DNA of 64,000 bases from Deroplatys truncata (lineage: Eukaryota > Arthropoda > Insecta > Mantodea > Mantidae): the NCBI GenBank assembly GCA_030765065.1, contig CM060978.1, positions 221,855,498-221,919,497 of the forward strand. Reading direction: 5' to 3'. A model generated the notes under the pieces. That model did no database searches. It saw nothing but the letters and a program-made list of their open reading frames with translations, and was not told where the DNA came from. Of this stretch, positions 1 through 64,000 are shown in pieces (the stretch's first letter is position 1; the number at the start of each line of letters is the position of its first letter). The position numbers and the translations under genes are program-made.

Positions 1-1798
1 CCCTGATTGTCCCCTACGTTCTTGGTGATTATTGTTTCGGCTGAAGTTCGAGTTATGTTGCGTATTTTCCCAAGAATTTGAAGATTCAGTTTCTTGACTT
101 TCTAATGCAGAAATTAGGTCTACCATTTCAATTAACGTTTTAGGCTTCGCGACCAACAAAGAACGTTGAATATGAATTGGAAAATGCTTTGCCATCATAT
201 CCATGAGATCTACTTCCGGTACAGGAGGTCTTAAGTATTTAATATACCTTGCATTATGCAAAAGGTATTCTGCCATGCTCATATTTTCTCTGGGAGAATA
301 GTAACCATAGCACAGTTTTACTCTTAATTCTTGTTGTTTGCTCGCGCTCCAATATCTATTGAGGAACAGATGTTTAAAATATTCAAAATTATTTTCCGGA
401 CCCATCGCGATCATTATCCAATTCAAAGTATGTCGGTCCACGCATTTTCGAGTTATCATCATCTTTAATCCCTCTGGAACATTTTTAAGTCTAAAGTATT
501 CTTGTAATTGCTCTAGGAAGTAAATTGGTGAGTCGTCATTGGCGTCCGAAAAAGTAGGTAGAGGTAGGTCACTCAACACGTTGCTATTATAAGATTGCAT
601 ACCGGAATCTATTGTCTGACCTAAGGTCCCTGAAATTACATTGTTAGATTCAGAACTTTGAATGGCACCCCCTGTTGCTTCACTAACATTTTTGGAAAAT
701 ACAGAAGAGGTTTCTCTACGTCCATTACCTTCACTATTAAATACATTGGAGACATTATTGTTCATAGAACTACTGTTATTATTTACATGCATACTATTAA
801 TTTTATGTAGTAATACATCAACAGCTTTATGTGTGTTCTGACAATTTGCATTCTGTTTCTTAATTTCCTCTGCCAACTTGTCATTTATATCTTTTACTTG
901 ACTTAAAATCTCATCATTAGTACTATGCATTTTCTCACATATTTCGTCACGAACTGAATGCAATTTATCATTCCACCCCTGCATATTTTCTACCTGTTGA
1001 GCACTTATCTTTTCTTCCACCTGTTTTACACTATTGGTAATATTTACATGCATTTTATTTACTTCTACTCTGACTTTATTTATCTCTACTTCTTGTTTCG
1101 ACAGTAGTTTATCTAGCCTTTCTGATTGTTTCCATATCTCTTTAAATATTTTGCTTTCCCTATCTTTAGCTTCCTTTCTAACCTGATTAACTTCTCCTTG
1201 GATTTTAATATTAATTGTTTCCATTTGTCCTTTAAGCCTCACTTTCATTTCACATATTTCTTGGTTCACCTTTTGGCTGATTTCCCCTCTTAAGTTCTGA
1301 AGCTCACTACTTTGCTTGTCAATTTTCTGATTTAGTTGCTTCATTTCCCCACTCAATTTCTGACTTATTTCCTCTTTTAATATCTTTCATTTCACTACTA
1401 AATTTCTGATTTATTTCCCCTTTAATGTCTTTCATTTCACTACTTATTTGTTTCATAATGAACATAAGTATCTCGAAATTACTCTGTTCTAAGTTTTGTG
1501 TGGAGGGTTGAGCATTATTTTCTACCTGACTGACATCTACTCTATCTACCTGCTCTGGACTGGGGTTTCTCTGAATGTTTACGTTTGAAAGTGGGTCACT
1601 GAACCTATCATCTGGGCTTTCTTCTAAATTCACCTCTGTAGAAATGCTACTCAAGGGCATATTTACTACTTCCGTTTGATAGTATCCAACTTCCATATCA
1701 GGTTCTGAATAGCTCTCCCTATCCTCCTGACTTTTCTCAAAATTCTCACCCTTATCAGATATTTTCCTACGTATTACCTTATTATTACGTAATAACAT
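1..1798 (-). pseudogene. LTR retrotransposon gag, frameshifted and cut by the window edge
   Basis: The minus strand encodes a Gag-like structural protein of an LTR retrotransposon. Translation begins at the ATG ending at 1798 with an acidic, low-complexity N-terminal part. A Glu/Lys-rich coiled-coil zone follows (about 1450-850) with tandem heptad-like units of the pattern SSEMKDIKGEINQKF. A capsid-like part lies at about 580-150, with the landmarks LPTFSDAND, PIYFLEQL, LNWIMIAMGP and NRYWSAS, and a basic Asn/Arg-rich tail reaches the window edge. Fold assignment is from family knowledge: these motifs are typical of insect Ty3/gypsy-type Gag. A one-base length difference in an A run near 1376-1380 throws the upstream frame into a stop at 1319; the downstream frame then stays open to base 1. 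Pol would lie outside the window to the left. The element is probably inactive because of the frameshift. Confidence 0.8.
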
Positions 1799-2143
1799 AG
1801 ATTATATAGCACTATTACTAGATTTACAATTTAACATGAATATTAATCTGACCTTTTTTTGTTCTTTCTTTCTTCTTGTAGTATATTGTAGCGGATTTTA
1901 GTCTCTTGATATGATTTTCTTTTCTTAATTTTATGCCCCTTCCTTCCTAAGGCACATTCACTACTCTGCACATATCACAACACTGCACTAAATATTTCCA
2001 CAAGATTCTTCTTTTCGCTTCACGCTGTCTTCGCTGTGCCCCTCTCCTCTGCTCGCTGTCTTGGTGTCATCTTCTTCTTTCTTTCCCGCGTCTCCTAATT
2101 CCTTTTTGATGATTCCTATTCTCTCCTCATTTGCTCCATTCAA
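1799..2143 (-). other. Untranslated leader between primer-binding site and gag
   Basis: The stretch between the primer-binding site and the gag start contains no open frame of note and is T-rich on the plus strand (A-rich on the element strand). It sits where an LTR element's packaging leader is expected. No further motif is recognised. Confidence 0.55.
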
Positions 2144-2161
2144 GCCCCACGTTGGGCGCCA
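2144..2161 (-). promoter_or_regulatory. tRNA-Lys primer-binding site
   Basis: On the minus strand these 18 bases read TGGCGCCCAACGTGGGGC. This is the complement of the 3' end of a tRNA-Lys (Lys1,2 type), the standard primer for reverse transcription in many LTR retroelements. It lies directly beside the presumed LTR and about 350 bases upstream of gag, which fixes the orientation of the element. Confidence 0.85.
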
Positions 2162-2690
2162 TTTATGCGTCGGTATCCCTGCCTATTGTTTCGACGTGGC
2201 TTCGTCTTGTAGTCCTTCTCGCTGTTATCCTGGCTAGATGGATCTCAGCGGTGATGTTTGCATGGACTCTGCCTATCATGACATTTGATAAGCTCGTCGA
2301 TCTCAGTTGTGGCAATGGGAGCTTATAGAGGAATTGATTACACACTGGAACGTTTGCTTTAGGACTATTTATTATTACTTCCTCACTCTAACACTACATA
2401 CTGTTCCTGTTCACATATCACCACTGTCTTCCCCTGTGTACTGCCTTCTCAACTGTGTACTGTGAAGTCAACTCAACTGTCTTACACTGTGGACGGTCCT
2501 CTACTAAAAGTCAACGGTAAAACTGCCGTTATAATATTTGCCTCGCTCCATACATCCGGAGCGGAAACAAACAGAGTCATAAAACCTTTACCTTTATTTT
2601 CTTACACAAAAGATACCGTTTTAGCTGCACCTGGAAACAGAATGTTTCTATCCTAACTGCAGTTTTCAACACATTCTAAACCTTGTGAAA
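2162..2690 (-). repeat. 5' LTR of the left-edge retrotransposon (outer end approximate)
   Basis: The sequence immediately upstream (element sense) of the primer-binding site must be the 5' LTR. On the minus strand it holds a TATA-like ATATTATAAC near 2530 and an AATAAA signal near 2370. Only one LTR is in the window, so the outer boundary cannot be fixed by comparison; 2690 is a guess from the nearby TGT-type starts. Short frames seen here are not genes. Confidence 0.5.
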
Positions 2691-2833
2691 CAGGAACATT
2701 ATGTACACGACAAATATTACATTATACAAAAATTACTATTTACATTGTTTTCACATTGTACACTTATATAATTTATGGATTAAATTGAACACTGAATAAA
2801 TTAGTACATAATAAAATTAATTCCGGCACATTC

Positions 2834-3076
2834 TATCTCTGGAAGATACTGAACCTAAATACCAAGTTTGGTGTTTATCCGACTGTTCGTTTCTGAGTTA
2901 TGCTGTTCATAGACACACCACACACACACACACACACACACACACGGACATGTTTCCAAAAGTGCCTTATATGCATTCAGTGCACCTCAAGAAATGTATT
3001 TCCGGTGAAATCTCGGTATCCAATTTTTGGGTGGAATGCAATACTTCCCTCCTTACTGTACGTATTAGAGAAAATA
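2834..3076 (+). repeat. HLR repeat, 3' fragment
   Basis: This is the 3' quarter of the dispersed helitron-like repeat (HLR) described under 8771-9604. It starts inside the family at the segment TCTGGAAGATACTGAAC, contains the family's internal CA microsatellite (about 2917-2944), and ends with a variant of the terminal GTAGAGAAAGTAA. The 5' three quarters are missing. Confidence 0.75.
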
Positions 3077-5496
3077 AAAAATAATTGCGTAAGGGCTTAA
3101 GAGAATTCCATGGTTAATCATCCCCTTTACCCATTATAATTGTAATTTTGTAACTATTCCTAGTTACAGATGAAAAATCCCCTGGTACTCACGCAAAAGG
3201 ATGTGATAGCATCGGAGGAACGTCTGACTTCCTTAACCTTTCCCCCAACAGTTTTTAAGCTTTGAAAACGCAGCATAGCCTGTAAGTACCCTTTGGTGGA
3301 GGAACAATATCGGTCGGAATGGTCGAACAATCTTTTAAATAATTATAGTACGTGAAATGTTTAACCTTTTTACCTTCCTTTTTGGTCCCGTAATTATTTA
3401 ATAATATAAAGGCTACTATTTGTTACGTAATACAGAAAACATTAACATATAGAAGAAAATATATGTGACGCGGGTGAATATATAGCTTCCACACCTTTAG
3501 GTCGCCAAATCAACCTCTTTGGAAAAGACACATAGTCTCTGGCCATCGATAAAAATAGGGTTCTTGGTTGTTAACTACAAAGTATCCTTTCAGGCTTTCC
3601 AATGTTTGCAATTCTCTATTTATACAATTACTAACATATGATATTAATAATTGATTACTACATAATTACAGAGGAAATAAAGCAAAGGTTTCTTAGATGA
3701 CGGCTATTAGAAGGTTTTGGCACGCAGAAACTTTAGTAAATGCATCTATAGAATTAGCATAACGACTATTCAGTGGTTTTGACACTGATCCATCACACAC
3801 ACTCACTCATATATCCGCAATATTTCATAAATGACAATTAAATAAGTGAAGTATGTCATACGAATCGTCTCGTTATAAACATGATCGATTGTCTTTTGTT
3901 TGCTTAAGTGTAATGCCATGGCCATCTATGTATATCGTTTGGAATAAAATGTAACTGGCTTTTGTTTTACACACATTCTCTGTGGAGTGACAAAATTACT
4001 CATTAGTTTATAAGAAAACTGTTTCGTGGTAAAAATAGTGTAAATATTCCAGCATTCTAGAAACAATGGGACTTAAACCTTCATTCCACACCTATAAGTT
4101 ATGACTTTACAACTATTTGCTATTCCATGAAATTCTCACGAAAACTATGTAAATTCTTTTTAGCCTTTTAGTAATTTATTGAAATTAAAAGATATTTTAT
4201 AATCGATCTCCATCAGAAGGAGCAGGATTTTTTAATCGTGGATGAATTATCAAAATAGGTTGAGTGGTTTTGAGATCATCTGGCCTAAATAAACACACAC
4301 ACACCACATACATGCATACACACGAGTACATATATACATAAGGTACATACATATGTATAATATTAATATGGCTTAACATTTACGCACCAATTTGACCCCT
4401 TTGTAAAATAAAATTTACAGAAAGCAACTCTCAAAAAAAAAAAAATCCACAGAAACTGATTAGCCTTTTTTCCTTTGCTGGATCACCTTCACTATTATTA
4501 CCATTTTCATTGTATGAAAGATAATGTAATTTTACACTTAAATGGCGATACAAGTAATATTAAAGAAGAACATCAAGAACGCCATTTATTTGTCATTAAG
4601 GTATTCGTCTATGTAACTGCAAATGAAAGGCTTGAAATGTAGGTTAGAGTGTGCATGTTACAAGAGAGATCTATTCTCTCCCTCTCTCTCTCTCTCTCTC
4701 TGTTTACTGCAAATGGGGCTTTCAGCTCTTCACGAACAAATTACTTCACTTGAATGACACAAAATGTGAGTGTGAATTAGTGAAGTGGTGCATAAGGATG
4801 TGCTTGTTCTACTCATGATTTAGATACACCACAACGATGATAGTGGCGGTGATGGCGATGATGGATGTGATGATAACTAAGACAATGAATTATCTGATTT
4901 AACTACCTGACGGCAAGCATTGGACTTTCTGGCGAGAGTACGAGGAAAACTGGTTTCTTTCTGCCTCGCTGGTTTTTCCAGTGTTTAGCAGTTCATATTG
5001 TGTAACAGTCTTCCTTTGCAGAAAAACTTTTTCCCTTACGGTAAAAGCTCATCATACAATAGGGTGTGTTGTCAGTGGCAGTGAACTTCGTAACAGACCC
5101 AAAGGCTACCGCACATGTAGTCGGATTTCCTCTCCTTATAGCTGAGTGGCTGGAGACTGCCTGTGTTATCTGCAAATAACCCGAGGCAGAGGTTGAAAGC
5201 TGCTTATCAAGTAATTACAGTGCAAGGATAGTCAACAACAGAGACCAAAGACACAGAAGCTTCTGTCACGGCTAGCTTCACGGAATCAAATCTCTTCCGG
5301 CAACTGTGTACAGTCAGAACAAAACAAAACCATCCTTGTGAAGTAATCAAGACAAACGTTGATATATCGATAACTAGCACAGCAGTCAGTATCGCATAAC
5401 AGTTTATGTTTCTTGGTTCCCCAGAATGTAACAATTAGCACTCGCCGATTTTAACCACGTTTATTAAAATATTCTGATAAAGAGGAAAATACAACA
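3077..5496. other. Non-coding, AT-rich; microsatellites only
   Basis: No gene or transposon is recognised here. There is a CA/TACA-rich simple-sequence patch at about 4288-4345, a CT run at about 4674-4700, and a loose GAT-rich patch at about 4835-4875. Short frames on either strand have no recognisable motif. Confidence 0.5.
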
Positions 5497-5498
5497 TA

Positions 5499-6425
5499 CG
5501 AGGTGTGATCAAAAAGTTTCCGGAATGGCTTCACAACAATGCTGACGCTGAGATTTCTTTAATTCTTATCCAAACTGTACATTCAGCATTCCTTTCCGAT
5601 AAAAATAAGAGGTTACGTGACTTCCTGTGACCATGCAGTGACGATGTAGACGATCTGAAGTGAACACGTGTTTTGCAGGGGCTGCGATTTTTCCGCGTAG
5701 CAAAAAAGTCAGATTACGAAGAACAAAGAACGAACATCAAATTTTGCTTTCAACTCGCTAAAACTGTAACAGAAGCCTATGAAATGTTAAGAACAGCTTG
5801 TGGGGAGGACGTTATGGGCAAAATTCAAGCATTTGAGTGGTTTTCGAAGTTTAAAAGTGGTATGACTTCAGTTAAAGATGAGATCGTTCGGGGCGACCCT
5901 GTTCCAGCAAAACTGGTGAAAATATCAATAAGGTGAGGGAAATGGTCTTAAATGATAGGCGCATTACAATAAGAGAACTTTCTGAATCATTAGGACTCTC
6001 CTTTGGAAGTGTTCAAAGCGTTTTGAAAGACAATTTCGACATGTTCCTGCATTATGACAATGCGCCGCGGACAAAGCCATTTCTGTTAGCCAATTTTTGG
6101 ATAAAAATAGGATGAATACTATTCCCCATTCCGCCTATTCTCCAGATTTGGCACCAGCGGACTTTTTTCTTTTCCCGCGACTTAAAATGCGGCTCCGAGG
6201 ACACCGTTTTGAGGAGATTGATGTCATTCATCGCGAATCGCAGAAGGCTCTGAACATGTTGAAAGAAGAGGACTTCCAAAGGTGCTTCCAGCAGTGGCAG
6301 AAGCGCTGGGACAAGTGTATCAACTCCCAAGGAGACTACTTCAAGGGTGACAGTGCAGATTAGACAAAACAAACTGTTGTGTAGTATTTATGACGTCATT
6401 CCGGAAACTTTTTGATCACACCTCG
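5499..6425 (+). mobile_element. mariner element (DD34D), internally deleted copy
   Basis: Inverted ends CGAGGTGTGATCAAAAAG at both termini are flanked by TA (5497-5498 and 6426-6427), the mariner target. The coding strand is plus. An N-terminal helix-turn-helix part (about 5673-5930, with AFEWFSKFKSG) is followed by the second DNA-binding part (RRITIRELSESLGLSFGSVQ, 5960-6025). At about 6040 the frame jumps directly to the second catalytic Asp (HYDNAP), so the block holding the first Asp is deleted. The third Asp survives in SPDLAPADFFLF at about 6150. At least two frameshifts separate the parts. The element is 927 bp, against about 1.34 kb for its full-length relative at 45809-47315. It could be mobilised in trans at most. 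Confidence 0.93.
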
Positions 6426-6427
6426 TA

Positions 6428-6905
6428 TTACTAGAAAAGTACCCGGAAAATTAGGCAAAGCAGCATGCATTTTAAGTGCAATTTTTGGAAACAATAGCAT
6501 TGTAGTACATTTGCATCCATTTATACCACAGCTTCGAGAAGCATTTTACCAACTTTCTCAACGGGATAGCAGGGAGGGGTGTGTTTCTGGAGCGTTCGGC
6601 CTTTGCTGTTCGAGCAAGCAATGGTGTGTATTATCTGTAGCTCACGAGATGTATGCAATTATTTCGGAGGTGCATCGGGGAAGAATTGTGGGTATTATAT
6701 GAAGCCAACTTGCCATTTGAGGACCTTGCTAGGGCAATTCCATATAGCATTCGCGTGGACAGATTATTAAAACAATGTACAGTAAATGTGTCCTCTTTGA
6801 GAGTAAAAATATAATGTATCTCAGTTTTACATCGTTGCCATTATAATTTTTTTTTCGTGGAGATGTGAAAAACAGGGTTTTATTTACTTTATATATATAT
6901 ATATA
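6428..6905. other. No recognisable feature
   Basis: Short open frames occur but none carries a recognisable motif. The stretch ends in a short TA run (about 6890-6904) next to the DD41D remnant. Confidence 0.4.
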
Positions 6906-6907
6906 CA

Positions 6908-7745
6908 TACCGGATGTTTAAGAAATACTTTAACAAACTTCGGGTATGGGTTCCTCACACCAAAAGAAGGAAAACAGTTCATATTTCATATGAACATATG
7001 TCCCATAATCCTCGGTTTTCGTGTTATTCCTGTCACAATGAAAGTGTGAGTTCAACGGCCTTCGGGGTCCAACCTCAAAACTTCATTTCTCTATGCATTC
7101 ATAGAGATGTACTACATACTACATTCATTGTACTACATACGGTAGATGCCGAAGTGTTGCCATGGAGACTTGTTTACGTTTGTCATTTGTCATTAGTCCG
7201 TCTTCAACGTTTCAATTGTGTACATATAGTGAGTTAACTGCACGCGTTTCGTTCCACCATGGCTGGATATTCATTTCGTGAACAGGTAGACATGATTTTT
7301 ATGTATGATCGCGCGAATGGTACAGGACGCGAGGCTGCACGGCTCTATCAGGTGGAGTTTCCAGACCGAAGACAACCGAGTCATCCAACCTTTGTCGCTG
7401 TTTATCGTCGCCTTGCTGATAAATGTGATAAATGCCTGGCTCTGGTACATGTTAGTTGCATTGTTCGAGATGCACTGGTATTTACCATGACGGATGGATA
7501 GGCAGAGGAGGACAGGTTCCATGGCCTGCACGTTCTGCCGACCTCAATCCTGTGGATTTTTACCTCTGGGGGCATCTTAAATCTTGGTTTATGGAGCAGC
7601 CATCCCGGATGCAGAAACGCTTCATCCACGTGTCATGGAAGCCTGCGAAACCATTCGACACCATCCCGAAGTTTTTGACAGGGTGCGACATTCCATGATT
7701 CGACGAGTACAGGCATGCATAGAAGCAAGAGGAGGACATTTCGAG
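6908..7745 (+). mobile_element. DD41D (rosa-like) Tc1/mariner-superfamily element, internally deleted
   Basis: The frame from the ATG at 7259 encodes the start of a transposase: an N-terminal helix-turn-helix with the hallmark PDRRQPSHPTF. After about 50 residues it is broken by stops and a large deletion. The C-terminal part resumes at about 7500-7745 and reads, across frames, WIGRGGQVPWPARSADLNPV followed by DFYLWGHLKS, ending in HFEHLL and a stop. That is the third-Asp region of the same family as 38218-40078. The first two catalytic Asp residues are gone. The 5' end is probably the ACCGGATGTTTAAG at 6908; a matching 3' inverted end was not found because a TA microsatellite (about 7766-7810) follows. 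Family assignment rests on comparison with 38612-39695. Confidence 0.75.
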
Positions 7746-7761
7746 CATTTATTATGATATT

Positions 7762-7765
<4 letters not shown>

Positions 7766-7810
<45 letters not shown>
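7766..7810. repeat. TA dinucleotide microsatellite
   Basis: A pure TA run of roughly 45 bases directly follows the DD41D remnant and probably replaced its 3' end. Confidence 0.9.
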
Positions 7811-7813
<3 letters not shown>

Positions 7814-7862
7814 CATGGTTTTTTAAAAGTGATGACGAGTACAGCTATTGCACAAAGCTATA

Positions 7863-8211
7863 CAGGATGGACCATTTAAGTTGAAACTGTACAATATCCC
7901 CAAAACTAAGCATTGTAAAAACAAATACCTTGAATAAAAATTGCTTGGTATTATGGGGGAAAGTAAATACCATTAGTCGTGTTTTATTTGGAGGGCGTTG
8001 TGATAGTCATTTTAGCTTAAATTAATTTTAGGTTCCCATTTAAAAAAATTAAATTGACCCTAAAATCACCATCATAACGTCCTCCAAACGAAACACAAAT
8101 AATGGTATTTACTTACACACATAATACCAAGCAACTTTTATTATTAAAGATTTCTTTCTACAACGCATAGTTTTGGAGAAATTGTAGTCTTAACTTAAAT
8201 GGTCCATCCTG
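7863..8211. mobile_element. Fold-back MITE with inverted repeats of about 170 bp
   Basis: The two halves are inverted copies of each other almost to the centre. Both ends read CAGGATGGACCATTTAAGTT inward, and the arms share TTGCTTGGTATTATG and GTAAATACCATTA in matching positions. TA dinucleotides flank it (7861-7862 and 8212-8213), as expected for a Tc1/mariner-type target. It encodes no protein. The terminal CAGGRTGnnnCA pattern resembles the long inverted repeat of the DD41D element at 38218-40078, so it may be a derivative of that group; this link is inference. Confidence 0.85.
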
Positions 8212-8770
8212 TATATGCATTCGCGAATAATCTAGACTGTGCACGTAAAACAGAACCCACTGCATGCACGAAGAGGTAAACAGATACACACACCTCCTCC
8301 TTGCTATGTATAGCTACTCCACCTGTGAAGGGCAGCAGAAGGCCACCTGAAGCTGCGGTGACGGCATAAATAGAAGCGAGTGTACATAGCCAACGCGTTG
8401 CATTGTCGTACCCATTCTTGCCGCTGCCCAGGCTGTTTGGCGATAACACCTTTTATTACAGTTACATTTAAACAAGAAGCAATATTCTCACAGTTTACTC
8501 ACAGCAGGAGAGTGAGAGAATGGCGTTGTCGGGTTGTATTAGGAAGCTAATAATAATCAGTAGGAAAAGCACGTGCTACAATGTGGTGTAATGTTGCAGT
8601 ATGCTACCCATCAAAGCTCAGTTTGTTGGCGAAGAGAGAGAAGGGAGGTGGAATTTTACAGAGCAACAGCAGAGGGAAGGTTGCCACGGCAACTACACGG
8701 AAGCTTGCCCCTCCAGTAACTGTCAGAAGTCACTTAATGTTTAAAACACAGTTTATTCACTCATTTATTT
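8212..8770. other. No recognisable feature
   Basis: No transposon ends, tRNA-like box or protein motif was recognised. Base composition is less AT-rich than its surroundings. Short frames on both strands are unconvincing. Confidence 0.4.
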
Positions 8771-9604
8771 TTACTTTCTCTACTACGTATAGTAAGTAGG
8801 GGAAGTATTGTATTCCACACAAAAATTCGATACCGAGATTTCACCGGAAATACATGTTTTGAGACCTCCTGAATCCAAAAAAAGCATTTTTATAAACATG
8901 TCCGTGTGTGTGTGTCTGTGAACAGCATAACTCAGAAACGAACAGTCGGATAAACACCAAACTTGGTATTTAGGTTCAGTATCTTCCAGAGATGCGACAC
9001 GATGGTCTTCAAGAAAATCTCTTCACACCAGATTAGCCTTTACATGGAACGTTTTTTCGAAAATTTTAATTTTCTCAAAAATGTCTCTAACGATTTTGAT
9101 TAAAATATCATGTGTTTAAGATATTTTTATGAAAAATGAAATGTATATCTGGAATTTTCTGGGAATGTCTCCAAAAGTAACCTTCATTGTGAACGACTTT
9201 TGCATAACTGGTAAACCATAAGAGATAGATAAAATGTTACTACACAAAAAATGTAGATCGCGTCAAAATACACAATTTATGTCATATACATTTTTTTATT
9301 GAGTGAACCATTTTCGAGATATTGCTTGTTATTCCCTTAAATTTTCCAATACTTATACTTTTTCTCAAATTCGTTATTAAATTCTTTTTTGTCCTGGTAA
9401 TGCAAAGAGAATGGAATACTCCACATAGCAACCAGCGTTAAAATATTTGACTATCGCTTAAAACCTACCATATTCCCCTTGCATCTACAAGAAAATTATC
9501 AATAATATTAACATCTCGATTAACCTGAAGCATATGAAGAATAGGCGTTTGTATAAATAGTTTGTACCAGAGTAGAGAAAGTCATGTGAGTGTAACACAT
9601 CAGA
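8771..9604 (-). mobile_element. HLR, complete copy of a helitron-like non-autonomous repeat
   Basis: This 834-bp copy defines the family. In element sense (minus strand) the 5' end is TCTGATGTGTTACACTCAC, followed at about 20 bases by the sub-terminal ACTTTCTCTACT. The 3' end is AGTAGAGAAAGTAA, whose AGTAGAGAAAGT is the inverse of that sub-terminal block. The 3' end also folds into an imperfect hairpin (arms ACTTTCTCTACT and AGTAGGGGAAGT). About 170 bases from the 3' end there is a variable GT/CA microsatellite. No coding capacity is conserved among copies. No target duplication is visible. Sub-terminal inverted repeat, 3' hairpin and internal microsatellite together match the published pattern of non-autonomous Helentrons (DINE-like); this assignment is inference. 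Confidence 0.8.
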
Positions 9605-9891
9605 ATATTTTTTTTTTCATTCTTTCTTACTTTCTGTGTTTTTAAAGACTGAGTTTAATGAATACTTTAACTACTCAGTTCTGCAAAACCAGTGAATGAA
9701 AATAACTCAAATACGTGTAAATACTAAAAGAGTCCGGGAAGGAATAATGGAGAGATAGCACACGTCTGCTCTATGAAGATAAATAAAATTCCTGAAAAAA
9801 TAATCCTATCTAGGTAACTCGCCCAACCGCTACCGTGGCAAAAGGCTGTTTCCACTGACCGGTAAACTCGAGTGTTTAATGTACACCTCCC

Positions 9892-10095
9892 CACGGTGGC
9901 TCAGCATTAAGAGAATCAGCACGTAGAGCTGAAGATCTATGATTCGAATTCCGACTATGATACGAAATAACATTTTTCAACTGTAATTAGATCTTCAGTT
10001 GTTATGTGGTGTTTTGTGACTTATACCACTTCAACACCTAGCAGATCATAATATGATGTTAAGTGAAATTAAGCCAGTTAATAAGAATACCTAGA
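9892..10095 (+). repeat. tRNA-derived SINE-like sequence
   Basis: A tRNA-like head with the opening GGTGGCTCAGCATTAAG and a good B-box, GATTCGAATTCC, is followed by about 120 bases of unrelated body. No poly-A tail or clear target duplication was found, so its ends are approximate. It shows no clover-leaf that would support a functional tRNA. Confidence 0.45.
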
Positions 10096-10931
10096 AGACA
10101 AAAACCACACTGTGCGCATATACTTGGTGTAAACGTTCTATATCTTGCTTTGTGAAAATCCAAACGAATATTTCCTTGAACATTCCAGGTTTTCATTTAA
10201 TTGCAGTTACTTCCCTTATTACTTCCTCTACCACGTAATAGTAGGAAGAGAAGCTATTACATTCCACCCAAAAATTCACCGCTTTCACCGCAAATACATG
10301 TTTTGAGGCCCCTAGAATCCAAATAAAACATTTTTGGTAACATGTACCTGTCTGTATGTGTGCCTCTGAGCAGCATAACTTAAAAATGAGAAGCCGGATA
10401 AATACCAAACTCGGTATTTAAGTTTAGTATCTTCCAAGGATGCGACACGAATATTTTCAAGAGAATCTCGTCGCAACTGCCATTTACATGAGACATTTTT
10501 CAAAAAAATTTGATTTCCTAAAAAATGGCTCTAAAGATTTTGATTAAAATGCTATATATTAAAGATATTTACATGACAAATAAAACTAATATCTTGAATT
10601 TTCGGGGAATAGCCAGTGAAGTCCTCTTCATTCCAAAGGAATTTCGTATAATCGGTAAACGTTAAGCGATAGAAGAAACGCGCTGCAGAAAACATTTAGA
10701 TCTCTTTAACGCACCTAATTTATTTTAAATAAGTTTTTTGTGGCATAAGCGATTTCTGAGATATCCGTTATCAATGGTTTGAATTGTTCATTACTTGTCA
10801 TTCTCTTAAATCCTGTCAACATTCAAATGTTTTTCGCAATTTCATGGGAACAGTATGGACTTTTAAGACAGAGTATAACATCCAGTTCTTAAACATTTGA
10901 CTATCCTTGTTCTCTTTGTATCTATAAAAAT

Positions 10932-12712
10932 TCAGATGTGTTACACTCACATGACTTTCTCTACTCTTGTACAAACTATTTTTACAAACGCTCATTCTCC
11001 ATATGCTTCATGTTAATCGAGATGTTAATCTTATTGCTAATTTTCTTGTAGATGCAAGGGGAATTGGAAGAATAAATATTTTAAGAGCTGGTTGCTATGT
11101 GCAGTATTACATTCACTTTGTATTACCAGGACAAAAAAAAATGAAAAACGAATTCCCATTTGAAAATATATGATGTGTTACACTCACATGACTCTCTCTA
11201 CTCTTGTACAAACTATTTTTACAAACGCTTATTCTCCATATGCTTCATGTTAATCGAGATATCGAGATGTCAATCTTATTGGTAAGTTTCATGTAGAATC
11301 AAGGGGAATATGGTAGGTTTTAAGCGATAGTCAAATATTTTAACGCTGGTTGCTATGTGTCCCATTCCATTCTCTTTGCATGTCCAGGACATAAAAAAAT
11401 GAATAACGAATTTGAGAAAAAGTATAAGTATTGGAAAATTTAAGGGAATAACAAGCAATACCTCGAAATCGGTTCACTCAACAAAAGAAATGTATGTGAC
11501 ATAAATTGTGTACTTTAACGCGATCTACTAAAATTGTGTAGTAAAATTTTGTTTATCTCTTATGGTTTACCAGTTATGCAAAAGTCGTTCACAATGAAGA
11601 ATACTTTTGGAGACATTCACAGAAAATTCAAGATGTACATTCTATTTCTCATGACTATATCTTAAACGTATGATATTTTAATCAAAATCGTTAGAGGCAT
11701 TTTTGAGAAAATTAAAATTTTCGAAAATGTTCCATGTAAAGGGTAGTCTGGGGTGGGGGAATTTTCTTAAAAACCTTCGTGTCGCATCTCTGGAAGATAC
11801 TGAACCTAAATACCAAGTTTGGTGTTTATCCGACTGTTCGTTTCTGAGTTATGCTGTTCACAGACACACACAGACAGACACATAGACAGACAGATAGACA
11901 GACAGACACACACGGACATGTTTCCAAAAATGTTTTTTTTTGGATTCAGGGGATCTCAAAACATGTATTTCCGGTGAAATCTCGGTATCGAATTTTTGGG
12001 TGGAATACAATACTTCCCGTACTTACTATACGTAGTAGAGAAAGTAAACAGTATAAGTATTGGGAAATTTAAGGGAATAACAAGCAATATCTCGAAAATG
12101 TTTCACTCAACAACAAAAAAATGTATATGACATAAATTGTGTATTTTAACGCGATCTACATTTTGTGTGTAGTAAAATTTTGTCTATCTCCTATGGTTTA
12201 CCAGTAACGCGATCTACTAAAATTGTGTAATAAAATTTTGTCTATCTCTTATGGTTTACTAGTTATGCAAAAGTCGTTCACATTGAAGAATACGTTTGGA
12301 GACATTCCCAGAAAATTCGAGATATACATTTCATTTGTCATGAAAATATCTTAAACATATGATATTTTAATCAAAATCGTTAGAGCCATTTTTTGAGAAA
12401 ATTAAAATTTTCGAAAATGTTCCATGAAAAGTGTAATTTGGGGTGGGGAGATTTTCTTGAACCTTCGTGTCGCATCTCTGGAAGATACTGAACCTAAATA
12501 CCAAGTTTGGTGTTTATCCGACTGTTCATTTCTGAGTGATGCTGTTCACAGACACAGAAACAGACAGACACACACACACGGGCTTGTTTCCAAAAATGCT
12601 TTTTTTGGATTCAGGGGGTCTCAAAGGATATATTTTCGGGGAAATATCTGTATCGAATTTTTGTTTGGAACACAATACAACCCCTGCTTACTATACTGAG
12701 TAGAGAAAGTAC
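10932..12712 (+). mobile_element. HLR copy (plus) inserted in copy 'D' and itself interrupted
   Basis: The 5' part (10932-11168) carries the canonical start and sub-terminal block. The 3' part (12048-12712) resumes inside the family's A-rich AAAAAGTATAAGTATTGG segment and ends in GAGTAGAGAAAGTA. The two parts flank the HLR at 11169-12047. The 3' part also has a local tandem duplication of about 60 bases (about 12150-12270: the ACGCGATCTAC to TTTACCAGT block occurs twice), which accounts for its slightly greater length. Confidence 0.82.
11169..12047 (+). mobile_element. HLR copy (plus), innermost of three nested copies
   Basis: This complete copy of about 879 bp has the 5' end TATGATGTGTTACACTCAC, a sub-terminal CTCTCTCTACTCTTG, an internal CAGA/CACA microsatellite (about 11862-11914) and a 3' end at GTAGTAGAGAAAGTAA. 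It lies within the A-rich pocket of the surrounding HLR. A frame reading EDTEPKYQVWCLSDCSF recurs in most copies, but this only reflects conserved nucleotides. Confidence 0.85.
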
Positions 12713-12855
12713 AAATGTGTAATGTAGCTATTTTTGCAATGATTTATTTAGATTAAAATATAGTAGATAGAAAATCAGCTTTATTAGGAATAATTTGTAT
12801 ACCCGCTAATATACGATAGAGGGTAGAGAAGGTTATATTAATGTATCAAATAAGA

Positions 12856-13652
12856 TTTTTTAGTAGTATTTAACGCCCGTTCTTAATACATAAGACACAG
12901 TCTGTGGACACTTAGGAATTCTTAAGCAGTTGGCTTCAATTTGTCTACACTGAAAACAAAGACCGTGAACAAGAGGGCAAGGTCACTGACAGGCAGGTTA
13001 AAACCAGTCCGAGTGCTGTATGCAAACCCCAAAAAGACAGTATGAGGGTTATTATGCAACCTCTCTGCCTATGTCCAGTGACAGTTCATCTCATTTGTCT
13101 CCATCCTGGCTTTAATGCTTAAAACTTCCTCTGCTTACTCACGATACAATTATTAATTATATAATTATTGTTTCCTTTCCCAATTGTAATTTAGAAAGGA
13201 AACATTCAGGCTCAGTATTAAGGTATCCCCCATTCATTTGCCGGTTATGTTGGGCTGAAAAACCTGGAAAAATCACAGTCGAGAAGGACGAACTACACGA
13301 GATTTTAATCGCGAATTTCCCGGTCACGAGCCCAATCCTTAACAGCCTCTAGCACTTGTGTTGCTACATTGTTTTATGACGCAACATTTAAATTAATGAA
13401 AACAATTACTTAAGAAACATGACCTTCTGAAAAAATCGTAGACCTTTTACCCCATATCGTCTCATACTGCTGTATGCAAAATATTACAACGCTTTATCCA
13501 CATGATGTATCAGATATGGCGACATTTTCTCATGATGGTAGCCCCAAAAACCCGGTGCGTTCCTTACGAAGTTTAATCATATAGCTGTGTCACATGCAAC
13601 GTTTCCGAGACCGCTCTAGTACGTAAGCGTTTCCTAGCTGCATAGGTACTTA
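12856..13652. other. No recognisable feature
   Basis: No transposon ends, tRNA-like box or coding motif was recognised between the nested HLR block and the Tc1 element. Confidence 0.4.
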
Positions 13653-14873
13653 CACTGCGTGATCAAAAATATCCGGACACCTGGATGAAAACGACGTACA
13701 AGTTCGTGGCGCCCTCCATCGGTAATGCTGGAAGTCAATATAGTGTTGGTCCACCCTTAGCCTTGATAAAAGCGTTCACTCTTGCAGGCATACTTTCAAT
13801 CAGGTGCTAGAAGGTTTCTTGGGCAATGGCAGCCCATTCTTCACGGAGTGCGGAACTGAGGAGAGGTATCGATGTAGGTCGGTGAGGTCTGGCACGAAGT
13901 CGGCGTTCCAAAACATCCCAAAGGTGTTCTTTAGGATTCAAGTCAGGACTCTGTGCAGCCAGTCCATTACAGGGATGTTATTGTCGTGTAACCACTCCGC
14001 CACAGCCCGTGCAGTATGAACAGGTGCTCGATCGTGTTGAAAGATGCAATCACCATCCCCGAATTGCTCTTCATCTGTGGGAAGCAAGAAGGTGCTTAAA
14101 ATATCCATTTAAGTCTGCGTTGTGATCGTGCCACGCAAAACAACTAGGGGTGCAAGCCCCCACCAGGAAGAACACGACCACACCATAACACTCCTCACCT
14201 CCGAATTTCACTGTTGGCACTACACACGCTGGCAGATGACGTTCACCGGACATTCGCCATACCCACACCTTGGCATTGTCCCTCCACACAACGTTTTGCC
14301 ACCGCTCAGTCGTGTAATGTTGACGCTCCTTACACCAAGCGAGGCGTCGTTTGGCAGTTTCCTGCGTGATGTGTGGCTTATGAGCAGCCTCTCGCCCATG
14401 GAATCCAAGGTTTCTCACCTCACGCCTAACCGTCATAGTACTTGGAGTGGATCCTGATGCAGTTTGGAATTACTGTGTGATGGTCCGGATAGATGTCTGT
14501 CTATTACTGTTTACGACCCTCTTCAAATGTCCGCCGTTTCTTTCGGTCAACAGACGAGGTCGGCCTATACGCTTTTTTGTTGTACATGTCCCTTCACGTT
14601 TCCACTTCACTATCACATCAAAAACAGTGGACCTAGGGATGTTTAGGAGTGTGGAAATCTCGTGTACAGACTTCTGACACAAGTGACACCCAATCACCTG
14701 ACCACTTTCGAAGTCCGTGAGTGCTACGGAGCGTCCCATTCTGCTGTTTCACGATGTCTAATGATTACTGAGGTCGCGGATAATGAGTACCAGGCAGTAG
14801 GTGGCACCACAATGCACCTAAGATGAAAAACGTATGTTTATGGGGGTGTCTAGATACTTTTGATCACATAGTG
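13653..14873 (-). mobile_element. Tc1-like element (DD34E), decayed copy 1
   Basis: Inverted ends related to GATCAAAAGTATCCGGACAC are flanked by TA (13651-13652 and 14874-14875). The minus strand encodes a Tc1 transposase in pieces: an N-terminal MGRSVALTDFESGQVIG with the helix-turn-helix REISTLLNIPRSTVFDV (about 14739-14600), a GRPRLL linker, the second DNA-binding part, and a central part around [16 protein letters not shown]. The catalytic core is broken by single-base frameshifts, including loss of one C in the segment before the catalytic Glu (about 13955). That Glu codon itself (PKEHLW) is still present. It is the same family as 28246-29481, 33002-34244 and 59412-60640. Confidence 0.93.
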
Positions 14874-14875
14874 TA

Positions 14876-15777
14876 AGTATCCTTAGGCACCGTTTATGTT
14901 TTGGAATCTAGTGATTTAAAAAGTGCAAACATCATGGTACGTTTTATCGAGACCATTGGAGTTGACTCCAGATTAAGAGATCAAAGGCTTCAATAGAGAC
15001 CACTCATCTCTTAATCACCATTATCGTTGTCGTCATTATCATTTAAGTTGAACTGGATGTGCAGTGAAACTCGTACAATTTAACTTGAAAGAACGACTGA
15101 AAAACTTACTGTGTCATAGTCAATGAACGTTTACTTTGTACTCTTTCTGGCAGAGTTCCACTAAAGAATCTGGAAAGAAATCTGAGAATGCTGCACCGAA
15201 AGTGCGTTATGTAACGACCTGTCTCTCAAGAAAAGTCATCAGGCCATTGCTCTACCTGAGCTAATATTGTCTCAGGGCGCCTCACATTCCAAACGGAATG
15301 TTGTTTGTGGCAGACAAATGAAGCAGAGTTGGAACACTCTCCACGCTGAGGGTACTTTCAATAATTCCTTATTCTGGCTGCGCTCCAAAATGTGCGACCG
15401 CGTCGGAAGAGAGGTTCTTACTTAACGGAGATGCTGCACGTAAATTGTCACTAATATGGTTGACTCATTTGCATGTGCGCTGCTTAATGTGATGACGTCA
15501 TGACTGTCTCCACCGCTGGAAGATACATAGCGCGTGGAGCTTTGCCTGTAAACAGATGGGTTACCGAAATTTGCGTGTATTTATTGATGCTAAACGTGGA
15601 ACAGAAGCTAGATTACTTTACTTGTGTTTTTGAGGTGCCTTACGTGGAGAAGATAACATCTCATATTAAAAAGAACAGCAAAAGCAGGGATAAATATCTC
15701 GTTTATCTTCCTTTGTAACTATACATATATTTGAATGCACATCTTTGTCCGGCGCTGTCGGGAAAGGTTAGAAAAAA
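14876..15777. other. No recognisable feature
   Basis: No transposon ends or coding motifs were recognised. One 72-residue frame (15500-15718) has no known motif and was not accepted. Confidence 0.4.
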
Positions 15778-16613
15778 TCTCATGTGTTACACTCACCTGA
15801 CTTTCTCTACTCTTGTCAAAGTATTTTTACAAACGCTTATTATCTGTATGCTTCATGTTAATCGAGATATCGAGATGTTAATCTTATTGCTAATTTTCTT
15901 GTAGGTGCAAGGCGACAGTCAAATATTTTAAGAGCTGGTTGCTATGTGGAATATTCCATTCTCTTTGCATTATCAGGCAAAAAAAAAATAATAACGAACT
16001 TCCATTTGAGAAAAAGTATAAGTATTGGAAAATTTAAGGGAATAACAAGCAATATCTCGAAAATGATTCACTCAAAAAAAATGTATATGACATAAATTGT
16101 GTATTTTGATGCGATCTACATTTTTTGTGTACTAAACGTTCGGCTATCTCTTATGGTTTACCAGTTATGCAAAAGTCCTGCACAATGAAGAATACTTTTG
16201 GAGACATTCCCAGAAAACTCAAGATATACATTTTATATGTCTTGAACGTATCTGAAATTTACGATATTTTAATCAAAATCGTGAGAGATATTTTTGCAAA
16301 AATTAAAGTTTTCGAAAAATATTCCATGTAAAGGGTAATCCGGGGTGGGAGATTGTCTTGAAAACCTTCGTTGTCGCATGTGTTGAAGATACTGAACCTA
16401 AATACCAAGTTTGGTGTTTATCCGACTGTTCGTTTCTGAGTTATGCTGTCCAAACAGACACACACACACACATACACACACGGACATTTTTCAAAAATGC
16501 TTTATATGTATTCAGTACACCTCAAAACATGTATTTCCTGTGAAATCTCGGTATCGAATTTTTGAGTGGAATACAATACTTCCCCTACTTACTATACGTA
16601 GTAGAGAAAGTAA
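15778..16613 (+). mobile_element. HLR, complete copy (plus)
   Basis: This copy of about 836 bp has the 5' end TCTCATGTGTTACACTCAC, a sub-terminal ACTTTCTCTACTCTTG, an internal CA microsatellite (about 16457-16482) and a 3' end at GTAGTAGAGAAAGTAA. The base before the 5' end belongs to an A run, as in several other copies. It abuts an older family member that starts at 16614. Confidence 0.85.
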
Positions 16614-17526
16614 AAATAGCGAATTGTCACTTTCTATTTGAGAAATGTTTGTAAGTATAATTGTAAAAATCCAAGTAATAACAATGAGCATCTCGGAAGT
16701 GGTTAACCCTAAAAAAAGTGTATATTTGACATAAACCAAAATGTTTTGTGTAGTACATTTTGTTATATCCTATGCTTTACCACGTATACAAAAGTCGTTC
16801 AGAATGAAGAGGTCTTCAGAGATTTTTTCCATAAAATTTAAGATATATCTTTTATTTCTCATGCAGATATCTTAAAATACGATATTTAAATCAAAATCTT
16901 TGAAGCCATGTTTGAGAAAATGAAATAAACTAAAGGTTTTGCATATAAAGAGTATTTTGGAATGAGGATTTTCTTGAAATCTTCATGTCGCTGAGCGTAA
17001 ATATCCAGTTTGGTATCTTTGGTTTCGTTTTTGAGTTATGCTGCTCAAAGATAGACGCATGCATATACACATGGATGTTTTTCTAAAACTTCTTTGTTTT
17101 TGGGGGGTTTAGGGAGTGCCAAAAGGCGTGTTCCCAATGAAATCTTGCTATGGAGGTTTTGAGTGAAATAGAATATATGGTGTTTTAATCAACATCATTA
17201 GAGCCATTTTTGAGGAAAACAAAAACAACGAAATATTTCCCATATAAAGGGTAGTTTGAAATGTGGGTTTATCTTGAACATTTTTACATCGCAATCTTGA
17301 AGGACGCTGAATGTAAATACCAAGTTTGGTATATAAGCGACTTTTCGTTTTTGAGTTACGCTGGTCACAGATAGACATGTATACATATAGATGGTTTTCT
17401 AAAAATACTTTTCTTTTAGAGGAGATGTATAGGGAGTCTTTAAAGTTGTGTCGCCTGTGAAATCTTGGTATCGAATTTTTGGGTGAAATACAATACTTTG
17501 TCCACTTACTGCGGTAGAGGAAGTAA
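16614..17526 (+). repeat. Old, diverged HLR copy with internal duplication
   Basis: Family segments are recognisable in order but heavily diverged: the TTTGAGAAAnnnTGTAAGTAT region, GTATACAAAAGTCGTTCAG, GAGCCATTTTTGAGG and TTTTTGAGTTATGCTG. The region from the AATC-AAAATC block to the near-3' segment is present twice (to about 17165 and again from about 17170). It ends in GGTAGAGGAAGTAA. The microsatellite position holds only short ACATG/ATACA-rich sequence. Confidence 0.65.
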
Positions 17527-17925
17527 AATTAAATTGCAATATGGAGGTGCTGCCTTACTTTTAGCATATATATTCACACAATGCTGTAATGACATTTAAA
17601 ATTAAAAATAATTTTAGAACAAATATCATTTTGGCTGATGCTGTTTTATTTAGGAGTGATACGATGGTCTTGGCGGAGTTACAAAATAATTTCCAGATAA
17701 CATAAAACGAAATGAACAATAAAACATCGGAAAACGTGAAATTATCCACATTTAAAGCATAAGCATTCGTCTTTTAAGGAAAACAGACCTGCAGGTGTGA
17801 GTTTGCAATTAGTGGTGCGATTATGAAATCAACATCCATTGTTTCTTATATACTGGAAAAAATATACCTAAAGCTTTACAAATTTACTGTCAATGTGATA
17901 CTGTAAGAAGAATTCTACAATGGTA

Positions 17926-18446
17926 GGATGTAGGACGTAGAATGTGTTTATTGGAGGAGGACGCCTGGCGCACTGTACCAGCTTCATCTATTGTGGCTAC
18001 ACCTCCGGGAGGCAGGGATGAGGTGAAGGAGCGCTAGGATATCTCAGGTTCGCAGGGACATGACACAGAGACGCGCAGAAACCCACAATATTTCCAGTTT
18101 GAACACCCGCGCACCAGTAGAGGCGAAGAATCCCGAGAGAGGGCGACGAGGCGACCCTAACAGGCGGAGCAGCGCACCCTGGGAAAAAATCCTTTCAAGA
18201 GACGCAAGCATCCACGCCATCTGCACAACACCGCCAGCACCGCAAGACCTGAAATCACACCTGAAACGTAAAAGGGAGAGATGAAATGAGAGGAAATGTG
18301 GGAATGGAAAAATCGCGGTAGAATACCCTATCCCGGCATTTGCTTAAAATCCCATGATCAAAGTGGGCGGTCACCGGAAATCAAACCCGGGGCCTTCCGA
18401 ATGCGTGCCACAGACGTTGCGCCTGAGCCGTCCCGCTCTGCATATG
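17926..18446 (-). mobile_element. tRNA-derived SINE with 9-bp target duplication
   Basis: On the minus strand a tRNA-like head (GACGGCTCAGGCGCAACG, B-box region CCCGGGTTTGATTTCC) opens the element. The conserved segment GTGACCGCCCACTTTGATC and a C/T-rich body with CGCCCTCTCTCGGGA follow. ACAATGGTA occurs at 17917-17925 and again at 18447-18455, consistent with a target duplication from LINE-mediated insertion. It is the same family as 30907-31306 and 37676-38191. Frames in it are not genes. Confidence 0.75.
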
Positions 18447-18555
18447 ACAATGGTATTTGATACAGAAGATGGTCGTCAAAGCCCCGCGATGTTCGCCAGT
18501 TTCAAGCAACAGATTATCGCAACAAGATAAGGTGCCAATTTGAAGCAGTACGATC

Positions 18556-19575
18556 TTCGTCACTTTTGAAGTCGTTTACTTTACCTGCTTCATTGTCGAT
18601 CCCGTGATCCCGTAGCTCCTTCTGTTGTCTCGTGCGCCAGCTGCTGCAGTGGTAACTAACTATTAGTACTTTATCATTGTATACGTGATGTATGATGAAA
18701 GGACAACACCATTTAAATTGAATGAGAATTTTAATGTGATCTAATGCTCGAGCTTTTGAAGCGAGTTACCGACCGTTTCAGTATAAAGAAGGAAAGTGAT
18801 TATGAGTCTTAGCACTCGAAATTTTAACAACTAAATTATTGTACCTGCTAACTTCCGCAGTATCAACCTTACGGTTTGAAATAACTGTTTCCACAATAAA
18901 AGAAACAAGTAGCGTAACTTGCCGTGAGGCGCTAAAATGCTTATGGGCGAGACCTCTCACAACAGCCGCGAAATCTTACTCACAAAAACGCGTCACTAAG
19001 CGTTTAAAATAGCACACGAGCAGTGCGTACTAGTGACGGTACCGGAGAGTATAATGCACAAATGTGGGCACGAAGGTGTGCACGAACGGCTGTACGTACC
19101 AGTGCCAATACCAGAGTCAGAGTAATTGTCTCATTTAAAAGTACGCGCTTTTATTGCTTTTAGCTCTGGCTACATATTATTCCCCCTTCCAATATATCTG
19201 TCGGGCTAACACTAAACTCTGTTCATGTGTGTCTCTGTCTGTTACTGAGCCTTTCACTTTTCTCAGAAATTCTTTTGCCCCACTAATTTACAGAATTGGC
19301 CTACGTGACTTCAAGCGTACTGAATTTAACTCTAAACTGTATCCCCAGAATCCAGTTCGCTACTTTGGCTGTCGCTGATGACTTTCGCTAACCTGACTTC
19401 CTAATTACTAATTTCTCGGATGAATCGTTGAATCAAGCTTGTTACATTATAAAAACATTTACGTATTTAATATATGGAACTATTTATTGTTATTATTTCT
19501 TTAACTCAGTATAATTTCTTTGTTTGATTATTTATGTATTCCTGTCGATAATTACGGTATCCAAAACAGTTTAAA
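18556..19575 (+). repeat. Long direct repeat, left copy
   Basis: About 1 kb here recurs in the same orientation at 21569-22010 plus 23811-24310. Shared landmarks by eye are GTCGTTTACTTTACCTGC, GAGCTTTTGAAGCGAGTT, GGTTTGAAATAACTGTT and AATAAAAGAAAC in the first half, and ATTTAACTCnAAACTG and TTTCTCGGA in the second. No coding frame is conserved. The pair brackets the GIY-YIG remnant at 20611-20910, so it could be the terminal repeats of a retroelement. Confidence 0.7.
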
Positions 19576-20610
19576 TTTTACAAAACAATGACAGTTATAT
19601 TATTGAGATACAGAGCTGAAAGCTGCACACCGAAAAGAACTGAGAGAAGAATCCTCAGAGATTAGACACTTTAAGTCATTTAGAAATACAAACAGTGATT
19701 AAAATTAGGCATATTTAGTCTCACGGAAGAAATATATAAGAGAAGGGATTGTTTCAACAAGCATCAAAGATTGCATATTATCAATTATGAAAACCTACAT
19801 ATGTGTTAGAGAAATGGTGGTTGATGGCTTACCCAATGGAGAGAACCTGTTTTCTGAAGTACGATCAGATTGCCAGGCCTAACCCATTATGAACATGAAC
19901 ATCCTATCGTGCATTTCCCATTCTTTTGTGTTGCAGTAAGGCACTGTATCGGTGAAATTTGACAAAACATGACAATTTGCAACTAAATAGTTTCATTAAC
20001 ATTTCCTGATGAAATTAGAAAATTCAATAAAATATATACACAACAATATTTCCTAATATATTAATTTAATTTTATCCACTAACTGCAAAACAACTCATTT
20101 AAGCCCAAATTAAAACCATGACTTAAAGCTACAAACTGCTTAGTTCAAAGGAGCATTTTATATTGGCATGGCAAAAGTAATTAAAATAAGTAAAAAATTA
20201 TAAAATCAAACATATTTGTTGTAAATGATTAAGATTGTGTATGTTCTATTTGTTTTATATGTGGTAAAATTAGGATAACTGAAACAAAATTGGTGATTTT
20301 TTTCACACATACATTGCCTTAAGCACATATCGATGTTTATGCCAACCCTGGATATCTCCCAACTCTTAAATCGCTGGAAGGAGTGCAGAAAACACTTTAG
20401 TAATATATTATGGATATAATTCCGCATAATAAATGAGTTTATATCACTAAATCTTGCAACAACTCCCTTGGAAGTAATCAAGCGTCTGTAAATAAAAGCA
20501 CTGCATATGTTTGGGAAACACACATCGCTAACACCCCGGGTGAACGGTTCGTAATAGTCTGTTATTGATCTAAAAGAAACAGACAAGCTTTAACTGTTTT
20601 ATAGATTATA
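19576..20610. other. AT-rich interior between direct repeats; nothing recognised
   Basis: No reverse-transcriptase or transposase motif is seen. The 126-residue minus-strand frame at 20206-20586 has no recognisable domain and its composition (Tyr/Asn/Ile-rich) follows the AT content. Confidence 0.4.
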
Positions 20611-20910
20611 ATGAACAGAAGTAATTTTTATTGTTATGTTATCATAGGTAGAACAAACAGGAACTTAAAAATAAGACTAAGTGAGCACCAAATAAATATA
20701 AAATTGAAACAAATAGATAAATCAGCAGTGGTCAACCATTTTTGGAACAGGAACCATGAAATAGGACAAGAGATAAAACTATTAAAGCTATACAGATTCC
20801 TTCATACTTGAAAATATGGGAAAAGATTTTCATTCATCTTAACATCAAGAATGCTTTGAATTTTGAAATATCATCTAAAGACTTCCTAATGCAGTTGATC
20901 CAATCAGATT
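20611..20910 (+). pseudogene. GIY-YIG endonuclease domain remnant, probably Penelope-like retroelement
   Basis: The frame from 20611 reads FYCYVIIGRTNRNLKIRLSE followed by HQ. This resembles the core of a GIY-YIG nuclease (a YIG-like strand, the conserved Arg in GRTNRNLK, and the SEH motif). SAVVNHFWNRNHEIGQ follows, at the position where a SALA-H--E--H element is usual. After a stop at about 20809 a second frame continues with LKIWEKIFIHLNIKNALNFE, so the sequence is frameshifted. GIY-YIG domains at the C-terminus of a retroelement protein are typical of Penelope-like elements. No reverse transcriptase is recognisable upstream, so the element would be severely deleted. Direct repeats on both sides support a retroelement origin but do not prove it. 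Confidence 0.5.
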
Positions 20911-21113
20911 ACAAGAGGAAGGAAAGAAGACAGATGAGTTCCCAACCTTCACTACAGATGGCAACAGATCCAACACCACAAGTTTCCAATTCTTCACAAC
21001 AGAAGGCAGAAGAATCGTCTAATGAAATACTTCTTGGGGTTACGGGAGAGAACGAGAAGCCAGTCGGCCAAGCTGATGATGGGAGAAACATGTCTCTCGA
21101 AAGCGCATCTTAG

Positions 21114-21568
21114 TTAACATCTTGCGCTACTGTAATGTGAATTAACACGTAACGACTCACATTAAATTATCATTTTACTGTTTTATCAGACAAAAAGTGA
21201 TTTTGTTTAGCAGGATACCGAAATCTGTGCATCACAAAATTGTGTATAACGAGTAAGACGCGTGTATAATTTTACTTGTGACGCCAGAAATAATCTCTTA
21301 TTAAATAAACAAGGACTTTTTTATGTTTTGCAAGAAGTGTTGACTTAACTTATCTTCCAAAGTTGAATTTTGAGTCCAATTAAATAGTCTTGAAGTACTT
21401 TCTCATAACAGCCTAGAGTTATGCAACTTTGCGGGTATCCAAGAAGTGAAGTTATAAAAACGAATCACAACGTGATTAATATCAGGAAATTTGTGCCTAA
21501 AACATAATGTGAACACTTGTGAAATCTGTACTTATAATAAAGCCTCATACTTATACAGGAACAATGGT
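21114..21568. other. Non-coding stretch before the right direct repeat
   Basis: No motif was recognised. It contains AATAAAC and AATAAAG signals (about 21303 and 21536), which would fit a retroelement 3' untranslated region if the GIY-YIG interpretation is right. Confidence 0.35.
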
Positions 21569-22010
21569 CGTCACTTTTAATGTCGTTTAATTTACCTGCT
21601 TCTTGTTGATTCTCTGCAGTGATCTCGTAGCTCGTTCTGTTGTCTCATGGGCCAGCTGCTCCCGTGGTAAGTTATGAGATCTTTCTCTCACACTATGCGT
21701 GGATGTATGGTGAAAGGATAAGACCAGCTTAAGCTGAATGAGAAATTTAATGTGATCTAATGTTTGAGCTTTTGAAGCGAGTTCCCGACCGTTTGAATAT
21801 AAAGAATGAAACTGATTATGAATCGTAGCACTCGAAGTTGTATCAACTGAATTATTATGCCTGCTAGCTTCTGAGTATCAATCTTATGGTTTGAAATAAC
21901 TGTTCCGTAATAAAAGAAACTAGTAACGTAACTTGCAGTGAGTTACTAAAATGTTTACCGGAAGAACTCTCACAATAGCCGCGAGATTTCACTCGCACAA
22001 GCTGGTCACT

Positions 22011-23810
22011 AATGAGGCGGTATTTTTAACACTTAATAATTTCAGTCTAATTATATAATATGTACATTCAATGACAGCCCGCCTTGAAGCAATATGTGTA
22101 TGTAATAATTTGTAAAATGCATGTAACAGCCATTGCATATGCTTATATATTATTGTATACATGTTCAATAATGTTATATGAATGTATTACGTAATTTAAT
22201 AATGTAAGAGCTGTGAGAAATAGGTCAAAAGTTGCTAACAATGAGGTAACCTTGAGGCAATAATGAGTTTGAGAGTTTAAATGTTATTTGTGATTCTTGG
22301 AAGCAATAATGTGATTTTAGTGACAGTTTATAAAATAGCCAATCAACAACCAGAAAAATGAAGGTATTCATTGGAGTAGGAATAGCCAATCAAAGAGTTG
22401 AAATACATAAATTTACAAGTTTAGACGGTTGAAAACAGTTCAGTTGCCTGCAGACAGTGATAGTAACCGGAAGCTTATGCATCCTCGAGAAAAATATAAA
22501 TTCATGTGAGACGAAAATAGCATATGTGTTAAAAAGTGCAACTATTAAATAAAAGAATCTCACAGCTCTCTACATCAGTGAAATACTGTTTAATTTGTGT
22601 CAAAGATTAATATGAGGGCTGATCAATAAAGACTGAGATTGATTTTTTCCTGTAGCTTTCTTGAGAGTTTCCTGTCTCTACCATGAATATTTGAAAAGAG
22701 CGGGGTTTCATGTATAATGTCCATAGGCGGCAGCACTCTTGTATCGGTAGGTTGGTAATAATGCTGTATATTGTTGACCCTAGTTGAATTTCGCATACCA
22801 CAAAATGAAGGTGGCACAAGAGGAGCAATAACATTTTTTTTTTTCGTTTAAATCATACAGCCTCTGAAACTTTGGAAAAGCTGAAGCAAGCATACGGTGA
22901 AGATGCACTACCTCGTGCAACAGTGTTTAGGTGGTTCAAAGACTTCAAAGTAGAGCGAGTCCTCTGTGCTAAGCAAGGTGGGCCTGGTGCTTCGGCTTCT
23001 GCTATGCCTGAAGTCAACATCAACACAGCTGCTGTGATTGTTGTTCCCACTCACACCACTGTTACAGCAGCGTACTACACGTCAGTATTGGCTACGCCGA
23101 GGAAGCGCATTGCAAGGAAACATCCAGAACTTATCACAACAACGTGCGGCCTCACGTTGCAAATCAAGTCCAAGAATTTTTGTCTAAATTCAACATTACC
23201 TGTGCGCCGCATCTGCCTTATAGCCCCAATCTTGTCCCCTGTGATTTCTTTTTATTCCCATCACTAAAGGCAAAGCACCGAGTCATTCGATTTGAGAGCA
23301 CTGAAGCAGTGCTGAAGAAAAGTGAGGCGATTCTCAAAGACCTGACAAAGAATGGCCTGTACCATGTGTTCGAGGACTGGCACAGACGCTGTAAAAAGTG
23401 CATTCAAGTAGGAAAGGACTACTTTGAAAAAGACTATGACAACATTGAAATGGAGTAATAAATATCTGTGAAAAAAAATTAGTCTCAGTCTTTATTGATC
23501 AGCCCTCGTAAAAAAGAGTGAATTAAAACTTAAAAAATATGTGTAAGCCTACATACTTGTCGCATCACGCCCTGCCAAGATATCCGTGTCTTTAGCAATA
23601 ATACTGACGCAGCCGAGGCAAACATAAATAATTAATACTTAAAGAAACAGTTAATATTTTTTTAAACTTGGGGCAAAGGCCACCTGAAAATACATTTGGG
23701 GCGAAGGCTCCGGAAACCGGGTACCATACTTGCGGTTGCAACTACAACAAGTTCGGCTCTCCAACAGTTGAAATACGATACAAATCCTTCAATACAAATC
23801 TACTTCAGTA
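22011..23810 (+). repeat. LTR-like repeat 'Y', copy 1, interrupted by a mariner
   Basis: It begins TGAGGCGGTATTTTTAACAC. It contains AACAGCCCGCC-like, AGAGCTGTGAGAA, two CCAATCA boxes and an AATCTCACAGCTCTC segment. After the mariner (22613-23508) it continues with CACGCCCTGCCAAGA, GACGCAGCCGAGGCAAAC and a GGGGCGAAGGC-rich tail. Three other copies are in the window (26846-27840, 40885-41827, 43811-44880). A TG start, CCAAT boxes, AATAAA-type signals and downstream primer-site-like motifs suggest an LTR plus leader. No internal coding region follows in any copy. Confidence 0.65.
22613..23508 (+). mobile_element. mariner element (DD34D), second family, internally deleted
   Basis: Inverted ends GAGGGCTGATCAATAAAGAC are flanked by TA (22611-22612 and 23509-23510). 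Transposase pieces on the plus strand are an N-terminal part with LEKLKQAYGEDALPRATVFR and WFKDFK (about 22872-22950), a broken middle with no recognisable first Asp, and a C-terminal part (23144-23458). The C-terminal part has HLPYSPNLVPCDFFLFPSLK, where CDFFLF carries the third catalytic Asp, and ends in a stop at 23458. At 896 bp it is about 400 bp short of a full mariner. The terminal repeats differ from those of 5499-6425, so this is a separate mariner lineage. It sits inside the LTR-like repeat, so it is the younger of the two. Confidence 0.92.
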
Positions 23811-24310
23811 CGTACGGGTGATGGTACCAGAGTATCTAATGTATGCACAACTGTGTGAACGAATGAATGTAAGTACCAGTAATTTTCTGCATTTAAATTA
23901 CGCGCCTTTATTACTTTAAGCTCCGCCTACTCCATTACTCCTCACCAACGCTATTTTTTCAGCCAATACTTAAAATCCGACGTGTGCATCTTAATTTAGT
24001 TACCAGGGGACTTGAATAAAATCTCAGAATATAGTTACTTTTATCTTTTCCAGAATTCTGCCTACGTGACCCTGCAAACGTACCGAATTTAACTCCAAAC
24101 TGGTGTCCCACTACTGTGGCTGTTGTTAATGACTTTGTTTAACATGACTCACTAATGATCTCTTTCTCGGAAAAATCTTTCAACGCAAGCTTATTACATT
24201 AAAGTTTGGTTTAATTTACGGAAATTATTTATTGCAATTAATTATCTGTCTTACTGCTATTTATTTGTCATTTATATCTGTCTGTCAATAATTCAGGTAT
24301 CCATACTCAG

Positions 24311-24889
24311 TGATAATAAATTTGTGAAATTTTCCAGAGTTTAAAATCGAATTTAAGCAAAAAATAACAAAACAAATAAATTTCAAAATATTGTACGAGA
24401 AAGTGATAAATTTTATATATCTTAAACACATATTATTAAAGTTAGCGTAATGCATAAAAAGGCTTAACTGGTAATGTAATAGACAAAAAGGGTACACATT
24501 CAATAAACTATTTATGATAGCGATACGCATAACCCTAGATTGCTTTTGTTTGAAGTGTGAGTAACACCACTCGCGATTGCTAGCATTATAATTCACCTCG
24601 CGATCTGAAGGCCAGTAATAAAAACTTAAGCGAGTATAAAATAATCGTTGAGGAAAAGTAGATTTCTTTTTGTCAGCCATAACCCAACTTTCAGTTAGAA
24701 CCATTTACTAGGGCTACATAATGGTTCACTTTGCATGATATTCAAGGAAACTTTTTAAACTGAAATCTGATTGTATCTCTACTGATTTCTTTATTTTACT
24801 TCTAGGCTACATTAGTTTTATTACATACAGAAAATTAAAGTCTTACGTGGATGCTGCAGTTAAACATTGGTGAATTCTATCTAAAAAAA
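24311..24889. other. No recognisable feature
   Basis: A 139-residue minus-strand frame (24285-24704) lies here. It has no known motif and a composition driven by AT content, and it overlaps the end of the direct repeat; I do not accept it as a gene. Confidence 0.4.
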
Positions 24890-25742
24890 ACTGATGTGTT
24901 ATACTCTCTTATATGACTTTCTCTACTTTTGTACAAAGTATTTTTACAAACGCTTATTCTCCATATGCTTCATGTTAATCGAGATGTTAATCTTATTGCT
25001 AATTTTCTTGTAGATGTAAGGGAAATGTGGTACGTTTTAAGCGATAGTCAAATATTTTAAGAGCTGGTTGCTATGTGGAGTATTCCATTCTCTTTGCATT
25101 TCCAGGACAAAAAAAATGAATAACGAATTCCCATTTGAGAAAAAGTAAAAGTATTGGAAAATTTAAGGGAATAACAAGGGATATCTCAAAAAATGGTTCA
25201 CTCAACAACAAAAAATGTATATGACATAAATTGTGTATTTTAACGCGATCTATATTTTTTGTGTAGTAAAATTTTGTCTATCTCTTATGGTTTAGCAGTT
25301 ATTCAAAATTCGTTAACAATGAAGAATTCTTTTGGAGACGTTCCCAGAAAATTCAAGATATACAATTCATTTGCCATAAAAATGTCTTAAACTTATGGTA
25401 TTTTGTTCAAAATCATTAGAGGCATTTTTGAGAAAATTAAAATTTTCGAAAAAGTTCCATGTAAAGGGTAGTCTGGGGTGGGGGGATTTTCTTGAAAACC
25501 TTCGTGTCGCATCTCTGGAAGATACTGAACCTAAATACCAAGTTTGGTGTTTATCCGACTGTTCGTTTCTGAGTTATGCTGTTCACAGACACACACACGG
25601 ACACACACACGGACATGTTTCCAAAAATGCTTTATATGTATTCAGTGCAGCTGAAAACATGTATTTCCTGTGAAATCTCGGTATCGAATTTTTGGGTGGA
25701 ATGCAAACTTCCACTACCTACTATATGTAGTAGAGAAAGTAA
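24890..25742 (+). mobile_element. HLR, complete copy (plus)
   Basis: This copy of about 853 bp has the 5' end CTGATGTGTTATACTCTC after an A run, a sub-terminal ACTTTCTCTACTTTTG, an internal CACACACGGA-type microsatellite (about 25590-25612) and a 3' end at GTAGTAGAGAAAGTAA. Flanks (CTATCTAAAAAAAA and GAAGCAAGTGG) show no target duplication. Confidence 0.87.
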
Positions 25743-26845
25743 GAAGCAAGTGGTTTGAAATTTCAAAGTGGGAACAGTTGATAGTGAGGACCTAACATAT
25801 AATTAATTCCGGTTTTATACCTTATTTAATTTTAAACTAAACCCTTTTGTCTTAATTTGATGAGGGATTATGCGTTGATTTGATTTTAAATGTTTATATA
25901 TTTACTTAAGTAGCTTAAGAAAAATTGTGTTTGTGGTTTTCAATAACTAGATCTGTTCGACCTTTAAAATCTTACATGACCTGATCCTAAACCGTCCAAA
26001 ACCACATTCAAAAAGTAATTTTTTATGCGTAAAGTTAAAGTAAATACATAGTATCTACATAGTGAAGTTTCAACCCAAACCATAAGAGATTAATAATAAC
26101 TTGCAGCAGAAAAGTATTAAAACCATTACGAAATGTGCCATTTATGTCAAACATTTGTTGAAGAATTAGAATGTTCCAAACTGAGCGTTTCTCCTTTTTT
26201 ATGTCACATGAGCTTTAGACAAATAAAACCTCATTTGTAAAATCTGGCTCGTTTCTGTAACTGTCATGTAATCATGTAATAAGTATTAATTTAAAATTAT
26301 GTAGGCAAACATTTTTATCGTGATTTAGGTAAAGGGGACAGAATAATCAGCTTCAGTGAATAGTGTAATATAAAGGGACATCTCTGAAATTGAAATGAAT
26401 GGAAAAAATCGCAGGAGTATATCACGCGTAATGAGTAATTTTATGTTCGGTTATGTTCGTTTTTTTTAAATCGTCATTTTCCTCACCAATATACCCATGT
26501 TGTCATTGATATATACTGGACCAAAATTATTTCAAACGCGTATCTGATTCCATTTAATCGATGTGAAGTGCTGAAGGCAATTTCATGCTCCCTTATTTGC
26601 GTCCCACATTTTACTCATCCCCTTGTGCCCCAGGAGAGTAAAATTGCACTAGGTTCGTTAGCAAAGCGATCTGATACTCTACAGTGTCTCTACACTCAGT
26701 TTTATCAATTACTTTGCAATTTTAGCCGTTTTTCAGAAGCTATTTTGCTTCTCACACAGAGATTAGAGCCGATTACCTAAGTTATATTTGGAATTTTATT
26801 TACATATTCTAAGTTAGTAGAATTTAATTGTTTTTCTCTCTCACG
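25743..26845. other. AT-rich, nothing recognised
   Basis: No transposon ends, tRNA-like boxes or convincing coding frames were seen. Confidence 0.4.
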
Positions 26846-27840
26846 TATTGAGGCAGTATATTTAACACTTAAATGATTTCAGTCTAATTATAATTCAATA
26901 ACAGCCCGCCTTATAGCAATATGTGTATGTAACAATATATAAAAAGTGTATATTATAGTCACTGTAAATGTTTATATTATTGTATACATGTGTAACAATG
27001 TTATGTGAGTGTATTACATAATTTAATAATGTAGGAGCTGTGAGAATAATAGGTTAAATGTTGCTAACAATGACGTAACCTTGAGATAATAATGAGTACG
27101 AAAGTGTAATAATGCTACTACTCATTCTTGGAGCAACAATAATGTAATTTTTGTAACAGTTTATAAAATAGCCAATCAAAAACCAGAAAAAAACAAATGT
27201 GAAATGAAGGTATTCTATTGGAGTAGGATTAGCCAATCAGAAATTGAAATATAGAAATTTACAAATTTAGGCGGTAGAAATCAAGTCAGTTGTTTGTAGA
27301 CAGCGCTCATAACTGGACGCGTTGGTTGTAGACAGTGTTCCTCGAGATGTGTCCTCGAGAAATTTAATGCGTATTCGTGTGAGATGAAAATAGTTTTACG
27401 TGTAGCAAATATTTAATAAAAAACAAATCTCACATCTCTCTCTCTCTCTCTATCAGTGAAGTGTTATTTAAATCGCGCCAAGCATTAATAAATGGAGTGA
27501 AGTAAAACTATAATCTGTGTAAGCCTACATTCTTCAGTCGCACCACTCCCTGCTAAGACATTCATGTCTCTAAAAAATATATATCTATATCTATAAATAT
27601 AGATATAGATATATACTGACGCAGCCGAGACAAACATGAATGTATGATATTTAAAGAAACAGTCAAATTACAAAGTTATTATTTTTAAATTTTGAGGGCG
27701 AAGGCTACCGGGTGCCCTATATGCGGTTGCAACTACTTCAAGTTCGGCTCCCCAACACTCGAAATATAATACATCTTCAAACTGACTTACAGAAACAAAC
27801 CTTCTTCAAATTGGCTCCAAAAGCGTGGGGCAAATAACGT
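26846..27840 (+). repeat. LTR-like repeat 'Y', copy 2
   Basis: It starts TGAGGCAGTATATTTAACAC and runs uninterrupted: AACAGCCCGCC (about 26902), AGGAGCTGTGAGAA, two CCAATCA boxes (about 27170 and 27232), a CT microsatellite (about 27437-27452), TTAATAAATGGAGTGAAG, CCACTCCCTGCTAAGA, GACGCAGCCGAGACAAAC and TTGGCTCCAAAAGCGTGGGG near 27812. The last resembles the tRNA-Lys primer-binding site. It has no coding frame. Confidence 0.68.
27578..27615. repeat. Perfect 18-bp-arm palindrome
   Basis: TATATATCTATATCTATA is followed, after AA, by its exact inverse. It lies inside the LTR-like repeat at the point where the other copies have only a few unpaired bases, so it arose in this copy. Confidence 0.9.
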
Positions 27841-28084
27841 AAGGACAATAACTAATTCAGTATACAATTAATAGGAGACCAAATCTGGATTGGTATTAAG
27901 ATACCGTAAAATACGGGACATAGAATATGTTAAAAATGTCAAGGTTATTTCAAATCAGATTTTCCGCTGTTTTAATCCATTAGTTTCGATTGTCATCAAT
28001 TAGGTTAGCATTCTAATCGATGGCACGTCCTCGTATTCTTTGAATTATACGCTGTTACCGGGAATCGTTCTCTCTTCTGGTAAC

Positions 28085-28245
28085 AGAGTGAGATGGCTCT
28101 GCGGTAACGTGTGAGGTCTCGGATTCGATTCCCGTAGGACCGGACACTCTGGTCATGGGTTTTCTCGTGATTTTCCCGGTCCGTAGCCGAAGTCTAGGCG
28201 ATTCCTCTTTTACCATGAGTTTCCTGTTCATAATTTCCTTTCATA
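28085..28245 (+). repeat. tRNA-derived SINE, 5' part, cut by a Tc1 element
   Basis: A tRNA-like head with GAGATGGCTCTGCGGTAACG and a strong B-box, GGATTCGATTCC, is followed by GGTCATGGGTTTTCTCGTG and a C/T-rich body. This matches the layout of the SINEs at 30907 and 37676. The Tc1 copy begins at 28246; I could not recognise the SINE's continuation after 29483. Confidence 0.6.
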
Positions 28246-29481
28246 CACCATGTGATCAGAAGTATGCGGACACTCCACAAACATACGTTTTTCATCTTCG
28301 GAGCATTGTGCTGCCACATACTGCCTGGTACTCATTATCCGCGACCTCAGTAGGCATTAACATCGTGAAACAGCAGAATGGGACGCTCCGTGGAACTCAC
28401 GGACTTCAAACGTGGTCAGGTGATTGGGTGTCACTTGTATCAGAAGTCTGTACGCGAGATTTCCACACTCCTAAACATCCCTAGGTCCACTGTTTCTGAT
28501 GTGACAGTGAAGTGGAAACGTGAAGGGACAGGTACAGCACAAAAGCGTACAGGCCGGCCTCGTCTGTTGACTGACAGAGACCGCCGACATTTGAAGAGGG
28601 CAGTAAAGAGTAATAGGCAGACATCTATCCAGACCATCACTCAGGAATTCCAAACTGCATCAGGATCCACTCCAAGTACTACGACAGTTAGACGTGAAGT
28701 GAGAAAACTTGAATACCATGGTCGAGCGGCTGCTCATAAGCCACACATCACGCAGGAAAATGCCAAACGACGCCTCGCTTGGTGTAAGGTGCGTCAACAT
28801 TACACGATTGGACAGTGGAAAAACGTGTGAAGTGACAAATCGCGGTACACAATGTGGCGAATGTGTGCCGTGGGTATGGCGAATGTCCGATGAACGTCAT
28901 CTGCCAGCATGTGTAGTGCCAACAGTGAATTTCGGAGGTAGTGGTGTTATAGTGTGGTCGTATTTTTCCTGGTGGGGGTTTGCACCCCTTGTTGTTTTGC
29001 GTGGTACGATCACAGTGCAGGCCTACATTGATATTTTAAGCACCTTCTTGCTTCCCACTTTTGAAGAGCAACTCCGGGATGGCGATTACATCTTTCAACA
29101 CGATCGAGCACCTGTCATACTGCACGTTTTGTGGTGGAGTGGTTACACGACAATAACATCCCTGTAATGGACTGGCCTGCACAGAGTCCTGACTTGAATC
29201 CTGTAGAACACCTTTGGGATGTTTTGGAACGCCGACTTTGTGCCAGGCCTCACCGACCTACATCGATACCTCTCCTCAGTTCCGCACTCCGTGAAGAATG
29301 GTCTGCCATTCCCCAAGAACCTTCCAGCACCTGATTGAAAGTATGCCTGCGAGAGTGAACGTTTTCATAAAGGCTAAGGGTGGGCCAACACCATATTGAC
29401 TTCCAGCATTACCGATGGAGGGCGCCACGAACTTGTACGACATTTTCAGCCAGGTGTCCGGATAGTTTTGATCACGTAGTG
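28246..29481 (+). mobile_element. Tc1-like element (DD34E), decayed copy 2
   Basis: TA flanks (28244-28245 and 29482-29483) and the family's inverted ends bound 1236 bp. The first frame (28378-28830) encodes both N-terminal DNA-binding parts: REISTLLNIPRSTVSDV, GRPRLL, then [20 protein letters not shown]. It stops just before the first catalytic Asp because four bases are missing at about 28828 relative to the copy at 59412. The rest is spread over 28709-29167 ([16 protein letters not shown]) and 29131-29334 (NIPVMDWPAQSPDLNPVEHL), the latter with the catalytic Glu. A further frameshift lies near 29120. Spacing from the HDRAP Asp to that Glu fits DD34E in the sibling copies. Confidence 0.93.
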
Positions 29482-29483
29482 TA

Positions 29484-30550
29484 TGTTGCATCCCAAACGC
29501 TTCAGGATTGTTGGACCAAGCGTCGGCGTTTGGTGCGTTACGGCGGGACTGTGAAATTTGCGCTGTAGTGCTCGCTGGCCGGTTAAGGTTTCTTTCTGGA
29601 AGTGATTCGTTTCATTCCGGAAACCCCAGGCTGAAGATGGCTAAGGCGGGATCTCCGGCGACAGGATTGGCGTCAATCTGGAATTGCTAGGCACCCCGAC
29701 CTTGCTAGCGAGCATCGTCGTTCTTATCTGGCCTCCCTTCCCGCATTCCTTTCCTCACGTAAGCATAAAGGGCCTAAAGGCTCTCCATTTGACTAATTCT
29801 CAACCTCCTCTCCTTTCAATAATTTCCCTAATGATAATATTTACTATCATGAAAAGAATTATTGTTTATAGAATAATTATTCAACTTTTTCCACTTAAAA
29901 CATGTGTGTACCCTCAAATTTTGCATCAATTAAGGGAGTATATGCAAGGTGATAGCCACACCATTAAAATGCATGTCACGCAGGGCTTGTGTTATTGACC
30001 GCTATCTGAACAGCCTCTCCGTGTTACTTTCTAATGCACCCTGGTACACAAGGCAATACATTTTCTCCCGATAGAACTTTGACCTGTTATAAAACTGCGT
30101 TGTTACTTGTCCCGGAGGTGTGTTCGCTTCGGTTGATAAAAGTGCGCTACACACACAGGCTGCATATTAGCTCTTTGATCAACAAATTTAGAGCTGACAT
30201 GGAGAAAGCAATATGTCAGCCTGTGTGAACGTGTCACTTGCCTTCACACCCCTGTAGGGAGGGAAAAACACAGGATGAAAAGATGTGCAAATGTCACCTA
30301 CTACACCGCTGTTGATATTAAATCAATTCCGTGTGTACCTATGTAAGGAAGGTGCACTCTACAGTCTCAATACAGCGGGTAAAAATACTAAGCGAAACAG
30401 CAGCATAGCTTTCTCTACACAATGCATTGTCTATAAATTACCTGTATTAATATAACGATCACCCTAGAACTTATTTTTACAAGAGTCTGGAGTTCAGATG
30501 GTATTTTTTACTGCTAGTTAAAAAGTAAAATGATACAAATCAAATAACAC
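29484..30550. other. No recognisable gene
   Basis: The first 200 bases are comparatively GC-rich and may belong to an unrecognised repeat (GGAAACCCCAGGCTGAAGAT region, near 29620). No coding motif or tRNA-like box was identified. Confidence 0.35.
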
Positions 30551-30559
30551 ATTCATTAA

Positions 30560-30850
30560 ATACCGAGGCGGCCCGGGTTCAATCAATGTGGGATTTTTTA
30601 TGGACAAGGCTGTGTCTGGGCGGGTTTTCTCGGGTTCTGCGGTTTCCCCCGCCGTTCATTTCACCAACTGCTCCATCATCACCTTTCCTTTCATTCATTT
30701 CACCATCATTTCGTTTCATCTACTTCCTTCCTCCCATACCAGGCATCGGGGTGATCGCCCATCCTGGATATTCTGTCTGATCCACGAGTGTCTGCTCCTT
30801 GACGGGCCTCTGACCCCAGGCACCCGCCTGTAAGTCCTACATAAGAGGAG
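30560..30850 (+). repeat. SINE-like repeat, 5'-truncated
   Basis: It begins in a B-box-like GGCCCGGGTTCAATCAATG. GTGGGATTTTTTATGGACAA, a CGGGTTTTCTCGGG and GTTCTGCGGTTTCCCCC stretch, and a C/T-rich body follow. The layout matches the tRNA-derived SINEs here, but the first half of the head is absent. Confidence 0.5.
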
Positions 30851-30906
30851 GTTAAACAGAGAATGAAGATGAAGTAAATAATAAACTTACGTGTGTGAAC
30901 GTACAG

Positions 30907-31306
30907 ATCGAGCGAGGGTCACTGCGGTAACATGTGTGACTAGCATCCGGGATGTCCCGGGTTTGAACCTCGGTGACCGCCCACTTTAACTATGGGTTTT
31001 TCGTGGTTTTCCCGGGTCACGAGGCGAGGGTGGTTTCTTCTCTACCACGACCTACTTCCCATCATTTTCCTGTCATTCCGGTTCCTTTCGTGGTGTATGG
31101 CGGTCCGGACACATGGCGCGGATACCTGCTCAATGGAAAGAGTACACCAGAGGGCTGGTGGGTGGCCCATCGCCCTCTCTCGGCGACTCCAGCACTGAGA
31201 TGGGTCTGCAGGTTTGGAAATGTTCGCGTATCTCTGCGGTCTCCTGCCTCCTATGCTTCCTTCCTCCTGGGAGTATCCCCTTCCGTGGATTAGCCTATAT
31301 CTATAC
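30907..31306 (+). mobile_element. tRNA-derived SINE with 10-bp target duplication
   Basis: A tRNA-like head (GGTCACTGCGGTAACATG, B-box region CGGGTTTGAACCTC) is followed by GTGACCGCCCACTTTAAC, a C/T-rich body and CGCCCTCTCTCGGCGACTCC. GAACGTACAG lies immediately before (30897-30906) and after (31307-31316), the signature of a retroposed insertion. At 400 bp it is a long SINE for the class. Confidence 0.8.
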
Positions 31307-31316
31307 GAACGTACAG

Positions 31317-32760
31317 TCTGGAATCTTAGTTTCCCTTGACAATCGAAGAGCTTCAGGTAGAAATTAGTAATGCAACCTGCAGTATAGTAAGAGCACCTTT
31401 GCAGAACAAGGAAGAAGTTCGAAAATATCCGAATTTATCTCGTATTTTCACCTCTGAGCTTCTGCAAAGCGCTTAATATAAGTATTATTTTTTCAACGAT
31501 AGTAAATAATAGAAATTCTTACACGAAAGTCAAATTAATCACTGTCAACTAAAAAGCAGTATTAAGGCCGACAGCGCTAATGGTGGTCGATAGTCACAAC
31601 TGATAGTGTTTGCCAAGTCAACAACTGAAGGTGACACAGTTGCATGCGCCGAAAGAGCCATATTGAAATACTCCAGGAATTAAATCGTAATTAAATATTA
31701 AGAAATGGAGGGAAGTAAAAACCATAAATTTAAATAGTAACATTAAACTATAAAATATTATTATATTGCACGTCTGCAGCAATAAATACAAATCTCAGTA
31801 GTTGGAAAATTAAATACGTTTCAGTAAAGTCTGTGTAAAAGTACAAAACGCACGGAGTGTAAGCATTTCAATCTCCCATTTGATAGTATGTGCAGAAAGT
31901 GGAGAAAAATAACGATAATGCCGAAAAAACTGTTTACGGAATAGCAGAAAAAGAATACCTTAATATAAAATCTAGAAACTCTAATGTCTCTTGGATGTAA
32001 TTCAGACCTGATAACATGGAACAAGCTCTTGTTTTTAAACACATATATTGAAGCCTGTCTAGTATCCAACTAATAAAGCTAGCACGAACATGATTAAATA
32101 TTCGATAATGAAGTACTTCAGGGATTATTAATGCTTCTTGGTAGATTCGCAATAAGGACCTGCATTACGAGCTAAAAGAGCTTCCAGTCTAGTGGGAAAT
32201 TTCAGGAAATAGATAAGTATTAACAGCGCCCTAAATAACTCAAACTAATCCTAATATTCACTCCGTGGTTAAAATAGTGGTGCTGCGATTAAGGAGGGCG
32301 CTAAGGCGTTAAAGTAGGCTCAGAAAAGCTAACAGTACTGCTTTAGTGTTTGTTAATGTTGGTAAACCTGTTGTAAAGTAAAGATGTGAAGGTTCGTTAT
32401 AACTGGCAATAAATACAACAAAAACAGCGAAATACGAAATAACGCAGTTGGCGACAAGTGCACGTCGAGGTAATACAATGAAAACCAGCGCCTACGATTA
32501 ATCCACATATAAAACATTTCTATACCATCCTGGTTAGTTGACACACGAGTGAATAGATTATTGAAAAGCTTATTTTTCTGTCTACTTCCGTGATAAATGT
32601 TGGGTAGAAACCACTTCGGTTGAGTAACACTATGGTAGCTTATATTTTGCAGTCAAAACATTCATCACCTGCTTAAAACTAAGAGATAATAAAATGCTAG
32701 CCATGACTTTAGGTACTCTTTCCATAAGCTCATGAAGAATAAAATCACGGGCACACAACA
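31317..32760. other. AT-rich, nothing recognised
   Basis: No transposon ends, repeats shared with the rest of the window or convincing coding frames were seen. Confidence 0.4.
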
Positions 32761-32769
32761 TTAATTCAA

Positions 32770-32900
32770 AGCAAACTATCTCTGTGGGCAAGTGGCCAGC
32801 GTTTTGCCTTCTCGACCTAGAGGTCCCGAGTTCATTTTGCGGATGGTTGGGGGACTTTTCTTTATCCAGAATCATTCCTTAACCTCCAGTCTAGAAGCAT
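32770..32900 (+). repeat. tRNA-like SINE head
   Basis: GTGGGCAAGTGGCCAGCG and a B-box-like GGTCCCGAGTTCATTTTG are spaced as in a tRNA, followed by GGATGGTTGGGGGAC. No clover-leaf acceptor stem closes, so this is more likely a SINE fragment than a tRNA gene. Confidence 0.4.
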
Positions 32901-33001
32901 AAATGTGGGAATGAGTGTGTTTAATAACAACCGACATTACCAAGTCCTACAGTTACGTAACATCATCAGTTTCTCAAATCAAAGACCCAATATGACATAT
33001 A

Positions 33002-34244
33002 CTAAGTGATCAAAAGTATCCGGACACCTGGCTGAAAATGACGTACAAGTTTGTGCTGCTCTCCATCGGTAATGCTGGAAGTCAATATGGTGCTGGCCCA
33101 CCCTTAGCCTTAATACCAGCGTTCACTCTCGCAGGCATACTTTCAATTAGGTGCTGGAAGGTTTCCTGGGGAATGCCAGCTCATTCTTCATGGAGTGCGG
33201 AACTGAGGAGAGGTATCGATGTAGGTCGGTGAGGCCTGGCACGAAGTCGGCGTTCCAAAACATCCCAAAGGTGTACTATAGGATTCAAGTCAGCACTCTG
33301 TGCAGGCCAGTCCATTACAGGGATGTTATTTTCCTGTAACCACTCCGCCACAGCACGTGCAGTATGAACAGGTGCTCGATCGTGTTGAAAGATGCAATCG
33401 CCATCCCCGAATTGCTCTTCAACAGTGGGAAGAAAGAGGGTGCTTAAAATATCAACGTAGGCCTGCGCTGTGATTGTACCACGCAAAACAACAAGGGGTG
33501 CAAGCCCCCACCAGGAAAAACACTACCACACCATAACACCACCACCTCCGAATTTCACTTTTGGCACTACACACGCTGGCAGATGACGTTCACCGGGCAT
33601 TCGCCATACCCACACCCTGCCATCGGATCGCCACATTGTGTACCGTGATTTGTCGCTCCGCACAACGTTTTTCCACTGTTCAATCTTGTAATGTTGACGT
33701 TCCTTACACCAAGCGAGGCGTCGTTTGGCATTTTTCGGCGTGATGTGTGGCTTATGAGCAGCAGCTCGACCATGGAATCCAAGGTTTCTCACCTCACGCC
33801 TAACTTTCATGGTATTTGGAGTGGATCCTGATGCATTTTGGAATTCCTGTGTGATGGTCTGGATAGATGTTTCCCTATTACTCTTTACGACCCTCTTCAA
33901 ATGTCGGCGGTCTCTGTCAGTCAACAGACGAGGTCAGCCTGTACGCTTTTGTGCTGTACATGTCCCTTCACGTTTCCACTTCACTATCACATCAGAAACA
34001 GTGGACCTAGGGATGTTTAGGAGTGTGGAAATCTCGCGTACAGACTTCTGATACAAGTGACACCCAATCACCTGGCCACGTTCGAAGTCCGTGAGTTCCA
34101 CGGAGCTTCCCATTCTGCTGTTTCACGATGTCTGATTACTACTGAGGTCGTGGATAATGATTACTAGGCGGTAGGTGGCAGCACAATGCACCTAAGATGA
34201 ATAACGTATGTTTGTGGGGTTGTCCGGATACTTTGATCACAGGC
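33002..34244 (-). mobile_element. Tc1-like element (DD34E), decayed copy 3 with mutated catalytic Glu
   Basis: It is bounded by the family's inverted ends with a TA at 33000-33001; the right end is slightly degenerate. On the minus strand the transposase is nearly collinear. The N-terminal part (34111-33925) has REISTLLNIPRSTVSDV and an in-frame stop in the GRPRLL linker (Arg codon to TGA). 33924-33523 covers the second DNA-binding part and the SDKSRY Asp, ending in a TAG stop. 33486-33181 covers the catalytic core with FQHDRAPVHTARAV. The residue that should be the catalytic Glu reads Val (NPIVHLWD, about 33271). Two stops plus loss of the Glu make it inactive. Confidence 0.93.
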
Positions 34245-34439
34245 TATACAAATAAGACAATAAAACAAATATTTCAAAGATTCCACTGAAACTCTGGGAA
34301 ACTCAGAAAACATAAACTGAATTTCTTAGTGAAATTTACACTTTATTCTGCAACAAGTTTTGTGTTTTAAAGTTTCTGAGTTGCATCAAATTCAATGTTA
34401 TTTAATGCAGAGAATTTAAAAGTCTATTTGAAAGTCATG

Positions 34440-34750
34440 AATGTTAGTCATATTAAAACAGGCTAGAGACATTTTGAGGAAGCTAAAACTATGAAGAGGT
34501 TTGTTTAAAATTGAGTGAAAATTCATTAAAATCTTTGCGGTGCATCTTTAAAAGCTGCTGGACCAATTTCGAAGTTTGGTCTTTATACAGAGTGTTGTTT
34601 TTGAGTTATGCTATTCTCACACAGAGAGAGAGGGAGAGAGAGAGAGAGAAGAAAGGGAGAGGGATAATCCGTGGATTTTTTTTCTAACAATAGGTTTCTA
34701 GTACAAGGGAACTTAAAAGTTACGTCGAAATCTCGATGCATTGTTAATCA
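34440..34750 (+). repeat. Ancient HLR fragment with GA microsatellite
   Basis: By eye the order of family segments is kept: GAGACATTTTGAGGAAGCTAA, GCATCTTTAAAAGCTGCTGG, TTTTTGAGTTATGCTATTCT, then a GAGAGA microsatellite (about 34620-34655) exactly where other copies have CA, and GTCGAAATCTCGATGC near the end. Boundaries are not visible. Confidence 0.55.
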
Positions 34751-35194
34751 AACGAATTTCTAAGACTGGTCAATTTAAAAAAAAAAAACTTGGGTTAGCA
34801 GTAATGCTACGCGTTCCTTTAGAATGGTGCAGTAATATTTAGAATTCCTTGTAGCTTATTCTCCCTTCCAATCAAATCGATTAGTCTGTTCCTGTACACC
34901 AAAATGAATAAACAAATTCAAACTAGTTCCATTAATTCTAAATTTTCTGTTATGCGTCATTAATATGGTACATTAAATTAATACGGTATTATTTTATACT
35001 GTATATAATGATTATACAAACCACGATTTATGCAGAAAGAGAATGTTACAAAATAATTGTAGACACATATTAAGCAGATAACATTTGAATGTGAAATTTC
35101 ATTATTTGCCGTTAAGCTGCAGCACAGATATGATCTGCCTCTAAAATTCACCGTTACCGAAACCGAAGCTTCGTGTAATACAGTAGCAGTACAT
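34751..35194. other. AT-rich, nothing recognised
   Basis: No feature could be supported in this stretch. Confidence 0.35.
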
Positions 35195-35477
35195 ACCTAG
35201 GTTGTCCTCCGTGGTGCAGTGGTTACCATGATAGCCTTTAGTTCCCGGGTCGCAGGGAAATGGATTTTTTCTGACGTAAAAATCCTTCATGTGGTTTCCT
35301 TCGGAAGGAAACTAAGGTCGATGGTACCGTGACGTAGATTTACGGCACTTAAAAGAACATCAAGCCTGATAAAGAGGCCTCTGAGCAAAATTGCCGGTAT
35401 TTCATGCCTAATATAGAAAGAGACGCTAAGTAACACAGCAGTTAAATAGCGTCCATAAATAAAACTCAGTTTAATTT
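35195..35477 (+). repeat. tRNA-derived SINE, second family (S2)
   Basis: A tRNA-like head (GTGGTGCAGTGGTTACCATG, B-box region weak) is followed by a body shared with 54541-54800 and 55920-56172: TTTCCTTCGGAAGGAAACTA, GTAGATTTACGGCAC, CAAGCCTGATAAAGAGGCCT and a tail GCGTCCATAAATAAAAC. AGTACAT at 35188-35194 and 35478-35484 may be a target duplication, though it is short. Confidence 0.65.
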
Positions 35478-35484
35478 AGTACAT

Positions 35485-37660
35485 GCTAATGAGAGTCACG
35501 TACAATTACTCTAATAACAGTGGAGTGATAACAAGGACACATCGGTCAAATACCGGTCCAGTGACATGCTAAGATGAGGATGTACTGCCTTAACAATGTA
35601 ATTTTACAAGTATGTGACAGGTAAAGATGAACTCAGAAATAAATTAACTTTTTCAGTCCCTAAACCAGGTTTTTCACTTAGTGGAGTATGGTAACTAAGT
35701 ACAGCTCTAAAGACTGTATTACCTCTTCCTGGATTTGTATTTTAGTCAGCTAAAGTGCGGGATTTACCCAGGTTCGAATCCTCGGATCGATGCTACGTAA
35801 AGGACGGGAAGAAATCACGTGAAATAAGCGATGACTGGAGTTCTGGATGTTAACAGGACTTCGTCCACATTTTGGTGACATATCTGCTTTACATTTAACC
35901 TAAAAAGAAAATTGTCAATGAAAACGTTTTATTTAGTTGTTTATTAAGTTTAAGCCATGATATTTTAATTATTTCAAATTCAGAAATATACAGCAAAAAA
36001 TTTTGGCCTTCAAATCTGTATTCATTTAAATGTTTTCCAAATCGAAAAGCATAACTATGAAACAAAAACTGAAAATAAGCGATAATCATGAGTAATTAAT
36101 GACACAGAAAATTTATCTGAAATATTATAAAATGGCTCTCCCCAAAAAGTAAACAAGTTACAGTGATAAGTTTCTTCCTTGCTTCCTTGTGGCTTCATTG
36201 CTGTGCTGATAATGAATACTATGGTAATATTAGTGGTTTTGAGCATTGAAACAACTTGTTTTGATTACTTGCTTATGTTTTTGAATTTCATATTAAGTTT
36301 GTTACTTTTGGTATGACGCTGAAACTGCCTTAAACTCGATCTTGCATTCATACTTTTCAACCCCCACAGAAATATATCTTAAAGAAAAACTTTCAAAACA
36401 GCCAGATTTGAACTCGATATCTCTTGGGCAGCAGCTTGTGCCTTGACGCAGAGGCAACATTACCGTATTTTGTTTCGAAGCAACTGATTGTAAATGAATG
36501 TACATGCTATAGATATGGGAAGTGAAAGCTTTATAGCTATTATACAACAGGGCTATAATGGTAGTAATTAAGATGCGAGCATATTTATGAAACGAGCGGT
36601 AGCGATTAATTACCATTATTCTCAAGTGGCAATACTACACTATAATTTCAAAATTTGAGATTTTACTAAAAGTTCTTACCTTGTTAATTACGTGTAATTA
36701 AACCTGTTCGGATTGCGACATGATAGCAGGACTTTGAGCGTATTTGCGAGTAGAGCAACACTGGTAGTGCTGTTAAGTCCAGGCAGTATTTATTGAGTTT
36801 TTGCAGGTAACGTATATTGAACAACATGGAAACGGAGGGAAAAACGTGTTTGCTAACGCCTGTCAATTGCCAGGCTCATATCAGCGCTGCCGGTGTGCCG
36901 GAATTTCCTTCCGCAGTAGTTCTGTTACATGCTAGCAAATCTACTGACGTGGGACTGTTATTTTTAAGCACACGTTTTGGCCGGGCTTGAACCCGCGACT
37001 TAGGAATCAGAAGCCCAGCGCCTAACGAACTAAACCACCCAGGCTAACATATTGAAACGAAGGAATTAACTAAATTTATTGGAATATTAAAATCACAATG
37101 AACAGAATTTATTTTATTTTAAATACACATATTTCATCGTTTATCTGGGGAATGGATCCCAGTGGACTGCTGCTTTGGAGGTGGTACAAGGTATGGGTGA
37201 GAATCGCTCAGTGTTATGGATGACATAACAGTTTAGTTACGTCACATGTGATCACGTATTATAGTGTGTTTGACCAAAAAATATGTTGAACATTTGAATG
37301 AGTACACAACATCTGAGTTTGCTAGTGAGAGAGGATTCCAGAAATATTAATGGAGCACTGGCGAGTAAATTGGGAAGGCCTGCCAAATGAATCAGATTTC
37401 TTTCAACACCCGATAAATTCTGTTCCAAGGAGTCTAAATGAAGTACATAAGTATGGTGCCTCTTCTAGCTACTGAATCTAATTTATGTATCACAATTTAT
37501 CAGGTCTGAGTATACTTAGAACAATATGGAAGTGGTCTTTAACTTTCCCATGCCTTCACGCATTCCATCCACCATCCTCACCATCAACAACCAACGAGCT
37601 GAAAGAAGTTATAGTTAGCAAGCAACTTCGAGTAAGTAACTTATGAATGTATGTATTATA
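35485..37660. other. Non-coding, with two isolated tRNA-like fragments
   Basis: A near-perfect B-box, CAGGTTCGAATCCTCGG, lies at about 35768-35786 (plus). A tRNA-like segment lies at about 36968-37046 (minus) with GGTTTAGTTCGTTAGGCG and GCGGGTTCAAGCCCGGC. Neither has a pairing acceptor stem, so both look like SINE heads. The rest holds no recognised feature. Confidence 0.4.
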
Positions 37661-37675
37661 ATTATGAAGTACTAA

Positions 37676-38191
37676 CCGAGATGGCTACGCGGCAAAGTGT
37701 AAGGCTCGCATTCGGGAGGTCTCGAGTTCAGTCCCCGGTAGTCGCCTACTCAGTCCGTAGACTTCTCCTGGTTTTATCTGGTTGACAAAAGCGATTGCTG
37801 ACCACCTCTCTCCCTCATTTCCTCTCATTTCAATTCCCTTACTGTTTCAGTTTAACTTCAGAGCTGTGGTTCGGTTAGTGTCATACAAATGACTCAGAGA
37901 CTTGTGATTTAGAACTTCTTCTCGGCCCCGCTAGAGGGAAGCCTTCGACCCCCATGCAGGGTTGTGTTTCTCATGTCCCACTAGAGGGACGTCTCCGAGT
38001 GACCTCGCGTGGCCAAGTGGTCAAGTCAGAAAGTATTAGGGAACTCTGCGCGTCTCTGTCGACTTATGCTGGCTTCGCTCTGCAATCCACAAATCTCCTG
38101 CGGTTCCCCCGCTTCATTCGTTCCTTCCGGGAGTGTATGCACAGATCTGTTGGGGTCGAGGTGCTAGGTGTCCCGTCCGTTAACTGTCCTT
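37676..38191 (+). mobile_element. tRNA-derived SINE with 15-bp target duplication
   Basis: The element opens with a tRNA-like head (CCGAGATGGCTACGCGGC, B-box region CGAGTTCAGTCCCC). A C/T-rich body, a segment with CGCGTCTCTGTCGAC, and a tail ending GTTAACTGTCCTT follow. ATTATGAAGTACTAA is found intact at 37661-37675 and 38192-38206. A perfect 15-bp duplication suggests a recent insertion by LINE machinery. The 121-residue frame inside it (37954-38319) runs past the SINE end and is not a gene. Confidence 0.87.
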
Positions 38192-38217
38192 ATTATGAAG
38201 TACTAAATGATGTTATA

Positions 38218-40078
38218 CAGGGTAAATCACCTAAACATTGCACCGCAAATGTTTCCGAAATGATGTGCAGTTTCCACAGCATTGATTGGAGGTCAGGGGC
38301 TCGTACATTTAGCCTATAAACAGATTTTAATAATACTAAGAAAGTGTATTTTTTGAGCAAACATACAATTTTTAAATGGAACAATGCCTAGTAACATCAA
38401 CAGAATAAAGGTAGGGTAAATTAGAATGTCAATGGTCTTTGTTGCAGGATTCTAGTGCAAGTGCTTTACGAGAAATCGTATTTTGAAAAGTTTGCACCCC
38501 GACAATTGTTTGTCCCATTCAACCCGCTTAGTTGCTAAGTACGATGTTATGTTTGTTTGGATTGTGTTTTCTGTTCATTGATTGCATTGCGACTTTCTGG
38601 ACAGTTAGTTTGTGACAGTTCAAGCAGTACGTCGTGAGTGGAAGGTGGGGTTTACTAATGCAGAAAAAGCCGACATGCTCATGGTGTATGGAAAGTGTAG
38701 CAAGAATGCAGTTCGTTCCTGTACGATGTTTGCGGTAACGTATCCCAATAGACGTCAACCATCTCGGCAATCATTTATCAACTTCTTCAACCAATTACGT
38801 GAAAGAGGTACTATAACACCTAGAAAACGTAACAGAAACAAACAAGTGACTGGAGAAGAGTCAGAAACTAATGTTTTGGTTGCCGTTGCAGTAGATCAGC
38901 AAATTAGTTCTCGCACAATAGAACGCAGAAGTGGCATAAGTCAGGCAAGTGTACTGCACATTCTCCATCAACATAGGTTCCATCCCTATCACATCTCTCT
39001 CCATCAAGAGCTGCATAGAAACGATTTTCAGAATCGTATTAACTTTTGTACATGGGCATTAAGACATCATACTCCAGATTCATCATGTATCTTGTTTAGT
39101 GATGAGGCAACATTTACTAATCATGCCCAGGTAAACCGCAGAAACATGCACTATTGGTCTGTTGACAATCCCCGTTGGCTTCGTCAGGTGGAACGTCAGC
39201 GTCCATGGAGTTTAAACGTGTGGTGTGCGATAGTGAACCACCAGCTCATAGGCCCTTTGTTCCTAGAAGGAATAAGGAACTCGCACAAGTATTGCAGCCT
39301 CCTGACAGACCATTTGTCACAGATGCTAGAAGACGTTCCTTTGCAGACTAGGAGGAACATAAGATACCAACATGATGGCTGTCCAGCCCATAGTGTACGA
39401 AGTACTACAGCTTGTCTTAAAGGATTGTTTCAAAATCGTTGGGTTGGACGAAGAGGACCTGTAACTTGGCCGGCCCGTTCACCGGATCTGACCCCTTTAG
39501 ACTTTTTTCTGTGAGGAAGGCTGAAAGACACTGTCTACAAGGATGTACCAACTACACCAGACGATATGAAACGACGTATTACTACTCCTGTCTGCAATTT
39601 CCGCTGAAATGCTATAACGTGTGCAGCAGTCTTTCCATAGCAAACTGGAAGTGTGTATTGAAGCTGCCGGTGGTCATTTTAAACACAACCTTTGAAGGCT
39701 TATGTTCTCTTTACTTGTAAGAATCCACAGAAGTATTGTAATTCCCTTTTGTTGTTTTTAGTTTTGCTACCACAGGTTGTACAAGTGTCGGTGCGTAAAA
39801 GTTTCAAAATAAGATTTCTCGTAAACCATTTGCACTAGAATCGTGCAACAAACGTGACTGACATTCTAATTTACCCTAACTTTATTCTGTTGATGTAACT
39901 AGGCATTGTTCCATTTAAAAATTGTATGTTTACTCAAAAAATACACTTTCTCAGTACTATTAAAATCTGTTTGTAGGCTAAATGTACTGACTACCAATCA
40001 ATGCTGTGAAAGCTGCACATCAATAGCATTTTCAATTTCCGAAATATTTGCGGTGCAAGTTATAGGTGATTCACCCTG
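38218..40078 (+). mobile_element. DD41D (rosa-like) transposon with inverted repeats of about 290 bp
   Basis: The two ends are long inverted copies: 38218 to about 38509 and about 39782 to 40078. Both begin CAGGGTnAATCACCTA at the outside and share TTGCACCGCAAAT, AACATACAATTTTTAAATGG and AACAATGCCTAGT. TA dinucleotides flank the element (38216-38217 and 40079-40080). Between the arms lies a transposase gene of about 1.1 kb with few lesions (38612-39695). Total length is 1861 bp. It inserted about 10 bases beyond the SINE's right duplication. It is the youngest-looking autonomous-type element in the window. Confidence 0.92.
38612..39695 (+). pseudogene. DD41D transposase, nearly intact
   Basis: An uninterrupted 300-codon frame runs from 38612 to a TGA at 39512-39514. 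Residues 12-60 form the first DNA-binding part (TNAEKADMLMVYG, PNRRQPSRQSF). Residues 92-127 form the second helix-turn-helix (ISSRTIERRSGISQASVL). The RNase-H-like catalytic core carries D164 (LFSDEATF), D255 (YQHDGCPAH) and D297 (SPDLTPLDFFL), with exactly 41 residues between the last two, the DD41D spacing reported for rosa-type elements. The TGA replaces an expected Trp (FFLWG). Beyond it a frameshift near 39590 and a TAA at about 39616 interrupt the C-terminus, which still ends AAGGHFKHNL. All three catalytic residues are present, so loss of function comes from the late stop. The true start could be a little upstream. Confidence 0.9.
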
Positions 40079-40079
40079 T

Positions 40080-40884
40080 ATGTAAATTGCTAGTTAAATA
40101 CAAAACTTGGTGTCTTCTTACAATGTCAGAATTTCAGTTAACGCCACACGTCTATCAATGAAGTATATAAACTATTATATGATAAAAATTATGCCCAGCC
40201 TAATTTATCATGTACGAGTATGTAATAATATTAGGCTAACCGCGAGAATTTACAGAAAATAACCTTGTCTGTGAACCCGGTTTAAAATCTCGGCTGGAAA
40301 AATATGCCTGACTAAGGTTTTGTTCTGGACATTTCTTATTTCATAAGAAGAATACCAGTTAGGTTTAACACTTTTCGTCCTCCAGCTCATTTTCGCATTT
40401 GATACCTATAGGTGTGCGTTAATTCACCTATCGGGTTAAAGGAAATTGAACACACAATAATAGTAATAATGTACCTCCATTGACACAAAAAAAGCCATGT
40501 TGATTTTTGCTCCTCGTTTCGCCACATCTGTTTCTCTGATTCTTCGTGTCCATAGCGCGAAGGCAAGTTTTATTGCTAAGCCAGTTGGAAACAGCTGTGA
40601 GTGGAGGATAGCACTGCATGCACAATCACTTTTCTAAACCTGTGGATATTAGTGGTGCCCATCTGGCTGTAGGTATTGTTATTATTATTATAACATTCCG
40701 AAACAGTTATAAAACAAGAGTGATTCGAATATTATGGTATTTCGGTCCCATGCGCCAAAAAGAATGCACTTTGTAATAACTAAATAATATTTTTTTTCGT
40801 AATTAATTGTTCTTTCATACAAGCCTTTCATTCTTTGATTGCTCTTTTATTCATTATACGAATACGGCATATATTTTGAAGTGG
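40080..40884. other. No recognisable feature
   Basis: AT-rich sequence without recognised repeats or coding frames; a short ATT-type simple repeat lies near 40677-40692. Confidence 0.4.
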
Positions 40885-41827
40885 TTGCGTTGTTCCACGT
40901 ATGGGAGCCAATTTGAAGGATGTTGCCAATTTGAAGAAGTATTTTTTAGGAGGAGTTGTATTGTAGTTCTAGTGTTGGGGAGCCAAACTTGATGAAGTAA
41001 CTGCCCCACGTATGGTACAAAGTTTCCGGTGGCCTTCGCCACAAGTTTACTTTCTAGTGGCCTTCGCTCCAACGTTTAGGAATCAACTTTGTACTTTAAT
41101 GTTTCTTTAAATATGATATATTTAGGTTTGCCTCGGCTGCGTCAGTATTAATTTGTAGAAACATGTATCTCTTATCAGGGAGTGATGCGGCTAAAGAAGG
41201 TAGACTTATACAAATTATAATTTTTACTTCACTCCTTTTATTAATCCTTCATGCGATTAAATAACACTTCACTTATATAGAGAGCTGTGAGATTATTTAT
41301 TAATTACTTGCACTTTTTAACACGTAAACTTTATAAAATTCTCGCCGTAATGCCTCACACCGAATACGTATTTAACTGCTTGTGAACGCCGTCTACTAGC
41401 GAATGGCACCTGAATTTGTACAATTTGCTCTGTTTCAGTTTCTGATTGGCTAATCCTACTCCAATAGAATACTTTTATTTAACTTAAGCTTTTTTTGGTT
41501 GTTGATTGGTTATTCATAAACTGTTTTAAAAATTACATTATTGTTGCTCCAAGAATTACTAGTAGCATTATTATTCATTATTGCCTCAAGATTACCTCAT
41601 TGTTAGCAACTTTCGGCCTCTATTGTCACAGTTTCTACATTATTAAATTACTTAATACATTCACATAAAATTATTACACAGTTCATAATAAAAATAAACA
41701 TAATACATGACTGTTACATACATTTTATATATTATACACATTATGCTTTAAGGCGGGCTGTTATTGGATTTATATATTATATAATTAGACTGATATTATT
41801 TAAGTGTTAAAAACACTGCCTCAATTT
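40885..41827 (-). repeat. LTR-like repeat 'Y', copy 3 (minus)
   Basis: On the minus strand it starts TGAGGCAGTGTTTTTAACAC at 41827. It passes through AACAGCCCGCC, two CCAATCA boxes, AATCTCACAGCTCTC, CACTCCCTGATAAGAGATA, GACGCAGCCGAGGCAAAC and GGAGCGAAGGCCACTAG. It ends in repeated primer-site-like motifs, ACCATACGTGGGGCAG (about 41010) and TTGGCTCCCATACGTGG (about 40895-40912). No coding region follows. Confidence 0.68.
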
Positions 41828-43810
41828 TAATGTACCAAATAACATCTTCTATTGATTTTCAAATTATTTTATAAATAAACTATATTGAATAAAACCATTT
41901 GAAAGAAAATTTTTGCATTAGGATAGGTTTTTAAAATACTCAGTGATGTTGGTACCATCGATGTAAACAAACTTCACCAGAGAGTCCTAAAGTATCGCTT
42001 TATTTCCCTGAATATAAGCCTATTTATCAGTTTCCATCACAACCGCCGTCTAAATAAAGACCGATTAATGCGATGCACACAGCCTTATATATTTACAAAT
42101 CTACTAGCGATTAACAAGCCAGGATAGCTATTTGCATTCTATAACAAAGCCAGACGTGAATCACTTTTATTATTGAATTATTAGTGAAATACTTATTTCA
42201 ACCATTTGGTATAATTAAAAAGGGTGATTTTTGTAACCATTCGAAAGGTACATCTTGCATTTTAACTTCCCTTATGAAATATTAATTTCGCATAGGATGC
42301 TGTATAATCAGAAGGGATCTCTGTAATTATTTAAATATCAATAACATTTATTCACAATATATAAGTAATTGCATTTAATTACCTGCCAAAAATTATCTGG
42401 AACCATTATTCAAATCACGAACAAGCACAGATACATCTGAACGTCCAGACACTAATGGGGTAGCCACTGATGCAATCCGTTAGTTTAGTTATTTTAAAAG
42501 TTTGTGTCCAAGTGGTCTCTTCTGCTGTGTTTTGTCTACATCATCAATTTCCTGTCGTTAAGTTATCTGTCTTGAACTTTCAGGCTTGCAGTGTATGTGT
42601 TATGGTGGCATTGGTGCTTGACATAACTGATCTACAACAGAATAAAAAACGAAAGTATTGTATTTGACAGTTATGGTGGGGATTATTCTAAATGATGTAG
42701 AGTAATCACATTATATTAGTTTCGTGAAGCAAGGCATCTGATTGGTATATTTTATGTATATGATAAAATAGATCGCTGATTTCAGCCCTAATTACTTCCC
42801 AGTAATCCTACTATCAGGCAGTGAATGTGTAGTATAATTAATTTTGTTTCCATTATTGACAAATGTAGCTTGAGGGGCCCTAAACTAACGCATCGTCAAT
42901 TTTCCCGGAGCGTCAACACTAATCACATTAAAATTACTGTACGTCCACTATGATGACTCCCATTATATGGTTGTGAAGATTGGTGATAAAATGTTAACAT
43001 CACTTTTCATGCGCTGTGGTTGAGCCTTCGGAAGAAAAGCTTAGCCCATATGTCTTTGTTAATACCCACAAAGCTATTCGTGTTCTTAAACAAGACGTCA
43101 TTTAACAGTGATTTTCGCCTAAGAGAAGGCCTTAATTATGTTTTTTGCTGTCTTCAAGAGCAAGTTCAATTGACTTTGTCAAATATAAAACTGCGTGAAC
43201 ACAGTCTGATATTCGTAATTAACAGACCGGAATTTCTAAGCATTAAAGCCAGCACGAAAGGAAATTAGGTTGAACTGTTACCGGACTTAACGCAGTGACA
43301 TCGTAGATAACAAACCACCTCCCATCCTGCGTACAGTCTGTTGACGTGTGCCGATAACTCACGAGACCGCGTTTCACCAGGCGTCAGTGACTCACGATCG
43401 CTGTTGTGTACGTGTATTGCTAACGGTTTGAGTGTAGCTAACTTGAAGACATCTGCTTAAAAATTTCTATGCCTGGTAATTAGTAAACTTGCTTTACAAG
43501 CGGGGGATATTCAGATAAAAGTATGTCTTCCTTTTCTACACTATTTCCACCAGATAATAAAACGAATACATGTGCACAGTATATGCACCTGTAACAACAC
43601 GAAAATATTCTATTGCGTGAAATCCTTGAATAACTCAGCAGCCTTTTCACCATCTGGGTCCAAAGCGTTGGCTTCGGACACTTCACGAATCTGCAAACTG
43701 TTCCAGTCACCTTTACGAAAGTGCGAAATAACGTCATGACAAATTACCGAGGGTCAGTACCAATCTCTGAAGCGCTAAAAGTGGCTGATATCTCTTAGTA
43801 GGGTATAACT
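41828..43810. other. AT-rich, nothing recognised
   Basis: Several short frames (for example 42470-42667 and 43020-43268) lack recognisable motifs. No transposon ends or repeats shared with the rest of the window were found. Confidence 0.4.
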
Positions 43811-44880
43811 TTTGAGGCAGTATTTTTAACACATGAATAATTTCAATTAAATTATATAATATATAAATTTAATAGCAGCCCGTCTTGAAGCAATATGTAT
43901 GTAATAATTTGAAAAATGTATGTAACAGTCAATGCATATGCTTATATTATTGTAAACATGTTTAATAATATTATGTGAATGCATTATGTAATTTAATAAT
44001 GTAAGAGCTGTGAGAATAATAAGTTTAAAGTTGCTAACAATGAGGTAAGAATGAGGTAACCTTGAGGCAATAATGAGTTTGAGAATTTAAATGCTACTAG
44101 TCATGATTAAGAGCAACGATAATGTATGCTCTGTGGCAGTTTAAAATTGGCCAATCAACAGCCAGAAAAAGCTTTAATTAAATGCAGGTATTATATTGGA
44201 CTAGAATCAGCCAATCAGATACTTGAAATACAGAAGTTTACGGGTTTTGACCGTTGAAATATGTTCAGTTGCCTGCAGATCTTGGTAGTGACCGGATGGA
44301 AGATGTGTAATCTAAAGAAATATTACGTATTCGTGTGAATCGTAAAATAAGTATACGCGTTAACAAAGTGCTAATATTAAATTAAAAGAATCTCACAGCT
44401 CTTAATATCAGTGTACTGCTATCTAATTTGTGTCAAGGATTAATAAAAAGAAGTGAATTTAAACATAAAATCTGTGTAAGCCTACATTCTTGTCGTACCA
44501 CGCCCTGATTAGGAGAAACGTGTCTCTACAAACATTATTGAAGCAGCCGAGGGAAATACAAACATAAATACTATCTATAGAAGAAGTTTTATAACAAAGT
44601 TAAAAATATATTTTTTAAACTTGGAGTGTAATAACGAAAATACATCTTCAAATCAACTTCTCATACGTAGCAGTATATTACGTAACAACAGTAACTATTA
44701 CGTAATCAACGACTTCAAATTAATGCCCAAAGCCTGATGCAAACATTCCAACAACAGTAAAACTTCAACAACAATAAACTACAACAGTTAAAGAACAATA
44801 CTTCTTCAAGTTGGCACCCATACGTGGGGCGCCTAACTTCTTCCATTTGGCTTCCCAAGCGTGAGGCTTATAACTTACGT
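43811..44880 (+). repeat. LTR-like repeat 'Y', copy 4
   Basis: It starts TGAGGCAGTATTTTTAACAC. It contains the family landmarks AGAGCTGTGAGAA, CCAATCA (twice), CTCACAGCTCTTAATATC and CACGCCCTGATTAGGAG. The leader then has three primer-site-like modules in a row, the clearest being TTGGCACCCATACGTGGGGC at about 44814-44833 and TTGGCTTCCCAAGCGTGAGG at about 44855-44874. The first is nearly the complement of a tRNA-Lys 3' end. A six-base duplication (GAGGTA) occurs at about 44043. Confidence 0.68.
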
Positions 44881-45808
44881 AAATAAATTATGTAAACAAA
44901 ACACCTTATTCACTTTCCTGATTCAGTTTCTTACGCACGTTTAGTACCATCTGTATTTGTAACCTAAATGGAGTCATTAGTGTTGTAAAAGTGGTTATTT
45001 CTACCTGGTCCCATATTTTCTATGAACTATTTTCGCTGTCGGAAATGTTCCTTATTCACTTAGTGAAAGAACATAGCAGTGTCATTTCACAAGAGCCAAA
45101 GTACGAGTATTCCACATCATATTAAATAAAACAATTACGTACCGTCAATGATTGTAAGACAGAAAAATTACCTCAAAGGTTAACGAGATCCTTCGGCAAT
45201 CAAAATGAACTGCATGGTAAAACGGAACTTCCGTTTTTAACGACCCGTCCCTAATTGAGATCCTCAAATGCCTTGACAATGGTTGTTGATACCGATTGTT
45301 ATACTCATAAAATAACTTGTTTAATATTTTTGTCTTCTGTTTGTCCGCGAGATACGATACTGGAGAGCTAGTGCACGAATTCGCCACCATCTTATGTGTG
45401 GATTTCATTACCTATTTCCTAAGCACCGTGGTAGCAGTAGGATCAACGTTGTATGCTACGGGCACTGCTTCAGAAACAAGTTAAGTGAAGCTGCCTGGCT
45501 GAGGTGTTTATTTAGGAATTTGCCAGTCTTTAGAGCGAATGTTAGGTAGATTAAGCGTTTTATTCCCCCCAAATGTATTTACATATTCATTTCACGCTAT
45601 CAACCGATGAAGGAATAATTATCCGATGTGTAGTACATTAATTTCCCTACCCATTACACGTTTATCCCTTACTCCAATACTACACTATTCATATACAAAG
45701 GCCATTCTTCTATGCGCTTTTATTTTATTCACGACAGAAGTACTTAGTAAGAATCACTTCAAATTACATAACCATTCACATGCAAGATGCGGAAACAACA
45801 TGTAACTA
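44881..45808. other. No recognisable feature
   Basis: An 87-residue minus-strand frame (45145-45408) has no recognisable domain. No repeat ends were seen. Confidence 0.4.
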
Positions 45809-45870
45809 CAAGGTGTGACCAAACAGTTTCCGAAATGACGTCATAAATACTACACAACAGTTTGTTTTGT

Positions 45871-46990
45871 CTAATCTGCACTGTCACCCTCGAAGTAGTC
45901 TCCTTGGTGGTTGATACACTTGTCCCAGCGCTTCTGCTACTGCTGGAAGCAACTTTGGAAGTCCTCTTCTTTCAACATGTTCAAAGCCTTCTGCAATTCG
46001 CAATGGATGACATCATTGTCCTCAAAACGATGTCCTCGGAGCCGCATTTTAAGTCGCGGGAAAAGAAAAAATTCCGCTGCTGGTGCCAAATCTGGAGAAT
46101 AGGTGGGATGGGTAACAGTATTCATCATATTTTTATCCAAAAATTGGCGAAGAGAAAGGGCTTTGTGCGCGGGCGCATTGTCATGATGCAGGAACCAGTC
46201 ACCACTCCTCCATTTCTCCGGACGTTTGCGTCGCACATTCTCCCTTAATCTTTGCAGCACTTGTTTGTAGAACACTTGATTCACTGTTTGACCCTGTGGC
46301 ACAAATTACTTATGTACAATGTCTTTAATGTCAAAAACCACCATCATCATTGACTTCACTTTGGATCGAACTTGTCTGGCCTTTTTCGGGCGTGGAGATG
46401 AAGGACTCTTCCATTGTGAATATTGTTGCTTCGTTTCTGGATCGTACCCATAAATCCAAGTTTCATCACCAGTAATAATTTTCTCCATAAACTGTGGTTC
46501 ATTTTGTAGCTGTTCTTTAAGATATGTGCAGGCAGTCACAGTCACACGGCTTTCCTTTTGGTCATTTGAAAGCAGGCGGGGCACGAACTTGGCGGCAATT
46601 CTTCTCATGTCCAAATTGTCTTTCAAAATGCTTTGAACACTTCTAAAGGAGAGTCCTAATGAGTCAGAAGGTTCTCTTATTGTAATGCGCCTATCATTTA
46701 AGACCATTTCCCTCACCTGATTGGTATTTTCATCAGTTTTGATGGAACAGGGTCGCCCCGAACGATCTGCATTTTTAACGGATGTAACACTACTTTTAAA
46801 TTTCGAAAACCACTCAAATGCTTGAGTTCTGCCCATAACTTCCTCCCCGGTAAGCTGTTCTTAAAATTTTATATGTTTCTGTTGCAGTTTTACCGAGTTT
46901 AAAGCAGAATTTATATTCGTTCTTTGTTCTTCGTAATCTGACGTTTTTGCTACGCGGAAAAATCGCAGCACATGCAAAACACGTGTTCAC
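45871..46990 (-). pseudogene. mariner transposase with altered catalytic triad
   Basis: Reading the minus strand, the N-terminal part has one extra C near 46850 that breaks the frame. 46836-46306 then encodes AFEWFSKFKSSVTSVKNADR, the second helix-turn-helix (RRITIREPSDSLGLSFRSVQ) and the first catalytic Asp in ITGDETWIYGYDPETKQQ. A TAA at about 46303 interrupts what should be IVHKEFVPQG. 46302-45937 continues with the second Asp in HHDNAPAHK. The third Asp site, ADFFLF in the copy at 5499, here reads AAEFFLF: one residue is inserted and Asp is replaced by Glu, giving a spacing of 35. A last TAG replaces a Trp-like or Gln-adjacent codon near 45936. The protein cannot be functional as it stands. 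Confidence 0.9.
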
Positions 46991-47006
46991 TTCAGAGCGT
47001 CTACGT

Positions 47007-47162
47007 CAAGGGTGGCGAAAACGACTTCCTTCCGCGAGTCACCAAATATGCAACACGCACTGCATCACTCAGTAGCATGTGAAAATCAAACGGACGGTTG
47101 CAGAGAGGGAACGTGCGCCTGCGAGTCAAAATAACTCGCGAGTCACGTTTTCGCCACCTCTG
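47007..47162. mobile_element. hAT-type MITE inserted in mariner
   Basis: 156 bp with inverted ends: CAAGGGTGGCGAAAACG on the left and, inverted, CAGAGGTGGCGAAAACG on the right. Flanking 8-mers GTCTACGT (46999-47006) and CTCTACCT (47163-47170) match at six positions, and the uninterrupted mariner at 5499-6425 has a single GTCTACAT at this site (in the same sense). An 8-bp duplication and CA[AG][AG]G-type ends are typical of hAT elements. It carries no coding capacity. Confidence 0.85.
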
Positions 47163-47699
47163 CTCTACCTCGTCACTGCATGGTCACAGAAAGTCATGTC
47201 ACCTCTCATTTTTGTCGAGATGGAACGCTGCATGTACAGTCTGGATAAGAATTACAGAAATCTCAGCGTCGGCATTGTTGTGAAGCCATTCCGGAAACTT
47301 TTTGATCACACCTCGTATTTACATTACAACCCGGCTTTTGTCTGTTGTGAGCTTGTGCCCCCTCCAATAAAATGAGGGAGAGAATATCGTTCATATGAAT
47401 GGTCACCAAACTAGACTTAACTTGAGAAAACCAAATATGCAACAACAAATATTTTGAAAACTGTTATGCACGCAAAATATCATCTTGTACAAATTATACT
47501 CTCAGTAAGTTTACATTTGTCCTACAGCAAGTGTCTTCTCTTGCTTAAATTTTCTCAGTCACATAAAATTCAGGAAAATGAGAAGCTTCACAAATTATTT
47601 ACAAACGAATCGAAGAAATATATTTGATTTTTCATGTATGTGTTTCATTGATACGCATATTAAACAAAATGTATACATCTCTTTCTTCATAAAATAAAA

Positions 47700-47967
47700 A
47701 TATGAAGCATTTTGAATGTAAAGAGCTTTTGGGGTGCGTAATTATCTTGAAAATCGTTGCCTAGCATCCTTAAGCTGACTATAGCATATTTTAGTAGTTA
47801 TTAGACTTTGTCGTTTTGGCTTACACTCTTCACACACACATACTCTTGCGCGCCGACATAATTCTTTAATACCTTTTTCTGCTTAGGGTACTAAAAACGT
47901 GCATATCGAAATCGATTTCTTGATTCAAATACAGGAAATCCTCTACCTACCTAAAGAGAATAAAGTA
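47700..47967 (+). repeat. Ancient HLR fragment
   Basis: Family order is retained at low similarity: AATGTAAAGAGCTTTTGGGG, ATTATCTTGAAAATCGTTG, GCATCCTTAAGCTGACT, a CACACACACA microsatellite (about 47831-47840), ATATCGAAATCGATTTC, and an end CTACCTACCTAAAGAGAA followed by TAAAGTAA. Its 5' limit is unclear and could reach further left. Confidence 0.5.
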
Positions 47968-48336
47968 AAAATGGCAGTCAAACTGTTGTTCCTGGCCAAA
48001 TGGTTGGGTATATAATTTAATGGATGCTAGTAAAATGGGGCTAAACTTCAACTTAAAAAAAAGTTTCACACTTCTATCTACAGCAGAAACTAATAGTTTC
48101 GAGTTTATCTTTAGGAAACCTGTGGGATTAGAGATAAAACTTGTAATTTTATGACAATTTATTGAAAACAAAGATTAACTCAACAAATACAATCAGCTGA
48201 AATGACGTTGCTAAGAAAACTTTCGGAAATATGTATAGGAATCAGACATGAACTAAAAATGTTCAATGTTCATGAACATATGACGTATGCTTCCATGATG
48301 GAAGCAACATGTACTCGTAGATAGAATGGAAGATAA

Positions 48337-48516
48337 AGACTGCCTAAACTTACAACATCAGACCATGTCAAGGGAAGGGACGCCCAAATGCAAGCTGAAA
48401 TGTTCAAGAATTCTTTTAAGTCGGAACGAGATAACCAAACCTGGGAAGTTGTTGAAGCTGCTGCTGATGATAATGATGTTGAAAACATTCCGTTTGTTTG
48501 GTTATACCAAAATTAG
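48337..48516 (+). CDS. Possible terminal coding exon of an unrecognised gene (doubtful)
   Basis: Between a TAA at 48334-48336 and a TAG at 48514-48516 the plus strand is open for 59 codons with an amino-acid composition unlike the surrounding AT-driven frames. It includes the segments AQMQAEMFKNSFKSER and WEVVEAAADDNDVENIPFVW and ends in LYQN. I do not recognise the protein. Possible acceptor AG dinucleotides occur at about 48359-48360 and nearby, without a strong pyrimidine tract. No other exon of the same gene was recognised, so it may be a retrocopy fragment or chance. Confidence 0.22.
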   Translation, partial: RLPKLTTSDHVKGRDAQMQAEMFKNSFKSERDNQTWEVVEAAADDNDVENIPFVWLYQN

Positions 48517-48519
48517 GCG

Positions 48520-49285
48520 CATTTTGCCTTTAGACAAGAGGACGCTCAGTTGGGGTAACTATGTAAGATGACTGTATGACTTTATTCCTATTTGTGCTAG
48601 AATTCATGGGCTTTTGGTTTTATTGCCATTTGCAAAGGTTGGTCCTTTTCTCTGTTCAGATAAGTGATGATTACCTCGTTTTTGCGAGAATCCATTCAAT
48701 TGCGTTGCAGAGTTATAATTTCACAACCATAATTGCTATATTTTTACTTTGAATACAAGAATTGTATGTAGACTCCGTTGCTATTAAACTCAGCCCTGTC
48801 TAAAAAAGTTTGGAACGACTTTTAGGCGGTTTAATAAGCCAAAAAAGTTAACTTGACTCAGGCTGAAATGAACTGGAAGCTTGCGCAAGCTGTGTATTGA
48901 TTGTTACAAGCACCTGCATTCTCAGTTGTGATGATGGCAGCTGAGTAATTGTGTTACAGTGCCGCACATCGCGGCGCTTAAAAAACGGAAAACCGGAATT
49001 ACCAGCTTTGTGTTCGCGTCACTCAAACTTAATAAACACGGCGATGGCAATTGTTGCTTCATAGCGTTTCCGCAATCACTCTTTAGGAATAGAATGGCTC
49101 AGATGAAGAAATAATGCAGCAATTCAAGTTTTAATGCTGAGTAGCCTTTCAAGATCCTGAAACAAAGTTGTAATTAATTACAGTAAATATCTTCACATAC
49201 AACTATGGTTGAGCACAGGGGGCGTGAGCTCGATCTCGTAAAATGTTTTAATACTTGCAATCCTCTAAAGAAGAATAGCAGGATA
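48520..49285. other. No recognisable feature
   Basis: No coding motif, tRNA-like box or transposon end was recognised. Confidence 0.4.
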
Positions 49286-49289
49286 AAGT

Positions 49290-50696
49290 GATGGCGATAT
49301 CAACGGGTCTATATGCTGCTGAGATATGAACAATAACAAAGAACAGGAAAATACGGCACAAGCAGCGAAATGCGATTCCTAGAACAGTTGGAGGGTATAC
49401 CAGAACGGATGAAAAGAATCACAAAAACTAGGGAAGACCTAATATAGGGTCTTTCAACAAGTGTGTCCTATCTTTGAACTTAAATAAAACACTTCTATAA
49501 ATGATAAAGGTTTATTTCTTGTTTTATTTTGGAACATAATTAATGTCATTACGTGTGGAAAAGAACATCAGTTAAGTGACCGCCGCGACTTCGTTGGGTT
49601 GCGCGTATACGGTTGACCCAATTTCAATGGCAGAAGAACGTAAATTAGGTCCTACTTCACGAATAACACGCGTGACGTTATTCATAAAATCATTTACTGT
49701 TTCTGGCTTGTTGACATAAACTCGAGATTTAACATAACCGCACAAGGAGTAATGCAACGGCGTTAAATCACATGACCTCGGGGGCCAGTTAACATCACCA
49801 CCACGGGACATGATGAAACCTCTGAACTTCTCCTTCAAAAGATCGATTGTTTCGAGAGCAGTATGGCATGTGGCACCATCTTGCTGGAACCAGATGTTTC
49901 TGAGATCTATACCACCCAGTTGAGGCCAAAAATAGTCCCTTATAAGATCCCGGTATCTTTCTCCATTGACAGTTAGAGCTTCTCCATTTTCATCTTGCTA
50001 AAAATATGGACCAATGATGCCACCATGCAGTAACCTTTTGGAGATAAAGTGGTCGTTCTTAAATCTGCATTGGATTGTGATTGCTCCAATAGCGGCAATT
50101 TTGTTTGTTAAGACAACCATCCATCCAAAAGTGGGCTTCGTCGTTGAAGATGATTTTTTCGACAAAAATCCGGGCCAGCTTCCAATTGCTCCATAGCCCA
50201 GTCAGCGAATACACGGCGCAACCTCTGGTCGTTGGGCTTTAGTTCTTGAGTTAGCACCATTTTAAGCATGAAACTTCAATTTCAGATGCAGAATTCGCCA
50301 AGTTGTGGTCGGCGAAAGCCCCAATTCTTGCGCTCGACGAGCAATTGATTTGTTTCCGTTCTCGCTTACACTCTCGCGAACGGCGCCTACGTTTTCGTTG
50401 GATTGCTTACGCCGATTACGTGCAGGCGTTCTTTGATCACTGACAGAACCACTTCTTTCAAATTTATCGATCAAACTTCGAATCGTTCTCTCGCAGGGAC
50501 GATTATGCACACCGTAAACTTCAGGCAATATACAGAAGGTTTGGCGAACAAATGATCCATTTTGATAATAAATTTTCACAATTTCTAACTGTAACCACAT
50601 GAAAAAAATAACTGCTCTGACTTAATAACAACGGCAGCTATCACATGTTAAAAATAGGATATTCTTGTTGAAAGGCCCTTTATTTGTAGTTCGAAA

Positions 50697-50738
<42 letters not shown>

Positions 50739-50890
50739 CACTGAGATTGGAAGAGTCAAGAAAAGCAAGAAGGATATTAGACTATAAAACAAGGCAAAAA
50801 AGAAGAGTTGGACCTCCATATCAGAGATGGAGAGACCAGGCTTTTGTTCAAGGGCACGAAACAGTCCGGTGATGGACCTAACCATGATAT

Positions 50891-50923
<33 letters not shown>

Positions 50924-50925
50924 CA
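49290..50925 (+). pseudogene. LINE 3' end, split by a DD41D transposon, with a GAT-type tail
   Basis: The left part (about 49290-49446) reads, with stops, LYAAEI-TITKNRKIRHKQRN and AIPRTVGGYTRTDEKNH. This resembles the C-terminal LYGSETWTITKK to GYTRKDK region found downstream of the reverse transcriptase in several LINE clades. The right part (about 50752-50925) reads EESRKARRILDYKTRQKRRV and GPPYQRWRDQAF, a match to the usual GRRxxGRPxxRWxDQ ending. A run of GAT trinucleotides (about 50890-50922) follows as the 3' tail. The element at 49447-50678 and an AT microsatellite (about 50704-50740) separate the two parts. Only the last few hundred bases of the LINE remain, as expected from 5' truncation. 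The clade is not certain. Confidence 0.6.
49447..50678 (-). mobile_element. DD41D (rosa-like) transposon, decayed, third Asp replaced
   Basis: Inverted ends sharing CTTTCAACAAG and TCCTAT lie at 49447 and 50678, with TA on the left flank and TTTA on the right. The minus strand encodes a transposase. 50600-50262 has the N-terminal part (EIVKIYYQNGSFVRQTF, PCERTIRSLIDKFERSGSVS) and a second helix-turn-helix (ARRAQELGLSPTTTWRIL). The first Asp is in IIFNDEAHFWMDG (about 50140). The second is in WFQQDGATCH (about 49890). 41 residues on, where DD41D elements have Asp, this copy has His (CDLTPLHYSL, about 49760). There is also an in-frame TAG before QDENGEALTVNGERYR (about 50000). It is a different subfamily from 38218-40078, without long inverted repeats. 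Confidence 0.88.
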
Positions 50926-53900
50926 TAAACGTTTAAACTATGTGAATACACTTACCGTCTATCCCTGTGAAGTGATGGTGTGCTCCTTCTAGAGGATGAG
51001 CGTACGATTTTCTAAAATGGAAGATTTTTCAATGGTGGATAATTTCATTCTGGATTCTAGATTAGATCTATGTGAATTCACTTCTATGCCAAATTGGGAA
51101 CGGCAGTGAGAAACAACCGCAGTTTGATCCCAAATGATATGCTTTGGGCGAATGGTGGTAGCCATCTACGATGATGGGTGAAAAAGCCTAAACGAATTCG
51201 ACTTCCTTTGGGACACAACAACCATTATGAGCAATCGCTTTTACGTTAAGCCTAGTTAACACACCCCATAACCACTTACCATAGTAAAGGGAATATTTCA
51301 CTCTAAATATCTGCTTCATCTCTGCCGATGATGATTTTTATCATAGTGTGTTCTTGGGTTGTGATTATTTTGGCTCAAGTCCTAGCTAGGGGTTAGGGCA
51401 TTGTCTTTGAAAAGTTTGAATGAGTAAATGAATGTTTTACTATCAAATGATTAAAAGCCATTAAACTTTCGATGGAACTATAGTCAACAGGTTACTAAGT
51501 TTAAAGCCCCCCCCACGATATGACAATAGAACTTAAAAGCGGTTGTATAAATAAAACAATTACGATACAATATAACATCAGAATTTATATTTCCTGAGTG
51601 TTCCTAGGTTTCTTCTCCCACGGAGTTTCTAATTACACGTTACTTTTGAGATTGCTGTTATGGGCATCTTCATCTGTCTTGATACCTTCTTAGGATGTAT
51701 ACACTATTATATACAGTTCATTTTGTAGCTTTATTTCTGTTCTTCTCCAGTAATGTGTAGTCAATAATTGCACATCAGAAAAACCTATTTTCCTAATTAA
51801 CCTAATTTTTATGTGAGCTGTAGTCCACTCGAACACTTAAATTTTTTTCACGACTCCTCCCTTAGACATTGCAGCCAAGATTTCCGAATATATTAACTAT
51901 TCCAAGGTTTTCACATATGGAAAAGTATTTATTCTGATTGGTTGTGTCCTACAAAATCCATAGTTTAGTTTTGTTTTTTTCAATGGACATATTCATGTTA
52001 AAAGTTTATAAAAATTGCCGTCAGTTAACCATTTTAATGCCAGCTTTGGATTTCATGTGTTATAAATTTGTAGCAGTTCTAAACTGCCTGGTAGTTTCTA
52101 TTAAGACATGTTGGTTTAATATATTAAGTATTTGCAATTTTAATAATGTACGATCAAGCAAAAGTTACATAGATATACGTTTTGAAGCACCTTATCTCGG
52201 AACAAAAAAATTAGTACAAAAATAAGGATCTTTTTAAACATCCATCCTTGATTCTGAAACTTCATTTCACAACCTTGTAGTTTAACATTACGTAAACAAT
52301 CGAACGTTATAATGGCATAAATTCTCATGTGTGCTGAATAAATACCGATTCTACATTAAAACACTTCGGTTCCTGCTTTCACATTTTCTACTTTTACTTC
52401 TCACACAAGGAGCATTGTTTATATGAAGTATATAAACATCTTTGAAATATCCATTTGAATAGAGGAAGAGATTATGATTTTATATATACACATTATATAT
52501 TATTAAACATATGATAATATTGAAGCTGCAATTAATTAAACACACCTAACACTTGAATATCTAATGCCAGGAAAAAGAGCTTCGTTTTTTATGTTTTAAT
52601 GAAATGTACGTTTTCTAACTCCGAGTTTTTGTATTTTATGGTTGACCAGTTATGCAATATTTTAATTAAAAAGTGAACTTCTCAGACCTTTATAAATATT
52701 TATTATTTTGTAATATGTTAATAAAAATCCGTAAATTTTTAGAAAACATAACAGAAGTATTTACAAAAAAGATTATTCGATTTACTTAAATACCTGAATA
52801 TCATGCATTTCTAAAATACACAAAACTTTATTCTCAAACACATGAATTAGGACCTTCCGCTGTTTGATCAAAAAGTTCATACAGTAATTGACAGATGCTT
52901 GTTTTTGGATTTTTTCCTTCAACCTTTTTATCCTCTTGCTTAAGTGCTGGTTAGAGAAAGTAACATATACAGATGAATATTAATACTGGTGTTTTATCAC
53001 ACAAACGTGGACTTTTCATTGTCAAATAAACTAGCTTTATATTAAAAAGGTGGGAATTCATTTTACTTTTGCAAGTTTACATCAAACGGGAGAGATTAGT
53101 TCAGTATTATCCATGTCAATATACCATACCTTTCTCTTTTCTTTTTCGTAGGAAATAAACCCATCATGACCTTAAGATAAACATTAAACACATGCATACT
53201 GGAGAGTCAAAGTCCATTTTTTTCTTTTGCTTACTTTTCCACATAGTCTCTATAAATCAGTTAACAGTATTTTGGTCTTAATTAAAATAAACAAATTAAT
53301 CCCATTTGTTCAGTTTGCTAAAGCTGATTTTATTTGCGCTTGTTTACTGTGACCCATCATCAATTTCTCTTTCGCTATCTTCGTCTCCCTTATAGCAATT
53401 TAATTAGGAAGGGTATAGTTTCTCATTTAGTAACACTTCATCACTGTTTATTTGGATGTGAATAAGTGAATCAAAATTCCGTTAGGCAGTCGGCTCCGTT
53501 ATTGTTTCAACTTTAATATTCAACAACTAATATACCTATACATCAACATTTCACATTTAAATACCTTTAATTTATTGTTAAAACAGATTGTAACAGTGGC
53601 TTATATCTTTTATCTCACATTATGTAAATCTATCGTTCATCATCGATTTTTTCTGGTTTCCCGTTTTTCTCTCTTCTTTAGTATTTGAAAACAAATGTCA
53701 TCAATGTTTGTGTTTTATACTCGTACTCGTGTTCAACACTGGAATTAGGAAGAGACATAGAGAAGCACGGATAGGATTTAGAGTAAAATTTGACTTCTTG
53801 GCCCTTTGTGGCCAACGAACGCCTGGAAAGAAGAGGTGGTGTGCTGAGATCAGATATCCACTACCTGTGCATCAGCCATGTCGTTTCACCCCTCAAACTT

Positions 53901-54540
53901 GAAACATCCCGAGGAAATTAAATGAAACAAGACGGAGAAACCATTCTGGTTTATGGTGATTAATGTTAGCATTCTTTGGTCATCAAGGAAAACTAAAAAA
54001 GAGGTATGTTCAATACTAATGAACATCGAGCCATCTTAGCATACGCGATTTAACAATTTGCATACGTCCATAGCACTCTTACACTCTTTACTCGCTGTGA
54101 CGTCACGAGAACGAGTTCAGTTTAAACTAATGCTTTGCGCCAACTAGTAAACATGTCGCTAATGGAAGTGTATAACAAACCGTAACATATATTAGCAAAT
54201 ATTGTGAATTATATATGCACATCTATTTATTATGTATATAAACAGATTTATTTATTTATCGTAATATTCGCGATGTTTACATTTGATTTCCACGCAGCGT
54301 TTCATCATTCCATGTTAAGACTTAGGGTTTCATCCGATTGCCCTACTGGCTTTCCTATTTCTTTCTTCTTCCGCGGTTGGCACTAGCTGCGTGGTGTTTA
54401 AGATGGCCGCAAAAGGCGTAGAGGATAAGGAATGAGACGGAGAGTTCGAGAAGAGAGAGAGAGATGGTGTTCTGCACTCTTTTGGTCTAGTCTAAGGTCC
54501 TATCGGCGGCTTTACCTTTGGAACAATTGCCTATTTGCAA
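50926..54540. other. Long AT-rich stretch, nothing recognised
   Basis: No transposon ends, tRNA-like boxes or convincing coding frames were seen over about 3.6 kb. A perfect cAMP-response-type TGACGTCA occurs at 54098-54105, and a CpG-containing AAGATGGCCGC lies at about 54400-54410. Neither is supported by other promoter signals. Confidence 0.4.
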
Positions 54541-54800
54541 TGAAATTGAGTTTTATTTATGGACGCTCTTTAACTGCTGTGGTTCTTAGCGTCCCATTCT
54601 ATATTGGGCGTGAAATACCGATAATTTTGCTCAGAGGCCTCTTTATCAGGCTTGAGGTTCTTTTACGTGCCGTAAATCTACGACACGGGACCACCACCTT
54701 TACTTCCCTTCCGAAGGAAGCCATGCTAAGGATTTTTACGCCCGAAAAAATCCATCGCTCTCCGCTGGGTTTGAACCCGCGACCTCTATTTGCAATGATG
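54541..54800 (-). repeat. tRNA-derived SINE, second family (S2), minus
   Basis: On the minus strand a head with GAGGTCGCGGGTTCAAACCC (strong B-box) leads into ATGGATTTTTTCGGGCGTAA, GCTTCCTTCGGAAGGGAAG, GTCGTAGATTTACGGCACG, CAAGCCTGATAAAGAGGCCT and the tail GAGCGTCCATAAATAAAAC. This is collinear with 35195-35477. The 156-residue plus-strand frame across it is an antisense shadow. Confidence 0.75.
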
Positions 54801-54889
54801 TTCACTCGTTTTACTATTGAGCTGTCTTGTCTTCTTGTATTGTTCGATACAGATTTCCATCATTGCTCCGGACGCATTCCAGGCATGGG

Positions 54890-55690
54890 CTTATTGTGCT
54901 AACTTTATCGTTTTAAAGGAAATTCATTATGCCTACACCCTTTACCAAGGATACAGTCTCATAACAAATATGATTTCAAATTCTTCTGGTTCTAAAAGCA
55001 TATTCCCAAAAGCAATATATCTCATGTGAGCCAAAGCCTCATAGGAACATGTAATGTGCTGGGCTGTTTCAGTTTCTTTCTTGCACAATCTGCAATCTAA
55101 GTTACCCTGAACACTCCCATCATGTTCAGATGACTTTTTACAGGAGCATGTCTTGTGAGAAATGATATCATTGTTCTCTGCTAAAGTCTGTCATATTTAA
55201 GTAAGCTTTCAGTCTTTCTTACATGGTTTTTATTACATAGTTTACCATGTTTGTTTCCTGGAGTTTAAAGCCAGCTTTAGGTTTCATGATGTTCTGCTTT
55301 GGACCAGTTCTTAATAGCCTCTCTTTCTAAGCATCGAGACGTTCCTAGAGCCGGCTCTGGTCCAATAAATGGTGAGGCTGCGCCTTGTTTCGTAAATTCA
55401 TCAGTTTTTCATTTCCCTCAATGCCACTATGACCCAGCACTTATATGAGTTGAGTTCATTCTGTTCTGCCAAGCTTGTGAACATGTTTAGGCAGTTTAAA
55501 ACCAGTCCTGGCGTTACCTTATGACTACTTAGAGCCTTAACTGCAGCCTGGTTATTTGAGAAGATAAGGATCTGTTTGCCAGTATAAGCTTTCCTTGTGT
55601 TTACTATTGAGATAATCTGTGGGTTAGATTGCGCTGGGTTCTCTTTATAAACATTAAATTTACACACACACACACATTTACATCTCACTC
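54890..55690 (-). pseudogene. LINE remnant: RNase H domain and C-terminal tail
   Basis: On the minus strand 55690-55401 reads, after a CA-rich start, KQILIFSNNQAAVKALSSHK and TPGLVLNCLNMFTSLAEQNE. This is the RNase H segment found C-terminal to the reverse transcriptase in jockey/I-type LINEs (a YSDSQAAIKAL-like motif, here FSNNQAAVKAL, with the usual Asp changed to Asn). A frameshift near 55430 hides the WVPGHSGIEGNE-like continuation, which can still be traced as GIEGNEK-type codons. The following ASPFIGPEPALG and the Cys-containing CRLCKKETETAQHI segment end in ALAHMRY at about 55030. The element is 5'-truncated. Confidence 0.7.
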
Positions 55691-55919
55691 ATACTTCCAG
55701 ACTGCGGAGAGGACGGGTAATAAACCCTGACTAAAGAAAAATTCTTATCAGCCGGGAATCGAAGCCTGGACCTCTGGATTTGGAAGCTGGCACAGAGACA
55801 GTCTCTTATGTTTTTGTGGCGCTTACTTTTTATTTTAATGTTGGGAGTAGCCGAGTTGACTCGTAAATAATGATTTGAGCTGATCTTAACAAGTATTATA
55901 GTGGCTTAAGTTATTTTTT

Positions 55920-56172
55920 TATTTATGGACGTTCTTTGATTACTGTTGTTCTTAGAGCCCCATTCTATATTGGGCGTGAAAGACGGAAATTTTGCTCAGG
56001 GCTTAAGGTTCTTTTACGTGCCATAAAGCTACGACACGGGACCTCCAGCTTTACTACCTTTCCGAAAGAAGCCATGCTAAGAATTTTACGCCGGAAAACA
56101 TCCATTGCCCTCCGCCTGTTTGAACCCGCAACCTCGGGACCAGAGGTACCCCTAGATCACGGGAGACGGCAG
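55920..56172 (-). repeat. tRNA-derived SINE, second family (S2), minus
   Basis: It is collinear with 54541-54800: GTTGCGGGTTCAAACAGGCG, GGCTTCTTTCGGAAAGGTAG, GTCGTAGCTTTATGGCACG, a shortened middle that lacks the TGATAAAGAGGCC block, and the same tail GGGGCTCTAAGAACAACAG. The internal loss distinguishes it from the other two copies. Confidence 0.72.
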
Positions 56173-56249
56173 TATTATAGTGGCTAACGCTTCCAAGCTA
56201 TTTAAACGGAAGTATTTTACAGCTCATACTGAGCGTTACATCTTTTACT

Positions 56250-57538
56250 AATACGACGCCAAAGCTGCTAAAGCATTTGGTAATTTCAAAGAATAATTTC
56301 AGCTAGTGCTTTGGCGTTTGAGGACAATTTACTTGTGGAAATGGATAGTACACCATTGCGAAGGCTCTGAAGCATTTGGTATAACTCGAGAGTTATTATA
56401 GTTAGTGTTCTAAATTTCTGGGCAATTTACATTTGGAAATTAATAATAAATTAGTGCTAAATTACCTAAGCATTTTGCAATTTCAGGAAATCATTACAGC
56501 GCGCGCTCTGACTTACCGGGTAATTACATTTAGAAATTGGCAATTAATCACTGACAAAGTATCTAAGCGGATAGTAATTTCAAAACATAACAGCTAGTGC
56601 TCTTCTCCGAAATTTATATTTGGAAATAGGTAGTAAATAAATGATAAGTTACTGTTTACATTTAGCTCTTTACATTTCAAAGAGTTATTCTAATTATGTG
56701 CTCCGAACTTCTGGAGTTAATAGTAACTCAGTGCTAAATTAATTATAGATTTTACTTCATAGAACCACTGCAGCTGGTGTTGGATAGTTTGCTTCATGAA
56801 ATATTTTATCGTCTGTTACGTCGTTTTAACTGCGTGGTCACGTCAGGACTGTTAGGAGATACCTTGTGATGGGTGTGTGGCGGACAGTTAGCCTTCTAGG
56901 TCTCATCCCTGCACCGTGCCATCTTATTTCGTTACATGTCCGCAGAGGCATCTGCATAGCAACTGTACCTCTGCTGGTGTCGAGCAGATGATAAATTCGA
57001 CAATTGTCCACAAAGGTGCATGTACAGCAACCGTATCTTTACTTCTACAAGTAATGGACAGATGGCATTAGATGCTGTACAGTCTACCAGCTTTCATTAT
57101 CTATGGATAGATGGCAGAGAATTCGCTATTACCGTCTATTTTTCATTTTACTATTGTTTTAGATTTTAGGTGGTAATTAGGGTCGTGGCATTAAATATCC
57201 AATCCGGCATTTACCATGAGGAAACCCGTAGAAACAACCCGGTCAGATTGATCGGTCATGGGATTTGACACGAGAATCTCCCGAATGAGGAACACACACG
57301 AGCCATCCGTTCGGTAATCATTGTCCAAGTATCCAATCGCTTCAGAACGTTGAAGAAGTATTGCAGCTGGAGCTCTGGCCTTCTACCCAACTCGTCTTTT
57401 GAAATTTATTATCGAATCATTGTTATCGTGGTCGAGCATTTAACAATTTCGAAGAATTACACTGAGGTGCTGCCCAGGATGAGACTTGTGGTAAATTGTT
57501 GCTATAGTAGTTAAGCAATTTCAAATAATTATTAATTT
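56250..57538. repeat. Degenerate minisatellite, period about 105-110 bp
   Basis: Successive units share, in order, AATTTCAnnnAATnATTACAG, CTAGTGCTCT, TGGGCAATTTACATTTGG, AAATnGGTAnTAAAT and AGTGCTAAATTACCTAAGC. About five units are visible in 56250-56780. Two more diverged units (about 57350-57538) lie beyond an inserted segment at about 56790-57345. Period was judged by eye from the spacing of the TTTACATTTGGAAAT and CAGCTAGTGCTCT blocks. Confidence 0.65.
56850..57335 (-). repeat. SINE-like insertion inside the minisatellite
   Basis: On the minus strand CTCATTCGGGAGATTCTCGTG and TGTCAAATCCCATGACCG form a tRNA-like head. GGGTTGTTTCTACGGGTTTC and a longer body follow. The body contains a two-fold repeat of about 65 bases (about 56938-57000 and 57005-57072). 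Ends are approximate and no target duplication was identified. Confidence 0.45.
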
Positions 57539-59285
57539 TTACTTTCTCTACTATGTATAGTAAGTAGGGGAAGTATTGTATTCCACCCAAAATTTCGATA
57601 CCAAGATTTCACCGGAAATACATGTTTTGAGACTCACTGAATCCAAAAAAAGCATTTTTGGAACATGTCCTTGTGTGTGTCTGTGTGTCTGTCTGTGTGT
57701 GTGTCAGTGTGTCTGTGAACAGCATAACTCAAAAACGAACAGTCGGATAAACATCAAACTTGGTATTTAGGTTGAGTATCTTTCAGAGATGGGACACGCA
57801 GGTTTTCAAGAAAATCCCCCCACCCCAGACTACCCTTTACATGGAACATTTTTCGAAAATTTTAATTTTCTCAAAAACGGCTCTAACGATTTTGATTAAA
57901 ATATCATATGTTTAAGATGTTGTCATGACAAATAAAATGTATATCTCGAACTTTCTGGGAATGTCTCCAAAAGTATTCTTCATTATGAACGACGTTTTCA
58001 TAACTGGTAAACCATAAGAGATAGACAAAATTTTACTACACGAAAAATGTAGATCGCGTTAAAATACACAATTTATGTCATATACATTTCTTTACTTGAG
58101 TGAACCGTTTGCGAGATATTGCTTGTTATTCCCTTATATTTTCCAATACTTATACTTTTTCTCAAATTCGTTATTAATTACTTTCTCTACTACGTATAGT
58201 AAGTAGGGGAAGTATTACATTCCACCCAAAAATTCGATACCGAGATTTCACCGGAAATACATGTTTTGAGACCTCCTGAATCCAAAAAAAGCATTTTTGG
58301 AAACATCTCCGTGTGTGTGTCTGTGTGTGTGTGTCTGTGTGTCTGTGTGTGTGTGTCTGTGAACAGCATAACTCAAAAACTAACAGTCGGATAAACACCA
58401 AACTTGGTATTTACGTTCAGTATCTTCCAGAGATGCGACACGAAGATTTTCAAGAAAATACCCCCACCCCAGACTACCCTTTACATGGAACATTTTTCGA
58501 AAATTTTAATTTTCTCAAAAATGGCTCTAACGATTTTGATGAAAATATCATATGTTTAAGATAATGTCATGAGAAATGAAATGTATATCTCGAAATTTCT
58601 GGGAATGTCTCCAAAAGTATTCTTCATTGTGAACGACTTTTGCATAACTGGTAAACCATAAGAGATAGACAAAATCTTACTACACAAACAATGTAGATCG
58701 CGTTAAAATACACAACTTATATCATATACATTTTTTTTGTTGAGTGAACCGTTTTCGAGATATTGCTTGTTATTTCCTTAAATTTTCCAATACTTATACT
58801 TTTTCTCAAATTCGTTATTCATTTTTTTATGTCCTGGACATGCAAAGAGAATGGAATGCGCCGCATAGCAACCAGCGATAAAATATTTGACTATCGCTTA
58901 AAAGCTACCATATTCCCCTTGCATCTACAAGAAAATTACAAATAAGATTGACATCTCGATATCTCGATTAATATGAAGCATATGGAGAATAGGCGTTTGT
59001 AAAAATAGATTGTACAAGAGTAGAGAAAGTCATGTGAGTGTAACACATCAGATTTTTTTTTATGTCCTGGACATGCAAAGAGAATGGAATGCGCCACATA
59101 GCAACCAGCGTTAAAATATTTGACTATCGCTTAAAAGCTACCATATTCCCTTTGCATCTACATGAATATTACCAATAAGATTGACATCTCGATATCTCGA
59201 TTAACATGAAGCATATGGAGAATAAGCGTTTGTAAAAATAGTTTGTACAAGAGTAGAGAAAGTCATGTGAGTGTAACACATCAGA
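57539..59285 (-). mobile_element. HLR copy (minus), outer member of a nested pair
   Basis: 57539-58177 carries the family's 3' end, a GT microsatellite (about 57672-57715) and most of the interior. The missing 5' quarter, from the T run and ATGTCCTGGACATGC onward, resumes at 59053-59285 and ends at ACACATCAGA. Joined, the two parts are about 872 bp, full length. The gap is filled exactly by the HLR at 58178-59052. Confidence 0.87.
58178..59052 (-). mobile_element. HLR copy (minus), inner member of a nested pair
   Basis: A complete copy of about 875 bp, from TTACTTTCTCTACTACG to GTGTAACACATCAGA, with a GT/CTGT microsatellite (about 58308-58362). It carries an unbroken version of the segment into which it inserted (about 58803-58838), which allows the empty site of its host copy to be compared directly. 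Confidence 0.9.
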
Positions 59286-59411
59286 TTTTTATAAATGTAT
59301 TGCCAGTTGTTGCTAAAGCAGTAAAGGCTTTTATAACTTTATTAGCGCTTAGTGCTATTAGCGTTTGTATTAGTGTTTAAATTATTACACATTGTATTTC
59401 TTTTATGTATA

Positions 59412-60640
59412 CATTATATGATCAAAAGTATCCGGACACCCCCCCAAACATACGTTTTTCATCTTAGGTGCATTGTACTGTCATCTACTGCCTGGTACTC
59501 ATTATCCGCGACCTCAGTAGTCATTAGACACGGTGAAACAGCAGAATGGGACGCTCCGTGGAACATTCAGACTTCGAACGTGGTCAGGTGATTGGGAGTC
59601 ACTTGTGTCAGAAGTCTGTGCGCGAGATTTCCACACTCCTAAACATCCCTAGGTCCACTGTTTCTGATGTGATAGTGAAGTGGAGACGTGAAGGGACATG
59701 TACAGCACAAAAGCGTACAGGCCGACCTCGTCTGTTGACTGACAGAGACCACCGACATTTGAAGAGTGTCGTAAAGTGTAATAGGAAGACATCTATCCAG
59801 ACCATCACACAGGAATTCCAAACTGCATCAGGATTCACTCCAAGTACTATGGCATATAGGCGTGAGGTGAGAAACCTTGGATTTCATGGTCGAGCGGCTG
59901 CTCATAAGCCACACATCGTGCAGGAAAATGCCAAACGACGCCTCGCTTCGTATAAGGAGCGTCAACATTACACGATTGGACAGTGGAAAAACGTTGTGTG
60001 GAGTGACAAATCACGGTACACAATGTGGCGAATGTGTGCCGTGGGTATGGCGAATGCCCGGTGAACGTCATCTGCCAGCGTGTGTAGTGCCAACAGTGAA
60101 ATTCGGAGGAGGTTGTGGTGTTATGGTGTGGTCGGGTTTTTCCTGGGGGGGCTTGTACCCCCTGTTGTTTTGCGTGGCGCAGACCTACACTGATATTTTA
60201 AGCATCTTCATGAGTCCCACTGTTGAAGAGCAATTCTGGGATGGCGATTGCATCTTTCAACACGATCGAGTACCTTTTCATACTGCACGGGCTGTGGTGG
60301 AGTGGTTACACGACAATAACATCCCTGTAATGGCCTGCATAGAGTCCTGACTTGATTCCTATAGAACACCTTTGGGATGTTTTGGAACGCCGACTTCGTG
60401 CCAAGCCTCACCGAACTACATCAATACCTCTCCTTAGTTCCGCACTCCGTGAAGAATGGGCTGCCATTCTCAAAGAAACCTTCCAGCACGTGATTGAAAG
60501 TATGCCTGCGAGAATGAACGCTGTCATCAAGGCTAAGGGTGGGCCAACACCATTTTGACTTCCAGCATTACCGATGGAGGGCGCTACGAACTTCTACGTC
60601 ATTTTCAGTCAGGTGTCCGGATACTTTTGATCACGTAGTG
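59412..60640 (+). mobile_element. Tc1-like element (DD34E), best-preserved copy
   Basis: TA flanks (59410-59411 and 60641-60642) and inverted ends GATCAAAAGTATCCGGACAC bound 1229 bp. The first frame (59546-60064) encodes 172 residues: helix-turn-helix 1 (residues 23-46, REISTLLNIPRSTVSDV), a GRPR linker (59-62), helix-turn-helix 2 (about 83-120) and the first catalytic Asp, D154 (VWSDKSRY). A small deletion after MW shifts the frame into 60000-60350, which carries [16 protein letters not shown] and the second Asp in FQHDRVPFH. A five-base loss near 60335 shifts it again into 60352-60558, with the catalytic Glu in PIEHLWDVLERRLR and a C-terminal GPTPF stop. All three catalytic residues survive in separate frames. 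Confidence 0.95.
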
Positions 60641-60934
60641 TATGTTACTTTTGGAATGCTTCTGAGAATGTAAATTAAAGTTATTAAGAAAACCTTCTTC
60701 CTGGCTTTTTGACCTTGTAACAACATGTATAATATAAATGTAGTATTGTCAGCGCTTTTGTGGATTAATTATGTTTTAATCCTTATTTTTGCTAACATAT
60801 GTATGTATAACTATATATATAGTAACGCAGGGGCTATGGCCCTAGGTTATCGGGAGATCGGCCGAGCAGTCGGATGCAAACAACGATAAGCACTCGCAAG
60901 CATAAGCACTGTGCGCGGTATCGGCTGATAACTA

Positions 60935-60952
60935 GAATCTTCTGGAAGCTTC
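60935..60952 (+). promoter_or_regulatory. Heat-shock element array 1 (distal)
   Basis: GAATCTTCTGGAAGCTTC consists of four perfect alternating GAA/TTC units with two-base spacers, the binding pattern of trimeric heat-shock factor. It lies about 105-120 bases upstream of the predicted start at 61055. Confidence 0.85.
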
Positions 60953-60985
60953 TTCTCCTTCTCCTCCAGAAAAGTGTCTAACTAG

Positions 60986-61013
60986 TTCTAGAACGTTCGA
61001 GAATCTTGTGGAA
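60986..61013 (+). promoter_or_regulatory. Heat-shock element array 2 (proximal)
   Basis: Six units in five-base phase: TTC at 60986, GAA at 60991, TTC at 60996, GAA at 61001, an imperfect TTG at 61006 and GAA at 61011. It ends about 14 bases before the TATA box, matching the proximal position seen in insect Hsp70 promoters. Confidence 0.88.
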
Positions 61014-61026
61014 AGATTCCATTGAC

Positions 61027-61060
61027 TATATAAGCTAGCGCTCTCGCGAGAGTCATTCAG
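61027..61060 (+). promoter_or_regulatory. Core promoter: TATA box and initiator
   Basis: TATATAAG at 61027-61034 is followed by a perfect arthropod initiator, TCATTC, at 61053-61058, with the start A at 61055, 28 bases from the TATA box. Together with the two heat-shock arrays this is a complete heat-inducible promoter by sequence. Confidence 0.8.
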
Positions 61061-61500
61061 CGCAAGCCGAATGCGTGTTGAGTTGCTTCGGTCAGTCAGT
61101 GAACCAGCGAGTTGATGGGTGTTTCCCTTTCGACATCCAGAGCGGTTCTCCGAGAGAGTCGGTGACAGTTGTGATGTGCATTGGGTACTACTGCGACGTG
61201 CAACAAATGCTACTGCGGAGCGACTGAATATAGAGGTCATGTGTTCTGCTCCCCAGTGAAATGAACCGTCCGGCGTAAAGAGGCTATGTAATGAAGGAAG
61301 TGAAGTGTTCACCTTAGTGATGTGACAGTAAACATCTAGTGAAGCTGAACTAGATAAGAACTTAGAACGGTGACAGTGAGATTTGAGAGAGGTTGCAGTT
61401 GAAAAACTGACAAAGTCACAAAATATACATATATATACCAGGGAGTCAGCTGCCCCTAGGTATTCGTATCTATGCAACCCGCAGTTTATATACTAATGTG
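61055..61500 (+). other. Putative heat-shock transcript 5' region, non-coding
   Basis: The 450 bases after the predicted start are less AT-rich than their surroundings and look like a long Hsp-type leader (GTGAAG, AACTAGATAAGAACTTAGA). No Hsp70 or other recognisable coding sequence begins here; the longest plus-strand ATG frame near 61115 gives only 36 residues. Alternatives are an Hsp gene whose coding part was lost, a heat-shock non-coding RNA, or a solo LTR with a heat-inducible promoter. Confidence 0.4.
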
Positions 61501-62400
61501 AAAACATTGAACCTTTCATCAAACAAACTGTTATTGTACCCCTATCCTTCTATTCATATACACAACCACCATTAAGGATTAAAGGCCTGAATGAGCCAAG
61601 GAGCCGCGAAAGGTTTTAAAAGACGGTTGTTCATGGATATAATGCTTGCAAGGAGATATTGGTATGTTTTCCCGAAGAACAGGACACAATGCGTGTTTTC
61701 TGGCCGAGTGGATTAGCTGCCGGGATGTAGTAAAGCACCAGTTAACTTCGGAAGTTCGAATTTAATACAAGCATCAAATTGTTTTGGTTATTTTTTCTTT
61801 CTCCTTGATTTTATTTTCTTTATTTTAGTATACTAATCTATTTATTTTTTTATTGGTTCTCCTGTGAGACAAAGACACAATAATTAGAATCAGATAATTG
61901 TGTATATGTTTAAGGCAATAATCTGTACCTATCTGGTGTGTAAACCGTGTCACGTAATTAGCTATTATTCTTTTGGGCACATATCGACGATATTAAATCT
62001 AACAGCTTTTGTTTCATGTTTAAATTTTATGTTTCACTTCTACAGACAAAGGATTTGTAAATGTGCTAAGTTCATGGTAAACAGAATAATAAATTGTTAA
62101 AGAACGTGGATTTCATCAACGAAGTAAACGTTCAAAATAACGACTCCCTTCATCAATGCACATTTAAGAACGTTGCCGGAGAGACATTCTTGCATGCTGT
62201 AAGATACCCGGTGTAATTTGCCTACATTCTTCACGTATGAATGCCCGGAAATGATTTGGGCTTTGCGGTTCTTCTTCTTTACGGTAGAAAAAACATGGTG
62301 ATTATTCTATTTTGTACACACTTATAATGTTTTCAAAAATGTTCTTTGTTTCATAATATCAAGTTATAGGCCCAAAGAGATAAAACAAAAGGTAATGCAA
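61501..62400. other. Non-coding with one tRNA-like SINE head
   Basis: About 61702-61766 reads GGCCGAGTGGATTAGCTGCC and later CGGAAGTTCGAATTT, a tRNA-like (Ser/Leu-type) SINE head without a closing acceptor stem. The rest is AT-rich with no supported feature. Confidence 0.4.
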
Positions 62401-62404
62401 AGTT

Positions 62405-62500
62405 TGAAATTCACCCGAAGGATTTGAACCCGAATTAAAGTGGCACAGAGTTAAATCAACCATGATAGTACCATTCCGCCAATGCTACCTGGTGAGCTGA
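62405..62500 (-). repeat. tRNA-like SINE head
   Basis: On the minus strand GGTAGCATTGGCGGAATGGT and a strong B-box, CGGGTTCAAATCC, are spaced as in a tRNA. The acceptor stem does not pair and no anticodon arm is convincing, so this is a SINE remnant. Confidence 0.45.
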
Positions 62501-63440
62501 GGTTCCTATACGAATTAGTAATCGCAGAACTAGACGCCACCTCGAATGTTTACACGCTTTTTGCAGCGTCATACAGTGTTTTGAGCTCGGTTTGGTGGTT
62601 TTAATTCAAACAAATAATCTGCATTAGTCATTACAATTACTGTATGATATGAAATACCATTTAGTTTGTGAAATAAGATAAATTATCTACCTAATACTTA
62701 ACATTTTTTGACAAGGGTGTACATTGACTAATGGCTTAAATCCAATTGGTAGCACTGCGTAGATCTGCCATTTTGTTTTCAAATGGTTTTGTCAACCGGT
62801 GTATGTTATAGGTAGTTCCTTCAGGGGCGTTTTCAAAGGGGTGCATGGATGTATGCTAAAGAATAAAAGTTTGTAAAATTGGCTAAAATTGCTAATGCAG
62901 CTCTCAGTGTCTCGGTGGGATGTTTTTGTGTATCGACATACATAGCCGTTGCATTCTGTCCCGTAAAATACTTATGCACTGAGTTATGTATCCCTCCACT
63001 ATAATGTGTTAGGCAAATCGGCCATTAGAAGGTATTCAAGAAAGGCGTAAGTCACATATGTCGCTTACGACGTTGCATAAATTCAAAAATAAATAGGCGC
63101 AGCTGACTCACCTTGTATAATGCATGGCAACTTAAGATGCTCCAGAATATCGATTAGTAAATGGCGTGACGCCTACTGTAGTTCTCCGCGAGCTGTGCAG
63201 TTGGTCAGAAGTATACGTTCAGCAATGCTGCATCCAACAATACCAGAAAATCCAACATTTTTATCTGCACCTCCTGAATGTTTGCTTGTTAGATAATACG
63301 CTCTACAGTATCTTAATTATTTGTCCCTTAGGAGGAAGGCAGATTTAAGTGGTGCGGGAAAGTAAGCAAATCGAAACATCTTCCTTATTATTAAATTTTC
63401 TGAAAAATTGTAAACAAGTAGACAAAATTAGACATTCCTA
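62501..63440. other. No recognisable feature
   Basis: AT-rich sequence; a 60-residue frame at 63166-63348 has no recognisable motif. Confidence 0.35.
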
Positions 63441-63660
63441 TGCAGAGACGCTTCATCAACGTGTCATGGGAGCCTGCGAAACCATTCCACACCAAGCGGG
63501 AGTATTTGAAAGGTCAGTCAATGAAGCGGAGGGTACTTTGAAACTTTATTATGATTTTCATTACAATAAAAAAACAAAGGACTTTCGGACAGAAATTAAA
63601 ATGGGCTTAATTTCATGTTTTGGTTTGAGGAACCCGCCCACAAAGTTTGTTTCCATAAAC
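63441..63660 (+). pseudogene. DD41D transposase C-terminal fragment
   Basis: The frame encodes AETLHQRVMGACETIPHQAG followed by VFERSV. It aligns with the C-terminal AETLHPRVMEACETIRHHPE segment that can be read at 7615-7690. The fragment then diverges; a later FGLRNPPTKF stretch may be the element's 3' untranslated region. Nothing upstream of 63441 matches the family. Confidence 0.6.
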
Positions 63661-64000
63661 TGATCTATAACTTAATTAAGTATTCTTGTTTGTTTATCAT
63701 ATTCAGTTTATTTATTAAACATTAATGATTTACTCTAATACAAGTGTATTTTATACTCTCTTTCTAAAATATTAACATTCTCTAAATATCCCTGTGTTAT
63801 TTGAAAAAAAGAAAGTGCAATAATAATCCCACTCGACGCTTCACAGTAGAGTGGACGGTAAGATAGTGGAACACGCATGCAGAAAGAGAGAAAATAAGTA
63901 GTGAAGAATAAGTTTTATTCGTCGCTAAAGTTCAGCGTCGCCGAATTTGGACCTAAGACTTCCGTAACCAGAGAATCAAAGGCCTCTTTTAGCAGAATAT
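63661..64000. other. No recognisable feature
   Basis: AT-rich; nothing supported before the window edge. Confidence 0.35.

Follow-up and report, generated by a model that had tools for sequence, protein, structure and literature searches.

A probable solo LTR with heat-shock element arrays, from an old retrotransposon family of the mantis Deroplatys truncata

The 600 bp at positions 60821-61420 of the window (the whole stretch of 64,000 nucleotides of Deroplatys truncata DNA that was analyzed) very probably constitute a solo long terminal repeat (LTR) of an old, non-autonomous retrotransposon of approximately 2.2 kb, probably of the Ty3/gypsy type, whose family carried a heat-shock promoter. 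A first-pass annotation had described a heat-shock promoter without a recognizable gene and had offered three readings of it: an orphan heat-inducible non-coding RNA, the residue of a lost Hsp copy, or the U3/R part of a solo LTR with possible ends near 60822 and 61486. The solo LTR fits best among the three and is supported once its ends are corrected: the left end had been placed correctly to within one base, but homology ceases near 61420, so that 61486 lies outside the repeat. The coordinates of the features are shown in Table 1.

Table 1. Features of the putative solo LTR and its flanks, in window positions.
Feature	Position	Strand	Description
5' flank	60817-60820	+	ATAT (target site)
Solo LTR, 600 bp	60821-61420	+	Defined by own-genome BLAST and the edges of 20 loci; TGTRACGCAG-like start, AAAGTCACA end
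HSE array 1	60934-60953	+	AGAAT CTTCT GGAAG CTTCT; four perfect alternating GAA/TTC units; common to the family
HSE array 2	60985-61014	+	GTTCT AGAAC GTTCG AGAAT CTTGT GGAAA; six units, the first four perfect, the fifth imperfect; common to the family
TATA box	61027-61034	+	TATATAAG; ATATAA in 20 of 22 aligned copies
Initiator-like motif	61053-61058	+	TCATTC; A at 61055 taken as the putative start site, where R would begin; little conserved across the family
3' flank	61421-61424	+	AAAT; differs from the 5' flank at one of four bases; either a decayed target-site duplication or no duplication at all

The two arrays of heat-shock elements (HSEs), TATATAAG and TCATTC were all present as the annotation had claimed, at the coordinates of Table 1. 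Array 2 ends 12 bp before TATATAAG, array 1 lies another 31 bp 5' of array 2, and the A of TCATTC is 28 bases past the first T of the TATA box. Such compact spacing resembles that of Hsp70-type promoters, and contiguous GAA/TTC units are the binding sites of heat-shock factor (HSF) trimers. The 600-bp copy contains four overlapping perfect three-unit HSEs and two four-unit HSEs, while none of 20,000 dinucleotide shuffles of it contained four or more three-unit HSEs (mean 0.009). Across the 64-kb window there were six perfect three-unit HSEs, four of them inside the LTR copy, as were both four-unit HSEs; the window shuffled 20 times contained an average of 0.8 three-unit HSEs.

Positions 60820-61500 were used as a BLAST query against the organism's own 4.29-Gb genome. 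A loose first look returned 6473 candidates, a figure that is not a copy number, and 40 were scored, consisting of the window and 39 other loci whose main matches were 69-78% identical; the genomic copies for which the annotation had suggested looking thus exist. The main matches at all 39 loci begin at query base 1-16; the right-hand limit falls at query base 598-616 (61417-61435) in 19 of them and at 340-584 in the other 20. Removal of two near-duplicates left 37 loci, and the best-scoring 20 of these were used to define the edges. At the 20 loci the repeat starts with TGTGACGCAG or a close variant of it, and those matches long enough to include the other end finish with AAAGTCACA or a close variant; inverted termini of the form TGTGAC...GTCACA, or close variants, were found at most of them where the match reaches the edge. 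The repeat is dispersed, its ends are fixed and its short termini are inverted (TG...CA), although in the window copy the first T of the terminus is replaced by A. Three of the LTR copies among the 39 loci, near 637.95, 638.08 and 638.21 Mb of one contig (C16), are near-identical together with their flanks (98-99.97%); they lie approximately 125 kb apart and are members of one recent local duplication.

Elements with paired LTRs were also found. A search of approximately 9 kb downstream and 1 kb upstream of each of the 20 loci revealed a second direct LTR copy only at L021, 1,296 bp away. Searching with the LTR of L023 plus the stretch before it added L030, L031 and L032, along with L033, which is the upstream part of L023. 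The element in L031 (256-2496) has LTRs at 256-857 and 1896-2496 around an internal region of 1,038 bp; L030 (whose 5' LTR is partial), L023 with L033, and L021 have the same kind of layout with losses, while L032 yielded an internal region and one LTR. The elements are some 2.2 kb in length with an internal region of about 1 kb. Following the 5' LTR of L031 is TGGTGTCAGAAGTGGG, which is like a primer-binding site and which we take to be the complement of the 3' end of a tRNA-Leu; a scan of the window and 21 loci gave no tRNA-Leu for comparison. A purine tract precedes the 3' LTR of L023. Direct LTR pairs around an internal region with ends like a primer-binding site and a polypurine tract are thus represented by L031, L030, L023/L033 and L021. 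The window copy is taken to be a solo LTR because nothing in the window matches the internal region of L031 or that of L021.

The internal regions encode little that can be recognized. A fragment of the integrase H2C2 zinc-binding domain (PF17921) was identified at L031:1643-1852 (E value 3e-8; 34.1 bits against a cut-off of 25.5), and a PDB search using the 69-amino acid integrase-like fragment gave no match up to an E value of 1. This fragment is the only piece of pol found, no reverse transcriptase being seen in the internal regions. The start of the internal region has a coiled-coil-like reading that we presume to be gag-like; it is represented by a 137-amino acid stop-to-stop open reading frame (ORF) in L032 and 74 amino acids in L030, where all Pfam matches were below the cut-off. 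The sense frames contain 10-22 stops each in the internal regions of L031, L030 and L023 and 4-14 in that of L021, and an open frame of 174 amino acids in the latter had no Pfam match. Since an internal region of approximately 1 kb is too short for pol, the element is regarded as a non-autonomous derivative, probably of a Ty3/gypsy element, to judge from the one short integrase fragment and sequence motifs. At L014, where the LTR match stops, the stretch just past position 1457 is presumably tRNA-derived (SINE-like), and neither ARAGORN nor Rfam lists a tRNA in L014.

Many of the 20 loci have ATAT-like flanks. The flanks were compared in 15 rows, which were the window, the L031 element and 13 loci from the set of 20, leaving out L012, L014, L020, L024 and L028, where the match stopped early, and L021 and L023, which have internal sequence; an edge was missing in four rows. 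In the remaining 11 rows the two flanks were identical over 4 bp in six (one GTAT/GTAT and five ATAT/ATAT), agreed at three of four positions in four, including the window (ATAT/AAAT), and at two of four in one. At L023 the element with two LTRs is bordered by dissimilar sequences, GTAT and GCAA. When the flanks of different copies were paired with one another, 40-41% of the pairs also matched over all 4 bp, which six of 11 hardly exceeds. A 4-bp target-site duplication is likely in this family but not proven, and because of the ATAT bias of the flanks it was set aside as statistical proof.

In order to see how the promoter is kept within the family, 22 LTRs were aligned (the window copy, the 20 loci and the second copy of L021), and matches that stopped early were extended to nominal length. 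A perfect three-unit HSE is kept in 19 of the 22, being missing in L010, L016 and L017, although this retention is overstated because the copies were picked by likeness to a window copy with perfect HSEs. Together the 22 LTRs contain 48 three-unit and 19 four-unit HSEs, compared with a shuffle expectation of 0.145 three-unit HSEs (maximum of two in 200 sets). In the 273 kb examined, in which the loci were chosen for the LTR, 21 four-unit HSEs lie in the 16.4 kb of LTR and none in the other 256 kb; for three-unit HSEs the numbers are 53 inside and four outside. The HSEs belong to the family, in that HSE arrays and a TATA box are found in the U3 of most aligned copies, and these LTR promoters contain HSEs of at least three to four contiguous units, as in elements of the ONSEN type. 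The initiator is more variable: in 12 of the 22 copies there is a TCAKT motif whose A falls 27-37 bases past the first base of the TATA motif, in two the motif lies farther away and in eight it is absent, and no 20-base block of the LTR is less conserved than 61041-61060. The best conserved such block is at 61027, the TATA box, when gaps are counted as misses. When gaps are ignored it is 61181-61200 (approximately LTR positions 361-380; 0.96), in the presumed R/U5 and outside the HSEs.

The 22 copies are on average 78% identical. The LTR pairs of four elements differ by K2P distances of 0.123, 0.175, 0.185 and 0.187, and because of this divergence of 0.12-0.19 the elements are considered old. 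A substitution rate of 3e-9 per site and year, which is assumed and does not come from D. truncata, gives an age of some 20-31 million years.

A promoter left behind after decay of an Hsp gene would explain the likeness to an Hsp70 promoter, and it was one of the annotation's readings, yet it has almost no probability left. Another 39 scored loci carry the same repeat, in some cases as a pair on either side of a retroelement internal region, and the dispersed matches, the repeat edges and the paired-LTR layout already contradict a lost gene copy; the promoter sits within a dispersed repeat that has the anatomy of an LTR. The absence of a heat-shock protein after the promoter, which the annotation had noted, held up: the longest sense frame between 61040 and the window end, open ends included, has 104 amino acids, and the five sense frames there of at least 60 amino acids gave no Pfam match up to an E value of 0.1, so that the site does not drive an Hsp coding region as an Hsp70 gene promoter does. 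Nine of the 19 stop-to-stop ORFs of at least 130 amino acids in the window were scanned, and none had a Pfam match to HSP70. The orphan heat-inducible non-coding RNA gained no support of its own, as Rfam gave no match at the gathering threshold over the window, but a solo LTR could still start a non-coding transcript. An antisense open frame of 186 amino acids (60932-61492, minus strand) was rejected as coding because it has no Pfam match and the longest minus-strand frames of the 22 copies average 83.6 amino acids, compared with 85.0 in mononucleotide shuffles; base composition explains it.

Two further alternatives accept the LTR and concern its origin or its present use. The U3 might have been captured from the promoter of a host heat-shock gene, rather than the HSEs having grown within the element. 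The compact HSE, TATA and initiator spacing, which is like that of Hsp70-type promoters, speaks for such a capture. So does the number of HSEs, which exceeds the single predicted HSF site listed for each of the copia and gypsy LTRs of Drosophila (PMC10745035, Table 5); against it, array 1 merges into a pyrimidine-rich stretch, which permits stepwise growth of the kind reported for the HSEs of Brassicaceae COPIA elements (PMC5059998), and on balance we consider capture unlikely. Co-option of the window LTR as a heat-inducible promoter for a non-coding RNA or a nearby gene is a good deal less probable still. The window copy has kept its TATA box and both four-unit arrays intact, and family-wide the agreement with the commonest base is slightly higher in the HSE core (0.919) than in the spacers of the same units (0.874; permutation p 0.038) or the rest of the LTR (0.799), with 0.8% of 600 mask shifts as high. 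However, array 1 is matched or surpassed in conservation by 19% of 20-base windows and array 2 by 5% of 30-base windows, and copies chosen by similarity provide no clean test of selection. For these reasons, other segments being conserved alike and the sampling biased, selection on the HSEs after insertion is not claimed from so weak a signal. Pfam, Rfam and the reading frames recognized no gene or RNA family around the window copy.

Returning to the solo LTR, the sequence of events may be pictured as follows. During the activity of the family, heat-activated HSF trimers would have bound both arrays and driven transcription from the TATA box and initiator through R, and the RNA produced in this way under heat stress would have been reverse-transcribed with enzymes from an autonomous relative. 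The solo LTR at 60821-61420 would be what remained once the LTRs at the two ends of an approximately 2.2-kb element had recombined. Transcription of the family was thus presumably heat-induced and HSF-dependent, by analogy with known elements. With the HSEs carried in its own promoter, the family would have placed copies of this switch at many places in the genome. With less assurance, the surviving solo LTRs, including the window copy, can be regarded as potential HSF sites able to start short heat-inducible transcripts. It is a more speculative suggestion, and a rather doubtful one, that a non-autonomous gypsy-type family with an Hsp70-like LTR promoter multiplied through the heat-shock response in this 4.3-Gb genome, and that its solo LTRs, numerous, partly intact and HSF-binding, now supply a good share of the strong HSEs and make some nearby loci heat-inducible.

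The nearest known systems differ in several respects. ONSEN is a plant Ty1/copia element with 24 copies in Arabidopsis thaliana and heat induction established by experiment, and DIRS-1 of Dictyostelium is a tyrosine-recombinase element, whereas the window family is that of an insect, probably gypsy-type, non-autonomous and old, with solo LTRs that keep their HSEs, and is read from sequence alone. The likeness to ONSEN/COPIA78 lies in the four-unit LTR HSEs by which transcription is coupled to the host's heat-shock factor (PMC3907296, PMC5059998); HSFA2 is reported to bind the ONSEN LTR and to be required for its full activation (PMC3907296). For Brassicaceae COPIA LTRs, predicted three- and four-unit HSEs are described as going with up to hundred-fold and thousand-fold heat induction, respectively (PMC5059998). 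The same report gives none of 16 ONSEN fragments and solo LTRs of A. thaliana as having functional heat-responsive elements or a heat response (PMC5059998), and for that reason the solo LTRs described here may be silent, although the window copy, unlike those of ONSEN, keeps intact arrays. In Caenorhabditis, HSF sites are likewise distributed by mobile elements, the Helitrons, which are reported to contain almost two-thirds of the HSEs of C. elegans; these are DNA transposons, and HSF binding is shown there while the sites here are predicted (PMC6927752). DIRS-1 has terminal repeats with a heat-shock promoter, as in the window family, but according to a title cited in PMC2685390 they are inverted (both points as cited there). 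Putative LTR HSEs are also described in the fungus Cryptococcus, two in TCN3, a Ty3/gypsy and likely autonomous element, and one in TCN12, both of which move at 37 degrees (PMC12810828). Among insects, the LTRs of Drosophila copia and gypsy are listed with one predicted HSF site each (PMC10745035, Table 5), compared with two multi-unit arrays here. Heat activation of transposons through host factors, or promoter motifs of this kind, is mentioned for animals or Drosophila (PMC12810828, PMC5059998), and the open-licence literature searched, as far as its accessible text goes, yielded no LTR element from an animal in which HSEs form multi-unit arrays. Heat activation of LTR elements is documented for plants, and for fungi it is suspected; an insect LTR family with two multi-unit HSE arrays and a TATA box, carried through a very large genome by a non-autonomous element, would let one ask whether LTRs rewire the animal heat-shock response, in parallel to the Helitrons of nematodes.

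Several other mobile elements lie in the window. A Tc1-like DNA transposon at 59409-60643, which has inverted ends of 32 bp (91%) and whose transposase (HTH_Tnp_Tc3_2) is broken, stops approximately 180 bp short of the LTR. The Pfam family of this transposase is also matched by ORFs at 28369-28830 and 33523-33933, and the ORF at 14071-14469 resembles them in appearance. An open frame of 301 amino acids (38609-39514) contains a DUF4817 helix-turn-helix (E value 8e-12); the rest of it is, we assume, transposase-like, and it is perhaps a fairly intact transposon gene. The ORF at 22809-23267, with a Mos1-type helix-turn-helix (PF17906), is a mariner remnant. A 192-bp stretch at 58000 recurs at 58644 (91%), and at 58822-59290 a 233-bp unit is present as a tandem duplicate with 96% identity.
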